From the NCBI RefSeq assembly GCF_034057115.1, contig NZ_CP139195.1, positions 4,526,001-4,590,000 on the forward strand: DNA of 64,000 nt, in the 5' to 3' direction. The notes below the pieces were generated by a model. It ran no database searches, was not told the origin of the DNA, and saw only the letters and a list, made by a program, of their open reading frames with translations. The first letter of the stretch is position 1. Every line of letters starts with the position of its first letter. This document shows positions 1-64,000 of this stretch, piece by piece. Origin of the DNA: Pseudomonas sp. AN-1. Its GTDB lineage: Bacteria; Pseudomonadota; Gammaproteobacteria; Pseudomonadales; Pseudomonadaceae. Position numbers and translations under genes: made by a program.

Positions 1-2180
1 TCGGCGAGGATGTCCAGCGAGTCGATCGGCAGGATGCCCTGGCTCCACAGCGAGCCGTCGAAGGTCGAGTAGGCGCCGCGCTCGTCGGCCAGGTCACAGG
101 AGGCCTGGATGGCGAAGTAGCTGATGGCTTCCATCGACTGGTCGGCGAAGGCGATGGCGTCTTCGGAACCGTAGGCGATGTGCTGCAGGTACAGGGCGTC
201 CTGGAAGCCCATGATGCCCAGGCCCACCGGGCGGTGCTTGAAGTTGGCGTTCTGCGCCTGCGGCACGCTGTAGTAGTTGATGTCGATGACGTTATCCAGC
301 ATGCGCACGGCGGTCTTCACGGTGCGCTCGAGTTTGGCGGTGTCCAGCTTGCCATCGACGATGTGGTTGACCAGGTTGATCGAACCCAGGTTGCACACCG
401 CGATCTCGTCGGCGTTGGTGTTGAGGGTGATCTCGGTGCACAGGTTGGAGCTGTGCACGACACCGACGTGCTGCTGCGGGCTGCGCAGGTTGCACGGGTC
501 CTTGAAGGTCAGCCACGGGTGGCCGGTCTCGAACAGCATCGACAGCATCTTGCGCCACAGGTCCTTGGCCTTGATGGTCTTGTGCAGCTTGAGCTTGCCG
601 TACTGGGTCAGGGCTTCGTAGTACTCGTAGCGCTCCTCGAAGGCGCGGCCGGTCAGGTCGTGCAGGTCCGGCACGTCGGACGGGGAGAACAGGGTCCAGT
701 CGCCGTCCTCGAACACGCGCTTCATGAACAGGTCGGGAATCCAGTTCGCGGTGTTCATGTCGTGGGTGCGGCGACGGTCGTCACCGGTGTTCTTGCGCAG
801 CTCGAGGAATTCCTCGATGTCCAGGTGCCAGGTTTCCAGGTAGGCGCACACCGCGCCCTTGCGCTTGCCGCCCTGGTTGACCGCCACGGCGGTGTCGTTG
901 ACCACCTTGAGGAAGGGCACGACGCCCTGGCTCTTGCCGTTGGTGCCCTTGATGTAGGAGCCCAGCGCGCGCACCGGGGTCCAGTCGTTGCCCAGACCGC
1001 CGGCGAACTTTGACAGCATGGCGTTGTCGTGGATGGCGTTGTAGATGCCCGACAGGTCGTCCGGAACGGTGGTCAGGTAGCAGCTGGACAGCTGCGGACG
1101 CAGGGTGCCGGCGTTGAACAGGGTCGGGGTCGAGGCCATGTAGTCGAACGACGACAGCAGGTTGTAGAACTCGATGGCGCGCGCCTCGCGGTCCTGCTCC
1201 TCGATGGCCAGGCCCATGGCGACGCGCATGAAGAACACCTGCGGCAGCTCGAAGCGGATGTCGTTCTTGTGCAGGAAGTAGCGGTCGTAGAGGGTCTGCA
1301 GGCCGAGGTAGGTGAACTGCTGGTCGCGCTCGTGATCCAGCGCGGCGCCCAGCTTGGCCAGGTCGAACTCGCGCAGCTTGGGATCGAGCAGCTCGAACTC
1401 GATGCCCTTGTCGACGTAGACGGCCAGCGCCTTGGCGTAGAAGTCGGCCATCTCGTGGTGGGTGGCGCGCTCGGCGATGCCGAGGAAGCCGAGGGCTTCG
1501 GCGCGCAGGGTGTCCATCAGCAGGCGGGCGGTGACGTAGCTGTAGTTCGGCTCGCGCTCGACCAGGGTGCGCGCGGTCATCACCAGGGCGGTGTTGACGT
1601 CCTTCTCGGACACGCCGTCGTAGAGGTTCTTCAGGGTCTCGCGCTGGATCAGCGCGCCATCGACCTCGGCCAGGCCTTCGCAGGCCTCGGCGATGATGGT
1701 CTGCAGGCGGCCCAGATCCAGCGGGGTCTTCTCGCCGTTGGCCAGGGTGACGCGGATGCTCGGGTGCGGCTGGGCCACTTCGCTGGTCGCGGCGGCGCGC
1801 TTGCGCTCCTGGGCGCGGGCTTCGCGGTAGATCACGTAGTCGCGGGCGACCTTGTGCTCGCCGGCGCGCATCAGGGCCAGTTCGACCTGGTCCTGGATCT
1901 CCTCGATGTGGATGGTGCCGCCGGACGGCATGCGGCGCTTGAAGGTGGCGCTGACCTGCTCGGTCAGACGCGCCACGGTGTCGTGGATGCGCGACGAGGT
2001 GGCAGCGGAGCTGCCCTCCACCGCGAGGAAGGCCTTGGTGATGGCAACGGTGATCTTGTCGTCGGTGTAGGGCACGACGGTGCCGTTGCGCTTGATCACG
2101 CGCAGCTGGCCGGGAGCGGTGGCGGCCAGATCCTGGCCGGCGTCGGCCTGGGCGTTCTCGCGAGTGGTGTCGGTGTGCAT
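1..2180 (-). CDS. nrdA: Ribonucleoside-diphosphate reductase class Ia, alpha subunit (3' end outside window)
   Basis: Catalytic large subunit of aerobic ribonucleotide reductase, which reduces NDPs to dNDPs together with the NrdB radical subunit. The visible 726 codons start at the ATG at 2180; the C-terminus, including the terminal redox cysteines, lies beyond base 1. Two consecutive ATP-cone domains can be read at about residues 24-115 and 135-225, followed by the barrel with the SCYL active-site cysteine and the NLCTE triad (Asn, Cys, Glu). A duplicated ATP cone is known for the Pseudomonas enzyme and serves allosteric (dATP) inhibition. The upstream region holds NrdR-like and DnaA boxes, consistent with dNTP- and cell-cycle-linked control. 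Confidence 0.96.
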   Translation of the reverse strand, partial: MHTDTTRENAQADAGQDLAATAPGQLRVIKRNGTVVPYTDDKITVAITKAFLAVEGSSAATSSRIHDTVARLTEQVSATFKRRMPSGGTIHIEEIQDQVELALMRAGEHKVARDYVIYREARAQERKRAAATSEVAQPHPSIRVTLANGEKTPLDLGRLQTIIAEACEGLAEVDGALIQRETLKNLYDGVSEKDVNTALVMTARTLVEREPNYSYVTARLLMDTLRAEALGFLGIAERATHHEMADFYAKALAVYVDKGIEFELLDPKLREFDLAKLGAALDHERDQQFTYLGLQTLYDRYFLHKNDIRFELPQVFFMRVAMGLAIEEQDREARAIEFYNLLSSFDYMASTPTLFNAGTLRPQLSSCYLTTVPDDLSGIYNAIHDNAMLSKFAGGLGNDWTPVRALGSYIKGTNGKSQGVVPFLKVVNDTAVAVNQGGKRKGAVCAYLETWHLDIEEFLELRKNTGDDRRRTHDMNTANWIPDLFMKRVFEDGDWTLFSPSDVPDLHDLTGRAFEERYEYYEALTQYGKLKLHKTIKAKDLWRKMLSMLFETGHPWLTFKDPCNLRSPQQHVGVVHSSNLCTEITLNTNADEIAVCNLGSINLVNHIVDGKLDTAKLERTVKTAVRMLDNVIDINYYSVPQAQNANFKHRPVGLGIMGFQDALYLQHIAYGSEDAIAFADQSMEAISYFAIQASCDLADERGAYSTFDGSLWSQGILPIDSLDILA

Positions 2181-2356
2181 CGGGGACTCCGCAGTTTGGG
2201 TTTCGGACCGGACGCTCGCGCGGTGCGCCTTGGCGGGTCGACCTGCCGCAACACCACGGTGGGCAGGCGGGCAGGCGGCACGGGGCGAGCGTCAGTTAAT
2301 GACTCTGTTCCGGCTGCGACAGAGCGGTGCGCCGGTCTGTCTGCAGGCTGTTGCAA

Positions 2357-2372
2357 CTACTACATCTTGTGT
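2357..2372 (-). promoter_or_regulatory. Degenerate NrdR box, proximal to nrdA
   Basis: Read on the minus strand this is ACACAAGATGTAGTAG, 13 of 16 identical to the strong box at 2528-2543, with the right arm degraded. Paired boxes are usual for NrdR; the spacing here (about 171 bases centre to centre) is wider than the typical roughly 31 bases, so the assignment is tentative. Confidence 0.45.
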
Positions 2373-2527
2373 TTCGTCTTCGTCTGCCAGCGCCCCTTGG
2401 GGCGTCGATCCGGCGCGCGGCAGTGAGGCTAGCAGAGCGGCCGTCCGGGCGGCTGCGGTTTTGTCTCACTGCGGCTGTGACGAGGGTCAAAGAGCTGGCG
2501 CCTGGTGGTGCCTGAAAAAGCCAAAGG

Positions 2528-2543
2528 ACACTAGATGTAGTGT
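2528..2543 (-). promoter_or_regulatory. NrdR box
   Basis: The 16-mer ACACTAGATGTAGTGT is an almost perfect palindrome and matches the NrdR consensus (ACAC, A/T-rich centre, GTGT) at both conserved arms. It lies about 350 bases upstream of the nrdA start. NrdR represses RNR genes when ATP/dATP levels signal sufficient dNTPs. Confidence 0.8.
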
Positions 2544-2600
2544 CCTTCGTGTGCCTGCGGCACAGCATAGTGCGCTCGTTACGAGGGTGCAAATCGCAGC

Positions 2601-2621
2601 TGTGGATAGTGCTGTGGATAA
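2601..2621. promoter_or_regulatory. Pair of DnaA boxes upstream of nrdA
   Basis: Two direct repeats, TGTGGATAG (2601-2609) and TGTGGATAA (2613-2621), begin 12 bases apart. The second is the exact complement of the consensus TTATCCACA. DnaA binding upstream of nrdAB is established in enterobacteria; here it is inferred from sequence only. Confidence 0.6.
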
Positions 2622-2750
2622 GCTGTGGGGCTGTTGTGCGCTTCTCCAGGCCCTGCGGTGCAGGCCGCGGCAGTGCTGTCTCTGCGCCGTTCGTCGCCTG
2701 CCGTGGACCGTCCTGCAGGCCGGCTCAGGTGGCGAAGGGCGCGCAAATTA

Positions 2751-2766
2751 ACACAATATCTAGTAT
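2751..2766. promoter_or_regulatory. Possible distal NrdR box
   Basis: ACACAATATCTAGTAT keeps the left ACAC arm and one changed base in the right arm. It lies close to the 3' end of the neighbouring gene and about 570 bases from nrdA, so its role is uncertain. Confidence 0.35.
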
Positions 2767-2807
2767 GTGGGCAGGCTTGGAAAAATGCCCCGATTGTGCG
2801 ATGCGCC

Positions 2808-3536
2808 TCAGTCGGCGGCGACCGCCACCAGGCTCAGCAGGCGCTCTTCGCGGACGGCGAACTGGCCATCCAGGCAGCGTCCCTGGCGCCATTCGCCGTC
2901 CAGGTCCTCGCGCAGCTGCAGGCGCACCCGGCCGTCGCCGTCCTGCTCGACCAGCGCGGCGGCGTGGAACCAGAAGCGCCGGCCGACCAGCGGGTAGAGG
3001 GCCTTGAACAGGCTTTCCTTGAGCGAGAAGCACAGGGTCAGGTGCAGGCCGCGCTCGGCCTCGGGCAGGCGGCGGAAGTGCGCCAGTTCGTCGGCGGTGA
3101 GGATCTCGCCGGCCAGGCGCTCGGCGCGGTCGCTGCCCAGCAGGCGCTCGGCGTCCAGGCCGAGGCCGCGCCAGGCGCTCCGGGCGCCGACCAGGGCGGC
3201 GGCCCAGCCGTGGCTGTGGGTGATGCTGCCGGTGACGCCGACCGGCCAGCAGGGCGCGTTGTCGGCGCCGCGGGCGGGGTAGCTGGGCTGGCCGCTGAGG
3301 GCCTGCAGGGCGCTGGCGGCGCACAGGCGGCCGGCGAGGAACTCGCTCTGGCGCTTGCGCGCGGCGCTGGCGATGCCGGCCGGCGCGGCGAGGGCGCAGC
3401 GGGCGAAGTCGTCCGCGGCGAGCTGCGCCGGGTCGAAGCGGCAGCTGTGCAGGTGCAGGCCGGGCAGCGCCTGCGGCAGCACCCAGTCGGTGACCGGGGC
3501 GCTGCAGCAGGCGGGCAGGGGGAGTGGGGCAGGCAT
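2808..3536 (-). CDS. pcpS: 4'-phosphopantetheinyl transferase (PcpS/EntD type)
   Basis: Transfers 4'-phosphopantetheine from CoA to a carrier-protein serine (fatty-acid ACP and, in Pseudomonas, siderophore carrier proteins). The 242-residue protein carries the family landmarks: RKRQSEFLAGR near residue 60-70, the SITHSHGWAAA segment near 104-114, GLGLDAE with the metal-binding Asp near 128, and FSLKESLFKALYP near 170-182. I use the ATG at 3536; the frame stays open far upstream, but that part is antisense noise over the cyclase gene. Pseudomonads usually have this single broad-range enzyme instead of separate AcpS and Sfp types, so it is probably essential. Confidence 0.9.
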   Translation of the reverse strand: MPAPLPLPACCSAPVTDWVLPQALPGLHLHSCRFDPAQLAADDFARCALAAPAGIASAARKRQSEFLAGRLCAASALQALSGQPSYPARGADNAPCWPVGVTGSITHSHGWAAALVGARSAWRGLGLDAERLLGSDRAERLAGEILTADELAHFRRLPEAERGLHLTLCFSLKESLFKALYPLVGRRFWFHAAALVEQDGDGRVRLQLREDLDGEWRQGRCLDGQFAVREERLLSLVAVAAD

Positions 3537-3565
3537 GCGCGCAGTATGGCGCAGGCGCGCGTCGA

Positions 3566-4957
3566 TCAGAAGATGACCTTGTCGCGCAGCTTCTCGGCGG
3601 CCTGCTGCAGGGCGAGGATGACCCGCTCCTTGTCGTAGTTCTGGATGCTGTTGGTGTCCAGGTACATGGAGAAGCCGGGCAGCTCGTGCTCCAGGTAGCT
3701 GGAGCTGGCGCCGAGGTCGCGGCGGAAGTCGACCACCTGGTAGATCTGCACCGGGCGGGAGAAGCCCTTGACGCTGATCTGGCCCTTGTCGCGGCACATG
3801 ATCACGTCCTTGATCATCGAGTAGGTCTCGTGGGAGATGAGGATCTCGCCGGACTCGGAGGCGCTTTCCAGGCGGCTGGCGAGGTTCACCTCGCGGCCGA
3901 TGATGGTGTAGTCCATGCGCGTGTCGGCGCCGAAGTTGCCCACGGTGCAGTAGCCGGTGTTGATGCCCATGCGGATCTCCAGCGGCTTGGTGATGCCCTG
4001 GCTGCGCCACTGCTGGCGCAGCACCTTCATGTGCTTGCGCATGGCGATGGCCATGGACACCGCGGCCACGGCGTCCTTCTTGGCGCCCTGGGTGGTGGGG
4101 TCGCCGAAGAACACCATCACCGCGTCGCCGATGAACTTGTCGATGGTGCCGCCGTACTTGAGGGCGATCTTCGACATCTCGTTGAGGTAGGTGTTGAGCA
4201 GGTCGGTCAGTGCCTCGGCCTCGAGTTCCTCGGACAGCTCGGTGAAGCCCTTGATGTCGGAGAAGAACACGGTGAGCTTCTTGCGCTGGGTCTCCAGGCG
4301 CACGCTCTTCTTGCCGCTGAAGATCGATTCCCACACCTGCGGCGACAGGTACTTGGCCAGGTTGCGCGCCAGCCCCGCGGCCTTCTCCTGTTCCTTCTTG
4401 ATCTCCTCGCGCGCCTGGGCCAGGCGCTGGCCCTGCTCGTGGACGAGGAAGGCGGCGATGCAGACATAGAGGAGGGTGAACAGGATGCTGACCCCGGCCA
4501 CCAGCGGCGGGGTGTCCAGCTTGAGTTCCGGGCCGATGGCCACGCCCGAGAGCACCGCGCCGATCAGCGCGGCGAGCACGGCGATGACCAGCGAGCGCAG
4601 GCCGCCGACGATCAGCGCGGTGAAGGTCAGGGTCAGGGCGAACATCAGGCTCGGCACCAGTGCGTAGCCGAGCAGGCTCATGCCGATGCCGGCATGGGCG
4701 GCGTCGATCAGCAGCAGGGTCTGGTCGGTCTGCTCGGGATGGCTGTGCCTGAAGCGCCGGCTGAGGTGGTGGGCCAGGTGCGGGTAGAGCAGGGTGTAGG
4801 GCACCAGCCAGAGGATGTCGTAGCCGAAGAACTGGCTGTAGGTGCCGGCGGCGATGCTGGCGGCGGCGGCCAGGTAAGCCAGGGTGCGTGACTGGTATTC
4901 GCGCAGGTGGGGGTCCGGCAACTTGTTGACCGAACGCCCGAGAATGGTGAACTTCAT
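3566..4957 (-). CDS. cyaB: Class III adenylate cyclase with MASE2 membrane domain
   Basis: Makes cAMP from ATP at the inner membrane; in P. aeruginosa the orthologue supplies cAMP to the Vfr virulence regulator. The 463-residue protein starts MKFTILGRSVNKLPD at the ATG at 4957 and matches the P. aeruginosa length as I recall it. Residues about 20-190 form the hydrophobic MASE2 sensor region, followed by a short helical linker and a catalytic domain from about 235. Metal-binding aspartates are visible in FFSDIKGFT and GDAVMVFFGDP, and the MDYTIIGREVNLASR segment carries adenine- and transition-state-contacting residues. The gene lies 148 bases downstream of trkH on the same strand. Confidence 0.92.
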   Translation of the reverse strand: MKFTILGRSVNKLPDPHLREYQSRTLAYLAAAASIAAGTYSQFFGYDILWLVPYTLLYPHLAHHLSRRFRHSHPEQTDQTLLLIDAAHAGIGMSLLGYALVPSLMFALTLTFTALIVGGLRSLVIAVLAALIGAVLSGVAIGPELKLDTPPLVAGVSILFTLLYVCIAAFLVHEQGQRLAQAREEIKKEQEKAAGLARNLAKYLSPQVWESIFSGKKSVRLETQRKKLTVFFSDIKGFTELSEELEAEALTDLLNTYLNEMSKIALKYGGTIDKFIGDAVMVFFGDPTTQGAKKDAVAAVSMAIAMRKHMKVLRQQWRSQGITKPLEIRMGINTGYCTVGNFGADTRMDYTIIGREVNLASRLESASESGEILISHETYSMIKDVIMCRDKGQISVKGFSRPVQIYQVVDFRRDLGASSSYLEHELPGFSMYLDTNSIQNYDKERVILALQQAAEKLRDKVIF

Positions 4958-5104
4958 CGGGTCGGGGACTTCCCTGACAGGGGCCCGCACCTCTGCTGGG
5001 TGCTGCGGGCTGGACAGGCCATGCGGGCAAGGGCATGGCGGACGCCGGATATTAGCCGAGCCGCCCGCCGGGCGCAAAGGAGGCGTGCGTCCTGCGCTCC
5101 GGCC

Positions 5105-6562
5105 TCAGTGGCGCCAGAACGCCGGGGTCAGCACCACCAGGATGGTGACGATCTCCAGGCGGCCGAGCAGCATGCCGACCGACAGCAGCCACTTGGCGCT
5201 GTCCGGCAGGCTGGCGAAGTTGCCGGCCGGGCCGATGATCGGGCCCAGGCCCGGGCCGACGTTGCACACCGCGGTGGCGGCGCCGGTCAGCGCAGTGACC
5301 CAGTCGAGGCCGAGCAGGGCGAGGCCGAGGGCGATCACGCCGATGGTGATGGTGAAGAAGAACGACAGGGTGATCAGCGAGCGGACGATGTCCTCGTCGA
5401 TCGGGTGGTTGTTGTACTGCTGCTTGATCACCGCGCGCGGGTGGATCATCTGCTGCAGGTTGGCCTTGAGCATCACGTAGGCGACCTGGAAGCGGAAGAT
5501 CTTCAGGCCGCCGGCGGTGGAGCCGGAGCAGCCGCCGATGAAGGTCAGGTAGAAGAACATCAGCACGGCGAAGCCGCCCCACAGGGTGTAGTCGCCGAGG
5601 GCGAAGCCGGTGGTGGTGACCACCGAGACCACGTTGACGGTGACGATGCGCAGGGCATCCAGCCAGGCGTGCTCGGAGTTGAACCACAGCCAGGTGGCGA
5701 AGCCCAGGCAGGTGACCAGCAGGAAGCCGAGGAAGCCGCGCACCTGATGGTCGCGGACGATCGCCTTGCGGTTGCCGCGCAGGAAGGCCACGTAGAGGGT
5801 GAACGGCAGGCTGCCGAGCAGCATGAACACCACGGCGACCCAGTGCACTGCCGGCTGCGTCCAGTGCGCCAGCGAGGAGTCGGAGGTGGAGAAGCCGCCT
5901 GTGGAGATCGAGGCCATGGAGTGGTTGATCGCCTCGAACGGCGTCATGCCGGCCCACCAGAAGGCGAAGAAGCCGAGGGCGGTGAAGGCGACGTAGATGG
6001 CGAGGATGTATTTGGCCACCATGTGCGAGCGCGGCATGACCTTCTCCGACCAGTCGGAGGACTCGGTCTGGAACAGGCGCATGCCGCCGACGCGCAGCAG
6101 CGGCAGCACCGCCACCGCCATGCCGATGAAGCCGATGCCGCCCAGCCAGTGCAGCATCGAGCGCCAGATCAGCAGGGCGGGCGAGGCGTTGTCGAGGCCG
6201 CTGAGGATGGTCGAGCCGGTGGTGGTGATCCCCGACATGGTCTCGAAGAAGGCGTCGGTGTAGCTGATGTGCTGGATGAACACCATCGGCAGGGCGGCGA
6301 ACCCGCACACCACCACCCAGCTCGAGGTGGTCAGCATGTACATGTCGCGCGGGCGCAGCTGCAGGTGCTTGGGCTGGCCGGGGAGGACCATGGCCAGGCC
6401 GCAGCCGAAGGTGATCAGGGCGGGCCAGACGAAGTCGGAGAGCCGCTCCTCGGCGCCCTTCATGGTCAGCTGGGTGAGGATGGGGATGACCATGCTGGCG
6501 GCCAGCGTGATGAGGAAGATGCCCAGAAGGAAGGCGATCATGCGTAGGGTCGACAGGGTCAT
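5105..6562 (-). CDS. trkH: Trk system potassium uptake protein TrkH
   Basis: Membrane channel subunit for K+ uptake that works with the cytoplasmic NAD/ATP-binding TrkA. The 485-residue protein is hydrophobic throughout with repeated pore-loop segments such as TTTGSTILSG, SISTGGFST, TTTGFALGDYT and VCNVGPGLGP, the degenerate selectivity-filter signature of the TrkH/HKT family. The ATG at 6562 gives a signal-anchor-like first helix. It is divergently placed from the YkgJ-like gene with 162 bases between them. No trkA is in the window. Confidence 0.95.
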   Translation of the reverse strand: MTLSTLRMIAFLLGIFLITLAASMVIPILTQLTMKGAEERLSDFVWPALITFGCGLAMVLPGQPKHLQLRPRDMYMLTTSSWVVVCGFAALPMVFIQHISYTDAFFETMSGITTTGSTILSGLDNASPALLIWRSMLHWLGGIGFIGMAVAVLPLLRVGGMRLFQTESSDWSEKVMPRSHMVAKYILAIYVAFTALGFFAFWWAGMTPFEAINHSMASISTGGFSTSDSSLAHWTQPAVHWVAVVFMLLGSLPFTLYVAFLRGNRKAIVRDHQVRGFLGFLLVTCLGFATWLWFNSEHAWLDALRIVTVNVVSVVTTTGFALGDYTLWGGFAVLMFFYLTFIGGCSGSTAGGLKIFRFQVAYVMLKANLQQMIHPRAVIKQQYNNHPIDEDIVRSLITLSFFFTITIGVIALGLALLGLDWVTALTGAATAVCNVGPGLGPIIGPAGNFASLPDSAKWLLSVGMLLGRLEIVTILVVLTPAFWRH

Positions 6563-6724
6563 GGCGGAGTATCACTGGCCGGGGCGGGCGGCATTCTGCG
6601 CTCGTCCGCCAGAGCTGTAAACGGCCGCGAATTTTTCTGCCGGACGGCCTTTTCAGGCCGATTCGGCGCTCGCTAGAATCCGCGGCTCCCGCCGGCAGTC
6701 GCCGGTTCCTGCGGTGTTGCACCG

Positions 6725-7096
6725 ATGTCCGAAAACAATCCCTGCCTGACGTGCGGCGCCTGCTGCGCGTATTTTCGTGTGTCCTTCTATTGGGGCGAGT
6801 GCCGGTCGGCCGGTGGCCTGGTTCCGGACGAGCTGGTCGAGCAGATCAGTCCCCACCACGCCGCCATGCGTGGCACCACCAGCAAGCCGGCGCGCTGCGT
6901 CAGCCTGATGGGCGAGGTCGGCTGCGGCGTGCGCTGCACCATGTACGAGCAGCGCTCCTCGGCGTGCCGCGAGTTCGAGGCGTCCTGGGAACACGGCGAG
7001 CACAACCCGCGCTGCGACGCCGCCCGCGCCGCCCACGGCCTGCCGCCGCTGACTCCGCCGCTGCAGCCTGACCTGTCGCCCGACCGCGCGGCCTGA
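6725..7096 (+). CDS. YkgJ family cysteine-cluster protein (putative zinc- or iron-binding)
   Basis: A 123-residue cytoplasmic protein with the motif CLTCGACC at residues 8-15 and further cysteines in GCGVRCTMYEQRSSACREF, the pattern of the YkgJ/UPF0153 family, thought to bind a metal. The cysteine spacing is intact. The biochemical role of the family is not settled. A TAGAAT hexamer at 6673 could be a -10 element; I could not place a matching -35. The next gene starts about 45 bases downstream and may be co-transcribed. Confidence 0.85.
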   Translation: MSENNPCLTCGACCAYFRVSFYWGECRSAGGLVPDELVEQISPHHAAMRGTTSKPARCVSLMGEVGCGVRCTMYEQRSSACREFEASWEHGEHNPRCDAARAAHGLPPLTPPLQPDLSPDRAA

Positions 7097-7141
7097 GATC
7101 CCGGCTAGAATGCCGGCTCCGACCCTTCAAGGAGAATGTCC

Positions 7142-7726
7142 ATGGATGCGCTCGATGCGCTGTTCAACCGTGTCTCGGTGGCCCGCCTGGGCGAGCCGGC
7201 GCCCACGCCCGAGCAGCGCGAGCTGCTGCTGCGCGCCGCCCTGCGCGCGCCGGATCACGGCCAGCTGCGGCCGTGGCGCTTCCTGACCATCGAGGGCGAG
7301 GCCCGCGAGGCGCTCGGCGAGCTGTTCGCCCGCGCCGAACTGGCGCGCGATGCCCAGGTGCCGACGGCGGTGCTCGACAAGGTGCGCGCCATGCCGCTGC
7401 GCGCCCCGCTGCTGATGGTGGTGATCGCCTGCGTCAGGGAGCATCCCAAGGTGCCGGCGTCCGAGCAGTTGCTGGCCGCCGGCTGCGCGGCGCACGGTAT
7501 CCTGCTCGCCGCCCACGCCCTGGGGCTGGGCGCGATCTGGCGCACCGGCGAGCTGTCCCACGACGCCACCGTGCATGCCGGCCTCGGCCTGGCCGGCAAC
7601 GAGCAGCTGCTCGGCTTCCTCTATCTGGGCACGCCGCAGGGCGAGCTGCGCAAGCCGCAGCCGCTGGAGCCGGCGGAGTTCGTCGCCGCCTGGAACTCAG
7701 ACCTTTCCGTCGCCGCCCAGGGGTAG
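7142..7726 (+). CDS. YdjA/TdsD-type NAD(P)H nitroreductase
   Basis: Flavoprotein of the nitroreductase family (FMN-dependent reduction of nitro compounds, quinones or flavin). Residues read DALDALFNRVSVARL, APDHGQLRPWRF (FMN-binding loop) and a C-terminal GFLYLGTPQGE, typical of the short YdjA group, about 190 residues. The ATG at 7142 is chosen because AAGGAGA ends at 7135, giving a normal spacer of six; the in-frame ATG at 7136 touches the Shine-Dalgarno. Its last 30 bases overlap the 3' end of the convergently transcribed sensor kinase gene. Confidence 0.88.
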   Translation: MDALDALFNRVSVARLGEPAPTPEQRELLLRAALRAPDHGQLRPWRFLTIEGEAREALGELFARAELARDAQVPTAVLDKVRAMPLRAPLLMVVIACVREHPKVPASEQLLAAGCAAHGILLAAHALGLGAIWRTGELSHDATVHAGLGLAGNEQLLGFLYLGTPQGELRKPQPLEPAEFVAAWNSDLSVAAQG

Positions 7727-9025
7727 TTCGAGGCGGGCGACGAAGCCTCCGCCGGGGTGGTTGGCCAGCACCAGCTGGCCGCCATGGCGCTGTGCCGCGC
7801 GGCGGGCGATGGCCAGGCCCAGGCCGTGGCCGGCGCTGGTCTGGCCGGGGGCGCGGAAGAACGGCTCGCCCAGTTGCGCGAGGTGTTCCCCGGCCACCCC
7901 CGGGCCATGGTCGCGGACTTCCAGTATCAGGCGTTCGCCGTCGCGGCGCGCGCCGATTTCCAGCGGCTGGTCGGGCGGGTTGAAGCGCAGGGCGTTGCGC
8001 AGCAGGTTGTCCAGCGCGCGCTCGAGCAGCTCCGGCCAGCCGGTCAGCTGCAGTCCCGGCTCCATCTCCAGGCGGATCTCCTGCTGCGGCGCCAGCAGGC
8101 CCGCATCCTCGCGCAGCTTGCCGAGCAGGGCGGCGAGGTCCACCGTCTGCGGCTGGCTGCTCTCGGCGTCGACCCGCGCCAGCACCAGGATCTCGCTGAT
8201 CAGCGCCTCCAGGCGGTCGCATTCCTGCACCAGCCGCGGCCACAGGCGCGTGCGCTCGGCGTCGCTGGCGCGCTCGGCCAGCGCCAGGGCGATGCGCAGG
8301 CGCGCCAGTGGCGAGCGCAGCTCGTGGGAGACGTCGCGCAGCAGCTGGCGCTGGCTGCCGATCAGGTCCTGCAGGCGCGCGCCCATGCGGTTGAAGTCGC
8401 GCGCCAGGGTGCCCAGCTCGTCGCGCCGCCGGGCCAGGCGCGCCAGGCTGTGCTGCTGGTAGGTGGTCTGGCCGAGGTCGTGCACCGCGCCGCGCAGGCG
8501 GTTGAGCGGGCGGGTGATCGACAGGGTGAGCAGCGCGCTGAACAGGGTCAGCACCACCACGGCGATGGCCAGCGCGCTGACCGGCCACAGCAGGCTGTCG
8601 CGCTGCCAGCCGGCCAGCTCGGCGTGCGGGATGCGGTAGATGAACAGGTAGGTCTGCCCGCTGGCGGCGCTGGTCTGGTCCTCGGTCAGCCGCCGCCAGG
8701 GCAGGCGGTGGCCTTCGCGGCGCGCCTCGAAGGCCGCCGCGCGGGGCGGGAAGGTGCCGCGCACCAGCGGCTGGCCGGCTTCGTCGAGCACCTGCACGTC
8801 GACATGCCGGCGGTGTTTGTGGCGCTCGAGGAGCTCCTGCGCCGCCTGCGGGCCCCTCTGTTCGTAGCGCTCGATCCAGCGGCTGGCCAGGTCGCGCACG
8901 CCGGGGTGGCGGGCCAAAATCCAGGCGTCCTGGTTCAGCGCGTGGCCGAGCAGCAGCGACAGGCCGGCCACCAGGGCGATGGCCAGCCAGAACGAGGCGA
9001 AGATGCGCCAGAACAGGGTGCGCAT
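7697..9025 (-). CDS. cpxS: Cpx-type sensor histidine kinase
   Basis: Envelope-stress sensor kinase of a two-component system. The 442-residue protein has a first membrane helix at about 7-29, a periplasmic domain, a second helix at about 147-170, a HAMP linker, and a HisKA domain with the phospho-acceptor His234 in DVSHELRSPLARL. The ATPase domain shows NLLRNALRFNP (N box), DHGPGV (G1) and GHGLGLAI (G2). It is the last gene of an operon with the regulator and the Spy-like protein. The symbol follows the usage I recall for the P. aeruginosa orthologue and is provisional. Its stop lies inside the 3' end of the opposing nitroreductase gene. Confidence 0.9.
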   Translation of the reverse strand: MRTLFWRIFASFWLAIALVAGLSLLLGHALNQDAWILARHPGVRDLASRWIERYEQRGPQAAQELLERHKHRRHVDVQVLDEAGQPLVRGTFPPRAAAFEARREGHRLPWRRLTEDQTSAASGQTYLFIYRIPHAELAGWQRDSLLWPVSALAIAVVVLTLFSALLTLSITRPLNRLRGAVHDLGQTTYQQHSLARLARRRDELGTLARDFNRMGARLQDLIGSQRQLLRDVSHELRSPLARLRIALALAERASDAERTRLWPRLVQECDRLEALISEILVLARVDAESSQPQTVDLAALLGKLREDAGLLAPQQEIRLEMEPGLQLTGWPELLERALDNLLRNALRFNPPDQPLEIGARRDGERLILEVRDHGPGVAGEHLAQLGEPFFRAPGQTSAGHGLGLAIARRAAQRHGGQLVLANHPGGGFVARLELPLGGDGKV

Positions 9026-9085
9026 GCGCGGGTCCGTGGTCGGAAATGAGGGAAGGGGCGTCCAGCGTGGACGCCCCGTGCGGGA

Positions 9086-9514
9086 TTACTCGGCCTTCTT
9101 GTCGCGCTCGGCCTTCCAGGCTTCGAACTCGGCGCGTTCGGCGCGGCGCTTCTCCATCTCGACCTGCAGTTCGTCGAACTTCTTCTGCTGCTCGGGCGTC
9201 AGGGTGTCGCGGATGGTCTTCTGCTGCTTGGCGCGGCTGGCTTCCTGCTCCTTGGCCATGGCGGCCTTGTCGGCGGCCGGCAGCTTGTCCAGGTAGCGCT
9301 GGTTGATCTCGCGCTGGGTCTGCATGTTCTCGCGCATGGCCTCGCCGACCTTCTGGCGCTGTTCGGGAGTGAGGTCGAGGCCGCGCAGCATGTGGCCGTG
9401 GTGGCCGTCGCCGCGCTTGTGGTAGGCGCCGTGGTCATCGCCCATGCCGGGGCCGGCGACGGCCAGGGTGGGCAGGGCGGCGGCGAGGAGCAGGGCGGTC
9501 AGGGTCTTGCGCAT
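9086..9514 (-). CDS. Spy/CpxP-family periplasmic LTXXQ protein
   Basis: A 142-residue secreted protein with a signal peptide ending near AVAG (about residue 21), a His/Gly-rich stretch, and a highly charged helical body carrying two LTPEQ motifs (LDLTPEQRQK near 46 and DTLTPEQQKKF near 106). This is the CpxP/Spy chaperone pattern: CpxP restrains the kinase and Spy acts as a periplasmic chaperone. Its position between regulator and kinase, with a CpxR-like box in its own upstream region, suggests it is a target and feedback component of the same system. The His-rich region might bind metal; this is inference. Confidence 0.85.
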   Translation of the reverse strand: MRKTLTALLLAAALPTLAVAGPGMGDDHGAYHKRGDGHHGHMLRGLDLTPEQRQKVGEAMRENMQTQREINQRYLDKLPAADKAAMAKEQEASRAKQQKTIRDTLTPEQQKKFDELQVEMEKRRAERAEFEAWKAERDKKAE

Positions 9515-9597
9515 TGTCTGTTTCCTTCTCGTGGGCGGCTTGGCTTGCCGGATGAGCTCAGTCTAGGGCGCGCAAGGTCAATGGCGGTCAGCCGTGG

Positions 9598-9613
9598 GTA
9601 AAGGCTGGGTAAA
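9598..9613. promoter_or_regulatory. CpxR box upstream of the spy-like gene
   Basis: GTAAA at 9598-9602 and GTAAA at 9609-9613 are separated by six bases, the tandem GTAAA-N6-GTAAA arrangement reported for CpxR sites in Pseudomonas. It lies 84 bases upstream of the spy-like start codon and 17 bases beyond the regulator stop, in a 116-base gap. Confidence 0.7.
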
Positions 9614-9630
9614 GATGCGGGGCTGTCCGC

Positions 9631-10320
9631 TCAGGGCGCGTAGTAGTAGCCGCGACCGCGGCTGGCGAGGATGCGCGGGCGGCCGTCGGCGTGCGGGCCG
9701 AGCTTCTTGCGCAGGTTGCTGACGTGCATGTCCAGGCTGCGGTCGTAGAGGGTCAGCCGGCGGCCGAGGGCGAGCTGGGCCAGGACCTGCTTGTCCAGCG
9801 GCTCGCCAGGCTGCTTGAGCAGCGCCTCGAGGATGTGGCTTTCCGACACGGTGAGGGCGATTTCCTGTTCGCCGAGCATGGCCACGCCGCGGCTCGGGCT
9901 GTAGCTGAGGTCGCCCAGTTCCAGGCGGGTGTTCGCGCTCGGGCTGCCGCCGCCCGGCTGCACGCGGCGCAGCACGGCGCGCAGCCGGGCGGTCAGCTCG
10001 CGCGGGTCGCACGGCTTGGCCAGGTAGTCGTCGGCGCCCAGTTCCAGGCCGAGGATGCGGTCGAGCGGCTCGCCGCGCGCCGAGAGCATCAGCACCGGCA
10101 GCTCGGGGTGCTCGCCGCGCAGTTGCCTGAGCAGCTCCAGGCCGCTGCCGTCGGGCAGCATGACGTCCAGCACCACGGCATCCGGCGCCTGTTCGGCCAG
10201 CGCCTGGCGGGCGCTGCCGCCGTCGTGGCAGGCGCGCACCTGGAAGCCCTCCTGGCCCAGCCAGGCGGCCAGCAGGTCGGTCAGCTCGTGGTCGTCGTCG
10301 ATCAGCAGCAGCTGGCTCAT
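9631..10320 (-). CDS. cpxR: Cpx-type DNA-binding response regulator (OmpR family)
   Basis: A 229-residue OmpR/PhoB-type regulator. The receiver domain shows the acidic pocket IDDD at 7-10, the phospho-acceptor Asp52 in VVLDVMLPD, and Lys102 in YLAKP. The C-terminal winged helix (about 130-229) includes LTVSESHILEALL and the wing RGRGYYYAP. It is the first gene of the regulator-Spy-kinase operon; the yciI stop lies only seven bases upstream on the same strand, so read-through from yciI is possible. Confidence 0.9.
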   Translation of the reverse strand: MSQLLLIDDDHELTDLLAAWLGQEGFQVRACHDGGSARQALAEQAPDAVVLDVMLPDGSGLELLRQLRGEHPELPVLMLSARGEPLDRILGLELGADDYLAKPCDPRELTARLRAVLRRVQPGGGSPSANTRLELGDLSYSPSRGVAMLGEQEIALTVSESHILEALLKQPGEPLDKQVLAQLALGRRLTLYDRSLDMHVSNLRKKLGPHADGRPRILASRGRGYYYAP

Positions 10321-10326
10321 GGCGAC

Positions 10327-10626
10327 TCAGGGCAGGGTCTGGCGGAACGGCTTGACCACTACCTCGGCGTACACGCCGGCGGCGCAGAAGGGGTCGGCCT
10401 CGGCCCAGGCACGGGCGGCTTCCAGCGAGTCGAACTCGGCGACGATCAGGCTGCCGGTGAAGCCGGCCGGGCCCGGGTCGTTGCTGTCGATGGCCGGGTG
10501 CGGGCCGGCGAGCACCAGGCGGCCGGCGTCCTTCAGGGCGTTGAGGCGCTCGAGGTGGGCCGGGCGGGCGGCCAGGCGGGCCTCGAGGGAGTTGGCGACG
10601 TCGCTGGCGATGATGGCGTAGAGCAT
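10327..10626 (-). CDS. yciI: YciI family protein
   Basis: A 99-residue single-domain YciI-like (dimeric ferredoxin-like fold) protein starting MLYAIIASD at the ATG at 10626. It has the family landmarks [11 protein letters not shown] (conserved His), [10 protein letters not shown] and a C-terminal [12 protein letters not shown]. The YciI fold resembles muconolactone isomerase; cellular function is not known. The frame remains open upstream but only across antisense of the PHP gene. Divergent from the PHP gene with 135 bases between. Confidence 0.85.
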
Positions 10627-10761
10627 GGCGGTCCTTGAGTGTTTGGCGGGCGCAGCAGGGGGCAGGGGGCGCGCCTGGCGGCGAATTGTCGTGCGGCGTG
10701 CGCCAGAGGCGATGCGAAGGGGGCATAATAACAGACCGCAAAACACGGAAAACCATTGCCC

Positions 10762-11634
10762 ATGTACGCCGACCTGCACTGCCACAGTACCGCCTCCGAC
10801 GGCATGCTCGCGCCTGCCGCCCTGGTCGAGCGGGCCCACGCGCAGGGCGTCGGGGTGCTGGCGCTGACCGACCACGACACCCTCGACGGCCTGGCCGAGG
10901 CGCGCGCCGCGGCCGGGCGGCTGGGCATCGAGCTGGTCAGCGGCATCGAGCTGTCTTGCACCTGGGCAGGGGCGACCATCCATGTGCTCGGCTACGGCTT
11001 CGAGGCGGAGGTGGCGCCGCTGGCGAGCGCCATCGATGCCCTGCACGGGGGGCGCTGGGCGCGCGCCGAGGAGATCGCCCGGCGCCTGGCGGCCAAGGGC
11101 ATGCCGGGCTGCCTGGAGGGCGCGCGGGCGGTGCAGCAGGAACGCGGGGAGAGCGGCAACGCGCCGTCGCGGCCGCACTTCGCCGAATTCATGGTCCGCG
11201 CCGGCTACGTCAGGGATCACGCCCAGGCCTTCCAGCGCTGGCTGGGCGCCGGCAAGCTGGGCGACGTCAAGCAGCACTGGCCGACCCTGGAGAGCACCCT
11301 GGCGACCCTGCGCGAGGCCGGCGCCTGGATCAGTCTGGCGCATCCCTGCCACTACGACTTTACTCGAACCAAGAGGCGCAAGCTGGTGATGGCCTTCGTC
11401 GAGGGAGGCGGCCACGCGCTGGAGGTGTCCAACGGCCCGCAGGTGGACAGCCAGGTCGGCATGCTGGCCAACACCGCCCGCGAGTTCGGCCTGCTGGCCA
11501 GCGCCGGCAGCGATTTCCACGGGCCGCGCCAGTGGTCCGAGGTGGGCAGCTACCGGGCGCTGCCCGACGACCTGCCGCTGCTCTGGCCGCGCCTGACCAG
11601 GATGGAACACCCGAAGTCCAAGGAACAGTCATGA
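10762..11634 (+). CDS. rnm: PHP-domain phosphoesterase (RNase AM / YciV type)
   Basis: A 290-residue polymerase-and-histidinol-phosphatase domain protein. Metal-binding motifs are [11 protein letters not shown] at the N-terminus, LTDHD near residue 37, a central [13 protein letters not shown] near 193, and SAGSDFHGP near 250. The E. coli orthologue is a 5'-3' exonuclease on small RNAs and also removes 3',5'-bisphosphate nucleotides. I chose the ATG at 10762; a TTG two codons upstream is less likely. Its TGA overlaps the ATG of yciO (ATGA), so they are co-translated. Confidence 0.85.
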
Positions 11635-12260
11635 GCCAATTCTTCCAGATACACGCGGAAAACCCGCAAGCGCGGCTGATCAAGCAGGCCGTGGAAATCG
11701 TTCGCCAGGGCGGCGTGATCGTCTACCCGACCGACTCGGCCTATGCCCTGGGCTGCCGGATTGGCGACAAGGCGGCGCTGGATCGCATCCGCCACCTGCG
11801 TCGCCTGGACGACAAGCACAACTTCACCCTGGTGTGCCGCGACCTGTCGCAGCTCGGCGAGTACGCCAAGGTCGACACCAGCGCCTTCCGCCTGCTCAAG
11901 GCGCACACCCCGGGCCCCTACACCTTCATCCTCGACGCCACCCGCGAGGTGCCGCGCATGCTGCTGCATCCCAAGCGGCGCACCATCGGCCTGCGCGTGC
12001 CGGGCAACCCGATCGCCCACGACCTGCTGGCCGAGCTGGGCGAGCCGCTGATGAGCGTGAGCCTGATCCTGCCCGGCGACGAGCACCCGATGAGCGATCC
12101 CTACGAGATCCGCGACCGCCTGGAGAAGCTGGTCGACCTGATCATCGACGGCGGCTACGGCAGCCTGGAGGCGTCCACGGTGATCAGCCTGCTGGGCGGC
12201 GAGCCCGAGGTGCTGCGCGAGGGCTGCGGCGATCCCGAGCCGTTCCTGGTGCCGGCCTGA
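11631..12260 (+). CDS. yciO: YciO, Sua5/YrdC-family protein
   Basis: A 209-residue YrdC/Sua5-like protein. The fold that binds ATP, threonine and bicarbonate in TsaC is recognisable from YPTDSAYALGCRIG near residue 31-44, the KHNFTLVCRDLSQL segment and TIGLRVPGNPIA. E. coli YciO has only weak threonylcarbamoyl-AMP activity and does not normally replace TsaC, so its role in tRNA t6A formation is unproven. It sits between the PHP gene (ATGA overlap) and scpA (18 bases apart), the same neighbours as in other pseudomonads. Confidence 0.88.
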   Translation: MSQFFQIHAENPQARLIKQAVEIVRQGGVIVYPTDSAYALGCRIGDKAALDRIRHLRRLDDKHNFTLVCRDLSQLGEYAKVDTSAFRLLKAHTPGPYTFILDATREVPRMLLHPKRRTIGLRVPGNPIAHDLLAELGEPLMSVSLILPGDEHPMSDPYEIRDRLEKLVDLIIDGGYGSLEASTVISLLGGEPEVLREGCGDPEPFLVPA

Positions 12261-12278
12261 TGGCGGCGAGGGTTTCCG

Positions 12279-13127
12279 GTGACTGATCCGCAACTGCCGA
12301 GCGAGGCGCCCGAGCAGCTGCCGCTGGCGCTGGTCTACGGCGAGGCCTTCACCGAGCTGCCGCAGGACCTGTACATTCCCCCGGATGCCTTGGAGGTGTT
12401 CCTCGACGCCTTCGAGGGGCCGCTCGACCTGCTGCTCTACCTGATCCGCAAGCAGAACATCGACATCCTCGACATTCCGGTGGCGGAGATCACCCGCCAG
12501 TACATGGGCTACGTCGAGCTGATGAAGGCGGTGCGCCTGGAGCTGGCCGCCGAGTACCTGGTGATGGCGGCGATGCTCGCTGAGATCAAGTCGCGCATGC
12601 TGCTGCCGCGCTCCAGCGAGGCCGCGGAAGAGGAAGAGGACCCGCGCGCCGAACTGATCCGTCGCCTGCAGGAGTACGAGCGCTTCAAGCAGGCCGCCGA
12701 GGAGCTGGACGACCTGCCGCGGGTCGGCCGCGACCTGCAGGTGCCGCTGCTGCCGGCGCCGCAGGCGCGGGCGCGCACCCTGCTGCCGGAAGTGAGTCTG
12801 GACGAGGTGCTGCTGGCGATGGCCGAGGTGCTGCGTCGCGCCGAACTGTTCGAGAGCCACCAGGTCACCCGCGAACTGCTGTCGACCCGCGAGCGCATGA
12901 GCGAGGTACTCGAACGCCTGCAGGGCGGCGCCTTCGTGCCCTTCGCCACGCTGTTCGCCGCCGAGGAGGGCAAGCTCGGCGTGGTGGTGACCTTCATGGC
13001 CGTCCTCGAGCTGATCAAGGAGAGGCTGGTCGAGCTGGTGCAGAACGAGCCGTTCGCGCCCATCCACGTGCGCCTGCGCGGCGCCGTGGCGGAAGAAAGT
13101 CTGTTGCTGGAGGAGGTTGCCGAATGA
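12279..13127 (+). CDS. scpA: Segregation and condensation protein A (kleisin)
   Basis: Kleisin subunit that bridges SMC heads and recruits ScpB in chromosome condensation. The 282-residue protein has the diagnostic FEGPLDLLLYLIRKQNIDI at about 45-63 and the conserved AAEYLVMAAMLAEIKSRMLLP helix, an acidic loop (EEEEDP) and a C-terminal winged helix. The start is GTG at 12279; no in-frame ATG precedes the conserved region and the Shine-Dalgarno (GAGGG) is weak. Its last codons overlap scpB by four bases. Confidence 0.92.
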   Translation: MTDPQLPSEAPEQLPLALVYGEAFTELPQDLYIPPDALEVFLDAFEGPLDLLLYLIRKQNIDILDIPVAEITRQYMGYVELMKAVRLELAAEYLVMAAMLAEIKSRMLLPRSSEAAEEEEDPRAELIRRLQEYERFKQAAEELDDLPRVGRDLQVPLLPAPQARARTLLPEVSLDEVLLAMAEVLRRAELFESHQVTRELLSTRERMSEVLERLQGGAFVPFATLFAAEEGKLGVVVTFMAVLELIKERLVELVQNEPFAPIHVRLRGAVAEESLLLEEVAE

Positions 13128-13900
13128 ACCTTGCCGATCCGCGCCAGCTGGCGACGGTGCTCGAAGCCATCCTGCTGGCGGCCGGCAAGCCGCTGGCGCT
13201 GGAGCGCCTGGCCGAGCTGTTCGACGCGCACGAGCGGCCCTCGCCGAAGCTGCTGCGCGAGGCGCTGGCGGTGCTCGGCGGCTCCTGCCTGGGGCGCGGC
13301 TTCGAGCTCAGCGAGGTGGCCTCGGGCTACCGCCTGCAGGTGCGCGAGCGCTTCGCGCCCTGGGTGAGCCGGCTGTGGGATGAGCGTCCGCAGCGCTACT
13401 CGCGGGCGCTGCTGGAGACCCTGGCGCTGATCGCCTACCGCCAGCCGATCACCCGCGGCGAGATCGAGGAGGTGCGCGGCGTGGCGGTCAACAGCAACAT
13501 CATCCGGACCCTGCAGGAGCGCGACTGGATCCGCGTGGTCGGCTACCGCGAGGTGCCCGGCCGGCCGGCGATGTTCGCCACCACCCGCGCCTTCCTCGAC
13601 CACTTCAACCTGAGAAGCCTCGACGAGCTGCCGCCCCTGGCGGTGCTGCGCGAGCTGGAGCCGCAGCCGCCGGTCGATGACCTCGATCCCGAGGTGCCGG
13701 CCGACCTGCAGGCGCGCGCCGACCTGGCCCTGGCCGATGCCGACGAGGACGATGCGCCGGAGGCGCGCGGCGAAACCAGCTTCCGCAGCCTGCTGGCCGA
13801 GCTGGACGCCATGGAGCAGGGGCTGAAGAGCGACTTCGACGATCTGCTGCCGGCGGAAGAGGCCGGCGAGCCGGGCGAGGCCGCGCCAGCCGGCGACTGA
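13124..13900 (+). CDS. scpB: Segregation and condensation protein B
   Basis: Winged-helix partner of ScpA in the SMC-ScpAB condensin. The 258-residue protein has two wHTH domains: residues about 5-90 and about 95-170, the latter with ETLALIAYRQPITRGEIEEVRGV and RDWIRVVGYREVPGRPA, the strongest family signature. A low-complexity acidic tail from about 180 is typical for pseudomonads. The ATG lies in an ATGA overlap with scpA. Confidence 0.92.
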   Translation: MNLADPRQLATVLEAILLAAGKPLALERLAELFDAHERPSPKLLREALAVLGGSCLGRGFELSEVASGYRLQVRERFAPWVSRLWDERPQRYSRALLETLALIAYRQPITRGEIEEVRGVAVNSNIIRTLQERDWIRVVGYREVPGRPAMFATTRAFLDHFNLRSLDELPPLAVLRELEPQPPVDDLDPEVPADLQARADLALADADEDDAPEARGETSFRSLLAELDAMEQGLKSDFDDLLPAEEAGEPGEAAPAGD

Positions 13901-14014
13901 GGGCGGCGCCGGTCGCATGCCGGGTGCGCGCGCCCGGTCATCGGCGTATCATGCCTGCCCCCCTGATTTGCAGGGACCGCTCACAGCATCCGGTTACACC
14001 GGGAGGTGCCCAGA

Positions 14015-15106
14015 ATGAATGAAGAACTGAATCCCGCCGAAGAACAGCGCCCCGTCGGCGAGAAACTGCAGAAGGTGCTGGCGCGCATGGGCGTCGGTTC
14101 CCGCCGCGACGTCGAGGAGTGGATCAGCCAGGGCCGCATCAAGGTCAACGGCGCCCAGGCCACCCTCGGCCAGCGCATCGGCGCCAGCGACGCCATCGCC
14201 CTCGACGGCCGCCTGCTGCGCCGCGAGGAGGACGAGGTGGTGCGCCGCGTGCTGATCTACAACAAGCCCGAAGGCGAGGTGTGCACCCGTTCCGACCCGG
14301 AAGGCCGCCCCACCGTGTTCGACCGCCTGCCGCGGCCGAAGAACGGCCGTTGGATCAACATCGGCCGCCTCGACATCAACACCACGGGCCTTTTGCTGTT
14401 CACCACCGACGGCGAGCTGGCCAACCGCCTGATGCATCCCTCCTACGAGATGGACCGCGAGTACGCGGTGCGCGTGCGTGGCGAGGTCACCGACGAGATG
14501 CTCGAGAACCTCAAGAACGGCGTGATGCTCGAGGACGGTCCGGCGCGCTTCACCGACATCAAGGAAGCCCCGCAGGGCGACGGCTTCAACCGCTGGTTCC
14601 ACTGCGTGGTGATGGAAGGGCGCAACCGCGAGGTGCGCCGCCTGTGGGAGTCCCAGGGGCTGGTGGTCAGCCGCCTCAAGCGCGTGCGCTTCGGTCCGGT
14701 GTTCCTCACCGCCGACCTGTCGGTCGGCCGCTGGCGCGAGATGGAGCAGGGCGAGGTGGACATCCTCGCCGCTGAGGTCGGCCTCAAGCCGATGGCCCTG
14801 CCGGGGATGAAGGGCAAGCTGCGCGAGAAGCTCGACCGCCTGCAGCGCAAGTCGGCCAAGCCGGTGCCCGAGCGCGGTCGCGGTGCGCGCGGCGAGCGCG
14901 ACGAAGGTCGCGGGCGTGGCCAGGGCAGCGAGCTGGCCGAGCGTCCGGCCGAGGTGCGCGGCAAGCGTCCGGCCAAGGCTCGCGACGAGCGCGGCACGCC
15001 GAACCTGAGCGAGCGCCCGTCGCGCAAGCCCGCCGCCGGCCAGCCGGCCAAGCGCCGTCCGCAGCCGGCGGGCGACGGGCAGCGTCCCGGCTTTCGCCGC
15101 AAGTAA
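14015..15106 (+). CDS. rluB: 23S rRNA pseudouridine(2605) synthase RluB
   Basis: Makes pseudouridine 2605 in 23S rRNA. An S4 RNA-binding domain (about 17-75: KLQKVLARMGVGSRRDVEEW) precedes the RsuA-type catalytic domain with the catalytic Asp in GRLDINTTGLLLFT and the RNREVRRLWES loop. After about residue 260 comes an 100-residue Arg/Lys/Gly-rich tail that may bind RNA. The ATG at 14015 is preceded by GGGAGGTG at 14001-14008; the GTG inside that sequence is not a likely start. Total 363 residues. Confidence 0.92.
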   Translation: MNEELNPAEEQRPVGEKLQKVLARMGVGSRRDVEEWISQGRIKVNGAQATLGQRIGASDAIALDGRLLRREEDEVVRRVLIYNKPEGEVCTRSDPEGRPTVFDRLPRPKNGRWINIGRLDINTTGLLLFTTDGELANRLMHPSYEMDREYAVRVRGEVTDEMLENLKNGVMLEDGPARFTDIKEAPQGDGFNRWFHCVVMEGRNREVRRLWESQGLVVSRLKRVRFGPVFLTADLSVGRWREMEQGEVDILAAEVGLKPMALPGMKGKLREKLDRLQRKSAKPVPERGRGARGERDEGRGRGQGSELAERPAEVRGKRPAKARDERGTPNLSERPSRKPAAGQPAKRRPQPAGDGQRPGFRRK

Positions 15107-15119
15107 GCGTGGCTGAATG

Positions 15120-15149
15120 AAAAAAGGCGACCTGCGGGTCGCCTTTTTT
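15120..15149. terminator. Bidirectional intrinsic terminator between rluB and rdgC
   Basis: A perfect 13-base stem (AAAAAAGGCGACC / GGTCGCCTTTTTT) with a TGCG loop. The A and T tracts make it functional for both convergent genes. Confidence 0.93.
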
Positions 15150-15167
15150 CTGTCCGGCGCTGGCGGC

Positions 15168-16088
15168 TCAGATGCCCTGGGGGATTTCCTCGCCGCCGAG
15201 GGCCTCGATCAGCTGCGGCAGGAACTCGACGAAGGTCAGCATCATCAGGGTGAAGCTGGCGTCCTGCTGGGCCAGGGCGTCGTCGCCGCCGTCCTGCTCG
15301 GCCTGTTCCTGCAGCAGGTCCTCGAAGCGCAGGCGCTTGAGCGCCAGCTTGTCGTCGATCAGCAGCGACAGCTTGTCCGACCAGGCCAGGCTCAGCTTGG
15401 TCACCAGCTTGCCGGCCGCCAGGTGGTTCTGCACCTCGTCGCTGCCCAGATCCTGGCGCTTGCAGCGCACGATGCCGCCATCCTCGTGGGTGTCGCGCAG
15501 CTCGCACTCGTCGAGCAGGACGAGGCCGTTGCTGGCGTGCTGGCTCTTCATCCACTCGGTGAAGGTGGCGGTGGGCGCGACCTTGACGCTCAGCGGGCGT
15601 ACCGGCAGCGAACCGAGCGCCTCGCGCAGGGTGGACAGCAGGTCCTCGGCCTTCTTCGGGCTGGACGCGTCGACCAGGATCAGGCCCTGCTGCGGGGCGA
15701 TGGCGGCGAAGGTGCTCTGCCGGCGGATGAAGGCGCGCGGCAGGAAGCTCTGCACGATCTCGTCCTTGAGCTGGTCGCGCTCCTTCTTGTAGACCTTGCG
15801 CATCTGCTGCGCCTCGATCTCCTCGATCTTCTCCTTCAGCGCATCGCGCACCACGCTGCCGGGCAGGATGCGTTCCTCCTTGCGCGCGGCGATCAGGAAG
15901 AAGCCCTGGCTGGCATGCACCAGTGGCGCGTCGGCGCCCTTGCCCAGCGGGGCGACGAAGCCGTAGGTGGCCAGTTCCTGGCTGGCGCAGGGGCGGGCCG
16001 GCTTGCTGGCCAGGGCCGCCTCGAGTTTCTCGGCGTCCAGTTGCAGATCCTGGGTGAGGCGATAGACGAGCAGGTTGCGGAACCACAT
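15168..16088 (-). CDS. rdgC: Recombination-associated protein RdgC
   Basis: Ring-shaped DNA-binding protein that modulates RecA; 306 residues, close to the E. coli length. It starts [12 protein letters not shown] at the ATG at 16088 (a GTG/ATG eight codons upstream lacks conservation). Recognisable segments are [33 protein letters not shown] and the C-terminal [20 protein letters not shown]. It is divergent from the tRNA operon. Confidence 0.93.
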
Positions 16089-16203
16089 GGCGGCGGGACA
16101 CTCCTCAAGCAAAGGAGCGCATTATTCCCCCTCGGGCTTTCGTCGGCCACCGCCGATTGCGCCAAGTGTCTGGTTTGGCTCGAAATTTTTTTTGAAAAAA
16201 GCC

Positions 16204-16232
16204 TTGCCAAGGGAGAGCGGCATCCCTAGAAT
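16204..16232 (+). promoter_or_regulatory. Sigma-70 promoter of the tRNA-Val/tRNA-Asp operon
   Basis: TTGCCA (16204-16209), a 17-base spacer, and TAGAAT (16227-16232), followed by a GC-rich stretch (GCGCACC) that resembles the discriminator of stringently controlled stable-RNA promoters. tRNA-Val begins 46 bases downstream. Confidence 0.7.
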
Positions 16233-16278
16233 GCGCACCACTTCGAGAGCAAACGCAAACATGCGAATGCAACTGAAT

Positions 16279-16354
16279 GGGTGATTAGCTCAGCTGGGAG
16301 AGCATCTGCCTTACAAGCAGAGGGTCGGCGGTTCGATCCCGTCATCACCCACCA
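16279..16354 (+). tRNA. tRNA-Val (anticodon UAC)
   Basis: A 76-base cloverleaf with encoded CCA. The acceptor GGGTGAT pairs with ATCACCC, the anticodon TAC is at 16312-16314, and the T-loop GTTCGATCC is intact. Confidence 0.96.
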
Positions 16355-16369
16355 CTCTCGAGGTTACGC

Positions 16370-16446
16370 GCAGCGGTAGTTCAGTCGGTTAGAATACCGG
16401 CCTGTCACGCCGGGGGTCGCGGGTTCGAGTCCCGTCCGCTGCGCCA
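16370..16446 (+). tRNA. tRNA-Asp (anticodon GUC)
   Basis: A 77-base cloverleaf with encoded CCA. The acceptor GCAGCGG pairs with CCGCTGC, the anticodon loop CTGTCAC contains GTC, and the T-loop GTTCGAGTC is intact. Fifteen bases separate it from tRNA-Val. Confidence 0.96.
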
Positions 16447-16491
16447 TTTTATCCCTCCCCGAAGTGGCAAATCCAGATTTTCCTCCCCCCC

Positions 16492-16525
16492 AAAGTTCAG
16501 TGCGGATTCCGCAGCTTGAACTTTT
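16492..16525 (+). terminator. Terminator of the tRNA operon
   Basis: AAAGTTCA ... TGAACTTT arms enclose a second perfect stem TGCGG-ATT-CCGCA, and the 3' arm runs into TTTTC. It begins about 45 bases after tRNA-Asp. Confidence 0.75.
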
Positions 16526-16635
16526 CGTCGTTTCTGCATTCCAACTTTTCCAACCGTGGCAGCGTGGGCGGCAGCCTGATAAGCTCGCGCCTATTCCCAG
16601 CCTGCCGCTGTGGTATCCATCACTAAGGAACAAGC

Positions 16636-17343
16636 ATGAAACATCATCGGTTGGCCGCTGCTGTGGCCCTGGTCGGTCTCGTCCTCGCCGGTTGCGACAA
16701 GCAGGCCGCGGAGAAGGAGCTGGAGCTCAAGTCGCCGGCGCAGAAGGCCTCCTATGGCATCGGTCTGAACATGGGGCGCAGCCTTGTCCAGGAAGGCATG
16801 GACGACCTCGACTCCAAGGCGGTGGCTCTGGGCATCGAGGACGCCCTGGCGAAGAAGGAGCAGCGTCTCACCGACGAGCAGCTCATGGAGGCCTTCAGCT
16901 TCCTGCAGAAGCGCTCCGAGGAGCGCATGACCGCCCTGGCTGACGAGAACGCCAAGGCCGGCAAGAAGTTCCTCGAGGACAACGGCAAGCGCGAGGGCGT
17001 GGTCACCACCGCCTCCGGCCTGCAGTACGAGGTGCTGAAGAAGGCCGACGGCGCCCAGCCCAAGGCCGACGATGTGGTCAGCGTCCACTACGAGGGCAAG
17101 CTGATCGACGGCACCGTGTTCGACAGCTCGGTACAGCGCGGCGCGCCCATCGACCTGCCGGTCGGCGGCGTGATTCCGGGCTGGGTCGAGGGTCTGCAGC
17201 TGATGCACGTCGGCGAGAAGTACAAGCTGTACATCCCCAGCGAGCTGGCCTACGGCGCGCAGAGCCCGAGCCCGACCATTCCGGCCAACTCGGTGCTGGT
17301 GTTCGAGCTGGAGCTGCTGGGGATCCAGAACAAGGCCGAGTGA
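16636..17343 (+). CDS. FKBP-type peptidyl-prolyl isomerase, lipoprotein
   Basis: Periplasmic or outer-membrane Mip/FklB-type prolyl isomerase. The 235-residue protein starts with a lipoprotein signal whose lipobox LAGC places the lipidated Cys at residue 20. Residues about 30-125 are the helical dimerisation domain (SYGIGLNMGRSL) and about 130-232 the FKBP domain, with YEGKLIDGTVFDSS, VIPGWVEGLQLM and IPSELAYGAQ carrying the active-site residues. AAGGAA precedes the ATG. It is transcribed away from the tRNAs as its own unit, followed by a terminator. Confidence 0.9.
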   Translation: MKHHRLAAAVALVGLVLAGCDKQAAEKELELKSPAQKASYGIGLNMGRSLVQEGMDDLDSKAVALGIEDALAKKEQRLTDEQLMEAFSFLQKRSEERMTALADENAKAGKKFLEDNGKREGVVTTASGLQYEVLKKADGAQPKADDVVSVHYEGKLIDGTVFDSSVQRGAPIDLPVGGVIPGWVEGLQLMHVGEKYKLYIPSELAYGAQSPSPTIPANSVLVFELELLGIQNKAE

Positions 17344-17363
17344 CGGTAGTTCCAAGGCTTTCG

Positions 17364-17390
17364 CAAACGCCCCGCTGGTCGGGGCGTTTG
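17364..17390 (+). terminator. Terminator after the FKBP gene
   Basis: A perfect 10-base stem (CAAACGCCCC / GGGGCGTTTG) with a 7-base loop, followed by a short T-rich run. Confidence 0.85.
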
Positions 17391-17766
17391 TGTTTCCGCT
17401 GGTAACACTCTTGACGGGCTGGCGCCGGAAAAGCTTGGCGCTCGCTGTGGCGCAGGCTTGTTATGCACATCGGTAATATTTCTCGCGGCCCTGTCAAGCC
17501 CTCTCTCGCATCCCCGGTTGCAAATTTTAAGAGTATGATTTGTAAAGACTTTTTTTGTTGAGCAAAAAACGTCCGATCTGTCTGGAAGCCTCGCTGCACG
17601 GGCATCGGGGGGACTCTTCCAGATATTGTTCACAAGTTTATCCACAGCTTTTGTGGGTAACGCCGCCAAGCCCAGCAACCACGGGGCCTGGCGGGGGATC
17701 CGGGCGTGCAGCGTGCCGTCCGGGGCCTGATAAAATGAAATACAAGTGTGATGGAGCGACAAGCGC
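17391..17766. other. Intergenic region upstream of the XRE operon
   Basis: A 376-base stretch without a gene. It contains an unusually AT-rich patch (about 17520-17575, including a run of T and AAAAAAC) and an inverted pair of DnaA-box-like sequences at 17638-17660. TAAAAT at 17731 could be a -10 element for the next gene. No open frame here is convincing. Confidence 0.6.
17638..17660. promoter_or_regulatory. Inverted pair of DnaA-box-like sequences
   Basis: TTATCCACA (17638-17646) is the exact consensus DnaA box; TGTGGGTAA (17652-17660) is its complement with one change. They lie about 105 bases upstream of the XRE-like gene. Confidence 0.5.
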
Positions 17767-18096
17767 ATGAACGTTCAGGTGATCGAGCGGGAAGGGCAGC
17801 CCGAGTACGCCGTGCTGGCGTGGGCCGACTATCAGGAGCTGTTGCGCGCGGCCGGGCGTCTGCCCGCCAGCGCCGCCTGCACGCCGCCGCTGCCGCAGGA
17901 GCCGGTCTTTTCCCTGGAGAGCCTGCGCAGCCTGCGCGAGGCGCGCCGGCTGGCGCCGGAGCAACTGGCGCGGGCCGTCGGCATCAGTCCGCACTATCTG
18001 GCGCTGATCGAGAGCGGCGAGCGCCAGCCTGACCAGGCGATCGTCCGGGCGCTGGCGCGGCTATTCGCCACGCCGGACGACGGGAGCGCGGGTTGA
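17767..18096 (+). CDS. XRE-family helix-turn-helix protein
   Basis: A 109-residue protein. The N-terminal 40 residues (NVQVIEREGQPEYAVLAWADYQELL) look like an antitoxin- or Phd-like beta/alpha segment, and residues about 50-105 form a lambda-repressor-type HTH: LRSLREARRLAPEQLARAVGISPHYLALIESGER (split here only for description; it runs from about 54 to 87). Probably a DNA-binding regulator. The stop overlaps the next gene's TTG start (TTGA). No toxin partner is obvious, so a toxin-antitoxin role is not supported. Confidence 0.8.
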   Translation: MNVQVIEREGQPEYAVLAWADYQELLRAAGRLPASAACTPPLPQEPVFSLESLRSLREARRLAPEQLARAVGISPHYLALIESGERQPDQAIVRALARLFATPDDGSAG

Positions 18097-18461
18097 TCCT
18101 GCGCATCAGTCGCCAGCACTGGCAGGCGCTGCTCGACGAACTCGACGAGGCGCGCCGCCAGCGCCACCTGTTGACCTACCGCTCGCTGATCGAGCGTCTG
18201 CAATTGCCGACCCCGGCGATGACCACCCTGACCGCCGCTCTCGAGCACCTGGCCATGCTCGATGCCCAGGCCGGACAGCCGCTGCGCAGCGCTCTGGTGA
18301 TCAGCCAGGGCGCCAGCCGCCTGCCCAGGCCGGGCTTCTTCGAGCACGCCAACCGGCTCGGCCGCTTCAGCGGCCCGCCGGATGGCGTCGCCGCCGCCGC
18401 CTGGCACGCCGCGGAGGTGGCGCGGGTGTTCGCGCACGATTTCCCGGGGGGCACGCCATGA
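18093..18461 (+). CDS. Unrecognised 122-residue protein in the XRE operon
   Basis: I do not recognise this family. It begins at TTG 18093 inside the stop of the XRE gene and ends overlapping the ATG of the Sel1-like gene, so it is translationally coupled at both ends. The predicted fold is largely helical (QHWQALLDELDEARRQRHLLTYRSLIERL at about 8-36), then an alanine/leucine helix and a conserved-looking ISQGASRLPRPGFFEHANRLGR segment. No signal peptide. From memory, pseudomonads have a homologous gene at this place. Confidence 0.7.
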   Translation: MILRISRQHWQALLDELDEARRQRHLLTYRSLIERLQLPTPAMTTLTAALEHLAMLDAQAGQPLRSALVISQGASRLPRPGFFEHANRLGRFSGPPDGVAAAAWHAAEVARVFAHDFPGGTP

Positions 18462-18934
18462 GGCATCCGCTGTGGTGGTTGCGCACCTTCTGCGGCTATC
18501 GGCTGGCCCGGTGGCTGTTCCGTTGGCAGTGGCTGGTGCGCCAGCCGCGCGCCTGGCGCTGGATGGAAGGGCAGTTCGCGCGCATGGCCGGCATGGGCGA
18601 TGCCGGCGCCCAGGAGTTCTACGGCCACCTGCTGCTGTTCCGTGGCGAGGGCCTGGGAGCGCGCGAAGAAGGACTGCGCCTGCTGCGCCAGGCGGCGGGC
18701 CAGGGCCGGCTCAAGGCGGCCTTCCAGCTCGGCGTGCAGGCGCTCAAGGGCAGTCCGCGGCAGGCGCCGGATGCCGCCGAGGCGCTGCGCTGGTGGCGAC
18801 AGGCCGCCGAGGGCGGTCATCCGCTGGCTGCGCTCAAGCTCGCCGAACTGCTGCGCGAAGGCGCGCCCGGGGTGTCGGCCGATCCGTCGGCTGCCGAGCG
18901 GATGGCCGAGCGCGCCCGCCAGCTCGGCCTCTGA
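18458..18934 (+). CDS. Sel1-like repeat protein
   Basis: A 158-residue protein with a hydrophobic/aromatic N-terminus (RHPLWWLRTFCGYRLARWLFRW) that could associate with the membrane, followed by about three Sel1-type repeats, for example ARE-EGLRLLRQAAGQGRLKAAFQLG, AAEALRWWRQAAEGGHPLAALKLAELL and a third partial one. Sel1 repeats mediate protein contacts. Last gene of the three-gene unit; it ends seven bases before the stop of the convergent EAL gene. Confidence 0.8.
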   Translation: MRHPLWWLRTFCGYRLARWLFRWQWLVRQPRAWRWMEGQFARMAGMGDAGAQEFYGHLLLFRGEGLGAREEGLRLLRQAAGQGRLKAAFQLGVQALKGSPRQAPDAAEALRWWRQAAEGGHPLAALKLAELLREGAPGVSADPSAAERMAERARQLGL

Positions 18935-18941
18935 TGCGCTC

Positions 18942-19709
18942 TCAGGCGCTGGCGCACAGCTCCTGCGCCGGCGCTCGCAGTGGCCGCTCCTGAGGGCGGC
19001 CGATCAGGTAGCCCTGGACCAGGTCCACGCCCATCCGCGCCAGCTGCTGCAGTTCCTCTTGCTGTTCCACGCCTTCGGCGATCACCCGCGCGCGGGCGGC
19101 CCGGGCCATCTGCAGGATGGAGCCGACGAACTCGCGCTTGAGCGGGTCGAGATGGATGCCGTCGATGAAGTGGCGGTCGATCTTGACGATGTCCGGACGC
19201 AGTTCCGACCACAGGCGCAGGCTGGAGTAGCCGGCGCCGAGGTCGTCGAGGGCGATGGAGAAGCCCATGGCGCGGTAGTGGTGCAGGGCGCGGTCGAGCA
19301 GGTCGAAATCCTCGATCGGGGTCTGTTCGGTCAGCTCGATCACTACCCGCTCCGGGGCGATGCCGCACTGGCGCAGGATCTGCAGGGTACGCCCGGACTG
19401 GTGGCCGGGCTCGACCAGGGTTTCCGGCGAGACGTTGAGGTAGAGCATGCCGCGACCGGTGCACTGGCTGAAGCGGCTGCAGGCGCGGGCGCGACTGGCG
19501 ATCTCCAGCTCGCTGAGGCGGCCGGCGTTGCGGGCCACGGCGAACAGCGCCAGCGGCGCATGCAGCGGGCTGTTGGAGGGGCCGCGGGTGAGGGCCTCGT
19601 GGCCCTGGATGCGCCCGCAGGCGAGCGAATAGATGGGCTGGAACAGGCTGTTGAGCAGGTCGTGGGCGAGGATTCGCTCCAGTTCGCTCAACTGTTCGGT
19701 GGTGGTCAT
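18942..19709 (-). CDS. EAL-domain cyclic-di-GMP phosphodiesterase, stand-alone
   Basis: A 255-residue single EAL domain predicted to hydrolyse c-di-GMP. The catalytic set appears complete: EALTR near residue 38, YLNVSPETL (metal Asn), VIELTEQ (Glu), LDDLGAGYSS (Asp pair), VKIDRHFID (Lys), IAEGVEQQEE (Glu) and QGYLIGRP (Gln). No GGDEF, CBS or membrane domain is attached. I use the ATG at 19709; a TTG six codons earlier is possible. The prc terminator hairpin lies only about 20 bases upstream of the start, so a promoter must sit upstream of or within that hairpin region, or expression depends on read-through. Confidence 0.85.
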   Translation of the reverse strand: MTTTEQLSELERILAHDLLNSLFQPIYSLACGRIQGHEALTRGPSNSPLHAPLALFAVARNAGRLSELEIASRARACSRFSQCTGRGMLYLNVSPETLVEPGHQSGRTLQILRQCGIAPERVVIELTEQTPIEDFDLLDRALHHYRAMGFSIALDDLGAGYSSLRLWSELRPDIVKIDRHFIDGIHLDPLKREFVGSILQMARAARARVIAEGVEQQEELQQLARMGVDLVQGYLIGRPQERPLRAPAQELCASA

Positions 19710-19729
19710 GCAGGGCTCGGCAGGCAATG

Positions 19730-19759
19730 AAAAAAGCGCCCCGGCGGTAACCGGGGCGC
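19730..19759 (-). terminator. Terminator of prc
   Basis: A perfect 9-base stem (GCGCCCCGG / CCGGGGCGC) with a 6-base loop and, on the minus strand, a run of six T immediately after it. Confidence 0.9.
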
Positions 19760-19819
19760 TCAGATTTCACGACTAAATTGTGACTGCCTGATGACAGGGC
19801 GCCTCGTCCGGCGCAATCC

Positions 19820-21901
19820 TCAGTGGTGGGCGATGGCCGAGTCGAGATTGAGGTAGTCGAGCAGGATGCGTCCCGACTCGGCGAGGAAGGCATCCTGCTC
19901 CGGCGGCAGCTTGTCCTCCTCACTGGCGGCCACGTCCTCCTCCTCGTCCTTGAGCTCCTTGAGCAGGGGCTCGCCCTTGGCGCTGCGGCGGGCATTCTCC
20001 AGGGCCAGCTGACGGCTCTCGATGGCGCTCTGCTGGGCGCGGCGCTTCTGCTCGTTGAGGCTGACCACGGTCTCGCCCATCAGCTGCTGGCTCAGCTCCA
20101 GGCGCTGGCGGGTGAACACGAAGTCCGGGTCCTGGGCGATGCGCGCGGCGTGGCGCGCCTGCAGCTCGGCGAGGAAGGGGCGGAACGGGTTGTTGTCCGG
20201 CTCGACCGCCGGCGCGATGCGGTCCCACGGCATGGCCGCCGGCAGGGCGCTCTCGCCGATCTCCTTGACGTCGACCACCGCCGGGTAGGGGATGTCCGGC
20301 AGCACGCCCTGATGCTGGGTGCTCTGCCCGGAAACCCGGTAGAACTTGGCCAGGGTCAGCTTCAGTTCGCCGTGGTTGAGCGGCTGGATGGTCTGCACGG
20401 TGCCCTTGCCGAAGGTCTGCCCGCCGAGGATCAGCGCGCGGTGGTAGTCCTGCATGGCGCCGGCGAAGATCTCCGAGGCGGAGGCCGACAGGCGGTTGAC
20501 CAGCACGGCCAGCGGACCGTTGTAGTAGGTGCCGCTGTCCTCGTCGGCGAGCACGTCGACGCGGCCGTCGCTGTTGCGCACCAGCACGGTCGGGCCCTTG
20601 TCGATGAACAGGCCGGTCAGCTCGGTGGCCTCCTGCAGGGAGCCGCCGCCATTGTTACGCAGGTCGATGACCACGCCGTCGACCTTCTCCGCCTTGAGTT
20701 CGGCGAGCAGCTTGCGCACGTCGCGGGTGGTGCTCTTGTATTCCGGGTCGCCGCTGCGATAGGCCTTGAAGTCCAGGTAGAAGGCCGGGATCTCGATCAC
20801 CCCGAGCTTGTAGTCGCGGCCCTCGTGCTCGAGCTTGAGCACCGACTTCTTCGCCGCCTGCTCCTCGAGCTTGACCGCCTCGCGGGTGATCGACAGCACC
20901 TTGCTGCTCTGGTCGTTCGGTGCGTTGCTGGCCGGAATCACTTCCAGGCGCACCTGCGAGCCCTTGGGCCCGCGGATCAGCTTGACCACCTCGTCGAGGC
21001 GCCAGCCGATCACGTCGACCATCTCCTTGTCGCCCTGGGCGACGCCGATGATGCGGTCGGCCGGATGCAGCTGCTTGCTCTTCTCCGCCGGGCCGGCGGG
21101 GACCAGGCGGACGATCTTGACGTGCTCGTTGTCGCTCTGCAGCACCGCACCGATGCCTTCCAGCGACAGGCTCATGTTGATGTCGAAGTTCTCGGCGTTT
21201 TCCGGCGACAGGTAGTTGGTGTGCGGGTCGTAGGTCTGCGCGAAGGCGTTGATATAGGCCTGGAAGATGTCCTCGCTGCGGGTCTGCGCCAAGCGCTTGA
21301 GCTGGTTGCGGTAGCGCTTGGTGAGCAGCTCCTGGATGGCCTTGGGCTCCTTGCCGGCGATCTTCAGGCGCAGCACCTCGTCCTTCACGCGCTTGCGCCA
21401 CAGGTCGTCGAGCGCCTTGTTGTCGGCGGCCCAGGGCGCCTTCTCGCGGTCGGTGTCGAGGCTCTCGTCCTGGCTGAAGTCGAATTGGTCGGTGCCCTTG
21501 TCGAGCAGGCCGAGGGCGAACTGCAGGCGCTCCTGCATGCGCTCGAGGTGGCGCTTGTAGATCACGAAGCCCGGCTGCAGCTCGCCGCTCTTCAGGTAGT
21601 CGTCCAGGCGGTAGCGCCAGGCCTCGAAGTCGGCGATGTCCTTGGCGGTGAAGTAGCTGCGCGCCGGGTCGAGGCTCTTCAGGTAGTCGTCGAAGATCTG
21701 CGACGAGCGCGCGTCGTCCAGCGGCGGCTTGTTGTAGTGGTGGCGCTTGAGCAGCTCGACCACGTTCAGGCTGGCGATGGTCTGCTCTCGGTCGGGCTGC
21801 AGGCCGTCCCACGGATTGCTGGGCGTGGCCATGGCTGCCAGCGGCAGGGCGCTGGCGGCCAGAACAAGGGCGAGGGCGGTGCAGGACAGAGTGCGTTTCA
21901 T
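19820..21901 (-). CDS. prc: Carboxy-terminal (tail-specific) periplasmic protease Prc
   Basis: Periplasmic Ser/Lys protease of the S41 family that degrades proteins with unstructured C-termini; in P. aeruginosa the orthologue (AlgO) affects alginate control. The 693-residue protein starts MKRTLSCTALALVLAAS with a Sec signal cleaved near AMATP. A PDZ domain lies around 235-330 (SLSLEGIGAVLQ). The catalytic Ser is in LSASASEIFAG and the Lys in GGQTFGKGTVQT. The ATG at 21901 begins the signal peptide; an upstream ATG adds a non-signal extension. Its own terminator follows at 19730-19759. Confidence 0.94.
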   Translation of the reverse strand: MKRTLSCTALALVLAASALPLAAMATPSNPWDGLQPDREQTIASLNVVELLKRHHYNKPPLDDARSSQIFDDYLKSLDPARSYFTAKDIADFEAWRYRLDDYLKSGELQPGFVIYKRHLERMQERLQFALGLLDKGTDQFDFSQDESLDTDREKAPWAADNKALDDLWRKRVKDEVLRLKIAGKEPKAIQELLTKRYRNQLKRLAQTRSEDIFQAYINAFAQTYDPHTNYLSPENAENFDINMSLSLEGIGAVLQSDNEHVKIVRLVPAGPAEKSKQLHPADRIIGVAQGDKEMVDVIGWRLDEVVKLIRGPKGSQVRLEVIPASNAPNDQSSKVLSITREAVKLEEQAAKKSVLKLEHEGRDYKLGVIEIPAFYLDFKAYRSGDPEYKSTTRDVRKLLAELKAEKVDGVVIDLRNNGGGSLQEATELTGLFIDKGPTVLVRNSDGRVDVLADEDSGTYYNGPLAVLVNRLSASASEIFAGAMQDYHRALILGGQTFGKGTVQTIQPLNHGELKLTLAKFYRVSGQSTQHQGVLPDIPYPAVVDVKEIGESALPAAMPWDRIAPAVEPDNNPFRPFLAELQARHAARIAQDPDFVFTRQRLELSQQLMGETVVSLNEQKRRAQQSAIESRQLALENARRSAKGEPLLKELKDEEEDVAASEEDKLPPEQDAFLAESGRILLDYLNLDSAIAHH

Positions 21902-22085
21902 GGGTTCTATGCGTCGCAGAGGGTTACGCCCGTTAGGCAGCGTAAGGGGCACCTGGTTCCATGGTGCCATCATGGGCTGGCGCCCGGAGGCCAGGGAGCT
22001 GACGTGCGGTCAGGTTCCGGGTCACAATCCGGGGGCAGATGCCGGCGCGAACGAAGCGCCGGGCCTTTGACAATATGGAGGTAGC

Positions 22086-23048
22086 GTGAACGCATTGCAA
22101 GGTATCGACGGACAGCTGGAATGGTCGGCGCAGCCGCGCCCGGACTGTGATGTGGGGCAGGTCCGCATCCGCGTGGCGGCCGCCGGCCTCAACCGGGCCG
22201 ACCTGCTGCAGCGCAACGGCCTGTATCCGCCGCCGCCCGGGGCGAGCGAGGTGCTCGGCCTGGAGTGCGCCGGGGTGGTGATCGAGGCCGGTGCCGGCAG
22301 CCGCTGGCGGGTCGGCGACCGGGTGTGCGCCCTGCTGGCCGGCGGCGGCATGGCCGAGGAGGTGGTGGTGGACGCCCGCCATGCGCTGCCGGTACCCGAG
22401 GGCCTGAGCCTTGTCGAGGCGGCGGCGCTGCCGGAGGTCTACGCCACTGCCTGGCTCAACCTGTTCCAGCTGGCGCGCCTGCAGCCGGGCGAGAAGGTGC
22501 TGCTGCACGCCGGCGCCAGCGGCGTCGGTTCGGCGGCCATCCAGCTGTGCAAGGCCTTCGGCAGCCCGTGCTGGGTCAGCGTCGGCTCCGCCGAACGGTT
22601 GGCCTACTGCGAGGGTCTGGGCGCCCAGGGCGGCGTGCTGCGCGGCGACGGCCTCGACGGCCTGCGCGACTTCGGCCCCTTCGACGTGGTCCTCGATCCG
22701 GTGGGCGCCAGCTACGCCGCGCACAACCTGAAGCTGCTCGCCCAGGACGGCCGCTGGGTGATCATCGGCCTGATGGGCGGGCGCAAGGCCGAGCTCGACC
22801 TGGCCCTGCTGCTCGGCAAGCGCATCCAGCTGATCGGCTCGACCCTGCGCAGCCGCGACGCCGAGTCCAAGGCGCAGCTGCTCGCCGAACTGGAGCAGCA
22901 GGTGTGGCCGCTGTTCGCCGAGGGGCGCCTGAAGCCGCAGCTCGAGCGCAGCTACCCGATCGCCGACGCCGAGGCGGCCTTCGCCGCGCTGGCCAGCAAT
23001 CAGGTGCAGGGCAAGGTGGTGCTGGTGGTGGACGCCAGCCTGGTCTGA
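22086..23048 (+). CDS. NAD(P)H quinone oxidoreductase, zinc-free MDR family (zeta-crystallin-like)
   Basis: A 320-residue medium-chain oxidoreductase of the PIG3/zeta-crystallin group: no zinc ligands, a quinone-site RADLLQRNGLYPPPPGA at about 38-54, and a Rossmann fold with LLHAGASGVGSAAIQL at about 140-155. It likely reduces quinones with NADPH. The start is GTG at 22086 preceded by GGAGG. It diverges from prc across 184 bases, which contain an imperfect palindrome GGCACC...GGTGCC (21948-21968) of unknown use. Confidence 0.9.
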   Translation: MNALQGIDGQLEWSAQPRPDCDVGQVRIRVAAAGLNRADLLQRNGLYPPPPGASEVLGLECAGVVIEAGAGSRWRVGDRVCALLAGGGMAEEVVVDARHALPVPEGLSLVEAAALPEVYATAWLNLFQLARLQPGEKVLLHAGASGVGSAAIQLCKAFGSPCWVSVGSAERLAYCEGLGAQGGVLRGDGLDGLRDFGPFDVVLDPVGASYAAHNLKLLAQDGRWVIIGLMGGRKAELDLALLLGKRIQLIGSTLRSRDAESKAQLLAELEQQVWPLFAEGRLKPQLERSYPIADAEAAFAALASNQVQGKVVLVVDASLV

Positions 23049-23064
23049 CTGCCCGGACGGGAAC

Positions 23065-23092
23065 GACAGGGGGCGCTGCGGCGCCCCCTGTC
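23065..23092. terminator. Bidirectional hairpin between the oxidoreductase and HAD genes
   Basis: A perfect 12-base stem, GACAGGGGGCGC / GCGCCCCCTGTC, with a TGCG loop between convergent genes. No long T tract, so efficiency is uncertain. Confidence 0.75.
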
Positions 23093-23101
23093 GTGTCCGC
23101 C

Positions 23102-23755
23102 TCAGCGCCAGTCGAGGATGTCCCAGCCGTGGCGCTCGGCGTGCGCGCGCAGCGCGGCGTCGGGATTCACCGCATGCGGATGGTCGACGTGGGCGAGCAG
23201 CGGCAGGTCGTTGCGCGAGTCGGAATAGAAGTGCGCGCCGGCCAGCGTCTCGCCCTGCTCGCGGCGCCACTGCTCGAGACGGGCGATCTTGCCCTCGCGG
23301 GCGCAGGGGATGCCGACGATCCGCCCGCTGTAGCCGCCGTGCTGCAGTTCCAGCTCGGTGGCCAGCAGCTCGGCGATGCCGAGGCGGGCGGCGATGGCCG
23401 CGACCAGGAAGGTCGGCGAGGCGGAGACGATCAGCACGCGGTCGCCGGCGGCGCGGTGCGCGGCGACGGCGCGCATGGCGTCGGTGAGGATCAGCGGCTC
23501 GATGACTGCCTCGACGAAGGCGTCGGCGACACAGTCGATTTCCGCCGGGGTGCGGCCGACCAGCGGCTGCACGCTGAAGGCCAGATAGTCCTCGAGGGTC
23601 GCCTGCAGGGCGGCGTACTGCGCCACCAGCGCCTGCTCGCGGGCGAGGAAGGACTCGCGGTCGACCCAGCCGAGGTCGGCCAGATGCGCCGTCCACAGGC
23701 TGGGGCTGTTGCCGCCGATCAGGGTGTCGTCGAGGTCGAAGAGCGCCAGGGCCAC
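23102..23755 (-). CDS. HAD-superfamily IB phosphatase
   Basis: A 217-residue HAD hydrolase. Motif I DLDDTL at residues 7-12 (nucleophile and acid Asp), motif II VSAS near 110, and motif III/IV with Lys in EGKIARL and YSDSRNDLPLL. The IB subgroup includes phosphoserine and histidinol phosphatases; the substrate cannot be told from sequence alone. The start is GTG at 23755, ten bases after the apeB stop, so the two are an operon. Confidence 0.85.
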   Translation of the reverse strand: MALALFDLDDTLIGGNSPSLWTAHLADLGWVDRESFLAREQALVAQYAALQATLEDYLAFSVQPLVGRTPAEIDCVADAFVEAVIEPLILTDAMRAVAAHRAAGDRVLIVSASPTFLVAAIAARLGIAELLATELELQHGGYSGRIVGIPCAREGKIARLEQWRREQGETLAGAHFYSDSRNDLPLLAHVDHPHAVNPDAALRAHAERHGWDILDWR

Positions 23756-23765
23756 CGTGCGCGCC

Positions 23766-25055
23766 TCAGACCAGTTCGGCGCTCTGGTAGAAGGCGCTCA
23801 GCACCCTCACCAGATGGTCGAGGTCGTGGCTGCCGGCCAGCTCGCGGATCGAGTGCATGGCGAAGGTCGGCAGGCCGATGTCGACGGTGCGCACGCCGAG
23901 CTTGCTGGCGGTGATCGGGCCGATGGTCGAGCCGCAGCCCAGGTCGCTGCGGGTGACGAAGCACTGCACCGGCACCTCGTGCTGCTGGCACAGGTGGCGG
24001 AAGAAGCCGGCGGTCTCGCTGTTGCTGGCGTAGCGCTGGTTGCTGTTGACCTTGATCACCGGGCCGCCGTTGAGGCGCGGGCCGTGGTTGCCGTCATGCT
24101 TGTCGGCGTAGTTGGGGTGCACGCCGTGGGCGTTGTCGGCCGACACCAGCAGCGAGCGCTGGATGGCGCGCACGAAGGTCTCTTCGTCGCCGAGCAGGCG
24201 GCGCAGCACCTGCTCGAGGAACGGGCCGTCGGCGCCGCAGGCCGAGCAGGAGCCGATCTCCTCATGGTCGGTGCACACCAGCACGCAGTTCTCGGCGTCG
24301 CCGGCGGCGAGCAGGGCCTCGAGGCCGGCGTAGCAGGACAGCAGGTTGTCGAGGCGCGCGCCGGCGATGAAGTCCTGGTCGAGGCCGACCACGGCCGCGG
24401 CCTGGGTGTCGTAGAAGCTCAGCTCGAAGTCGAGCACCTCGTCGACGTACAGGCCGTGCTCGCGCAGCAGCTGGGCGGCGAGCAGGGCGCGGAAGTCGCG
24501 GCTCTCGCCGGCGGCCAGTTGGGCGAGCAGCGGCGGCAGCTCGTTCTGCTGGTTGATCGCCCAGCCCTGGTTGGCCTCGCGGTTGAGGTGGATGGCCAGG
24601 TTGGGGATGGTGGCGATCGGCGCCTTGAAGTCGATCAGGCGGCTTTCCAGGCGGCCCTCATGGCGGAAGGTGACGCGACCGGCCAGCGACAGGTCGCGGT
24701 CGAACCAGGGCGCCAGCAGCACGCCGCCGTAGACCTCGACGCCCAGCTGCCAGTAGCCCTGGCGCGCCAGCTCCGGCTGCGGCTTGACGCGCAGGCAGGG
24801 GCTGTCGGTGTGCGCGCCGACCAGGCGCAGGCCGCCGTCCGGCGGGGTGCGCCGGCCGAGCTGCACGGCGATCAGCGAGGAGTCGTTGCGGGTGACGTAG
24901 TAGCGCCCGCCGGGCTGCGCCTGCCATGGGGCGCGCTCGTCGAGGCGCTGGTAGCCGGCGGCCTCGAGGCGGGCGGCCAGGCTGGCGGTGGCATGGAAGG
25001 GGGTCGGCGAGGCCTTGAGGAAATCGATCAGGCCCTGGTTGAGTGCTTCGCGCAT
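23766..25055 (-). CDS. apeB: M18-family aminopeptidase (aspartyl aminopeptidase type)
   Basis: Zinc aminopeptidase removing acidic N-terminal residues from peptides. The 429-residue protein has the M18 signatures: [11 protein letters not shown] (metal His and Asp) near 79-89, [16 protein letters not shown] near 232-247, [16 protein letters not shown] (catalytic and metal Glu) near 263-278 and the C-terminal [16 protein letters not shown] (metal His) near 397-412. It is 80 bases downstream of the rluA stop and transcribed with the HAD gene. Confidence 0.93.
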
Positions 25056-25135
25056 GACGGCTCCGGCGGCGGTGATGCGCGCAGTTTACCGGAATCCGGC
25101 GTGCGCAGGCCGTCGGCGCCGCGCACGCGGGACGC

Positions 25136-25771
25136 TCAGAACGGCGCCGGGCTCTCGAAGCGCAGGCGCTCGCCGCTCTGCGGGTGGGTCAGACACAGCA
25201 GGCTGGCGTGCAGGCACAGGCGCTCGTGGGCGGCCAGCGCCTGCTCGTGGGCGTACAGGCGGTCGCCCAGCAGCGGGTGGCCGATGGCCAGCATGTGCAC
25301 GCGCAGCTGGTGGGAACGACCGGTGATCGGCGTCAGCTCGACCCGGCACCAGTCGCCGCAGCGCTCGACGATGCGCCAGAAGGTCAGCGCGTGCTTGCCC
25401 TGCTCGTGGTCGACCACGTGGCGCGGCTTGGTCGGCGGGTCGTAGCGCAGCGGCAGCTCGATGCGCCCGCTGTCGGTTCCCGGCTGGCCCCAGCACAGCG
25501 CGGTGTAGGCCTTCTCGGTCTCGCGGTCGTGGAACTGCCGGGACAGCTCGCGGTGGCTGTCGGCATCGCGGGCCAGCACGATCAGCCCGGAGGTTTCCCA
25601 GTCCAGGCGGTGGACGATGCGCGCCTCGGGATAGCCGTTGTCCTGCAGGCGGCTGACCAGGCAGTCGCGGTTGTCCTCGGCGCGGCCGGGCACCGAGAGC
25701 AGCAGGGTCGGCTTGTTGATCACCAGCAGGGCGGCGTCCTGGTGGACGATTTCGATGTTCGACAGCGGCAT
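25136..25771 (-). CDS. rluA: Pseudouridine synthase RluA
   Basis: Forms pseudouridine at 23S rRNA 746 and tRNA position 32. The 211-residue protein starts MPLSNIEIVHQD at the ATG at 25771. The catalytic Asp is in RIVHRLDWETSGLIVLA at about 51-67, and the RSHQLRVHMLAIGHPLLGD segment near 160 is characteristic. It ends the minC-minD-minE-rluA run, 59 bases after minE. No S4 domain, as expected for RluA. Confidence 0.9.
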   Translation of the reverse strand: MPLSNIEIVHQDAALLVINKPTLLLSVPGRAEDNRDCLVSRLQDNGYPEARIVHRLDWETSGLIVLARDADSHRELSRQFHDRETEKAYTALCWGQPGTDSGRIELPLRYDPPTKPRHVVDHEQGKHALTFWRIVERCGDWCRVELTPITGRSHQLRVHMLAIGHPLLGDRLYAHEQALAAHERLCLHASLLCLTHPQSGERLRFESPAPF

Positions 25772-25830
25772 GGCGGTTCCACAAATGACTGCGGCGGCCC
25801 GAGGCCGCCGCATGGTTCACCCGGCGCGGA

Positions 25831-26085
25831 TCAGCGCTCGGGCAGGGTGATGTTGAGCTCGAGGATCGAGCAGGTGCCCTGGTTTTCCAGCGCCACCTGC
25901 ACCTGGTCCTGGTCGATGTGCACGTACTTGCGGATCACCGCGATCAACTCCTCCTGCAGGGCCGGCAGATAGTCGGGCTGGCCGCGGTTCCCGCGCTCGT
26001 GGGCGACGATGATCTGCAGGCGTTCCTTGGCGATCGAAGCAGAACTGGGTTTCTTGCGCGAGAGGAGGAAGTCGAAGAGGCTCAT
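25831..26085 (-). CDS. minE: Cell-division topological specificity factor MinE
   Basis: An 84-residue activator of MinD ATPase that drives pole-to-pole oscillation. The N-terminal amphipathic [14 protein letters not shown] binds membrane, [11 protein letters not shown] is the anti-MinCD helix, and the C-terminal half is the dimerisation domain. The ATG overlaps the minD stop (ATGA). Confidence 0.96.
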
Positions 26086-26897
26086 TCACGACCTCCGAAC
26101 AGACGTTGCAGGAATCCCTTCTTCTGCACTTCGAGGAAGCGGTGCGGGACGTCCTTGCCCAGCAGACGGTCGACCGCGTCGCCATAGGCCTGGCCGGCAT
26201 CGCTCTGCTCGTCGAGGATCACCGGCACGCCCTGGTTGGAGGCCTTGAGCACCGCCTGGGATTCGGGGATCACGCCGATCAGGCCGATGGAGAGGATCTC
26301 CTCGACGTCGTCGACGCTGAGCATCTCGCCCTTGGCCACGCGCTCGGGGTTGTAGCGGGTCAGCAGCAGGTGTTCCTTGATCGGCTCCTCGCCCTTCTCG
26401 GCGCGCTGCGACTTGCTCGCCAGCAGGCCGAGGATGCGGTCGGAGTCGCGCACCGACGAGACCTCCGGGTTGGTCACCACGATGGCGGTGTCGGCGAAGT
26501 ACATCGCCATGTGCGCGCCCGTCTCGATGCCGGCGGGGGAGTCGCAGAGGATGTACTCGAAGTCCTTCTTCAGCTCTTCCATGACCCGCTCCACGCCCTC
26601 CTTGGTCAGCGCTTCCTTGTCGCGGGTCTGGCTGGCGGCCAGCACGTAGAGGTTGTCCAGGCGCTTGTCCTTGATCAGGGCCTGGCCGAGGGTCGCCTCC
26701 TTGTGGATCACGTTGACGAAGTCGTACACCACGCGGCGTTCGCAGCCCATGATCAGGTCGAGATTGCGCAGGCCGACATCGAAGTCGACGATCACGGTCT
26801 TGTGACCGCGCAGGGCGAGGCCGGTGCCGATGGCGGCGCTGGACGTGGTCTTGCCGACGCCACCCTTGCCGGAAGTGACAACTATGATTTTGGCCAA
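26082..26897 (-). CDS. minD: Septum-site determining ATPase MinD
   Basis: Membrane-bound ParA-type ATPase that positions MinC. The 271-residue protein has the deviant Walker [10 protein letters not shown] at 10-18, [13 protein letters not shown] (switch), [11 protein letters not shown], and a C-terminal amphipathic targeting helix ending [10 protein letters not shown]. 54 bases separate it from minC. Confidence 0.97.
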
Positions 26898-26951
26898 GGT
26901 GATTACCCCAGATGAAAAGGTTCAGGTCCCTGAATTTGGCGGCAGTATCCG

Positions 26952-27722
26952 TTAAAGGCGGGTGATGTTCAACACATCTCCCGACAGGCTGACGTGTACC
27001 GGTTTGCCCCATTGCGGACTGCGTCGCAGGTCCTCGGCGACCTTGTAGCGGCCGGCGATGGACAGCAGTTCGGCGGTCAGTTGCTGGCAGAAGATGCGCG
27101 CCTCCGTATTGCCCTTGGCGCCTGCCAGAACCCGCCCGCGCAGCGGACCGTACACATGGATATTGCCGTCGGCGATAAGTTCCGCCCCCGGGCTGACCGC
27201 CGACAGCACGACCAGGTCGCCGCCCTCGGCATAGACCTGCTGGCCGCCGCGCACTGGGCGGGTGATTACCAGGGTCGGACGCACCTCGGGCTCGCTGGGG
27301 GCCGGCTCTGCCGCGGGTTCCGCGGCCGGTTCGGCGGCAGGCGCTGCGGGCTCGGCCGCGGCGGGCTCGCTCGGCGGCCGCTCGCGACCGGCGGCGGGTG
27401 GCAGCAGCGGCAGGCCGAGGGCCTCGGCGGCGGCGAGGTCGCCGGGGCGGCTGGCGCGCACGCCGAGGGCCACCAGGCCGTGGCGCTGGCAGATGTCGAG
27501 CAGGGCGCCGAGGTCGAGCTCGCCGTCCTCGGCGGGCAGCTGCTCGAGGCCGAGCACCACCGGCGCGGCGGTGAAGAAGTTGGGCGCCTGGGCGACCTTG
27601 TCGGCCAGCTGCCGATCGAGGCGCGCCAGGTCGTTGCGGGCCAGCTCCAGCACGGTGACGGCGAGCAGGTTGCCCTTGAGCCGGAACACGGGTTCTTGGG
27701 GGGTCGGATCAGCTTGAGTCAT
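26952..27722 (-). CDS. minC: Septum-site determining protein MinC
   Basis: FtsZ-assembly inhibitor. The 256-residue protein has an N-terminal FtsZ-binding domain ([15 protein letters not shown] at 13-27), an Ala/Pro/Glu-rich linker of about 40 residues (115-150) with repeats of AAEPA, and the C-terminal beta-helix that binds MinD ([30 protein letters not shown]). The linker repetitiveness suggests length variation among strains. Confidence 0.95.
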
Positions 27723-27854
27723 GTCGATGGCTGTCTGGGAGATGGCGGGAGCTTATAACGACAAGCCCATGGGGTCGCAAGTTGCACGCATGGCTGATTC
27801 GCCAAGGCGTGACGGGGTAGAATGTCGGGCTCGTTTGCCCGACTGGATGTGCTG

Positions 27855-28787
27855 ATGGATCGTCCCCGCTTTCGTGCCGCCTTTCTTCATCCGCGCTTCT
27901 GGCCGCTGTGGTTCGGGCTGGGGCTGCTGTGGCTGGTGGTGCAGCTGCCCTATGCGGTCCTGCTGCGCCTCGGGCGCGGCCTCGGCGCGCTGATGCTGCT
28001 GGGCGCCGGGTCGCGCCGGCGCATCGCCGCGCGCAACCTCGAGCTGTGCTTCCCCGGGCTGTCCGCCGCCGAGCGCGCCCGCCTGCTGCGCGACAACTTC
28101 GCCTCCAGCGGCATCGCCTTCTTCGAGATGGCGATGAGCTGGTGGTGGCCGCGCGCGCGTCTGGCGCGCCTGGCCCACGTCGAGGGCCTGGAACACCTGC
28201 AGGCCGCCCAGCGCGAGGGGCAGGGGGTGATCCTGATGTCGCTGCACTTCACCACCCTGGAGATCGGCGCCGCGCTGCTCGGCCAGCGCCACACCATCGA
28301 CGGCATGTACCGCGAGCACAAGAACCCGGTGTTCGACTACGTCCAGCGCCGCGGCCGCGAGCGCCACAACCCGGACGCCAGCGCCATCGAGCGCGAGGAC
28401 GTGCGCGCCATGCTCAAGGTGCTGCGCGCCGGGCGCGCCATCTGGTACGCGCCGGACCAGGACTACGGGCGCAAGCAGAGCATCTTCGTGCCGCTGTTCG
28501 GCATCCCTGCCGCCACCGTCACCGCCACCACGAAATTCGCCCGCCTGGGCAAGGCGCGGGTGGTGCCCTTCACCCAGCAGCGCCTGGCCGACGGCTCCGG
28601 CTACCGCCTGGTGGTGCACCCGCCGCTGGCCGACTTCCCCGGCGACAGCGAGGAAGCCGACTGCCTGCGCATCAACCAGTGGATCGAGCAGGCGGTGCGC
28701 GCCTGCCCCGAGCAGTACCTGTGGGCCCATCGGCGCTTCAAGACGCGCCCGGAGGGAGCGCCCAAGCTCTACGGCCGGGAGGACTGA
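27855..28787 (+). CDS. Lipid A biosynthesis (late) acyltransferase, LpxL/HtrB type
   Basis: Inner-membrane enzyme that transfers a secondary lauroyl-type chain to lipid A. The 310-residue protein has an N-terminal hydrophobic anchor ([21 protein letters not shown]) and the catalytic HX4E motif in [11 protein letters not shown] near 125-135, followed by RYREHKNP-like and YAPDQDYGR segments typical of the family. I chose the ATG at 27855 ([12 protein letters not shown]); the frame is open 11 codons further. Divergent from minC. Its stop is three bases before the patatin GTG. Confidence 0.9.
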
Positions 28788-28789
28788 GC

Positions 28790-30007
28790 GTGGCCGACGG
28801 CAGCGCCGGCCAGGCGGCGGGCGACACCGCGCTGATCCTCTCCGGCGGCGGCGCGCGCGCCGCCTACCAGGTCGGCGTGCTCGGCGCGCTCCGCGACCTG
28901 CTCGACGATGACGCCGGCAATCCGTTCCCGGTGATCGTCGGCACCTCGGCCGGCGCCATCAATGCCGCGGCGCTGGCCAGCGCCGCGCCGCACCTGCGCG
29001 CCGGCATCGCCCGGCTGACCCGCATCTGGCGCGGCTTCAGCACCGGGAGCATCTACCGCAGCGATCTGCCCGGCGTGGTCCGCCAGGCGGCCTGCTTCGT
29101 GGGCAACAGCCTGCTCGGCCTCGGCCGCGACGTGCCGGTGGCGCTGCTCGACAACCGGCCGCTGGCTCGCCTGCTGCAGGAGGAGATTGACCTCGCCGGC
29201 ATTCGCCGCGCGCTGACCGGCGGCCACCTGCGCGCGCTGGCGGTGACCGCTTTCGGCTACGGCAGCGGGCAGGCGGTGACCTTCTATGAGGCCGCCGAGC
29301 CGATCGCCCCCTGGCACCGCCACCGGCGCATCGGTGTGGCGGCGCAGCTCGACCATGCCCATCTGCTGGCCAGCGCGGCGATCCCGCTGCTGTTTCCGCC
29401 GGTGCGGATCGGCGCCGAATTCTTTGGCGACGGCGCGGTGCGCCAGACCGCGCCGATCAGCCCGGCGCTGCACCTGGGGGCGCGGCGGGTGCTGGTGATC
29501 GGCGTCAGCGGCAATCCGCTGGGCGGCAGTCCGCTGGGCGGCAACCTTTTGCCCGGCTCGCCCGGCGGAACGCCACGGCCGCCGGCGGACTGTCCGCCGA
29601 GCCTCGCGCAGATGGGCGGCCACCTGCTCAACAGCACCTTCATCGACAACCTGGAGGCTGACATCGAGCTGCTCGAGCGCCTCAATCAGCTCAGCCGCCT
29701 GCTGCCGGCGGAGCAGCGCGGCCCGCGCCTGCAGCCGGTGGAGGTGCTGGTGGTGGCGCCGAGCCGGCCGCTCGACGAGATCGCCGCGCGCCACCGCGGC
29801 CAGCTGCCGCGCGCGCTGCGGCTGTTCCTCCACGGCCCCGGGGCGACCCGCGCCAGCGGCGCCGCGGTGCTCAGCTACCTGCTGTTCGAGTCCGGCTACT
29901 GCAGCGAGCTGATCGAACTGGGCTACCGGGACGCCATGGCCCGCCGTGCCGAGCTGCAGGCCTTCCTCGGCCTGGCGGTGCGGCGCGCCGAGCTGGTGGC
30001 GGGCTGA
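28790..30007 (+). CDS. Patatin-like phospholipase
   Basis: A 405-residue patatin-family lipid acyl hydrolase. The oxyanion glycine loop [12 protein letters not shown] is at 18-29, the nucleophile Ser53 in GTSAGA, and the dyad Asp214 in [10 protein letters not shown] short Gly/Pro/Leu repeat insertion lies at about 244-265 ([16 protein letters not shown]), which may be a flexible loop. The GTG at 28790 follows GGGAGG with a spacer of seven. No signal peptide. Probably cytoplasmic or membrane-peripheral lipase; adjacency to the lipid A gene is suggestive only. Confidence 0.88.
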
Positions 30008-30014
30008 GGCGCGA

Positions 30015-30875
30015 TCAGCCGAAGCGGCCGCTGCGATAGTCGGCCAGCGCCTGCTCGATCTGCTCGCGGCTGTTCATCACGAAGGGGCCGTACTGCACGA
30101 TCGGCTCGCCGAGCGGCTTGCCGGCGATCAGCAGGGCGCGCGCACCGTTGGCGCTGGTCAGGTGCAGGCTGTCGCCGTCGGTGAGGCGTGCCAGCTGGCC
30201 GGCCTGGATGCTCCGGTCGCGCTGGCCGCGCACGGTCAGCTCGCCGGCGAACACGTGCAGCAGCACGTTGTGGCCGCGCGGCAGTTCGGGCATCAGGCAG
30301 GCGCCGGCGGGAAAGTCCAGCTGGTACAGCTGCGGCTCGGTGTGCGGGCGCTGCACGGCGCCGGCCTGCTCCTGCTCGCCCTCCCTGAAGCGCCCGGCGA
30401 TCACCCGCACGCCGACGCCGCGCGCGCTGGTCAGCTGCGGGATCTCCTCCGGCGCGAAGTCGCGGTAGCTCGCCGGGCCCAGCTTGTCGGCGGCCGGCAG
30501 GTTCAGCCACAGCTGGAAGCCGAACAGGCGGCCCTGCTCCTGCTCGGGCATCTCGCTGTGCACGATGCCGCCTGCGGCGGTCATCCACTGTACGCCGCCG
30601 GGCACCAGCAGGCCGCGGTTGCCGAGGTGGTCCTCGTGGCGCATGCGTCCCTCGAGCATCAGGGTCACTGTCTCGAAGCCGCGGTGCGGGTGCGCCGGGA
30701 AGCCGCCGAGGTAGTCGCGGGCATCCACGGAGTCGAAGGCGTCCAGCATCAGGAACGGATCGAAGCGCTCCAGGCCGGGGCCGCCGATGAGGCGGGTCAG
30801 GCGCACGCCGTCGCCGTCGCTGGTAGCGCGGCCCTGGTGCAGGTCGAGGACGTCGCGGTAGTGGGGATAGCTCAT
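30015..30875 (-). CDS. Pirin-family protein
   Basis: A 286-residue bicupin of the pirin family, some members of which are quercetinases. Metal ligands are seen as HPHRGFETVTLMLEG near 60-75 and GGIVHSEMP near 98-106. I use the ATG at 30875. Convergent with the patatin gene, whose stop is 7 bases away. Confidence 0.88.
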   Translation of the reverse strand: MSYPHYRDVLDLHQGRATSDGDGVRLTRLIGGPGLERFDPFLMLDAFDSVDARDYLGGFPAHPHRGFETVTLMLEGRMRHEDHLGNRGLLVPGGVQWMTAAGGIVHSEMPEQEQGRLFGFQLWLNLPAADKLGPASYRDFAPEEIPQLTSARGVGVRVIAGRFREGEQEQAGAVQRPHTEPQLYQLDFPAGACLMPELPRGHNVLLHVFAGELTVRGQRDRSIQAGQLARLTDGDSLHLTSANGARALLIAGKPLGEPIVQYGPFVMNSREQIEQALADYRSGRFG

Positions 30876-30981
30876 GGCGGACTCCTTGCGTCGGGACATG
30901 CCGCCATTCTGGTTCAATCCGCCGGATGGATGGGTGCTGTTTTTGCACCCAATCCATCGATCTGCTCGATGGGTCTGCGCT

Positions 30982-31761
30982 TCACTCGCGGATCTGCAGG
31001 CGCCGCGCCTCGGTGTAGACGTAGCGCACCTTTTCGTACTCGAACGGCGAGTTGAGCTGGCCGTAGCGGAATTCGTTGATGTGGCGGCGGTCGATGGCCA
31101 TCAGCCCGTAGTAGGGGGTGGCCTGTTCGGTCAGGCCGGCCGCTGCGGCGGGATTGGCCGCGCCGCCGACCACGGCAGTGTCGAACAGCAGGCCGCCGGT
31201 GTCGCGCAGGTTGGACGGGCCGAGCAGCGGCAGCACCAGGTAGGGGCCTTCCTCGGCGCCCCAGTAGCCGAGGGTCTGGCCGAAGTCCTCGCTGCGCCGC
31301 TCCAGGCCCATGCGCGTGGCCGGGTCCCACAGGCCGCCGACGCCGAGGGTGGTGTTGAACAGCAGGCGCGCGGTGGTGGTCATGGCGTCGCGGCCCTGCA
31401 GCTGCAGCAGGTGGTTGGCCAGGCTGGGGATCTCGCCGAGGTTGGCGAAGAAGTGGCTGACGCCGCTGCGCACCAGGCGCGGGGTGACCAGGCGGTAGCC
31501 GTTGACCGCCGGCAGGTAGACCCACTCGTCGAAGCGCTGATTGAAGTGGTAGACGCGGCGGTTCCACTCCTCCCAGGGGTCGTTGTTGACCAGCGCCACC
31601 AGGGTGGCGCGCTCGAACTCGCGCTGGTCCAGGCGCGGGTTGAACTTCAGGCGCTCCAGCGGCTGGGTGAAGCCATCGGCGTCGGCGGGCTGCCCGGCCA
31701 GGGCGCCGGCGCTGGCGGCGAGCAGCAGGGTCGGCAGCAGGCGGCGCAGGGATTCAGTCAC
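30982..31761 (-). CDS. MlaA/VacJ-family outer-membrane protein without a lipobox
   Basis: A 259-residue MlaA-domain protein (phospholipid transport, removing lipid from the outer-membrane outer leaflet). The family core is clear: [19 protein letters not shown] near 59-77, [16 protein letters not shown] near 104-120, and [26 protein letters not shown] near 166-190. Its signal peptide ([19 protein letters not shown]) has no Cys at the expected site, so it is probably not a lipoprotein, unlike classical MlaA. It overlaps the preceding hydrolase gene by eight bases, an arrangement I recall from P. aeruginosa. Confidence 0.82.
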
Positions 31762-33049
31762 GGAAGAACTCCAGCATGGCCTGGGTGTTGACCCGGTAGT
31801 TCATGTTGCCGCAGTGCCCGCCGCGCGGGAACAGGGTCAGGCGCGCGCCGAGGGTGCGGCGCAGGAAACCGAGGTCGCCGGGGCCGAGGATCAGGTCGTC
31901 GCGGTTGTGGAACACGGCGATCTTGTCGCTGCCGGCCAGGTAGCCCTGCAGCGAATAGAGGCTGACCTGGTCGATCAGCTGCAGCAGGCTGTTGCCGTCG
32001 CCTTGGGCGCGCCAGTAGGGCAGCAGCTGCTCGCGGATGTAGCACTCGAAGTCGCAGAGCAGGGCGCGCTTGAAGAAGGGCGTCAGGCTGGTGCCCTCGT
32101 CCATCGGGTAGGTCGGCGGCAGGACCACGCCGCGGCGGTTGATCAGGTCCGAGGTGAAGGCGATGTCGGCGGCGGCGAAGCGGAAGGCGGCGCCGATCAG
32201 CATGGCCATTTCCTCGTCGGAGAGGCGCTGCCTCGACTGCTGGAAGTCGTAGAGCATGGCCGCGTCGATCTCCACCGCGCCGCGCTCCTCGAAGTAGCGC
32301 GCCAGCTTGCCGAGCACCAGGTCGTAGAAGGTGCGGGTGCTGTCGATGCCGCGCACCTCGGTCTGCACCAGGCGGTCGAGGTTGCTCACCGAGGTGTACA
32401 GGTTGACCGGCGGGTTGATCAGCAGCACGCGGCGGAAGTTGAACGCCTGGCGCTCTTCGTCGAGCCGGCTGACGAAGGCGGCGTGCAGGCCGCCGAGGCT
32501 GTAGCCGGTCAGGTACCAGTCGGTCACCGGCAGGTCCCGCTGCTGCTCGCGGATCCTCTCCATCACCCGGTACAGGTCGATGGCGTCGCGGTCGGAGATG
32601 CCCGGCGTGGCGTGGCGCGAGGCGGCGGCCATGAAGTCGTAGCTGGTCGGCGAGGACAGCTGCACCACGTGGTAGCCCGCGCCGTAGTACAGGCGCTTGA
32701 GTTCCTCGGTCTTGCCGTTGGCGTAGTGCGCGCCGGTGCCGGAAATGATGAACACCAGCGGTGCCGGGCCGGCCTGGCGGGCCAGGCGGTAGCGCAGCTT
32801 CTTCACCGCCCAGAAGTTGTCCGGCAGCTCGCGGCGTGGCCGCAGGCGCAGGCTGTAGTCGGCCTGGTCGATGTCGGCGAGCTCGGGCAGGGCGGGGCGC
32901 AGCTCCGGCGGGGTGGTGGCGATGGTCGCCTCGAAGGGATTGGTCAGGGGGAAGCCGTAGGCCTCGCCGGCGATCTCGTTGACGGCCGCCTGGGCGCCGC
33001 CGAGCCAGAGCGCGGCGAGCAGCAACAGCAGGTGGGAAACTCGGGGCAT
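31754..33049 (-). CDS. Secreted alpha/beta hydrolase partnered with the MlaA-like protein
   Basis: A 431-residue periplasmic or exported protein with a Sec signal ([15 protein letters not shown]) and a hydrolase core: [10 protein letters not shown], then the nucleophile elbow GYSLGG with Ser184, Asp near VFHNRDD and His in FPRGGHCGN near the C-terminus. The large inserted region between strand 6 and the acid is unusual. Function unknown; tight coupling to an MlaA-like gene suggests lipid substrate at the envelope. Confidence 0.75.
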
Positions 33050-33286
33050 TCGGCAACCTTCCGCCTTGGGCGGGTCGGGGCTAGGACAGGGTCAGACTCG
33101 TGGGCGGGCCGCGAGTTGCGCCGGATCGACCGGCGGGCGCGGCATCCGCTCGCCGGCCCGCAAGCGGCGCCGGGGCATTTTCCCAGAAAAGCAGGCGAAA
33201 TGGCGGGCACGACCTTTGGCCGGAGCGGAGAAGTCCGTTCCGGCGACAATCCCGTTTCGGGACTGTTGCTGGCAACCGTGGGACGG

Positions 33287-33631
33287 TCAGAAGTCGTTGT
33301 CGTCGTCCTGCTTTCTCAGTACCTCCAGATGCTTGCGCGCCAGGGCCAGGAAGCGCGGCGTCAGGCCGATGTCCTCGTACAGCGGATCGCCCTGTTCGTC
33401 GGTGGCCACCACCCGGGTGCCCTTCACGTAGGGAAAGCTTTCCTCCAGCTCCTGCAGCGCGGCGCCGACCAGATCGCCGAGCAGTTCCTCGGCGTGGCGC
33501 CTCGGGTACATCTCGCTGAGCGCCGCCAGGCGGGCCGCCGACTCCAGGTCGAGCGGAATGCTGTAGGTGGTCTTGCTCAGCCGGCCCTTGGCGCTGAGTT
33601 CCCAGTCGTTGACCAGATCGCGGATCTTCAT
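33287..33631 (-). CDS. Conserved protein of unknown function, 114 residues
   Basis: A small soluble protein, [19 protein letters not shown], with an alpha-helical core ([22 protein letters not shown]) and a charged C-terminus ending DDDNDF. Pseudomonas genomes often label it a pilin assembly or type 1 pili tip component, which I cannot support from the sequence. It is divergent from ppc across 117 bases. Downstream a weak inverted repeat (33249-33270) may stop transcription. Confidence 0.7.
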
Positions 33632-33683
33632 GCCTGCCTCCCGGCCTGCGCGGACTGCCCGTCACGGGGGTGTAGTGATAAAA

Positions 33684-33705
33684 AGCCTAGACTGCAGTTG
33701 AGGCT
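33684..33705. promoter_or_regulatory. Palindromic operator-like site upstream of ppc
   Basis: AGCCTAGACTGCAGTTGAGGCT: the arms AGCCT and AGGCT and a central palindrome ACTGCAGT are symmetric about one axis. It lies in the short divergent region between the small unknown gene and ppc, 43 bases upstream of the ppc ATG. No regulator is identified. Confidence 0.4.
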
Positions 33706-33748
33706 CCTGCCGCACGGGGCGGCACTGGCGAGGACGGAGGAGGCGGGC

Positions 33749-37202
<3,454 letters not shown>

Positions 37203-37220
37203 TCGCTCGCCTGCTGTGCC

Positions 37221-37247
37221 AAGCGGCCCGCCCTGTGCGGGCCGTTT
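37221..37247 (+). terminator. Terminator of adk
   Basis: An 11-base stem, AAGCGGCCCGC / GCGGGCCGTTT (one wobble), loop CCTGT, beginning 18 bases after the adk stop and ending in T. Confidence 0.85.
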
Positions 37248-37291
37248 GCATTTACAATGCCCGCCCGTTTGCCATCACACCGGATACCGTC

Positions 37292-37966
37292 ATGACCACC
37301 CTGCTGGCCCTGGATACCGCCACCGAAGCCTGTTCCGTCGCCCTGCTGCACGAGGGCCGCGTGCTCAGCCGCTACGAGGTGATCCCGCGCCTGCATGCCC
37401 AGCGCGTGCTGCCGATGGTCCAGGAGGTGCTGGCCGAGGCCGGCATCGCCCTGGCGGCGGTCGACGCCATCGCCTTCGGCCGCGGCCCGGGCGCCTTCAC
37501 CGGCGTGCGCATCGCCGTCGGCGTGGTCCAGGGCCTGGCCTTCGCCCTCGACCGGCCGGTGCTGCCGGTCTCCAACCTCGCCGTGCTCGCCCAGCGCGCC
37601 CACCGCGAGCAGGGCGCGAGCCGGGTGGCGGCCGCCATCGACGCGCGCATGGACGAGGTCTACTGGGGCTGCTACCAGCTGGAGGGCGGCGAGATGCGCC
37701 TGGCCGGCGTCGAAGCGGTGTTGCCGCCGGAGCAGGCCGCCCTGCCGCGCGGCACCGACGGCGAGTGGTTCGGCGCCGGCACCGGCTGGGGCTATGCGGC
37801 GCGCATCCCGCTGGCGGTCAGCGCCATGGATGCCGGCCTGCTGCCGCACGCCGAGGATCTGCTGCAGCTGGCGACCTTCGCCTGGGCGCGCGGCGAGGCC
37901 GTGCCGGCCGAGCAGGCCCAGCCGGTCTACCTGCGCGACAACGTGGCCACGCCGAAAAAGGGCTGA
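37292..37966 (+). CDS. tsaB: tRNA threonylcarbamoyladenosine biosynthesis protein TsaB
   Basis: Scaffold partner of TsaD in t6A37 synthesis. The 224-residue protein has the ASKHA N-terminal LLALDTATEACSVALL and the family motif GRGPGAFTGVRIAVGVVQGLA near 64-84. The ATG at 37292 follows a TACAAT hexamer at 37253. Six bases (TGA...GTG) separate it from the DUF72 gene, so these are an operon. Confidence 0.94.
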   Translation: MTTLLALDTATEACSVALLHEGRVLSRYEVIPRLHAQRVLPMVQEVLAEAGIALAAVDAIAFGRGPGAFTGVRIAVGVVQGLAFALDRPVLPVSNLAVLAQRAHREQGASRVAAAIDARMDEVYWGCYQLEGGEMRLAGVEAVLPPEQAALPRGTDGEWFGAGTGWGYAARIPLAVSAMDAGLLPHAEDLLQLATFAWARGEAVPAEQAQPVYLRDNVATPKKG

Positions 37967-37971
37967 GGCCC

Positions 37972-38826
37972 GTGCTGCCGTACTTCCTCGGCTGTCCGTC
38001 GTGGAACGAGCCGGCCTGGCGCGGTGGCCTGTATCCGGCCGGCAGCGCCAGCCGCGACTTCCTCGCCGCCTACTGCCGGGTGTTCAATACGGTGGAAGGC
38101 AACACCACCTTCTACGCCCGGCCCGCCGCTGCCACCCTGGCGCGCTGGGCGCAGACCATGCCGGAAGGCTTCCGCTTCTGTGCCAAGCTGCCGCGCGACA
38201 TCAGCCACGAGGGTGACCTGCGCGCCAATCTCGCCGCCGCCGGCGACTTTCTCGAGCTGCTGGCGCCGCTGGGCGCGCGGGTCGCACCGCTGTGGCTGCA
38301 GCTGCCGGCCAGCTTCGGCCCGCCGCGGCTCGCCGAACTGGCCGCCTTCATCGACGGACTGGCCGCGCCGCATGGCCTGGCGGTCGAGGTGCGCCACCCG
38401 GCGTTCTTCGCCCGCGGCGACGAGGAGAAGGCGCTCAACCGCCTGCTGCTGGAGCGCGGCGTGGAGCGCATCGGCCTCGACTCGCGCGCGCTGTTCAGCT
38501 GCACCGAGCGCAGTCCGGCGGTGCTCCATGCGCAGAGCAAGAAACCGCGCGTGCCGCCGCGCCCGGCGGCCTTCACCCGCCAGCCGCAGGTGCGCTTCAT
38601 CGGCCATCCCGATCTCGCAGCCAACGACGCCTTCCTCGCCCCCTGGCTGGACAAGGTCGCCGCCTGGATCGAGGAAGGCCGCGCGCCGCACGTCTACCTG
38701 CACACCCCCGACAACCACCGCGCGCCCGAGCTGGCGCGGCGCTTCCATGCGCAGCTGATGGCGCGCCTGCCCGGCCTGCCGGCGCTGGCCGAGAGCAGCA
38801 GCGGCGAACAGCTCGGTCTCTTGTAG
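37972..38826 (+). CDS. DUF72 family protein (TIM-barrel, YecE-like)
   Basis: A 284-residue YecE/DUF72 protein: FLGCPSWNEPAWRGGLYP at 5-22, YCRVFNTVEGNTTFY near 38-52, FCAKLPRDISH near 70, and a conserved VYLHTPDNHRAPE near 243. Function unknown. The start is GTG at 37972. The TAG stop lies within the left arm of a palindromic repeat (38822-38880), so the last residues GEQLGLL precede repeat DNA. Confidence 0.88.
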   Translation: MLPYFLGCPSWNEPAWRGGLYPAGSASRDFLAAYCRVFNTVEGNTTFYARPAAATLARWAQTMPEGFRFCAKLPRDISHEGDLRANLAAAGDFLELLAPLGARVAPLWLQLPASFGPPRLAELAAFIDGLAAPHGLAVEVRHPAFFARGDEEKALNRLLLERGVERIGLDSRALFSCTERSPAVLHAQSKKPRVPPRPAAFTRQPQVRFIGHPDLAANDAFLAPWLDKVAAWIEEGRAPHVYLHTPDNHRAPELARRFHAQLMARLPGLPALAESSSGEQLGLL

Positions 38827-38880
38827 GGGCGAATTCATTCGCCCGACGGGGCCGTGCCGGCGAATGAATTCGCCCCTACA
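38822..38880. repeat. Palindromic repeat, family A (GTAGGGGCGAATTCATTCGCC)
   Basis: Perfect 22-base arms (38822-38843 and 38859-38880, outer ends TGTAGGGG and CCCCTACA) around a 15-base GC-rich centre. This REP-like sequence is common between Pseudomonas genes. It carries the stop codon of the preceding DUF72 gene and can fold as a terminator. Confidence 0.9.
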
Positions 38881-39017
38881 GGTCAGCCGGTCAGCCGTGC
38901 CAACTCGATCGAGTGGATGGTGGCGCCTCCCCGATCACTAGCGCATTCCCGCGTCCATCGCCTGCCCGGCTCTTTCGCGCTACCCTCGCCGCACCACCAC
39001 GGACTGGATTGTCTGCC

Positions 39018-39869
39018 ATGCCCCTGCCGCGCCTGGCGCTGCTCGTCGCCCTGGCCATGCTGGCCTTCGCCGCCAACTCGCTGCTGTGCCGCATCGCCCT
39101 GCGCGACGGCCATATCGACGCCGCCAGCTTCACCGCCATCCGCCTCGCCTCCGGCGCCCTGGCGCTGTGGCTGATCGTGCGCCTGCGTCAGCGGGCGGCG
39201 CGCGCAGTGCTGGGCGGCAGCTGGCCGTCGGCGCTGGCGCTGTTCGCCTATGCGGCGGGCTTCTCCTGGGCCTACCTGCAGCTGTCCGCCGCCACCGGCG
39301 CGCTGCTGCTGTTCGGCGCGGTGCAGGCCAGCATGATCCTCTGGGGACTGTGGCGCGGCGAGCGGCTGACGGCGGGACAGGGCTGCGGCCTGCTGCTGGC
39401 CGGCGCCGGGCTGGCCGTGCTGCTGCTGCCCGGCGCCAGCGCGCCGGCGGCGCTGCCGGCGCTGGCCATGCTGCTGGCGGGGGTGGCCTGGGGCGTCTAC
39501 TCGCTGCGCGGCCGCGGCGTCGGCGACGCCACGGGCAGCACCGCCGGCAACTTCCTGCGCTGCCTGCCGCTGGCCCTGCTGCTCGGCCTCGCCGGCCTGC
39601 CCTGGGCGCAGCTGGACGGCGCCGGGGTGCTCTACGCGCTGCTCTCCGGCGCGCTGGCCTCGGGCGTCGGCTACGCCCTGTGGTACGCGGTGCTGCCGGC
39701 GCTGCGCGCCACCCAGGCGGCCACCGTGCAGCTCAGCGTGCCGTTGATCACCGCGCTGCTCGGCGTGCTGCTGCTCGGCGAGCCCTTCGGGGCGCGCCTG
39801 CTGCTGGCCGCGGCGCTGCTGCTCGGCGGCGTGGCCTGGGTGCTGCTCGGCCGCGCGCCTGCGCGCTGA
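39018..39869 (+). CDS. EamA-family DMT transporter
   Basis: A 283-residue integral membrane protein with ten predicted helices in two EamA repeats ([30 protein letters not shown] first, and a second starting near 150: [16 protein letters not shown]). Probably a metabolite exporter; substrate unknown. The ATG at 39018 was chosen over an upstream open frame because it begins the first helix. Confidence 0.88.
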
Positions 39870-39918
39870 GGCGATCTTTGGCAGAATGGCGCCCCCTTTC
39901 TCCTGCCCGGTAGCCCCG

Positions 39919-40692
39919 ATGTCCGTCAGCCCCGTCCGTGTCCGCGTCGAAGCTCTGAGTCCCGCCCATGTCGCGGCCGCCCATCAGTGGGCGACCCGTC
40001 TCGGACTGGCGGAGGAGGGCGATGCCGAATTCGCCCTGCAGCTGGGCGACGCCGGCCTGCAACTGGTCGACCTCGGTCCAGATGCGCCGGGGCCGGTGCG
40101 CGTCGACTTCGTCGAGGGCGCCAGCGCCCATCGGCGCCTGTTCGGCGGCGGCAGCGGGCAGATGATCGCCAAGGCAGTCGGCATCCAGAGCGGCGTGCGT
40201 CCGCGCATCCTCGACGCCACCGCCGGCCTGGGGCGCGACGCCTTCGTGCTGGCCAGCCTCGGCTGCGCGCTGACCCTGATCGAGCGCCAGCCGCTGGTCG
40301 CCGCGCTGCTCGAGGACGGCCTGGCGCGCGCCGCCCGCGACCCCGAGGTGGCGCCGATCGTCGCGCAGATGCAGCTGCTGACCGGCAACGCGGTGGAGCT
40401 GATGCAGGGCTGGGCCGGCGAGCCGCCGCAGGTGATCTACCTCGACCCGATGTTCCCGCACCGCGACAAGAGCGCGCTGGTGAAGAAGGAAATGCGCCTG
40501 TTCCGCCCCTTGGTCGGCGACGACCTCGACGCCCCGGCGCTGCTCGCGGCGGCGCTGGCGCTGGCCAGCCACCGGGTGGTGGTCAAGCGCCCGCGCAAGG
40601 CGCCGTGTATCGACGGCCCCAGGCCCTCCCACCAGCTGGAGGGCAAGTCCAGCCGCTACGACATCTACCCGAAGAAGGCGCTAAAGGGCTAG
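39919..40692 (+). CDS. rsmJ: 16S rRNA (guanine1516-N2)-methyltransferase RsmJ
   Basis: SAM-dependent methyltransferase, 257 residues. The SAM motif is [19 protein letters not shown] near 96-114, the acidic loop LIERQP near 120, and the catalytic YLDPMFPHR near 172-180. The C-terminal [14 protein letters not shown] is typical. Start ATG 39919. Confidence 0.92.
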
Positions 40693-40727
40693 GCTGAGGG
40701 CATCGACCGCGGGATGAGGGCAGCCCC

Positions 40728-41516
40728 GTGCAGAATGTCCGCGTAGCGCTGTTCATCGATGCCGACAACTCGCCGAGCCGCAAGATCGAGGGCATCCTCG
40801 CCGAACTGGCGGTGCTCGGCGTGGTGTCCATCCGCCGCGCCTACGGCAACTGGAAGAGCCCGCGGCTGGAGTCCTGGGTGCAGGTGCTGCACGAGCACGC
40901 CATCCAGCCCATCCAGCAGTTCGACCTGGTCAAGGGCAAGAATGCCACCGACATGGCGATGGCCATCGACGCCATGGACGTGCTGCACGGCAAGCCGGTC
41001 GAGGTGTTCTGCCTGGTGTCCTCGGATTGCGACTTCACCCCGCTGGTCACCCGCCTACGCGCCGACGGCAAGCAGGTGATCGGCTTCGGCGAGCGCAAGT
41101 CGCCGGAACCCTACGTCAACGCCTGCTCGCGCTTCGTCTACCTCGACGACATGCCGGTAGAGGTGACCATCCAGCCGCTGGGCACCAGCGCCAACCCCGC
41201 CGAGGCCGAGGAGGAGGGGGTGGCCTGCGTGCCGCCGGCGGTGGCGCTGGTCAGCCGGCGCAGCGCCCCCCAGCTCAAGGGCGACAGCAAGCTGATGAAC
41301 CTGCTGCGCAACGCGGTGCTGTACGCCGCCGACGACGATGGCTGGGCGCCGCTCGGCCTGGTCGGCTCGCGCATTGCCAACCAGGCCTCCTTCGAGCCGC
41401 GCAACTACGGCTATTCGCGGCTGATCGACCTGTTCGCCGCCATCGACCTGTTCGAGGTGCGCCGCGTCGGCAACCACCCGCAGGTGCGCTACCGGCGGCG
41501 TTCCCCTGCCTCCTGA
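40728..41516 (+). CDS. NYN-domain nuclease-like protein with C-terminal LOTUS/OST-HTH domain
   Basis: A 262-residue protein. The N-terminal NYN (PIN-like) domain shows ALFIDADNSP at 7-16, KGKNATDMAMAIDAMD at 69-84 and LVSSDCDFTPLVTRLR at 95-110, keeping the acidic metal-binding set. After a linker, residues about 185-255 match a LOTUS/OST-HTH fold (LMNLLRNAVLYAADDDGWAPLGLVGS...). LOTUS domains bind RNA or RNA helicases, so an RNA-processing role is inferred. The start is GTG at 40728. Confidence 0.85.
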   Translation: MQNVRVALFIDADNSPSRKIEGILAELAVLGVVSIRRAYGNWKSPRLESWVQVLHEHAIQPIQQFDLVKGKNATDMAMAIDAMDVLHGKPVEVFCLVSSDCDFTPLVTRLRADGKQVIGFGERKSPEPYVNACSRFVYLDDMPVEVTIQPLGTSANPAEAEEEGVACVPPAVALVSRRSAPQLKGDSKLMNLLRNAVLYAADDDGWAPLGLVGSRIANQASFEPRNYGYSRLIDLFAAIDLFEVRRVGNHPQVRYRRRSPAS

Positions 41517-41675
41517 ACGCGCGCGGTGTGCGGCAAATGTCGACTGCGTCGCCCCGCTGCAAAAAAAGGCCCTTCATGTCGCATGGGTTATTGGCGATTG
41601 CGTTGCCATGGCCTAGTGTCGATGGGCCGCCAGGATCGCGGCGGTACCCCGTCACTGACACAAGGAGTGTCGATC

Positions 41676-42005
41676 ATGTCGAAACTGCGTGTTTCCTCCC
41701 TGCTGTTCGCCCTGCTCACCGGATTCTCCACGCTGGCCTCGGCTGCCGAGGCACCGGCGTCTGCCGCCCCGTCGGTGGCGGTTCAGGCGACGGCCGAAGC
41801 GCCGCTGGCCAAGGTCGATCTGAACAGCGCCGACGCGGAAACCCTGGCGCGCGAGCTGAACGGCATCGGCGAGGCCAAGGCCCGCGCCATCGTCGAGTAT
41901 CGCGAGGCCAACGGCGCGTTCACCTCGGTGGACGAGTTGCTGGAAGTGAAGGGCATCGGTGCGGCGACGCTGGAGAAGAATCGCGAGCGGCTGGTCGCCA
42001 ACTGA
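41676..42005 (+). CDS. comEA: ComEA-like helix-hairpin-helix DNA-binding protein
   Basis: A 109-residue exported protein with a signal peptide cleaved near ASAAEA and a helix-hairpin-helix domain (KVDLNSADAETLARELNGIGEAKARAIVEYRE at about 48-79; continuing VDELLEVKGIGAATLEKNR). ComEA proteins bind incoming DNA during transformation. No other competence genes are in the window. The ATG at 41676 follows AAGGAG. Confidence 0.88.
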   Translation: MSKLRVSSLLFALLTGFSTLASAAEAPASAAPSVAVQATAEAPLAKVDLNSADAETLARELNGIGEAKARAIVEYREANGAFTSVDELLEVKGIGAATLEKNRERLVAN

Positions 42006-42027
42006 GGCTATGCCTGTCTGAACGAAG

Positions 42028-42049
42028 GGGCCGGTCTCGCGACCGGCCC
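42028..42049. terminator. Hairpin between comEA and the first hemerythrin gene
   Basis: A perfect 9-base stem GGGCCGGTC / GACCGGCCC with a TCGC loop between convergent genes; only a short T run follows. Confidence 0.75.
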
Positions 42050-42075
42050 TCTTGTCTGCTGGACCTTTGTGGCGA

Positions 42076-42525
42076 TCAGCCGAAGAACTTGCCGAGCATG
42101 CGGGCGACGAAGCCGCCTTCGATGTTGCGCTTGACGAAGGACACGTAGTGCTTGTCGTCGCGCTTGATGTGGTTGGTCAGCCACAGGCCGATGTCGGTGC
42201 GCACTTCCTTGGCCACCCGGAAGGTTTCCTCGCCCTTGCCCAGGCGCTCGTGGTAGGCGTGGGCGCGGGCCTTGAAGGCCTCGTGCACCTGGTGATGGGC
42301 CTCCAGCATCGGGTAGCCGGCCTTGGCCATCAGGCTCTCCTCGAAGGTGTTGTGGGAGATGGCATAGTCGATCAGCGACTTGATGACGTGCTCGACTTCG
42401 TCGGCGTTGCGCGTCTTGATCGCGTGGTCGATCTCCTCCAGATACTCGAAGATGCGCTTGTGCTGCTCATCGATGATATCGATGCCGGTTTCGAATTCTG
42501 CTGTCCAGGAAATGACAAAGCTCAT
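42076..42525 (-). CDS. Bacteriohemerythrin 1
   Basis: A 149-residue single-domain hemerythrin with the complete di-iron ligand set: His22 (DEQHKRIF), His58 and Glu62 (HNTFEE), His77 and His81 (HHQVHEAF), His119 and Asp124 (NHIKRDD). Binds O2 reversibly in the family; a store or sensor function is inferred. I use the ATG at 42525 (SFVISWTAE). A near copy lies 352 bases upstream on the same strand. Confidence 0.92.
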   Translation of the reverse strand: MSFVISWTAEFETGIDIIDEQHKRIFEYLEEIDHAIKTRNADEVEHVIKSLIDYAISHNTFEESLMAKAGYPMLEAHHQVHEAFKARAHAYHERLGKGEETFRVAKEVRTDIGLWLTNHIKRDDKHYVSFVKRNIEGGFVARMLGKFFG

Positions 42526-42877
42526 GGCGTAGATCCCTTGTCCTGTGAACGTTTGAATCGCGCTGGCGTGGTGCCCTGCATATCTTCCGCCGGCGCTCGT
42601 CCTGCTCGCCGGTAGCCATCGGTGACAGGCGTCAGCCTGACCGGGCACGCACGTCCTCGTGGTCCGTGCGGTTGGATGGATATCAGGTGCTGGGGTTGTT
42701 GCTCGTTCCCTGAGTCAGGCCTCCCCTGGAGGTGTGGATGTGTATGGCAGGCCGGAGTTGGCTGGATGGCATGGGTGTTCGTCTCTTTTATTGTTGTTAT
42801 CGGGGACTGCTACTGCCTGCGCTGCAGGTCCGGTCTGGTAGCCGGCCTGCAGGCCTGGTCGATCGCCGCCAAGGCGA
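42526..42877. other. Gap between the hemerythrin genes
   Basis: 352 bases without a supported gene. It contains a perfect palindrome GGCCTGCAGGCC (42844-42855) and a short AT-rich patch near 42786-42800 that could be promoter-like for hemerythrin 1. Nothing else is recognised. Confidence 0.5.
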
Positions 42878-43327
42878 TCAGCCGAAGAACTTGCCGAGCA
42901 TGCGCGACACGAAGCCGCCGTCCAGGCTCTTCTTGACGAAGGGCACGTAGTGCTTGTCGTCACGCTTGATGTGGTTGGTCAGCCACAGGCCGATGTCGGT
43001 GCGCACTTCGCGGGCCAGGCGGAAGTGGTCTTCGCCGTTGCTCAGGCGCTGGCCGTAGGCTTCGGCGCGGGTCTTGAAGGCTTCATGCACCTGATGGTGG
43101 GCGTCCAGCATCGGATAGCCGGCCTTTTCCATCAGGCTTTCCTCGAAGGTGTTGTGCGAGATGGCGTAGTCGAGCAGGGCCTTGATCACGTACTCGACCT
43201 CGCTGGTCGACTGGGCCTTGATGGCGTGATCGATCTCGGACAGATATTCGAAGATGCGCTTGTGCTGCTCGTCGATGATATCGATGCCCGTGGCGTACTC
43301 GGGCGACCAGGAAATGACGAATCCCAT
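42878..43327 (-). CDS. Bacteriohemerythrin 2
   Basis: A 149-residue paralogue of hemerythrin 1, sharing nearly every residue of the di-iron core (HKRIFEYLSEIDHAI, HNTFEES, HHQVHEAF, NHIKRDDKHYV) and the C-terminus RMLGKFFG. The pair arose by tandem duplication, with divergence in the loop after helix 3 (RAEAYGQRLSNGED versus RAHAYHERLGKGEE). Confidence 0.92.
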   Translation of the reverse strand: MGFVISWSPEYATGIDIIDEQHKRIFEYLSEIDHAIKAQSTSEVEYVIKALLDYAISHNTFEESLMEKAGYPMLDAHHQVHEAFKTRAEAYGQRLSNGEDHFRLAREVRTDIGLWLTNHIKRDDKHYVPFVKKSLDGGFVSRMLGKFFG

Positions 43328-43573
43328 GAAGGTTATCCTTGCTGTAAACGTTTCGACTTACTTTTAGTGGTTTGTTCTGTAAGCCCCACGCGAAGGTGCG
43401 TGGGCTTTCAGTATCACGATGTCGCAGTAAAGGCCATAGTCCGCTTGTGGGCTTTGTCGCGAAGCCTCGGTTTTGTGAACTGTTTGGCAATTCCGCTTCA
43501 GGCCGGGAGAGTCGCGCGGGAGGGGCGGAAAGTTTGACGCCCGTCCGGCAAGTCTCTAACCTGCGCCACCTGC
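43328..43573. other. Gap between hemerythrin 2 and the cobalamin riboswitch
   Basis: About 245 bases without a gene. A stem with one bulge (43381-43408, AAGCCC...GGGCTTT) stands near the start of the hemerythrin leader on the opposite strand; lacking a T tract on either side it is not a clear terminator. A promoter for btuB is expected here but I could not place it. Confidence 0.4.
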
Positions 43574-43826
43574 TTCAGGTGCCCCCCAGTCCAGACTCGG
43601 AGGGGTGAAACAGGGAAGCCGGTGCGTATATGTAATGATTTTTCATTGCAATTTTGATACCAAGCCGGCGCTGCCCCCGCAACGGTAGGCGAGTCGAGAA
43701 GCCACACCGGCAGATGCGCGACGCTCCAGAGGCGTCCGCCAACTGCCAGGCCACTGTGTCCAGACACGGGAAGGCGTGGATTCGGGAACCCTCGGGTTCC
43801 GCTCGCAAGCCCGGAGACCGGCCTGT
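43574..43826 (+). promoter_or_regulatory. Cobalamin (AdoCbl) riboswitch upstream of btuB
   Basis: The conserved elements follow in order: AGGTGCC near 43578, GGGAAGCCGGTG near 43613, CCGGCGCTGCCCCCGCAACGGTA (43665-43687; read as two parts), GCCACTGTG near 43750, CACGGGAAGGCG near 43765, and the B12 box AGCCCGGAGACCGGCC at 43808-43823. The B12 box ends about 138 bases before the btuB ATG. It is expected to lower expression of btuB, and perhaps of the cob genes behind it, when adenosylcobalamin is plentiful. Confidence 0.93.
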
Positions 43827-43960
43827 CGCATCCACGGTATCGCGGAGGGCGCTACCCGTCGGGTGGGCGGCCTGCGTGTCCTGCTGTCCGTTCGTCGTCC
43901 GGTCCTCTGCATGCCTTCGCAAGCCAATCGCGCGGGTGAGCGCGATGCAGAGAGTGATCG

Positions 43961-45814
43961 ATGAGACATGCCCTTCTGCGGCCGACAATCGTCGTGCTGT
44001 GTAGTCTTTCCTCCATTCCCGTCCTGGCGCACGAAGCGCTGTCGGTCGAGCCCCTGCTGGTGACTGCCAGCCGCACGACGCAGACGGCCAGCGACGCACT
44101 GGCCTCCGTGACGGTGATCGAGCGCACCGAAATCGAGCGCCGCCAGGCCGCCTCGCTGCCCGAGCTGCTGCGCGGCGTGCCGGGCGTGACGCTGGCCAAC
44201 AACGGCGGCCCGGGCAAGAGCAGCTCGCTGTTCCTGCGCGGCACCGAGTCCGACCACGTGCTGGTGCTGATCGACGGCATCAAGGTCGGTTCGGCCACCA
44301 GCGGCAGTGCCGCCTTCCAGGATCTGCCGGTGGAGCTGATCGAGCGCATCGAGATCGTCCGAGGTCCGCGCTCCAGCCTGTACGGTTCGGAAGCCATCGG
44401 CGGGGTGATCCAGATCTTCACGCGCCGGGACGGCGGCGCCGGCCTGCGGCCGTTCCTCTCGGCGGGCACGGGCACCCACGACAGTCACAGCGGCAGCGCC
44501 GGGCTGTCCGGGCGCTCCGGTGCGAGCTGGTTCAGCCTCGGCGTCTCGTCCAGCGACACCGACGGCATCAACGTCAAGCCGCGCGGCGCCAGCGGCTACG
44601 AGGACGACAGCGACGGCTACCGCAACCTGTCCGGCTCCTTGCGCGCCGGCCACCGCTTCGCCAACGGCCTGGAACTGGACGGCAGCTTCCTGCAGGCCGA
44701 GTCGCACAACGATTTCGACAGTACCACGGGCGAGGACGCCTATACCGAGGGGGTGCAGAAGGTCGCCGGCCTGCGCGCACGCCTTGCCCCGCTCGAGTCC
44801 TGGCTGGTGACCCTGCAGGCCGGGCGCAGCGAGGACCGGTCGGACGCCTTCGAGGACGGTGGCTTCAATTCGCGTTACGACACCCGTCGCGACTCACTGT
44901 CCTGGCAGAGCGACGTGACCCTGGCCGCGGGCCATACCCTGGTGCTGGGCGTCGACCATCAGCACGACGAGATCGACAGCACCAGGCGCTACGCCGAGGA
45001 CTCGCGCGACAATGACGGCTACTTCGCCCAGTACCTCGGCGGGTCGGGGCGTCACGACTGGCAGCTGGCGCTGCGCCGCGACGACAACCAGCAGTTCGGC
45101 GATCACGATACCGGCAGCGCCGCCTGGGGTTACGCCCTGGGCCCGACGCTGCGCGTCCATGCCAGCTACGGCACGGCCTTCAAGGCGCCGACCTTCAACG
45201 AGCTGTACTACCCCGGCTACGGCAACCCCGCGCTGGATGCGGAGAAATCGCGGACTGTCGAGCTGGGGCTGAACGGCAGCCCCGGCTGGGGGCACTGGAC
45301 GGCCAGCGTGTACCGGACCCGTGTCGACGATCTGATCAGCAGCGTGCGCGTCAACGGTGCAAGCCTGGCGCAAGGGGTCGACGAGGCGCGCATCCGCGGC
45401 CTCGAACTGCAGGTCGGCAGCGACCTGCGCGGTTGGGAATGGACTGCCGGTTACAGCCTGATGGACGCCGAAAACCGCTCCAGGCGCTCCAGCCGCTCCG
45501 GCATTGCCTACTACGGCAAGGATCTCAGCCGGCGCCCCGGGCAGACCTTCAACCTCGACGTCGACCGCGCCTTCGGCCGTTTCAGCGTGGGCGGCACGCT
45601 CTACGCGCGGGACTCGGCCTACGACGATCTGGAAAACCAGACCGAACTGTCCGGCTACGCCAGCCTCGACCTGCGCGGCGAGTACCGCCTCGACGACGAG
45701 TGGCGCCTGCAGGCGCGGGTGAGCAACCTGCTCGACGCCGACTACCAGACCGCCGCCGGCTACAACCAGCCGGGCCAGGCGGTGTACTTCACAGTGCGCT
45801 ACCAGGCGCTCTGA
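43961..45814 (+). CDS. btuB: TonB-dependent vitamin B12 outer-membrane receptor
   Basis: Outer-membrane transporter for cobalamin. The 617-residue protein has a signal peptide ending near PVLAHE, a TonB-box-like VEPLLVTAS near 29-37, a plug domain (IERRQAASLPELLRGVPGV) and a 22-strand barrel ending in the aromatic-type C-terminus VYFTVRYQAL. The upstream cobalamin riboswitch and downstream cob genes identify the substrate. Confidence 0.93.
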   Translation: MRHALLRPTIVVLCSLSSIPVLAHEALSVEPLLVTASRTTQTASDALASVTVIERTEIERRQAASLPELLRGVPGVTLANNGGPGKSSSLFLRGTESDHVLVLIDGIKVGSATSGSAAFQDLPVELIERIEIVRGPRSSLYGSEAIGGVIQIFTRRDGGAGLRPFLSAGTGTHDSHSGSAGLSGRSGASWFSLGVSSSDTDGINVKPRGASGYEDDSDGYRNLSGSLRAGHRFANGLELDGSFLQAESHNDFDSTTGEDAYTEGVQKVAGLRARLAPLESWLVTLQAGRSEDRSDAFEDGGFNSRYDTRRDSLSWQSDVTLAAGHTLVLGVDHQHDEIDSTRRYAEDSRDNDGYFAQYLGGSGRHDWQLALRRDDNQQFGDHDTGSAAWGYALGPTLRVHASYGTAFKAPTFNELYYPGYGNPALDAEKSRTVELGLNGSPGWGHWTASVYRTRVDDLISSVRVNGASLAQGVDEARIRGLELQVGSDLRGWEWTAGYSLMDAENRSRRSSRSGIAYYGKDLSRRPGQTFNLDVDRAFGRFSVGGTLYARDSAYDDLENQTELSGYASLDLRGEYRLDDEWRLQARVSNLLDADYQTAAGYNQPGQAVYFTVRYQAL

Positions 45815-45931
45815 GACAGGGGCGCTGGCAGGGCAGAGGTTTTCCCCGCAGCTGTTGTAAACCCAGCACGGCGCCGACATTTTGCAGCGCCAGCTACACC
45901 ATCCGATGCCATCTACCCGAGGAGTTCCACC

Positions 45932-46504
45932 ATGCTCGACCTTTCCCCCCGCAGCCGCCTGGCCATCGGCATCGTCCTGGCCGCACTGCTGGCCATGACC
46001 CGCGGCCACCATTTCGGCGACCTCAACCTGCCCAGCGCCTCTTGGGCGGTGTTCTTCCTCGCCGGCGTGCTGCTGCCGGCGCGCCTGGCCTTCCCGGCGC
46101 TGTTCCTCGAGGCGGTTGCCCTCGATCTCGTCGCCGTGACCTGGGGCGGGGCGAGCAACTGGTGCGTGACCCCGGCCTACTGGCTGCTGCTGCCGGCCTA
46201 CGCTGCGCTGTGGTTCGGCGGCCGGGTCTATGCCGGCTGGCACCGCGACGACCTCGCGGCGCCGCCGCGCCTGCTGTCCTGCCTGCTCGCCTCCAGCTTC
46301 GCCTGCCACCTGCTGTCCAGCGGCGGCTTCTGGTTCTTCTCCGGTCGCTACCCCGAGGCGACCCTGGCCGGCTTCCTGCCGCGCATCGCCACCTACTACC
46401 CGCAGTCGCTGCAGGCGCTGGCCCTGTACGTCGGCGCGGCCGCGCTGCTGCTGGCCGCCGCTCATGCCTGGAAGCAGGCCCGTGGCGTGGAGGCGAGCCG
46501 ATGA
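45932..46504 (+). CDS. Unrecognised five- to six-helix membrane protein in the cobalamin cluster
   Basis: A 190-residue integral membrane protein. Hydrophobic helices lie at about 11-24, 36-50, 55-70, 82-95, 112-130 and 152-175; a conserved-looking RGHHFGDLNLPSASWA loop near 25-40 and YYPQSLQALALY near 153-164. It sits between btuB and cobO and overlaps cobO by ATGA, so it is co-translated with B12 genes. The size and helix number recall ECF S-components or cobalt transporters, but I see no family motif. Its role in corrinoid or cobalt handling is inferred from context only. Confidence 0.7.
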   Translation: MLDLSPRSRLAIGIVLAALLAMTRGHHFGDLNLPSASWAVFFLAGVLLPARLAFPALFLEAVALDLVAVTWGGASNWCVTPAYWLLLPAYAALWFGGRVYAGWHRDDLAAPPRLLSCLLASSFACHLLSSGGFWFFSGRYPEATLAGFLPRIATYYPQSLQALALYVGAAALLLAAAHAWKQARGVEASR

Positions 46505-47118
46505 GCACTCAGGACGAACTGGCGCGCGACGAGCGCCACAAGGCGCGCATGCAGCGCAAGAAGGCGGTGGTCGACGCCAAGATCGCCGAGGCCAGTGCCG
46601 AGCGCGGCCTGCTGCTGGTCAACACCGGCAACGGCAAGGGCAAGAGCAGCGCCGCCTTCGGCATGCTGGCGCGCACCCTCGGCCACGGCCTCAGGGCCGG
46701 CGTGGTGCAGTTCATCAAGGGCGCGGCGAGCACCGGCGAGGAAGCCTTCTTCCGCCGCTTCCCCGAGGAGGTGCGCTACTTCGTGATGGGCGAGGGCTTC
46801 ACCTGGGAGACCCAGGACCGCCAGCGCGACATCGAGAAAGCCGAAGAGGCCTGGGCGGTGGCCCGCGCGTTGCTGCGGGACCCGCAGATCGCCCTGGTGG
46901 TGCTCGACGAGCTGAACATCGCCCTCAAGTACGGCTACCTGTCGCTGGAGCGCGTGCTGGCGGATATCGCCGCGCGCCCGCCGCTGCAGCACGTGGTGGT
47001 CACCGGCCGCGGTGCGCCGGCCGGGCTGATCGAGGCGGCCGACACGGTCAGCGAGATCGGCCTGGTCAAGCACGCCTTCCAGGCCGGGGTGAAGGCGCAG
47101 AAGGGAGTGGAGTTCTGA
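46501..47118 (+). CDS. cobO: Corrinoid adenosyltransferase (cob(I)yrinic acid a,c-diamide adenosyltransferase)
   Basis: Transfers the 5'-deoxyadenosyl group of ATP to cob(I)alamin or precursors. The 205-residue protein has a P-loop GNGKGKSS at 43-50 and the BtuR/CobO segments VVQFIKGAASTGEE, VVLDELNIALKYG and VVVTGRGAP. ATGA overlap upstream and TGATG overlap with cobB. Confidence 0.95.
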   Translation: MSTQDELARDERHKARMQRKKAVVDAKIAEASAERGLLLVNTGNGKGKSSAAFGMLARTLGHGLRAGVVQFIKGAASTGEEAFFRRFPEEVRYFVMGEGFTWETQDRQRDIEKAEEAWAVARALLRDPQIALVVLDELNIALKYGYLSLERVLADIAARPPLQHVVVTGRGAPAGLIEAADTVSEIGLVKHAFQAGVKAQKGVEF

Positions 47119-48410
47119 TGGACGTGCGCCACTGTCCCGCGCTGCTGATCGCCGCTCCCGCCTCCGGGCAGGGCAAGACCACCGTCACTGCCGCGCTGGC
47201 CCGCCACCACGTCAACCAGGGCCGGCGCGTGCGGGTGTTCAAGTGCGGGCCGGACTTCCTCGACCCGATGATTCTCGCCCGCGCCTGCGGCGCGCCGGTG
47301 GATGCGCTGGACCTCTGGCTGGTCGGCGAGGAGGAGTGCCGGCGGCGGCTGTGGCAGGCCGCCGGCGAAGCCGACCTGCTCCTCATCGAGGGGGTGATGG
47401 GCCTGTTCGACGGCACGCCCTCGGCCGCCGACCTGGCGCGGCGCTTCGGCGTGCCGGTGCTGGCGGTGATCGACGGCTCGGCCATGGCGCAGACCTTCGC
47501 CGCCATCGCCCACGGCCTGGCCAGCTACCAGAGCGACCTGCCGTTCGCCGGCGTGCTGGCCAACCGGGTCGGCAGCGCGCGCCATGGCGAGATCCTGCGC
47601 GACTGCCTGCCGGCGCACCTGAGCTGGTTCGGCGCGCTGCCGCGCGACGCCGCCATCGAGCTGCCCAGCCGCCACCTGGGACTGGTGCAGGCCGCCGAGC
47701 TGGAGGACCTCGACGCCCGTCTGGACGCCGCCGCCGCCAGCCTAGCGGCCAGCGCTTCTCTCGAGCTGCCGGCACCGGTCGAGCTCGCCGCGCCCGAGTC
47801 GCTCGGCCACTCGCCGCTGCTGCGCGGCGTGCGCATCGGCGTGGCCCGCGACGCCGCCTTCGCCTTCGTCTACCCGGCCAACCTCGACCTGCTGCGCGCG
47901 CTGGGGGCCGAGCTGGTATTCTTCTCGCCGCTCGACGACCGGCAACTGCCGGCGGTGGACAGCCTGTACCTGCCGGGCGGCTATCCGGAGCTGTACCTGC
48001 AGCAGCTGGCCGGCAACCTGGCGATGCGCGTGGCGATCCGCGCCCACCATGCCGCCGGCAAGCCGATCCTCGCCGAATGCGGCGGCATGCTCTACCTGCT
48101 CGACGGCCTGACCGACCTGGGCGGCACCCGCGGCGAACTGCTCGGCCTGCTGCCGGGCGAGGCGCGGATGCAGCCGAAGCTGGTGACCCTGGCCATGCAG
48201 GAGGTCGAGCTGGACGGCGAGCGCCTGCGCGGGCACAGCTACCACCACTCGCGCATGGAGTGCACGCTGGAGCCCGTCGCCCACGGCGAATGCCCCAACC
48301 ACCGGCGCGCCCGCGAGCCGGTGTACCGCAGTGGCCGGCTGACCGCCAGCTACATCCACTTCTACCTGCCTTCGGCACCACGCGCGGCAGCCGCGCTGCT
48401 GCGCCCGTGA
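47118..48410 (+). CDS. cobB: Cobyrinate a,c-diamide synthase
   Basis: Glutamine-dependent amidation of the a and c carboxylates of cobyrinate (or hydrogenobyrinate). The 430-residue protein has a P-loop SGQGKTT at 16-22, a dethiobiotin-synthetase-like N-terminal half and a class I-type glutaminase half with the nucleophile Cys in LAECGGMLYLLDG near 318. Start at ATG 47118 overlapping the cobO stop. Confidence 0.95.
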   Translation: MDVRHCPALLIAAPASGQGKTTVTAALARHHVNQGRRVRVFKCGPDFLDPMILARACGAPVDALDLWLVGEEECRRRLWQAAGEADLLLIEGVMGLFDGTPSAADLARRFGVPVLAVIDGSAMAQTFAAIAHGLASYQSDLPFAGVLANRVGSARHGEILRDCLPAHLSWFGALPRDAAIELPSRHLGLVQAAELEDLDARLDAAAASLAASASLELPAPVELAAPESLGHSPLLRGVRIGVARDAAFAFVYPANLDLLRALGAELVFFSPLDDRQLPAVDSLYLPGGYPELYLQQLAGNLAMRVAIRAHHAAGKPILAECGGMLYLLDGLTDLGGTRGELLGLLPGEARMQPKLVTLAMQEVELDGERLRGHSYHHSRMECTLEPVAHGECPNHRRAREPVYRSGRLTASYIHFYLPSAPRAAAALLRP

Positions 48411-48456
48411 ACCCCCTGGAGATATTGCCGGCCCGGCGCCGGCGCCCAATCCGCCC

Positions 48457-49137
48457 ATGACCGACCAGACCCCCCCAGCGTCCCCTGACAACCCCCACGC
48501 CTTCAGCGCGGCCGAGCGCGCCGCGGTCTATCGCGCCATCGCCGAGCGCCGCGACATGCGCCACTTCAGCGGCGGCACGGTGGCCCCCGAGCTGCTGGCG
48601 CGCCTGCTCGACGCCGCGCACCACGCGCCCAGCGTCGGCCTGATGCAGCCGTGGCGCTTCATCCGCATTACCTCGGTGGAACTGCGCAGGCAGATCCGCG
48701 CGCTGGTCGAGGCCGAGCGGCTGCGCACCGCCGAGGCCCTCGGCGAGCGCAGCGAGGAGTTCATGCGCCTCAAGGTCGAGGGCGTCGAGGACAGCGCCGA
48801 GCTGCTGGTGGCCTGCCTGATGGACGGCCGCGAGCGCTTCATCTTCGGCCGCCGCACCCTGCCGCAGATGGACCTGGCCTCGCTGTCCTGCGCGATCCAG
48901 AACCTGTGGCTGGCCGCCCGCGCCGAAGGGCTGGGCATGGGCTGGGTGTCGCTGTTCGACCCCATGGCGCTGGCCGAGCTGCTCGGCCTGCCGGAGGGCG
49001 CCGAGCCGCTGGCGCTGCTGTGCCTCGGCCCGGTCCGCGAGTTCTACCCGCGGCCGATGCTGGTGGAGGAGGGCTGGGCCGAGGAGCAGCCGCTGGCCGG
49101 GATGCTCTTCGAGAACTGCTGGGGCGTGCAGCCATGA
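48457..49137 (+). CDS. bluB: 5,6-dimethylbenzimidazole synthase
   Basis: Oxygen-dependent destruction of FMNH2 to make the lower ligand DMB. The 226-residue nitroreductase-fold protein shows [10 protein letters not shown] near 31-40, [15 protein letters not shown] near 55-69, and the BluB-specific ending [18 protein letters not shown]. It lies 46 bases after cobB and overlaps cobD by ATGA. Confidence 0.94.
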
Positions 49138-50042
49138 GCCTGGGCCTGGCCCTGTGCGCCGGCGTGGCGCTGGACGTCGCCCTCGGCGAGCCGCGCCGCT
49201 GGCATCCGCTGGTGCTGTTCGGCCGCCTGGCCGAGCGTCTCGAGGCGCGCCTCAACGCCCACGGCGGCGGCTGGCGCAGCCACGGCGTCACCGCCTGGTG
49301 CCTGGCGGTGCTGCCGCTCACCCTGCTGACCTGGCTGCTGGTGCAGCTGCCGCTGCTCGGCGGGGCGCTGGAGATCCTCGCCCTGTACGCCGCGCTCGGC
49401 CTGCGCAGCCTGCACGAGCACGCCCTGCCGGTGCTCGACGCCCTGCGCCGCGGCGACCTGCCGGCGGCGCGCGCCGGCGTGGCCCGGGTGGTCAGCCGCG
49501 ATACCGCCGCGCTCGATGAGCACGGCGTGGCCCGCGCCGCCACCGAGTCGGTGCTGGAGAACGGCAGCGATGCGGTGTTCGCCGCGCTGTTCTGGTTCGC
49601 CGTGGCCGGCGCGCCGGGCGTGGTGCTCTACCGCCTGGCCAACACCCTCGACGCCATGTGGGGCTACCGCACCGAGCGCTTCGAGCGCTTCGGCTGGGCG
49701 GCGGCGCGCCTCGACGATGCGCTCAACTACGTGCCGGCGCGCCTCACCGCGCTGACCTACGCGCTGCTCGGCCAGACCCGCCGCGCGCTGGCCTGCTGGC
49801 GCCGCCAGGCGCCGCAGTGGGACAGCCCCAACGCCGGCCCGGTGATGGCCGCCGGCGCCGGTGCCCTCGGCGTCGAGCTGGGCGGCGCCGCGGTCTATCA
49901 CGGCGAAGTCCACCAGCGCCCGGCACTGGGCGAGGGCGCCCCGGCCGACGCCGAGAGCATCGCCGCGGCGCTCAGCCTGCTGCGCCGCGGCGTGGCGCTG
50001 TGGCTGATCATCATGGTGCTCGGAGGCTGGCTGCATGCTTGA
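49134..50042 (+). CDS. cobD: Adenosylcobinamide-phosphate synthase (CbiB/CobD)
   Basis: Joins aminopropanol phosphate (or its precursor) to adenosylcobyrate. The 302-residue membrane protein has the family motifs [18 protein letters not shown] near 14-31, [28 protein letters not shown] near 118-145 and [15 protein letters not shown]. The ATG overlaps the bluB stop; the 3' end overlaps cobC by eight bases. Confidence 0.93.
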
Positions 50043-51033
50043 GCACGGTGGCCGCCTGCGCGCCGCCGCGCAGCGCTACGGCATTCCCCTGGCCGACTGG
50101 CTGGATCTGTCCACCGGCATCGCCCCCGAGCCCTGGCCGCTGCCGGCCATCCCGCTCGAGGCCTGGGCACGCCTGCCGGAGGAGGACGACGGCCTGGAGG
50201 CGGCCGCCTGCGCCTGCTACGGTGCCCGCCACGCGCTGGCGCTGGCCGGCAGCCAGGCGGCGATCCAGGCCCTGCCCGAGCTGCTGCCGGCCGGCCGGGT
50301 CGGCGTGCTCGGCCTCAGCTACGCCGAGCACGCCCACGCCTGGCGCCGCGTCGGCCACCGGCTGGTGCGCCTGGACGCCGCGGCCATCGACGCCCAGCTT
50401 GACAGGCTCGATGCGCTGGTGCTGGCCAACCCCAACAACCCCACCGGCGAGCGTTTCGCCCCCGCGCAGCTGCTCGCCTGGCACGCCCGCCTGCAGGCGC
50501 GCGGCGGCCATCTGCTGGTCGACGAGGCGTTCATCGACTGCACGCCGGAGCTCAGCGTGGCCGCCTTCAGCGACCGCCCCGGGCTGATCGTGCTGCGCTC
50601 GTTCGGCAAGTTCTTCGGCCTGGCCGGCGTGCGCCTGGGCTTCGTGCTGGCCGAGCCCGGCCTGCTGGCCAGCCTGCGCGAGCGCCTGGGGCCCTGGGCA
50701 GTCAGCGGGCCGGCGCGGGCCCTCGGGCTGCAGGCGCTGGATGGCGCCAACGCCGGAGCCCGCCGGCGCCGTGCCGCCGAACTGCAGCGCCAGGGCGCGG
50801 CGCTGGCCGAACTGCTCAGCGCGCATGACCTGCACCCGGCTGGCGGCTGCGCACTGTTCCAGTGGCTGCCGCGCATCGACGCCGCCGCACTGCACGACTT
50901 CCTCGCCCGCCGCGGCATCCTCGTGCGTCTGTTCAGCGAGCCGGCCAGCCTGCGCTTCGGCCTGCCCGCCAGCGAGGCCGGCTGGCAACGGCTGGCCCGC
51001 GCGCTGGTCGATTACCCGAAGGAAACGACATGA
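50035..51033 (+). CDS. cobC: Threonine-phosphate decarboxylase, PLP-dependent
   Basis: Makes (R)-1-amino-2-propanol phosphate from threonine phosphate for the nucleotide-loop linker. The 332-residue fold-type I PLP enzyme has the lysine in [14 protein letters not shown] near 190-203 (LRSFGK), [10 protein letters not shown] near 131-140 and VDEAFID near 161. ATGA overlap with cobQ. Confidence 0.92.
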
Positions 51034-52505
51034 CCACCCCGATGGCGCAGGGCGCGACCCTGATGGTGCAGGGCACCACCTCCGACGCCGGCAAGAGCAC
51101 CCTGGTGACCGCGCTGTGCCGCTGGCTGGCGCGCCAGGGCGTGGCGGTGGTGCCGTTCAAGCCGCAGAACATGGCGCTGAACTCGGCGGTCACCGCCGAC
51201 GGCGGCGAGATCGGCCGCGCCCAGGCGGTGCAAGCCCAGGCCGCCAAGCTGGCACCGCACACCGACATGAACCCGGTACTGCTCAAGCCCAATAGCGACA
51301 TCGGCGCCCAGGTGATCATCCACGGCCGCGCCGTCACCAGCATGGACGCCGCCGCCTACCACCACTACAAGCGCGTGGCCATGCAGGCGGTGCTCGACTC
51401 GCACCGGCGCCTCGGCGCGCAGTACGCGGTGGTGATGGTCGAGGGCGCCGGCTCGCCGGCGGAGATCAACCTGCGCGCCGGCGACATCGCCAACATGGGC
51501 TTCGCCGAGGCGGTGGACTGCCCGGTGATCATCATCGCCGACATCGACAAGGGCGGCGTGTTCGCCCATCTGGTCGGCACTCTCGAACTGCTCAGCCCAT
51601 CCGAGCAGGCGCGCGTGCAGGGCTTCGTGATCAACCGCTTTCGCGGCGACCTGGCCCTGCTGCAGCCCGGCCTCGACTGGCTGGAGCAGCGCACCGGCAA
51701 GCCGGTGCTCGGCGTGCTGCCCTACCTGCACGACCTGCACCTGGAGGCCGAGGACGCCATCGACGTGCGTCAGGCCGCAAAGGCCGAAGAGCGCCTGAAG
51801 GTGGTGGTGCCGGTGCTGCCGCGGATCAGCAACCACACCGACTTCGACCCGCTGCGCCTGCACCCGCAGGTGGAGCTGAGCTTCGTCGGCCCCGGCCAGG
51901 CCATCCCGCCGGCCGACCTGATCATCCTGCCCGGCTCGAAGAGCGTGCGCGCCGATCTCGCCCACCTGCGCGCGCAGGGCTGGGAGGACGCCATCCGGCG
52001 CCACTTGCGCTACGGCGGCAAGGTCCTCGGCATCTGCGGCGGGCTGCAGATGCTCGGCGGCGAGATCGCCGATCCGCTCGGCCTGGAGGGCGCGCCGGGG
52101 AGCAGCCGCGGCCTCGGCCTGCTGGACATCGACACCGTGCTGGAGGCCGAGAAGCAGCTGCGCAACGTGCGCGGCTGGCTGGCGCTGGAGGATGCCGCGG
52201 TCCGCGGCTACGAGATCCACGCCGGCGTCAGCCGCGGCGCCGGGCTGGAAAACCCGGTCGTGCGCCTCGACGACGGCCGCGGCGATGGTGCGCTGAGCGT
52301 CGACGGCCAGGTGCTCGGCACCTACCTGCACGGCCTGTTCGAGTCGCCGGCGGCGTGCAGCGCGCTGCTGCGCTGGGCCGGTCTGCGCGAGGTGGAGACG
52401 CCCGACTACCATGCCCTGCGCGAGCGCGACATCGAGCGCCTGGCCGACCTGGTCGAGATGCATCTGGACACCGCGCGGCTGCGCCAGCTGTGCGGATTGA
52501 CGTAG
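51030..52505 (+). CDS. cobQ: Adenosylcobyric acid synthase
   Basis: Amidates the b, d, e and g carboxylates with glutamine. The 491-residue protein has P-loop TSDAGKST at 17-24, [22 protein letters not shown] near 44-65 and the glutaminase Cys in [10 protein letters not shown] near 336. The TAG stop at 52503-52505 lies inside the left arm of a palindromic repeat. Confidence 0.95.
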
Positions 52506-52559
52506 GGTGCGCCGTGCGCACCGCCATGAATACACCTTGGTGCGCACGGCGCACCCTAC
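52502..52559. repeat. Palindromic repeat, family B, copy 1 (between cobQ and cobP)
   Basis: Perfect 21-base arms (52502-52522 and 52539-52559; outer ends GTAGGGTGCG and CGCACCCTAC) with a 16-base loop. The same arms recur at 63867-63925. The left end supplies the cobQ stop codon. It interrupts an otherwise tightly packed cob cluster and may attenuate transcription. Confidence 0.9.
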
Positions 52560-52583
52560 CCTTAACCCACCGAGAGACCCTCG

Positions 52584-53105
52584 ATGCTTGAACTGATCCT
52601 CGGCGGCGCCCGCTCCGGCAAGAGCCGCCTGGCCGAGCGCCTGGCCATCGAGTCCGGCCTGGCGGTCACCTACCTCGCCACCGCCCAGCCCGGCGACGGC
52701 GAGATGGCCGCACGCATCGCCCACCACCGGGCGCGCCGTCCGGCCGGCTGGGCGCTGGTGGAGGAGCCGGTCCAGCTGATGCAGGCGCTGCGCGACCACG
52801 CGGCGGAAAACCGCTGTCTGCTGGTCGACTGCCTGACCCTGTGGCTGACCAATCTGCTATTGCTTGATGACAGTTCCGCTCTGGCTCGCGAGCGCGACGC
52901 ATTGCTCGACGGCATCGCCGGGCTGCCCGGGCGCATCGTCCTGGTCAGCAACGAGACCGGTCTCGGCGTGGTGCCGCTCGGCGAGCTGACCCGCCGCTAC
53001 GTCGACGAGGCCGGCTGGCTGCACCAGGCCCTGGCCGAGCGCGCGCAGCGCGTGACCTTCTGTGTGGCAGGGCTGCCCATGATCCTCAAAGGGGATGCGC
53101 CATGA
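52584..53105 (+). CDS. cobP: Bifunctional adenosylcobinamide kinase / guanylyltransferase
   Basis: Activates adenosylcobinamide to the GDP form. The 173-residue protein has P-loop GGARSGKS at 7-14, [10 protein letters not shown] (His that accepts GMP) near 43-52, and [13 protein letters not shown] near 119-131. It begins 24 bases after the family B repeat and overlaps cobT by ATGA. Confidence 0.94.
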
Positions 53106-54157
53106 ACGAACCCTGGTGGCAGGCACCCTGCCAGCCCATCGACCATGTGGCCCGGCAGAAGGCCGAGCAGCGTCAGGCGCGGCTGACCAAGCCGGCCGGC
53201 GCCCTCGGTCGCCTCGAGCAGCTGGCCATCGAGCTGGCCGCGCTGCAGGGCCGCGAGTGCCCGCACCTCGAACAGCCGTGGATCGCGGTGTTCGCCGGCG
53301 ACCACGGGGTGGTCGAGGAGGGGGTGTCCGCCTACCCGCAAGCGGTGACCCGGCAGATGCTGCACAACTTCGTCGCCGGCGGCGCGGCGATCAGCGTGCT
53401 GGCCCACCAGCTGCACGCGCGTCTGGAGGTGATCGACCTCGGCACCGCCGGCGGCGGCGAGCTGCTGGGCGGCGTGCACAGCTACGCCCTCGGCCCCGGC
53501 ACCGCCAACTTCGCCCACGGCCCGGCGATGACCATGGAGCAGTGCCTGGCGGCGCTGGCCGCCGGGCGCGCCAGCGTCGAGCGCGCGCGCCAGGTGCATG
53601 CCGGGCTGTACATCGGCGGCGAGATGGGCATCGGCAACACCACCGCGGCGGCGGCGCTCGGCTGCGCGCTGCTCGACCTGCCGGCGCTGGCGCTGACCGG
53701 CGCCGGCACCGGCCTCGACGAGGCCGGCGTGGCGCGCAAGCAGCGGGTGATCGACAGCGCCCTGCTGCTGCATCAGCGCGACTGCGCCGAGCCGTTCGAG
53801 GCGCTGCGCCGCCTCGGCGGCTTCGAGATCGCCGCGCTGGCCGGCGCCTTCGTCGCCTGCGGCCAGTACGGCCTGCCGGTGCTGGTCGACGGCTTCATCA
53901 CCACGGTCGCCGCGCTGTGCGCGGTGCGCCTCAATCCCGCCTGCCGGCCCTGGCTGCTGTTCGGCCACCGCAGCGCCGAACCGGGGCACAGCCACGTGCT
54001 GCAGGCGCTCAAGGCCGAACCGCTGCTCGATCTCGGCCTGCGCCTGGGCGAGGGCAGCGGCGCGGCGCTGGCAGTGCCGCTGCTGCGCCTGGCCTGCAGC
54101 CTGCACGGCGGCATGGCGACCTTCGCCGAGGCCCAGGTCAGCGACCGCGCGCCATGA
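53102..54157 (+). CDS. cobT: Nicotinate-nucleotide-dimethylbenzimidazole phosphoribosyltransferase
   Basis: Makes alpha-ribazole phosphate from NaMN and DMB (the product of BluB). The 351-residue protein has [10 protein letters not shown] near 30, [18 protein letters not shown] near 62-79, [13 protein letters not shown] near 174-186 and the catalytic Glu in [13 protein letters not shown] near 319. ATGA overlaps at both ends. Some Pseudomonas annotations name it cobU. Confidence 0.95.
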
Positions 54158-54720
54158 TCCTCGACCTGCTGCGCCACGGAGAGACCGAGCAGGGCGGCGG
54201 CCTGCGCGGGCGCATCGACGATGCCCTGACCGCGCGCGGCTGGACGCAGATGCGCGACGCGGTCGAAGGCGCTACGCCCTGGCAGGCGGTGGTCAGCTCG
54301 CCGCTGCAGCGCTGCGCCACCTTCGCCGCCGAGCTGGCCGCGCGCCACGGCCTGCCGCTGCAGCTGGAGAGCGGCCTGCGCGAACTGGACTTCGGCGCCT
54401 GGGACGGGCGCAGCGCCGCCGAGCTGATGGCGAGCGACGCCGAGGGGCTGGGGCGCTTCTGGGCCGATCCCTACGCCTTCACCCCGCCGGACGGCGAGCC
54501 GCTGTTCGACTTCGAGGCGCGGGTGCTCGACGCGGTCGAACGCCTGCATGAGCGTTTTGCCAGCCGCCACCTGCTGCTGGTCACCCACGGCGGGGTGATG
54601 CGCCTGCTGCTGGCCCGCGCCCGCGGCTTGCCGCGTCGCGACCTGCTGCAGGTGGAGGTGGGCCACGGCGCCCTGCAGCGCCTGCGGGTCGGCGCGGGGC
54701 TGGTGCTGGTCGAGGACTGA
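54154..54720 (+). CDS. Alpha-ribazole phosphatase, histidine-phosphatase family
   Basis: A 188-residue histidine phosphatase (catalytic LLRHGET at 5-11; second catalytic core SPLQRC near 50, [10 protein letters not shown] near 77, and His in [10 protein letters not shown] near 147). By position it removes the phosphate from alpha-ribazole phosphate or adenosylcobalamin phosphate. This is the last gene of the cluster; the cobS gene, which often follows in Pseudomonas, is not present. Confidence 0.9.
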
Positions 54721-54728
54721 GCCCCGCG

Positions 54729-54947
54729 TCAGCCGTCCCGGTCGCTCGTGGCGCGGGTGGCGCCGCGCGCGCAGTCCGCGCACAGGCAGCTACGCCCGCG
54801 TGCTGCTTGTGGAATGCGCTGCAGCGCCTCGGCGGCGATCTCGGCGGAGAAGCACCAGCACGGCTGGTCGCGGCTGACCGGATCGGCCTGGCCGCAGCGG
54901 TTGGGGCGACCGCACAGCGGGCAATGCAGAGGGTCGGAGTCGGTCAT
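54729..54947 (-). CDS. Small cysteine-rich CWC-family protein
   Basis: A 72-residue protein with paired cysteine motifs (CPLCGRPNRCG near 9-19, CWC near 30-32, CLCADC near 54-59), the CWC pattern, probably zinc-binding. Function unknown. It ends eight bases from the stop of the opposing phosphatase gene. Confidence 0.8.
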   Translation of the reverse strand: MTDSDPLHCPLCGRPNRCGQADPVSRDQPCWCFSAEIAAEALQRIPQAARGRSCLCADCARGATRATSDRDG

Positions 54948-55009
54948 GGCGGGCAGCTATGCGGAGATGGCCGGCCAGCATGCGGTGCTGGTCCGGCCCT
55001 GGCAAGCCT

Positions 55010-56818
55010 TCAGCCGCGGGTCTGCAACCACGCCTTCCAGCCGCCGAAATGGCTGATGTCCTCGGCGCCGGCCAGGCCCCAGCCATCGCAGATGAAGCCG
55101 GTCTCCCAGCGCCCGTCCGCCAGCTCGACCTTGCCCAGGCCCAGCGGCGCCGGGATGCCGGTGAGGAAGGAGCCCAGCTCCGCGCTCGGCAGTTCCCAGA
55201 CCTCCACCGCGATGGCCGCGCCGCCTTCGGCAACGCGCAGCATGCCCGGGCGCAGCGGCGGGCCGCCGGCCAGCGCATACAGTCTGTAAGCCGGCGCGCT
55301 GCGGGTGGCCTCGACCAGCCGGCCGCCACGTTGCACCAGTTGCCAGTTGAGCGGCAGGCCGGCCAGGTGCGCGCCGCACACCACCACGCGGGCCAGATCG
55401 TTGCGCGCGGTGCTGGCCGGCGCCGGCAGGTCGATGGCCCGGCCGCCTGCCAGCGGCAGGGCGTGTTGGCGCTGCACGGCGTCGGCCATGCCGAGCAGGT
55501 ACTGGTCGGTGAAGGCGCGGCCGAACAGGGTCACGCCCCACGGCAGGCCGTTGCTCATCACCCCGCTCGGCACCGCCACCGCGGCGTAGTCCAGCAGGTT
55601 CATGAAGTTGGTGTACCAGCCCAGCTCGGAGTTGCGTAGCACCGGCTCGGCGTGCAGCTCGGCGAGGGTCACCGGGCGGCCGATGGTCGGGGTGAGCACG
55701 CAGTCCAGCCCGGCCAGGATGCGGTCGCACTGCGCCTTGAGCGCCTGCAGGAGGTACTGGGCGCGGAACGCCTCGACCGCCGTGGCGCTCGGCGCTTGGG
55801 CCAGCACCGCGCGGATCACCGGCAGCACCGCCTCGGGATTCGTTTCCAGCAGCTCGCTGGCCACGCTGTAGCGCTCGGCCACCCACGGCCCCTCGTAGAG
55901 CAGCCGCGCGGCTTCGAGGAAGGGCGAGAAGTCGATCTCCACCGCCTCGCCGCCGAGGGCTTCGAGCTGGCGCACGGCGCTGGCGAACTGCAGCGGGCCT
56001 TCGCTGCAGCCGAAGAACTGCAGGTCCTGCGCGCGCGGCACGCCGAAGCGGAACGGGCGCGGCGTGCCGAAGGCCGAGGCGTCGTTCCACAGCGGGTTGG
56101 CGCGGCTGTATTCGTCGCGCGGGTCGAGTTTCGCGGTCAGCGCCAGCAACCGGCTGGCTTCGCGGGCGGTGGCGGTGAAGAAGGTGACGCAGTCCAGCGT
56201 GCGGCAGGCCGGCGCCACCCCGGCGGTGGAGATCAACCCCTTGGTCGCCTTGAGGCCGACCAGGTTGTTCAGCGCCGCCGGCACCCGGCCACTGCCTGCG
56301 GTATCGGTGCCGAGGGCGAAGCTGGCCACGCCGAGGGCCACGGCCAGCGAGGAGCCCGAGCTGGAGCCGCCGGCCGGGTAGTCCGGATGCACGCTGTTGC
56401 GGCATTCGCCGTACGGCGAGCGGGTGCCGTTGAGGCCGGTGGCGAACTGGTCGAGGTTGGTCTTGCCCAGCGGCACGGCGCCGAGGGCGATCAGCTGCGT
56501 GACTATGGTGGCGCTGCTTTCCGGCACATAGGCGAAGGCCGGGCAGGCGGCGGTGGTCGGCACGCCGGCCAGGTCGATATTGTCCTTGATGGCGAAGGGC
56601 ACGCCGTACAGCGGCAGCTCGCCCGGCGCCTTGCCGTCGAGGGCGGCCAGATAGGGCTCCAGTTCCTCGGGCGTCAGCAGGTGGATGAACAGCTTGAATT
56701 CCGGGTTGAGCGCCGCGGCCTTGGCGCGCAGCGCTTCGATCAGCTGGCGCGGGGTAGTGCGGCCATCGAGATAGGCGGCGCACAGGGCGTCGAGGCGCAG
56801 GTCGAATTCGTGGGGCAT
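55010..56818 (-). CDS. atzF: Allophanate hydrolase (AtzF type)
   Basis: Hydrolyses allophanate to ammonia and carbon dioxide; the last step of the guanidine or urea carboxylase route. The 602-residue protein has the amidase signature Lys78 (FAIKDNID), the cis-Ser in AGGSSSGSS near 148-156, and the nucleophile Ser near 175 (DTAGSGRVPA). A C-terminal domain (about 470-602) ends with WLQTRG. The ATG at 56818 is chosen; the open frame further upstream covers repeat DNA. A repeat-rich gap separates it from the carboxylase gene. Confidence 0.93.
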   Translation of the reverse strand: MPHEFDLRLDALCAAYLDGRTTPRQLIEALRAKAAALNPEFKLFIHLLTPEELEPYLAALDGKAPGELPLYGVPFAIKDNIDLAGVPTTAACPAFAYVPESSATIVTQLIALGAVPLGKTNLDQFATGLNGTRSPYGECRNSVHPDYPAGGSSSGSSLAVALGVASFALGTDTAGSGRVPAALNNLVGLKATKGLISTAGVAPACRTLDCVTFFTATAREASRLLALTAKLDPRDEYSRANPLWNDASAFGTPRPFRFGVPRAQDLQFFGCSEGPLQFASAVRQLEALGGEAVEIDFSPFLEAARLLYEGPWVAERYSVASELLETNPEAVLPVIRAVLAQAPSATAVEAFRAQYLLQALKAQCDRILAGLDCVLTPTIGRPVTLAELHAEPVLRNSELGWYTNFMNLLDYAAVAVPSGVMSNGLPWGVTLFGRAFTDQYLLGMADAVQRQHALPLAGGRAIDLPAPASTARNDLARVVVCGAHLAGLPLNWQLVQRGGRLVEATRSAPAYRLYALAGGPPLRPGMLRVAEGGAAIAVEVWELPSAELGSFLTGIPAPLGLGKVELADGRWETGFICDGWGLAGAEDISHFGGWKAWLQTRG

Positions 56819-56865
56819 GGTCGGGTTCCTTGTTGGCCTGGGCGAGGCATGGGGCGCCTGCCGGC

Positions 56866-57007
56866 GTAGGGTGGAAAACGGCGCAGCCTTTTCCACCGGG
56901 AATGTTTCCGATGGCTCCCACGCTCCGGCGTGGGGGCCCGCTTCTGGACGCTGGAGCGTCCGGGCTGCGTTCCCACGCGGACGGTTCGACGCCTCGACGT
57001 GGGAACG
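56866..57007. repeat. Mosaic of palindromic repeats, families C and D, between the carboxylase and allophanate hydrolase genes
   Basis: The gap between 56819 and 57017 is filled with hairpins: GGTGGAAAA / TTTTCCACC (56870-56897, preceded by GTAGGG), CCCACGC-TCCG-GCGTGGG (56917-56934), GGACGC-TGGA-GCGTCC (56946-56961), and CGTTCCCACG / CGTGGGAACG (56968-57007). The second to fourth form one REP-like unit of the GTTCCCACGC kind widely seen in Pseudomonas. Confidence 0.85.
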
Positions 57008-57017
57008 ATCAGCGGGG

Positions 57018-60000
57018 TCAGGCCTCCTCGAGCACCACCACCCGCTGGCCGGCGCGCACCGGCGAGCCGGGCTGCACGCGCACCTCGCGGACCACGCCGC
57101 CGACCGGCGCGGTGAGGGGGATCTCCATCTTCATCGACTCGAGGATCACCAGCACGTCGCCGGCCGCGACCGTTTCGCCCTCGCTCACCTGCACCTGCCA
57201 GAGGTTGCCGGCGATGTGGCTGTCGATGCCGTGCTGGCCGGCGCCAAGGGGCGAGTCCTCGCCGAGGTCGGGGCCGACTTCCTCCACCTCGAAGTGCGCC
57301 TGGCCGGAGTCGATCCAGCGCTGGCGCTCGGCGGCGAAGGCGCCGCGCTGCTGGGCGCGGAACGCGGCGATGCCCTCGGCCTCGTCCTGGAGGAACTGCT
57401 GGTAGTCGGCCAGGGCCAGTTCGCTGTTCTCGATGCGCAGCTCGTAGCGGCCGAGCGGGAAGTCGCGACGGATCTGCAGCAGCTCCTCGGCGGACACAGG
57501 GTAGAAGCGGATCTGGTCGAAGAAGCGCAGCAGCCAGGGCTTGCCGCGGAAGGCCGCGACCTCGCGGTAGCGGTTCCACATCTGCAGGGTGCGGCCGACG
57601 AACTGGTAGCCGCCGGGGCCCTCCATGCCGTACACGCACATGTAGGCGCCGCCGATACCCACCGAGTTCTCCGCGGTCCAGGTGCGTGCCGGGTTGTACT
57701 TGGTGGTGACCAGGCGGTGGCGCGGGTCGAGCGGGGTGGCCACCGGCGCGCCGAGGTACACGTCGCCGAGGCCCATCACCAGGTAGCTGGCGTCGAACAC
57801 GGTCCTGTAGACCTCGTCGAGATTCGGCAGGTCGTTGATCCTACGAATGAACTCCAGGTTGCTCGGGCACCAGGGCGCGTCCTTGCGCACCGTGGTCATG
57901 TACTTGTCGATGGCCAGCTGGCAGGCCGGGTCGTCCCAGGACAGCGGCAGGTGGACGATGCGCGACGGCACCCGGAGATCCTGCGCGGCGCACACCGCGT
58001 CCCACAGCCCGGCGACCGTTTCCAGCAGGCTGGCCAGCGGCAGGGTTTCCGGCTGGTAGTGGACCTGCAGCGAGCGGATGCCCGGCGTCAGGTCGATCAC
58101 CCCGGCGAGCGCCTCGGCTTCCAGCGCCTGCATCAGCGCATGGCCGCGAAAGCGCAGCACCAGGTCCAGCTCCGGCTGGCCGATCTCCAGCAGCAGATGG
58201 GTGTCGCCGGACAGGCGGGCGACCAGGCGGGTGTCGTCCTCACCGATATCCAGGACGATGGGCGACTGCGGCGCGATTGCCTGCCACTCGACCGCCGCCG
58301 GCGCGAGATCCACGCACTCTTCACGGCGCGCCCGGGCCAGTTCGCGCGCGCTGTCGAGGCTCACCGGCACGAAACGCACCCGGTCACCGGCCTTGAGCTG
58401 GCCGAGCTGCCAGAGGTCGGCCTCGATCACCGTCACCGGGCAGACGAAGCCGCCCAGGCTCGGGCCGTCCGGGCCGAGGATCACCGGCATGTCGCCGGTA
58501 AAGTCCACGGCACCAATCGCATACGGGTTGTCGTGGATGTTCGACGGGTGCAGGCCGGCCTCGCCGCCGCTGTCGCGCACCCACTCGGGTTTCGGGCCGA
58601 TCAGGCGCACGCCGGTGCGGCTGGAGTTGAAGTGCACCTCCCAGTCGCTGGCGAGGAAGGTGTCGATGTAGGCCGGGGTGAAGTATTCCGGCGCGCCGTG
58701 CGGGCCGTAGATCACCCGGATTTCGCGCACCGCCGGCAGCGGCGTGCACAGTTCTGCCGGCAGCGCGGCGCCGGCACTGGCGTCGGCCAGCGGCGCCAGG
58801 TGCAGCACGTCGCCGGCGCGCAGGGCGCGGCCGCCGTGACCGCCGAACTGGCCGAGGGTGAAGGTGCTCTTGCTGCCCAGATAGTCCGGCAGCTGCAGGC
58901 CGCCGCGCACGGTCAGATAAGAGCGTGCGCCGGCGCCGGCGATGGTGCCGAGGGCGAGGGTACCGCCGGCTGGGACGAACAGTGCGGTGTGCATGGGCTG
59001 CGCCACGCCGTCGAGGGCGACGGGAATGGCCGAGCCGGTCACCGCCACCACCGCATCGGTGTTGAAGCGCAGCAGCGGGCCGCTCATGGTGATTTCCAGG
59101 CCGGCGGCGCCTTCCGGGTTGCCGAGCAGGCGGTTGCCCAGGCGCAGGGCGCGGTCGTCCATCGGCCCCGACGGCGGCACGCCGACCGCCCAGTAACCGA
59201 GGCGGCCGGGCCAGTCCTGCACCGTGGTCTGGGTGCCGGCGGAAAGCACCTCGAAGGTGCTGGCGCGGTAGGCGAGGCCTTCCAGGCAGCGGGTCCAGGG
59301 CGAGCCGCTGGCGAACGGGGCATCCTGGATGATCTGGCGCAGGTAGTCGCGGTTGGTTTCCACGCCGTACAGCAGCGAGTCGGCCAGCGCGCGGTCCAGC
59401 GCCGCGCTGGCTTCAGTGCGGCTCGGCGCCCAGGCGATCAGCTTGGCGATCATCGGGTCGAAGTAGGGCGGGATCTCGCAGCCGGCCTCGACCCAGGTGT
59501 CGATGCGCAGGCGCTGGCCGTCGGCCACCGGGAACTCGACCGCGGTGAGCAGGCCGGGGCTGGGCTGGAAGTCGCGGCCCGGGTCCTCGGCGTACAGGCG
59601 CGCCTGGATGGCGTGGCCGCTGGGCGTGAGGCCCTTGGCCAGCTCGCTGAGCGGTGGCAGGTCGCCGGCGGCCAGCTCGATCATCCAGCGCACCAGGTCG
59701 ACGCCCCACACCTGCTCGGTGACGCCGTGCTCGACCTGCAGGCGGGTGTTCACTTCGAGGAAGTAGAAGCGTGCGGCCTCGCTGTCGTAGACGAACTCCA
59801 CGGTGCCGGCGCTGCGGTAATTGACCGCCCTGGCCAGCTTGATCGCCGCGGCGCACAGTTCCTCGGCCATGCCGGCCGGCAGGTTGGGCGCCGGGGTTTC
59901 CTCCAGCACCTTCTGGTTGCGCCGCTGCACCGAGCAGTCGCGCACGCCGAGGGCCAGAACCTCGCCCTGGCCGTCGCCGAATACCTGCACTTCCAGGTGG

Positions 60001-60617
60001 CGGGCGCGCTCGATGTACTTCTCGATGAACACGCCCGAGTCGCTGAAGTTGTTCTGCCCCAGGCGCTTGACCGCCTCGAAGGCTTCGGACAACTCCATGG
60101 CGCTGCGACATACGCGCATGCCGATGCCGCCGCCGCCGGCGGTGCTCTTCAGCATCACCGGGTAGCCGACCTGCTCGCCGGCCTTCAGCGCAGCATCGAG
60201 GCTGTCCAGCAGTTCGGTGCCTTCCAGCAGCGGCACGTCGTGCTGTTTTGCGAGAGCCCTTGCGGTGTGCTTGAGGCCGAACACGCGCAGCTGCTCCGGC
60301 GTCGGGCCGACGAAGGCGATGCCGGCGGCCTCGCAGGCTTCGGCGAAGGCGGCGTTCTCGGAGAGGAAGCCGTAGCCGGGGTGGATGGCTTGGGCGCCGC
60401 TCTGTTTGGCCGCGGCGAGGATCTTCTCCACCACCAGGTAGGTGGCGGAGGCCGGGCCTTCGCCCAGCGAGAAGGCCTCGTCGGCCTGCTGGATATGCAG
60501 GCTGGCGGCGTCGGCTTCGGAGTAGACGGCCACGCCCTCGACGTTCAGGGCGCGCAGGGTACGCAGGATGCGGCAGGCGATGGCGCCGCGGTTGGCGATC
60601 AGGAGTTTGGCGAACAT
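57018..60617 (-). CDS. Biotin-dependent guanidine carboxylase (annotated as urea carboxylase in most genomes)
   Basis: A 1199-residue multidomain biotin carboxylase. An ATP-grasp biotin carboxylase (about 1-450; KSTAGGGGIGMR and LEVNTRLQVEHGVTE), a carboxyltransferase half related to KipI/KipA (about 470-1090), and a C-terminal biotinyl domain with the target Lys1163 in LESMKME. The ATG at 60617 is confirmed by the riboswitch and Shine-Dalgarno region ahead of it. The family includes urea carboxylase and guanidine carboxylase; the adjacent DUF1989 genes and the guanidine-II riboswitch in its own leader favour guanidine. It supplies carboxyguanidine for deimination to allophanate. Confidence 0.88.
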   Translation of the reverse strand: MFAKLLIANRGAIACRILRTLRALNVEGVAVYSEADAASLHIQQADEAFSLGEGPASATYLVVEKILAAAKQSGAQAIHPGYGFLSENAAFAEACEAAGIAFVGPTPEQLRVFGLKHTARALAKQHDVPLLEGTELLDSLDAALKAGEQVGYPVMLKSTAGGGGIGMRVCRSAMELSEAFEAVKRLGQNNFSDSGVFIEKYIERARHLEVQVFGDGQGEVLALGVRDCSVQRRNQKVLEETPAPNLPAGMAEELCAAAIKLARAVNYRSAGTVEFVYDSEAARFYFLEVNTRLQVEHGVTEQVWGVDLVRWMIELAAGDLPPLSELAKGLTPSGHAIQARLYAEDPGRDFQPSPGLLTAVEFPVADGQRLRIDTWVEAGCEIPPYFDPMIAKLIAWAPSRTEASAALDRALADSLLYGVETNRDYLRQIIQDAPFASGSPWTRCLEGLAYRASTFEVLSAGTQTTVQDWPGRLGYWAVGVPPSGPMDDRALRLGNRLLGNPEGAAGLEITMSGPLLRFNTDAVVAVTGSAIPVALDGVAQPMHTALFVPAGGTLALGTIAGAGARSYLTVRGGLQLPDYLGSKSTFTLGQFGGHGGRALRAGDVLHLAPLADASAGAALPAELCTPLPAVREIRVIYGPHGAPEYFTPAYIDTFLASDWEVHFNSSRTGVRLIGPKPEWVRDSGGEAGLHPSNIHDNPYAIGAVDFTGDMPVILGPDGPSLGGFVCPVTVIEADLWQLGQLKAGDRVRFVPVSLDSARELARARREECVDLAPAAVEWQAIAPQSPIVLDIGEDDTRLVARLSGDTHLLLEIGQPELDLVLRFRGHALMQALEAEALAGVIDLTPGIRSLQVHYQPETLPLASLLETVAGLWDAVCAAQDLRVPSRIVHLPLSWDDPACQLAIDKYMTTVRKDAPWCPSNLEFIRRINDLPNLDEVYRTVFDASYLVMGLGDVYLGAPVATPLDPRHRLVTTKYNPARTWTAENSVGIGGAYMCVYGMEGPGGYQFVGRTLQMWNRYREVAAFRGKPWLLRFFDQIRFYPVSAEELLQIRRDFPLGRYELRIENSELALADYQQFLQDEAEGIAAFRAQQRGAFAAERQRWIDSGQAHFEVEEVGPDLGEDSPLGAGQHGIDSHIAGNLWQVQVSEGETVAAGDVLVILESMKMEIPLTAPVGGVVREVRVQPGSPVRAGQRVVVLEEA

Positions 60618-60636
60618 GGAGGAAGCCCCATGCAGT

Positions 60637-60683
60637 GGCGGGTCGTCCCGCCGGAAATCTTCTGCACCACGGTCGTCCGTGGT
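60637..60683 (-). promoter_or_regulatory. Guanidine-II (mini-ykkC) riboswitch in front of the carboxylase gene
   Basis: On the minus strand: ACCACGG-ACGA-CCGTGGT (60683 to 60666), a 13-base linker, then GGCGGG-ACGA-CCCGCC (60652 to 60637). Both stems are perfect and both loops are ACGA, the ACGR tetraloop that binds guanidine in this class. The second hairpin ends 19 bases before the carboxylase ATG, beside the Shine-Dalgarno region, so ligand binding could expose or hide the ribosome-binding site. Confidence 0.88.
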
Positions 60684-60747
60684 TGGAGGCTCGATGCGAG
60701 CGGATTCAGGAGCGTGCTGGCCGAGGCGAGCACGGTGCAATCAACAC

Positions 60748-60763
60748 AGCAAATTGCGGGCCA
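60748..60763 (-). promoter_or_regulatory. Sigma-54 (-24/-12) promoter upstream of the carboxylase gene
   Basis: Minus-strand TGGCCCGCAATTTGCT matches the sigma-54 consensus TGGCACG-N4-TTGCW at every position but one, with exact spacing of the GG and GC. It would start transcription roughly 50 bases before the guanidine-II riboswitch. Internal to the operon, in the 235-base gap. Confidence 0.72.
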
Positions 60764-60833
60764 GCCCGTTTAGCGGCCTGTGACGGCCATTTTCGGGGGC
60801 TGCCTGCCCTGCGACTGTGCGTGGCTGGCGACT

Positions 60834-60850
60834 TGCACCGCTGTGGGGCG
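60834..60850. promoter_or_regulatory. NtrC-like binding site
   Basis: TGCACC-GCTGT-GGGGCG resembles the dyad GCACY-N5-RGTGC of NtrC enhancers: the TGCACC half is perfect and the other half matches four of six. It lies about 85 bases upstream of the sigma-54 promoter. Confidence 0.45.
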
Positions 60851-60852
60851 CC

Positions 60853-61488
60853 TCAGTCCCACACCAGCACCTCGGCCGGCGTCGGGTTCCAGCCGTTGCA
60901 CGGGTTGTTCAGCTGCGGGCAGTTGGAGATCAGCACGATCACGTCCATATGCGCCTTCAGCTCCACATACTTGCCCGGCGCGGAGATGCCGTCGGCGAAG
61001 GTCAGGCCGCCTTCGGGGGTGACCGGCACGTTCATGAAGAAGTTGATGTTCGCGCCGATGTCGCGTTTCTCCAGGCGGCCGTCGCTGAGGCTGGCGCGCA
61101 GGAAGTTGTCGCGGCAGCTGTGCATGTAGCGCTTGTCCAGGGCGTATCTGACCGTATTGCTCTCCTGCGCGCAGGCGCCGCCGAGGGTGTCGTGGCGGCC
61201 GCAGGTGTCGGCGACGATGGTCAGCAGCGGATTGCCGAGATTGGAATACAGCACCGTGCCAGTGGTCAGGTAGATGTTGTTCTGCCGGCGCAGGGTGCGC
61301 TGCGGGTCGTAGCGTTCACGCGGATTGCGCGCCGAGAAGAACAGGGTGTCTACCGCCTGGTTGCCTTCCAGGTCGAGCAGGCGGACGGTCTGCCCGGCCT
61401 TGACCTCGAACAGGTAGGGTTCGCCGGCCGGGATCACGTGGCGGAACACGGCGGTTTCGGGATGCAGGGAGCTTGCGACGAGGCTCAT
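60853..61488 (-). CDS. DUF1989-family protein, urea amidolyase-associated protein 2 (carboxyguanidine deiminase subunit)
   Basis: A 211-residue DUF1989 protein. Conserved polar residues stand in [20 protein letters not shown] near 32-51, [14 protein letters not shown] near 95-108 (Cys and His likely bind metal), SCRDNFL near 124 and [10 protein letters not shown] near 148. Paralogous to the next gene. Together they are expected to form a heteromeric carboxyguanidine deiminase making allophanate. Nine bases separate the pair. Confidence 0.85.
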
Positions 61489-61497
61489 GTCGGGTCC

Positions 61498-62226
61498 TCA
61501 GATATACAGACGTTCGGTGTTGTGGAAGCCGCGGCCGTTCTCCGGGCGCGAGGTGCGGCACAGCACGCTGATGCCGTCGCTCTCCACCCGGTGCCAGGTG
61601 AGTTGCACCGGCTTGGGCGAGTACACCGGGTTGGGGTCCTGCGGATGCTGCAGGGCGGTGAGCACCACCAGGCTGTCCATCGGCGCGTACAGCTCGACGT
61701 AGTCGCCGGCGCGCGAGTTGCCAGTTTCGAAGGCGAAGGCGCCGCCTTCGTCCACCGTGACCTTGCTGAACAGGTTGAGAGGCATCAGCAGGTCCTGCAG
61801 GTTGAGGTTCCACTTGCCCATCTCCACCAGCAGGTTGTCCGTGCCGTTGCGGTAGAAGGCGTTGCGCAGCTCCTGGTAGCGGCCCTGGCCGTACTTCTCG
61901 CGGGTCTCCGCGGCATTCAGCACGCCGCCGAAGCTGTCGTGCCAGCCGCAGGTGTCGGCGGTGATCGCCGCCAGCACGCGGCCCATGTCCGAGTACAGGC
62001 AGTGGCCGGCGGTCAGTTTGGCGGTGTGCTGGCACTTGAGGGTGTCCGGCAGGTTGAGGCGCTCGCTCTTCTCAAAGGCGTTGAGCAGCAGCAGGCTGAC
62101 GTTGGCGCCGCCTTCGAGGTCGGTGATGCGCAGCACCTGGCCGCGCTTGAGCACGAAGGAGGTATGGCCGCCGCCGGGGACGAGTTCCTCGTACAGGGTC
62201 GGGCGCAGGGTCAGGGATGCAGTCAT
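61498..62226 (-). CDS. DUF1989-family protein, urea amidolyase-associated protein 1 (carboxyguanidine deiminase subunit)
   Basis: A 242-residue DUF1989 protein with the same landmarks as its partner: GQVLRITDLEGGANVSLLLL near 28-47, CGWHDSFGGVLNAAE near 92-106 and NLNLQDLLMPLNLFSKV near 140. The ATG at 62226 is eleven bases after the ABC ATPase stop; the frame is open upstream only as shadow. Requires its paralogue for the deiminase activity reported in guanidine degraders (established for the family; here inferred). Confidence 0.85.
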   Translation of the reverse strand: MTASLTLRPTLYEELVPGGGHTSFVLKRGQVLRITDLEGGANVSLLLLNAFEKSERLNLPDTLKCQHTAKLTAGHCLYSDMGRVLAAITADTCGWHDSFGGVLNAAETREKYGQGRYQELRNAFYRNGTDNLLVEMGKWNLNLQDLLMPLNLFSKVTVDEGGAFAFETGNSRAGDYVELYAPMDSLVVLTALQHPQDPNPVYSPKPVQLTWHRVESDGISVLCRTSRPENGRGFHNTERLYI

Positions 62227-62237
62227 GGGTAGCTCCT

Positions 62238-63029
62238 TTACAGCGCGGTTTGCAGCCCGGCGCCGATGTGCGCGGGCAGGGCGTCGACGGCCGCGCGCGC
62301 GGCGCGGCGGTCGGCGTTGAGGGGGATGTCGTAGGTCACCCGCGCGCCGTAGGCGCCGGGCGCGTGCGGGTCGACGCGCACCTTGTCGAACACCAGCAGG
62401 CGCGTGCCGAGGCTGAAGCCCTCGGACAGGTCGTGGGTGACCATGAACACGGTGAGGTTGGTCTCGCGCCACAGCTCCAGCAGCAGGGCGTGCATGTCCT
62501 TGCGGATGCCCGGGTCGAGGGCGCCGAACGGCTCGTCGAGCAGCAGCACGCGCGGCCTCATCACCAGCGCCTGGGCGATGGCCAGGCGCTGCTGCATGCC
62601 GCCGGACAGCTGGGTGGCGTACTTGTCCAGCGCGTGACCGAGGCCGACCTTCCTGAGCATCGCCGCGGCCTGCTCGCGCGCCTCGCGCTTGGCAGCGCCG
62701 AACAGCCGGCCGAGCAGCGGCGCGCGCGGCAGCTCCAGGCCGAGGGCGACGTTGTCCAGCACCGACAGGTGCGGGAACACCGTGTAGCGCTGGAACACGA
62801 TGCCGCGGCTGGCGTCCGGCTCGCCGGCCAGCGGCTGGCCGTCGAGGAGGATCTCGCCGCGGCTCGGGCGCTCCTGGCCGAGCAGCAGGCGCAGGAAGGT
62901 CGACTTGCCGCAGCCGGAGGCGCCGACCAGGGTGCAGAACTCGCCTTCCCGGATGCTCAGGTTGAGGCGCTCGATGACCACCTGGTCACCGTATTCCTGC
63001 CAGATGTTTTTGACCTCGATGAAGCTCAT
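62238..63029 (-). CDS. ABC transporter ATPase, taurine/nitrate/guanidine-region type
   Basis: A 263-residue ATPase: Walker A GASGCGKST at 36-44, Q-loop FQRYTVFPH, signature LSGGMQQR near 140, Walker B VLLLDEP, and switch His in VTHDL. It energises the adjacent permease (ATGA overlap). The substrate is probably guanidine or a related nitrogen compound from operon context. Confidence 0.92.
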   Translation of the reverse strand: MSFIEVKNIWQEYGDQVVIERLNLSIREGEFCTLVGASGCGKSTFLRLLLGQERPSRGEILLDGQPLAGEPDASRGIVFQRYTVFPHLSVLDNVALGLELPRAPLLGRLFGAAKREAREQAAAMLRKVGLGHALDKYATQLSGGMQQRLAIAQALVMRPRVLLLDEPFGALDPGIRKDMHALLLELWRETNLTVFMVTHDLSEGFSLGTRLLVFDKVRVDPHAPGAYGARVTYDIPLNADRRAARAAVDALPAHIGAGLQTAL

Positions 63030-63838
63030 GCCTTGGCTCCTTCATACCAGGGGAAGGCCAGCCGGGTGAGCTGGCGCAGGCCCAGATCCGTCAGCCAGGC
63101 GAGCAGGGTGATCCACAGCACGTAGGGCAGGATCACGTCCATTGCCATGTAGCGGCGTACCAGGAAGATCCGGTAGCCGAGGCCGTCGGTGGCGGCGATG
63201 GCCTCGGCGGCGATCAGGAACAGCCAGGCCGAGCCGAGCACCAGGCGCAGGGCGATCAAGAGGCGCGGCAGCAGCTGCGGCAGCACCACGCGCAGGATCA
63301 GCGTCCAGGTGCTGGCGCCGAGGGTCTGCGCCTTGATCAGTAGCTCGGCGGGAATCTCGCGGGCGCGCTGCTCCAGATCGCGCGCCAGCACCGGGGTGAT
63401 GCCGATAACGATCAGCATCACCTTGGCCAGCTCGCCGAGGCCGAAGGCGATGAACAGGATCGGCAGGATGGCCAGCGGCGGCACCATCGACAGCACGGTG
63501 AGCAAGGGCGAGAGCGGTGCGCCCAGCAGCGGCAGGCTGCCGGCGGCGATGCCCAGGCACAGGCCGGCCAGTGCGGCGATGCCGATGCCCAGGCCGAGGC
63601 GGGTCAGGCTGGCGGTGGTGTCCCGCCAGAACAGGTAGTCGCCGCTGCGCTTGTCCGGGGTGAAGGCCAGGCGCTCGACCGCCGCGGCCATCTGCGTGGC
63701 GCCGGGCAGCAGCTTGTCGTTGGGGTTGTCGGCCAGCCGGCTGGCCGAGCCGCTGAAGTAGGCCATCAGCAGCAGGGCGAAGGGCAGAAGCACCAGCAGC
63801 AGGCGGCTGCGGCCGGGTTGTCGGTTGATCAGGCGCAT
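63026..63838 (-). CDS. ABC transporter permease (SsuC/TauC family)
   Basis: A 270-residue inner-membrane permease with about six helices and the EAA loop EIPAELLIKAQTLGASTWTLILRVVLPQLLPRL near 160-193 (read as two parts). Its ATG follows a 93-base gap containing the family B repeat. It pairs with the ATPase and the binding protein. Confidence 0.92.
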   Translation of the reverse strand: MRLINRQPGRSRLLLVLLPFALLLMAYFSGSASRLADNPNDKLLPGATQMAAAVERLAFTPDKRSGDYLFWRDTTASLTRLGLGIGIAALAGLCLGIAAGSLPLLGAPLSPLLTVLSMVPPLAILPILFIAFGLGELAKVMLIVIGITPVLARDLEQRAREIPAELLIKAQTLGASTWTLILRVVLPQLLPRLLIALRLVLGSAWLFLIAAEAIAATDGLGYRIFLVRRYMAMDVILPYVLWITLLAWLTDLGLRQLTRLAFPWYEGAKA

Positions 63839-63866
63839 GGGGTTACCTCATGGCGTTCGAGAGCGA

Positions 63867-63925
63867 CGGTAGGGTGCGCCGTGCGCACCGGGTCGAGAGG
63901 CTGGTGCGCACGGCGCACCCTACCG
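63867..63925. repeat. Palindromic repeat, family B, copy 2 (between binding-protein and permease genes)
   Basis: Perfect 23-base arms (63867-63889, 63903-63925) with a 13-base loop. The inner 21 bases are identical to the copy at 52502-52559. It lies seven bases after the binding-protein stop, on the path of the operon transcript. Confidence 0.9.
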
Positions 63926-63931
63926 GGGCGA

Positions 63932-64000
63932 TCAGAGCTGGCCGTCCGCCGCCATCTGCATGTAGCCGGGCTCGAAGCGCAGCTTGACGTTGTCCGCGGC
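63932..64000 (-). CDS. ABC transporter substrate-binding protein, C-terminal end only
   Basis: The last 22 codons (ending VKLRFEPGYMQMAADGQL then TGA at 63932-63934) of a periplasmic binding protein of the NMT1/TauA type, by position the substrate-binding component of this transporter. The rest and the operon's start lie outside the window. Confidence 0.7.
   Translation of the reverse strand, partial: AADNVKLRFEPGYMQMAADGQL

Follow-up and report, generated by a model that had tools for sequence, protein, structure and literature searches.

Introduction

The guanidine carboxylase of Schneider 2020 and Sinn 2021 reportedly carries aspartate at the positions of K. lactis residues 1330 and 1584, and is said to work with CgdA/CgdB and an allophanate hydrolase as partners. 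The aspartate at K. lactis position 1584 is described as a requirement of guanidine carboxylase, while an aspartate at 1330 sets the enzyme off from urea carboxylase (PMC11410670). In Raoultella, Erwinia and Klebsiella, a guanidine-I riboswitch accompanies importer and deiminase genes, and a guanidine-II riboswitch precedes the genes for the carboxylase and allophanate hydrolase (PMC12186494). In Vreelandella boliviensis, in-line probing showed that the internal guanidine-II binds both guanidine (93 uM) and methylguanidine (83 uM); no binding of methylguanidine by its guanidine-I was seen over the range tested, and the proteins of the operon rise on guanidine (PMC12508155). The layout of a guanidine-I head with an internal guanidine-II is already published, and it is ordinary among the near relatives of the organism considered here.

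Published models of switching in the guanidine-II class (mini-ykkC, RF01068) place an anti-Shine-Dalgarno sequence either in the linker between the two hairpins, as in E. coli (PMC9300104, PMC9094411), or in a P0 helix, as in P. aeruginosa (PMC9561414). In E. coli, binding was stronger at the ACGA hairpin (PMC9300104).

The locus described here lies near the end of a 64,000-nucleotide window of the genome of Pseudomonas sp. AN-1. It is read, at a probability of about 93%, as a guanidine-II riboswitch inside the guanidine-assimilation operon of a Pseudomonas-like bacterium, where it would act as a translational ON switch for the carboxylase.

The guanidine-II element

Two perfectly paired hairpins, each capped by an ACGA loop, lie on the minus strand: P1, with 7 bp, at 60666..60683 and P2, with 6 bp, at 60637..60652. 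The linker between them is 13 nt long, and another 19 nt separate P2 from the carboxylase ATG at 60617. An earlier note on this DNA had described the hairpins, their spacing and their distance from the ATG, and its account is exact to the base. It had also assigned the pair to the guanidine-II class, and running the Rfam models bore this out, with cmscan of the whole window returning RF01068 at 60684-60638 on the minus strand with 44.9 bits against a cut-off of 32. With the whole window searched against 4227 families, the E value is 1.1e-5; no broken pairs are marked, and the site is the sole RF01068 match in the 4.61 Mb genome. Even a permissive search (any two ACGR hairpins at most 30 nt apart, each stem at least 5 pairs long, on both strands) finds one tandem pair in the window and one in total in 200 simulated windows built from its dinucleotide frequencies.

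With the described class the locus shares the two ACGA-capped hairpins, the 13-nt linker, a start codon nearby and the downstream gene gca. The element precedes this guanidine-related gene on the same strand, 19 nt 5' of its ATG, and gca encodes the signature residues discussed below. The position is internal to the operon, in the 235 nt that separate cgdA from gca.

Elsewhere in the window, a cobalamin riboswitch lies at 43560-43840 on the plus strand (80.8 bits), and ORFs from about 50000 on resemble cobalamin biosynthesis genes by eye. Two tRNA genes stand 18 nt apart at 16279-16443, also on the plus strand.

The operon and its guanidine-I head

The genes of the operon all lie on the minus strand. 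The carboxylase gene gca (57018..60617, 1199 aa) matches TIGR02712, a model named 'urea carboxylase', at 1868 bits (cut-off 1303.85). Upstream of it are two adjacent DUF1989 (PF09347) paralogues, both scoring above the cut-offs of their respective models: cgdA (60853..61488, 211 aa; UAAP2, TIGR03424, 332.3 bits) and cgdB (61498..62226, 242 aa; UAAP1, TIGR03425, 307.2 bits, searched as 61498-62166), names that are assigned here by UAAP type, not by tree. These are followed, further upstream, by the ATPase (62238..63029) and permease (63026..63838) of an ABC transporter. On the other side of gca lies an allophanate hydrolase gene of the atzF type (55010..56818, 602 aa; searched as 55010-56821), which matches NF006043 at 851.5 bits and TIGR02713 at 787 bits.

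The operon extends beyond the window end to a substrate-binding protein gene (L002:1933-3000, minus strand; Pfam NMT1). At the operon head, this gene is preceded by a guanidine-I riboswitch (RF00442; L002:3061-3168, which is G000:C1:4591167-4591060, minus strand) with 89.9 bits against a cut-off of 63, the sole match to that family in the genome. Because the operon is headed by guanidine-I just outside the window, the guanidine-II element is its internal second switch. The distance from the guanidine-I aptamer to the ATG of the substrate-binding protein gene is 60 nt, with a GGAGG before the ATG (L002:3168-3000, minus strand). No terminator-like site was found after the aptamer on the same strand of this stretch, and guanidine-I may here work at the level of translation or with the help of Rho, and not by an intrinsic terminator.

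The succession of guanidine-I head, transporter, cgd genes, guanidine-II, gca and allophanate hydrolase is the same as that described for the gca operons of Raoultella, Erwinia, Klebsiella and V. boliviensis. The operon of V. boliviensis, as described, differs in carrying mgdH/mgdL between gca and atzF, whereas none was seen there in the window among ORFs of at least 100 aa. The earlier note had placed two DUF1989 genes and an allophanate hydrolase in the operon, where the profile matches indeed locate them, and had proposed that the whole operon degrades guanidine. This proposal is supported, as the DUF1989 pair, the allophanate hydrolase and the ABC transporter complete the guanidine carboxylase pathway described in PMC12186494.

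Identity of the carboxylase

The TIGR02712 match of the carboxylase is full-length (residues 2-1197) and is the only full-length match above the cut-off in the genome. The urea carboxylase / urea amidolyase of K. lactis (PDB 3va7, 5i8i) belongs to the same protein family over its whole length. In an alignment to the K. lactis chain 5i8i, D705 falls on N1330 and D952 on D1584. The asparagine at 1330 that marks K. lactis urea carboxylase is therefore absent from the window enzyme, which has aspartate instead. From the guanidine carboxylase of Schneider 2020 and Sinn 2021 no difference was found in these residues or in the partner genes.

A TIGR02712 survey across 200 genomes from the phylum, with a threshold of E 1e-300, placed these residues in a wider context. 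It recovered 33 carboxylase places in 28 of the 200 genomes, own genome included; besides the window's, 25 are Asp-type and 7 Asn-type. Guanidine-II stands just before the gene in 14 of the 25 Asp-type places versus none of the 7 Asn-type, and one further Asp-type place (L121) has guanidine-I only. The remaining 10 of 25 have no guanidine riboswitch of either class in the scanned flanks, which measured 1.5 kb except at L121-L123, so that elements at an operon head may have escaped the scan; at L093 the contig end cut the downstream flank short. All five genomes with two carboxylase copies hold one of the Asp type and one of the Asn type.

A quick tree was built from 41 rows, with 8 of the 80 nearest loci added to the 32 surveyed places and the window's own. 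A branch with an SH-aLRT of 100 separates the 7 Asn-type rows from all others, the window row being among the latter; 12 of the 38 inner branches of the tree are open. The earlier claim that the enzyme carboxylates guanidine and not urea holds as a prediction from sequence, with both signature aspartates present and with a phylogeny that sets the carboxylase apart from the urea-type branch.

Conservation among relatives

Relatives were taken as the best 80 of 582 confirmed loci, which makes them the nearest kin and not an even sample. Their titles read Pseudomonas, Stutzerimonas or Pseudomonadaceae, with one Gammaproteobacteria (L026). The nearest named loci among these best 80 are Pseudomonas, and the carboxylase of P. 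oryzagri is 93% identical. A guanidine-II core precedes the carboxylase in 80/80 of these best loci. In 78/80 no more than 160 nt separate the P1/P2 cores from the start of the carboxylase, and in L017 and L043 the cores lie about 170 nt upstream; judged by eye, these two loci have a similar insert of about 130 nt between guanidine-II and the carboxylase start (~7850-8000). The Asp signature motif was read in 79/80, the simple pattern having no match in L030. Across the family, RF01068 reaches E 0.001 or better in 58 of 79 genomes, own included.

The P2 loop is ACGG in 73 of the 80 loci, ACGA in 4 and ACGC in 1, with 2 unscored; the window has ACGA in both hairpins. The ACGC loop, which departs from ACGR, belongs to L023 (Pseudomonas kuykendallii, upstream of 8001).

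Both guanidine-I core motifs are found upstream in 76 of these 80 best loci, and in the 4 loci without them only 0.1-2.7 kb of upstream sequence is present. Two guanidine-I cores lie upstream in 28/80 relatives, about 1.4-1.6 kb apart in 19 loci and widely spaced in 9, which together with guanidine-II makes three guanidine riboswitches per locus. In L005 and L007 each guanidine-I core heads its own substrate-binding protein gene; in L012 one precedes a permease/ATPase and the other precedes genes for a substrate-binding protein, cgdB and cgdA.

A predicted third hairpin in carboxylase leaders

In predicted folds, the window departs from the published switching models in what surrounds its start site. 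Folding predicts a third hairpin, named P3 here, with 8 bp at 60614..60633 on the minus strand, which holds both a Shine-Dalgarno-like GGGG (60629-60626) and the AUG of gca (60617-60615). The best fold of the leader combines P1, P2 and P3, the last at -9.8 kcal/mol, and in the fold ensemble the Shine-Dalgarno (SD) and the AUG have unpaired probabilities of 0.01 each. The SD is predicted to pair within this local hairpin instead of with the linker (0.00) or the 5' flank/P1 (0.01). The SD and AUG would thus sit in a hairpin of their own and not in a linker or P0 pairing. A P0 helix between CCUCC in the 5' flank and the SD is visible by eye in the window, but was rejected as it accounts for an SD pairing of only 0.01 in the ensemble. 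A literature search, with Nelson 2017, Sherlock 2017, Schneider 2020 and Sinn 2021 outside its scope, returned no account of a third hairpin in carboxylase leaders.

Hairpins holding the SD were looked for in 80 leaders, those of the window, of L163 and of 78 of the 80 relatives, and 79 had one, with the pairing partner downstream in 26 (mean -8.8 kcal/mol) and upstream in 53 (-4.6 kcal/mol); of the latter, many have only 4 pairs and may be due to chance. In 66 of the 79 the third hairpin starts 0-4 nt 3' of P2. Masking of the SD was compared with shuffles that preserve the SD and start codon, over 60 distinct tails: 13 of 200 shuffles were as low as the window (score 0.065), and scores were at most 0.05 in 20/60 tails and at most 0.5 in 43/60. 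When 260 nt of upstream sequence was added, the SD paired far upstream at more than 0.3 in 21 of 81 leaders, the window's not among them, which counts against one uniform P3 across relatives.

A CAUG subgroup comprises ten leaders: the window's, that of L163 and those of 8 relatives out of the 80. Here one P3 pair is GU in 5, GC in 3 and AU in 2, another is GC in 7 and GU in 3, and 70 of 70 cells are paired; sliding P3 as a control lowers the paired share to 39-80%. In these 10 leaders no pair has changed on both sides, and covariation is no better than in shuffles: the paired share is reached by 246 of 500 and the pair types by 468 of 500. Covariation thus leaves the modelled P3 neither proven nor excluded; the masking test lends it partial support.

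The coupling of P3 to the aptamer was approached by forced folding of 75 carboxylase leaders, the window's included, after 4 without a simple P1 and 2 without a P2 core within 160 nt had been dropped. Mean SD pairing in this set is 0.02 with the linker, 0.05 with the 5' flank/P1, 0.31 with the stretch from P2 to the SD and 0.43 with downstream sequence. Forming P1 and P2 costs more than 1 kcal/mol in 6 of the 75. With both hairpins forced, SD access gains more than 0.1 in none of the leaders and loses more than 0.1 in 2. Energies computed from secondary structure cannot capture the kissing loop or any tertiary strain.

Exporter leaders as a comparison

Leaders of guanidine exporter genes carry the same aptamer and offer a comparison, though an imperfect one. 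Of 20 RF01068 places chosen from family genomes, mostly second or weaker matches per genome, 19 precede a gene matching the SugE/Gdx model above its cut-off and one (L163) precedes a carboxylase. E. coli gdx and these 19 made up a set of 20 exporter leaders, in which the SD pairs with the linker at a mean of 0.43 and at more than 0.3 in 12/20, the linker not being the main partner in 8/20. The median cost of forming P1 and P2 is 4.4 kcal/mol, and an SD access gain above 0.1 on forcing them is seen in just 5 of 21 rows in the exporter computation. In the E. coli gdx control, SD access is unchanged on forcing (0.23 -> 0.23), which marks the method as a weak one for switching.

The contrast between predicted exporter and carboxylase folds suggests one aptamer with two output designs. 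A more specific version, put forward tentatively and with considerable doubt, is that in Pseudomonas and its kin the SD of the exporter genes (gdx/sugE) tends to be masked by the linker and that of the carboxylase is masked by a separate P3, which in the window's subgroup would include the AUG. With the SD in a separate P3 and not in the linker, guanidine would have to open P3 without linker capture, perhaps through strain or stacking from the kissed P1-P2.

Proposed working of the operon and alternatives

In the scheme favored here, the ABC transporter would import guanidine, which Gca would carboxylate with ATP and biotin. CgdA/CgdB would then deiminate carboxyguanidine to allophanate, and the allophanate hydrolase would release ammonia and CO2. 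The upstream guanidine-I would gate the whole operon, with guanidine-II as a second gate on the ATP-consuming carboxylase. Guanidine bound in both ACGA loops would lead P1 and P2 to kiss, and the kissed pair would render the carboxylase start site available, giving an ON switch at the level of translation. That the kissed P1-P2 goes on to open P3 is an inference; predicted folding gave no path from formation of P1/P2 to a freed start site (access gain above 0.1 in 0/75 leaders).

It is very improbable that the locus is instead a genuine operon for urea carboxylase / urea amidolyase whose hairpin pair is decayed or fortuitous, even if the best family model does bear the name urea carboxylase. 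The whole genome gave no match to the urease alpha subunit, which would make urea carboxylation useful and not redundant, and its redundancy is consequently unusable as an argument. However, the enzyme has the guanidine carboxylase residue at both signature positions and the window row lies outside the Asn-type branch, on which grounds a urea carboxylase was rejected; both guanidine riboswitch matches, moreover, stand well above their cut-offs with conserved cores. Also improbable is a guanidine-II element that responds equally or more to another guanidino compound, for example methylguanidine, and so widens the range of inducers beyond that of guanidine-I. A precedent for such a role is the internal guanidine-II of V. 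boliviensis, which binds the two ligands about equally, in contrast to guanidine-I and its rejection of methylguanidine over the range tested (PMC12508155). In the window operon, though, no mgdH/mgdL was seen among ORFs of at least 100 aa, and the next sense-strand gene after gca is the allophanate hydrolase.

It is unlikely, too, that P3 rather than the aptamer sets the output of the carboxylase, so that the start site stays closed regardless of ligand and guanidine-II is a gate that is weak or vestigial. The predicted stability of the window P3 (-9.8 kcal/mol) would fit such an arrangement, as would the 0/75 leaders in which forcing P1 and P2 shifts predicted SD access by more than +0.1. Yet these energies are blind to the kissing loop and tertiary strain, and the aptamer core is kept in 80/80 relatives (best 80 of 582), unlike a vestige. 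A guanidine-responsive second gate on the carboxylase remains the preferred reading.

Implications

With this reading, the names 'urea carboxylase' and 'urea amidolyase associated protein', a common error, are put right in a further genome. The remaining interest lies in the expression platform, as P3 in carboxylase leaders may be new, and a comparative set of 80 leaders is provided. If the P3 reading is true, exporter and carboxylase leaders would constitute natural pairs in which one aptamer class serves two output designs, and the coupling step of guanidine-II, so far an inferred one, would become directly testable.
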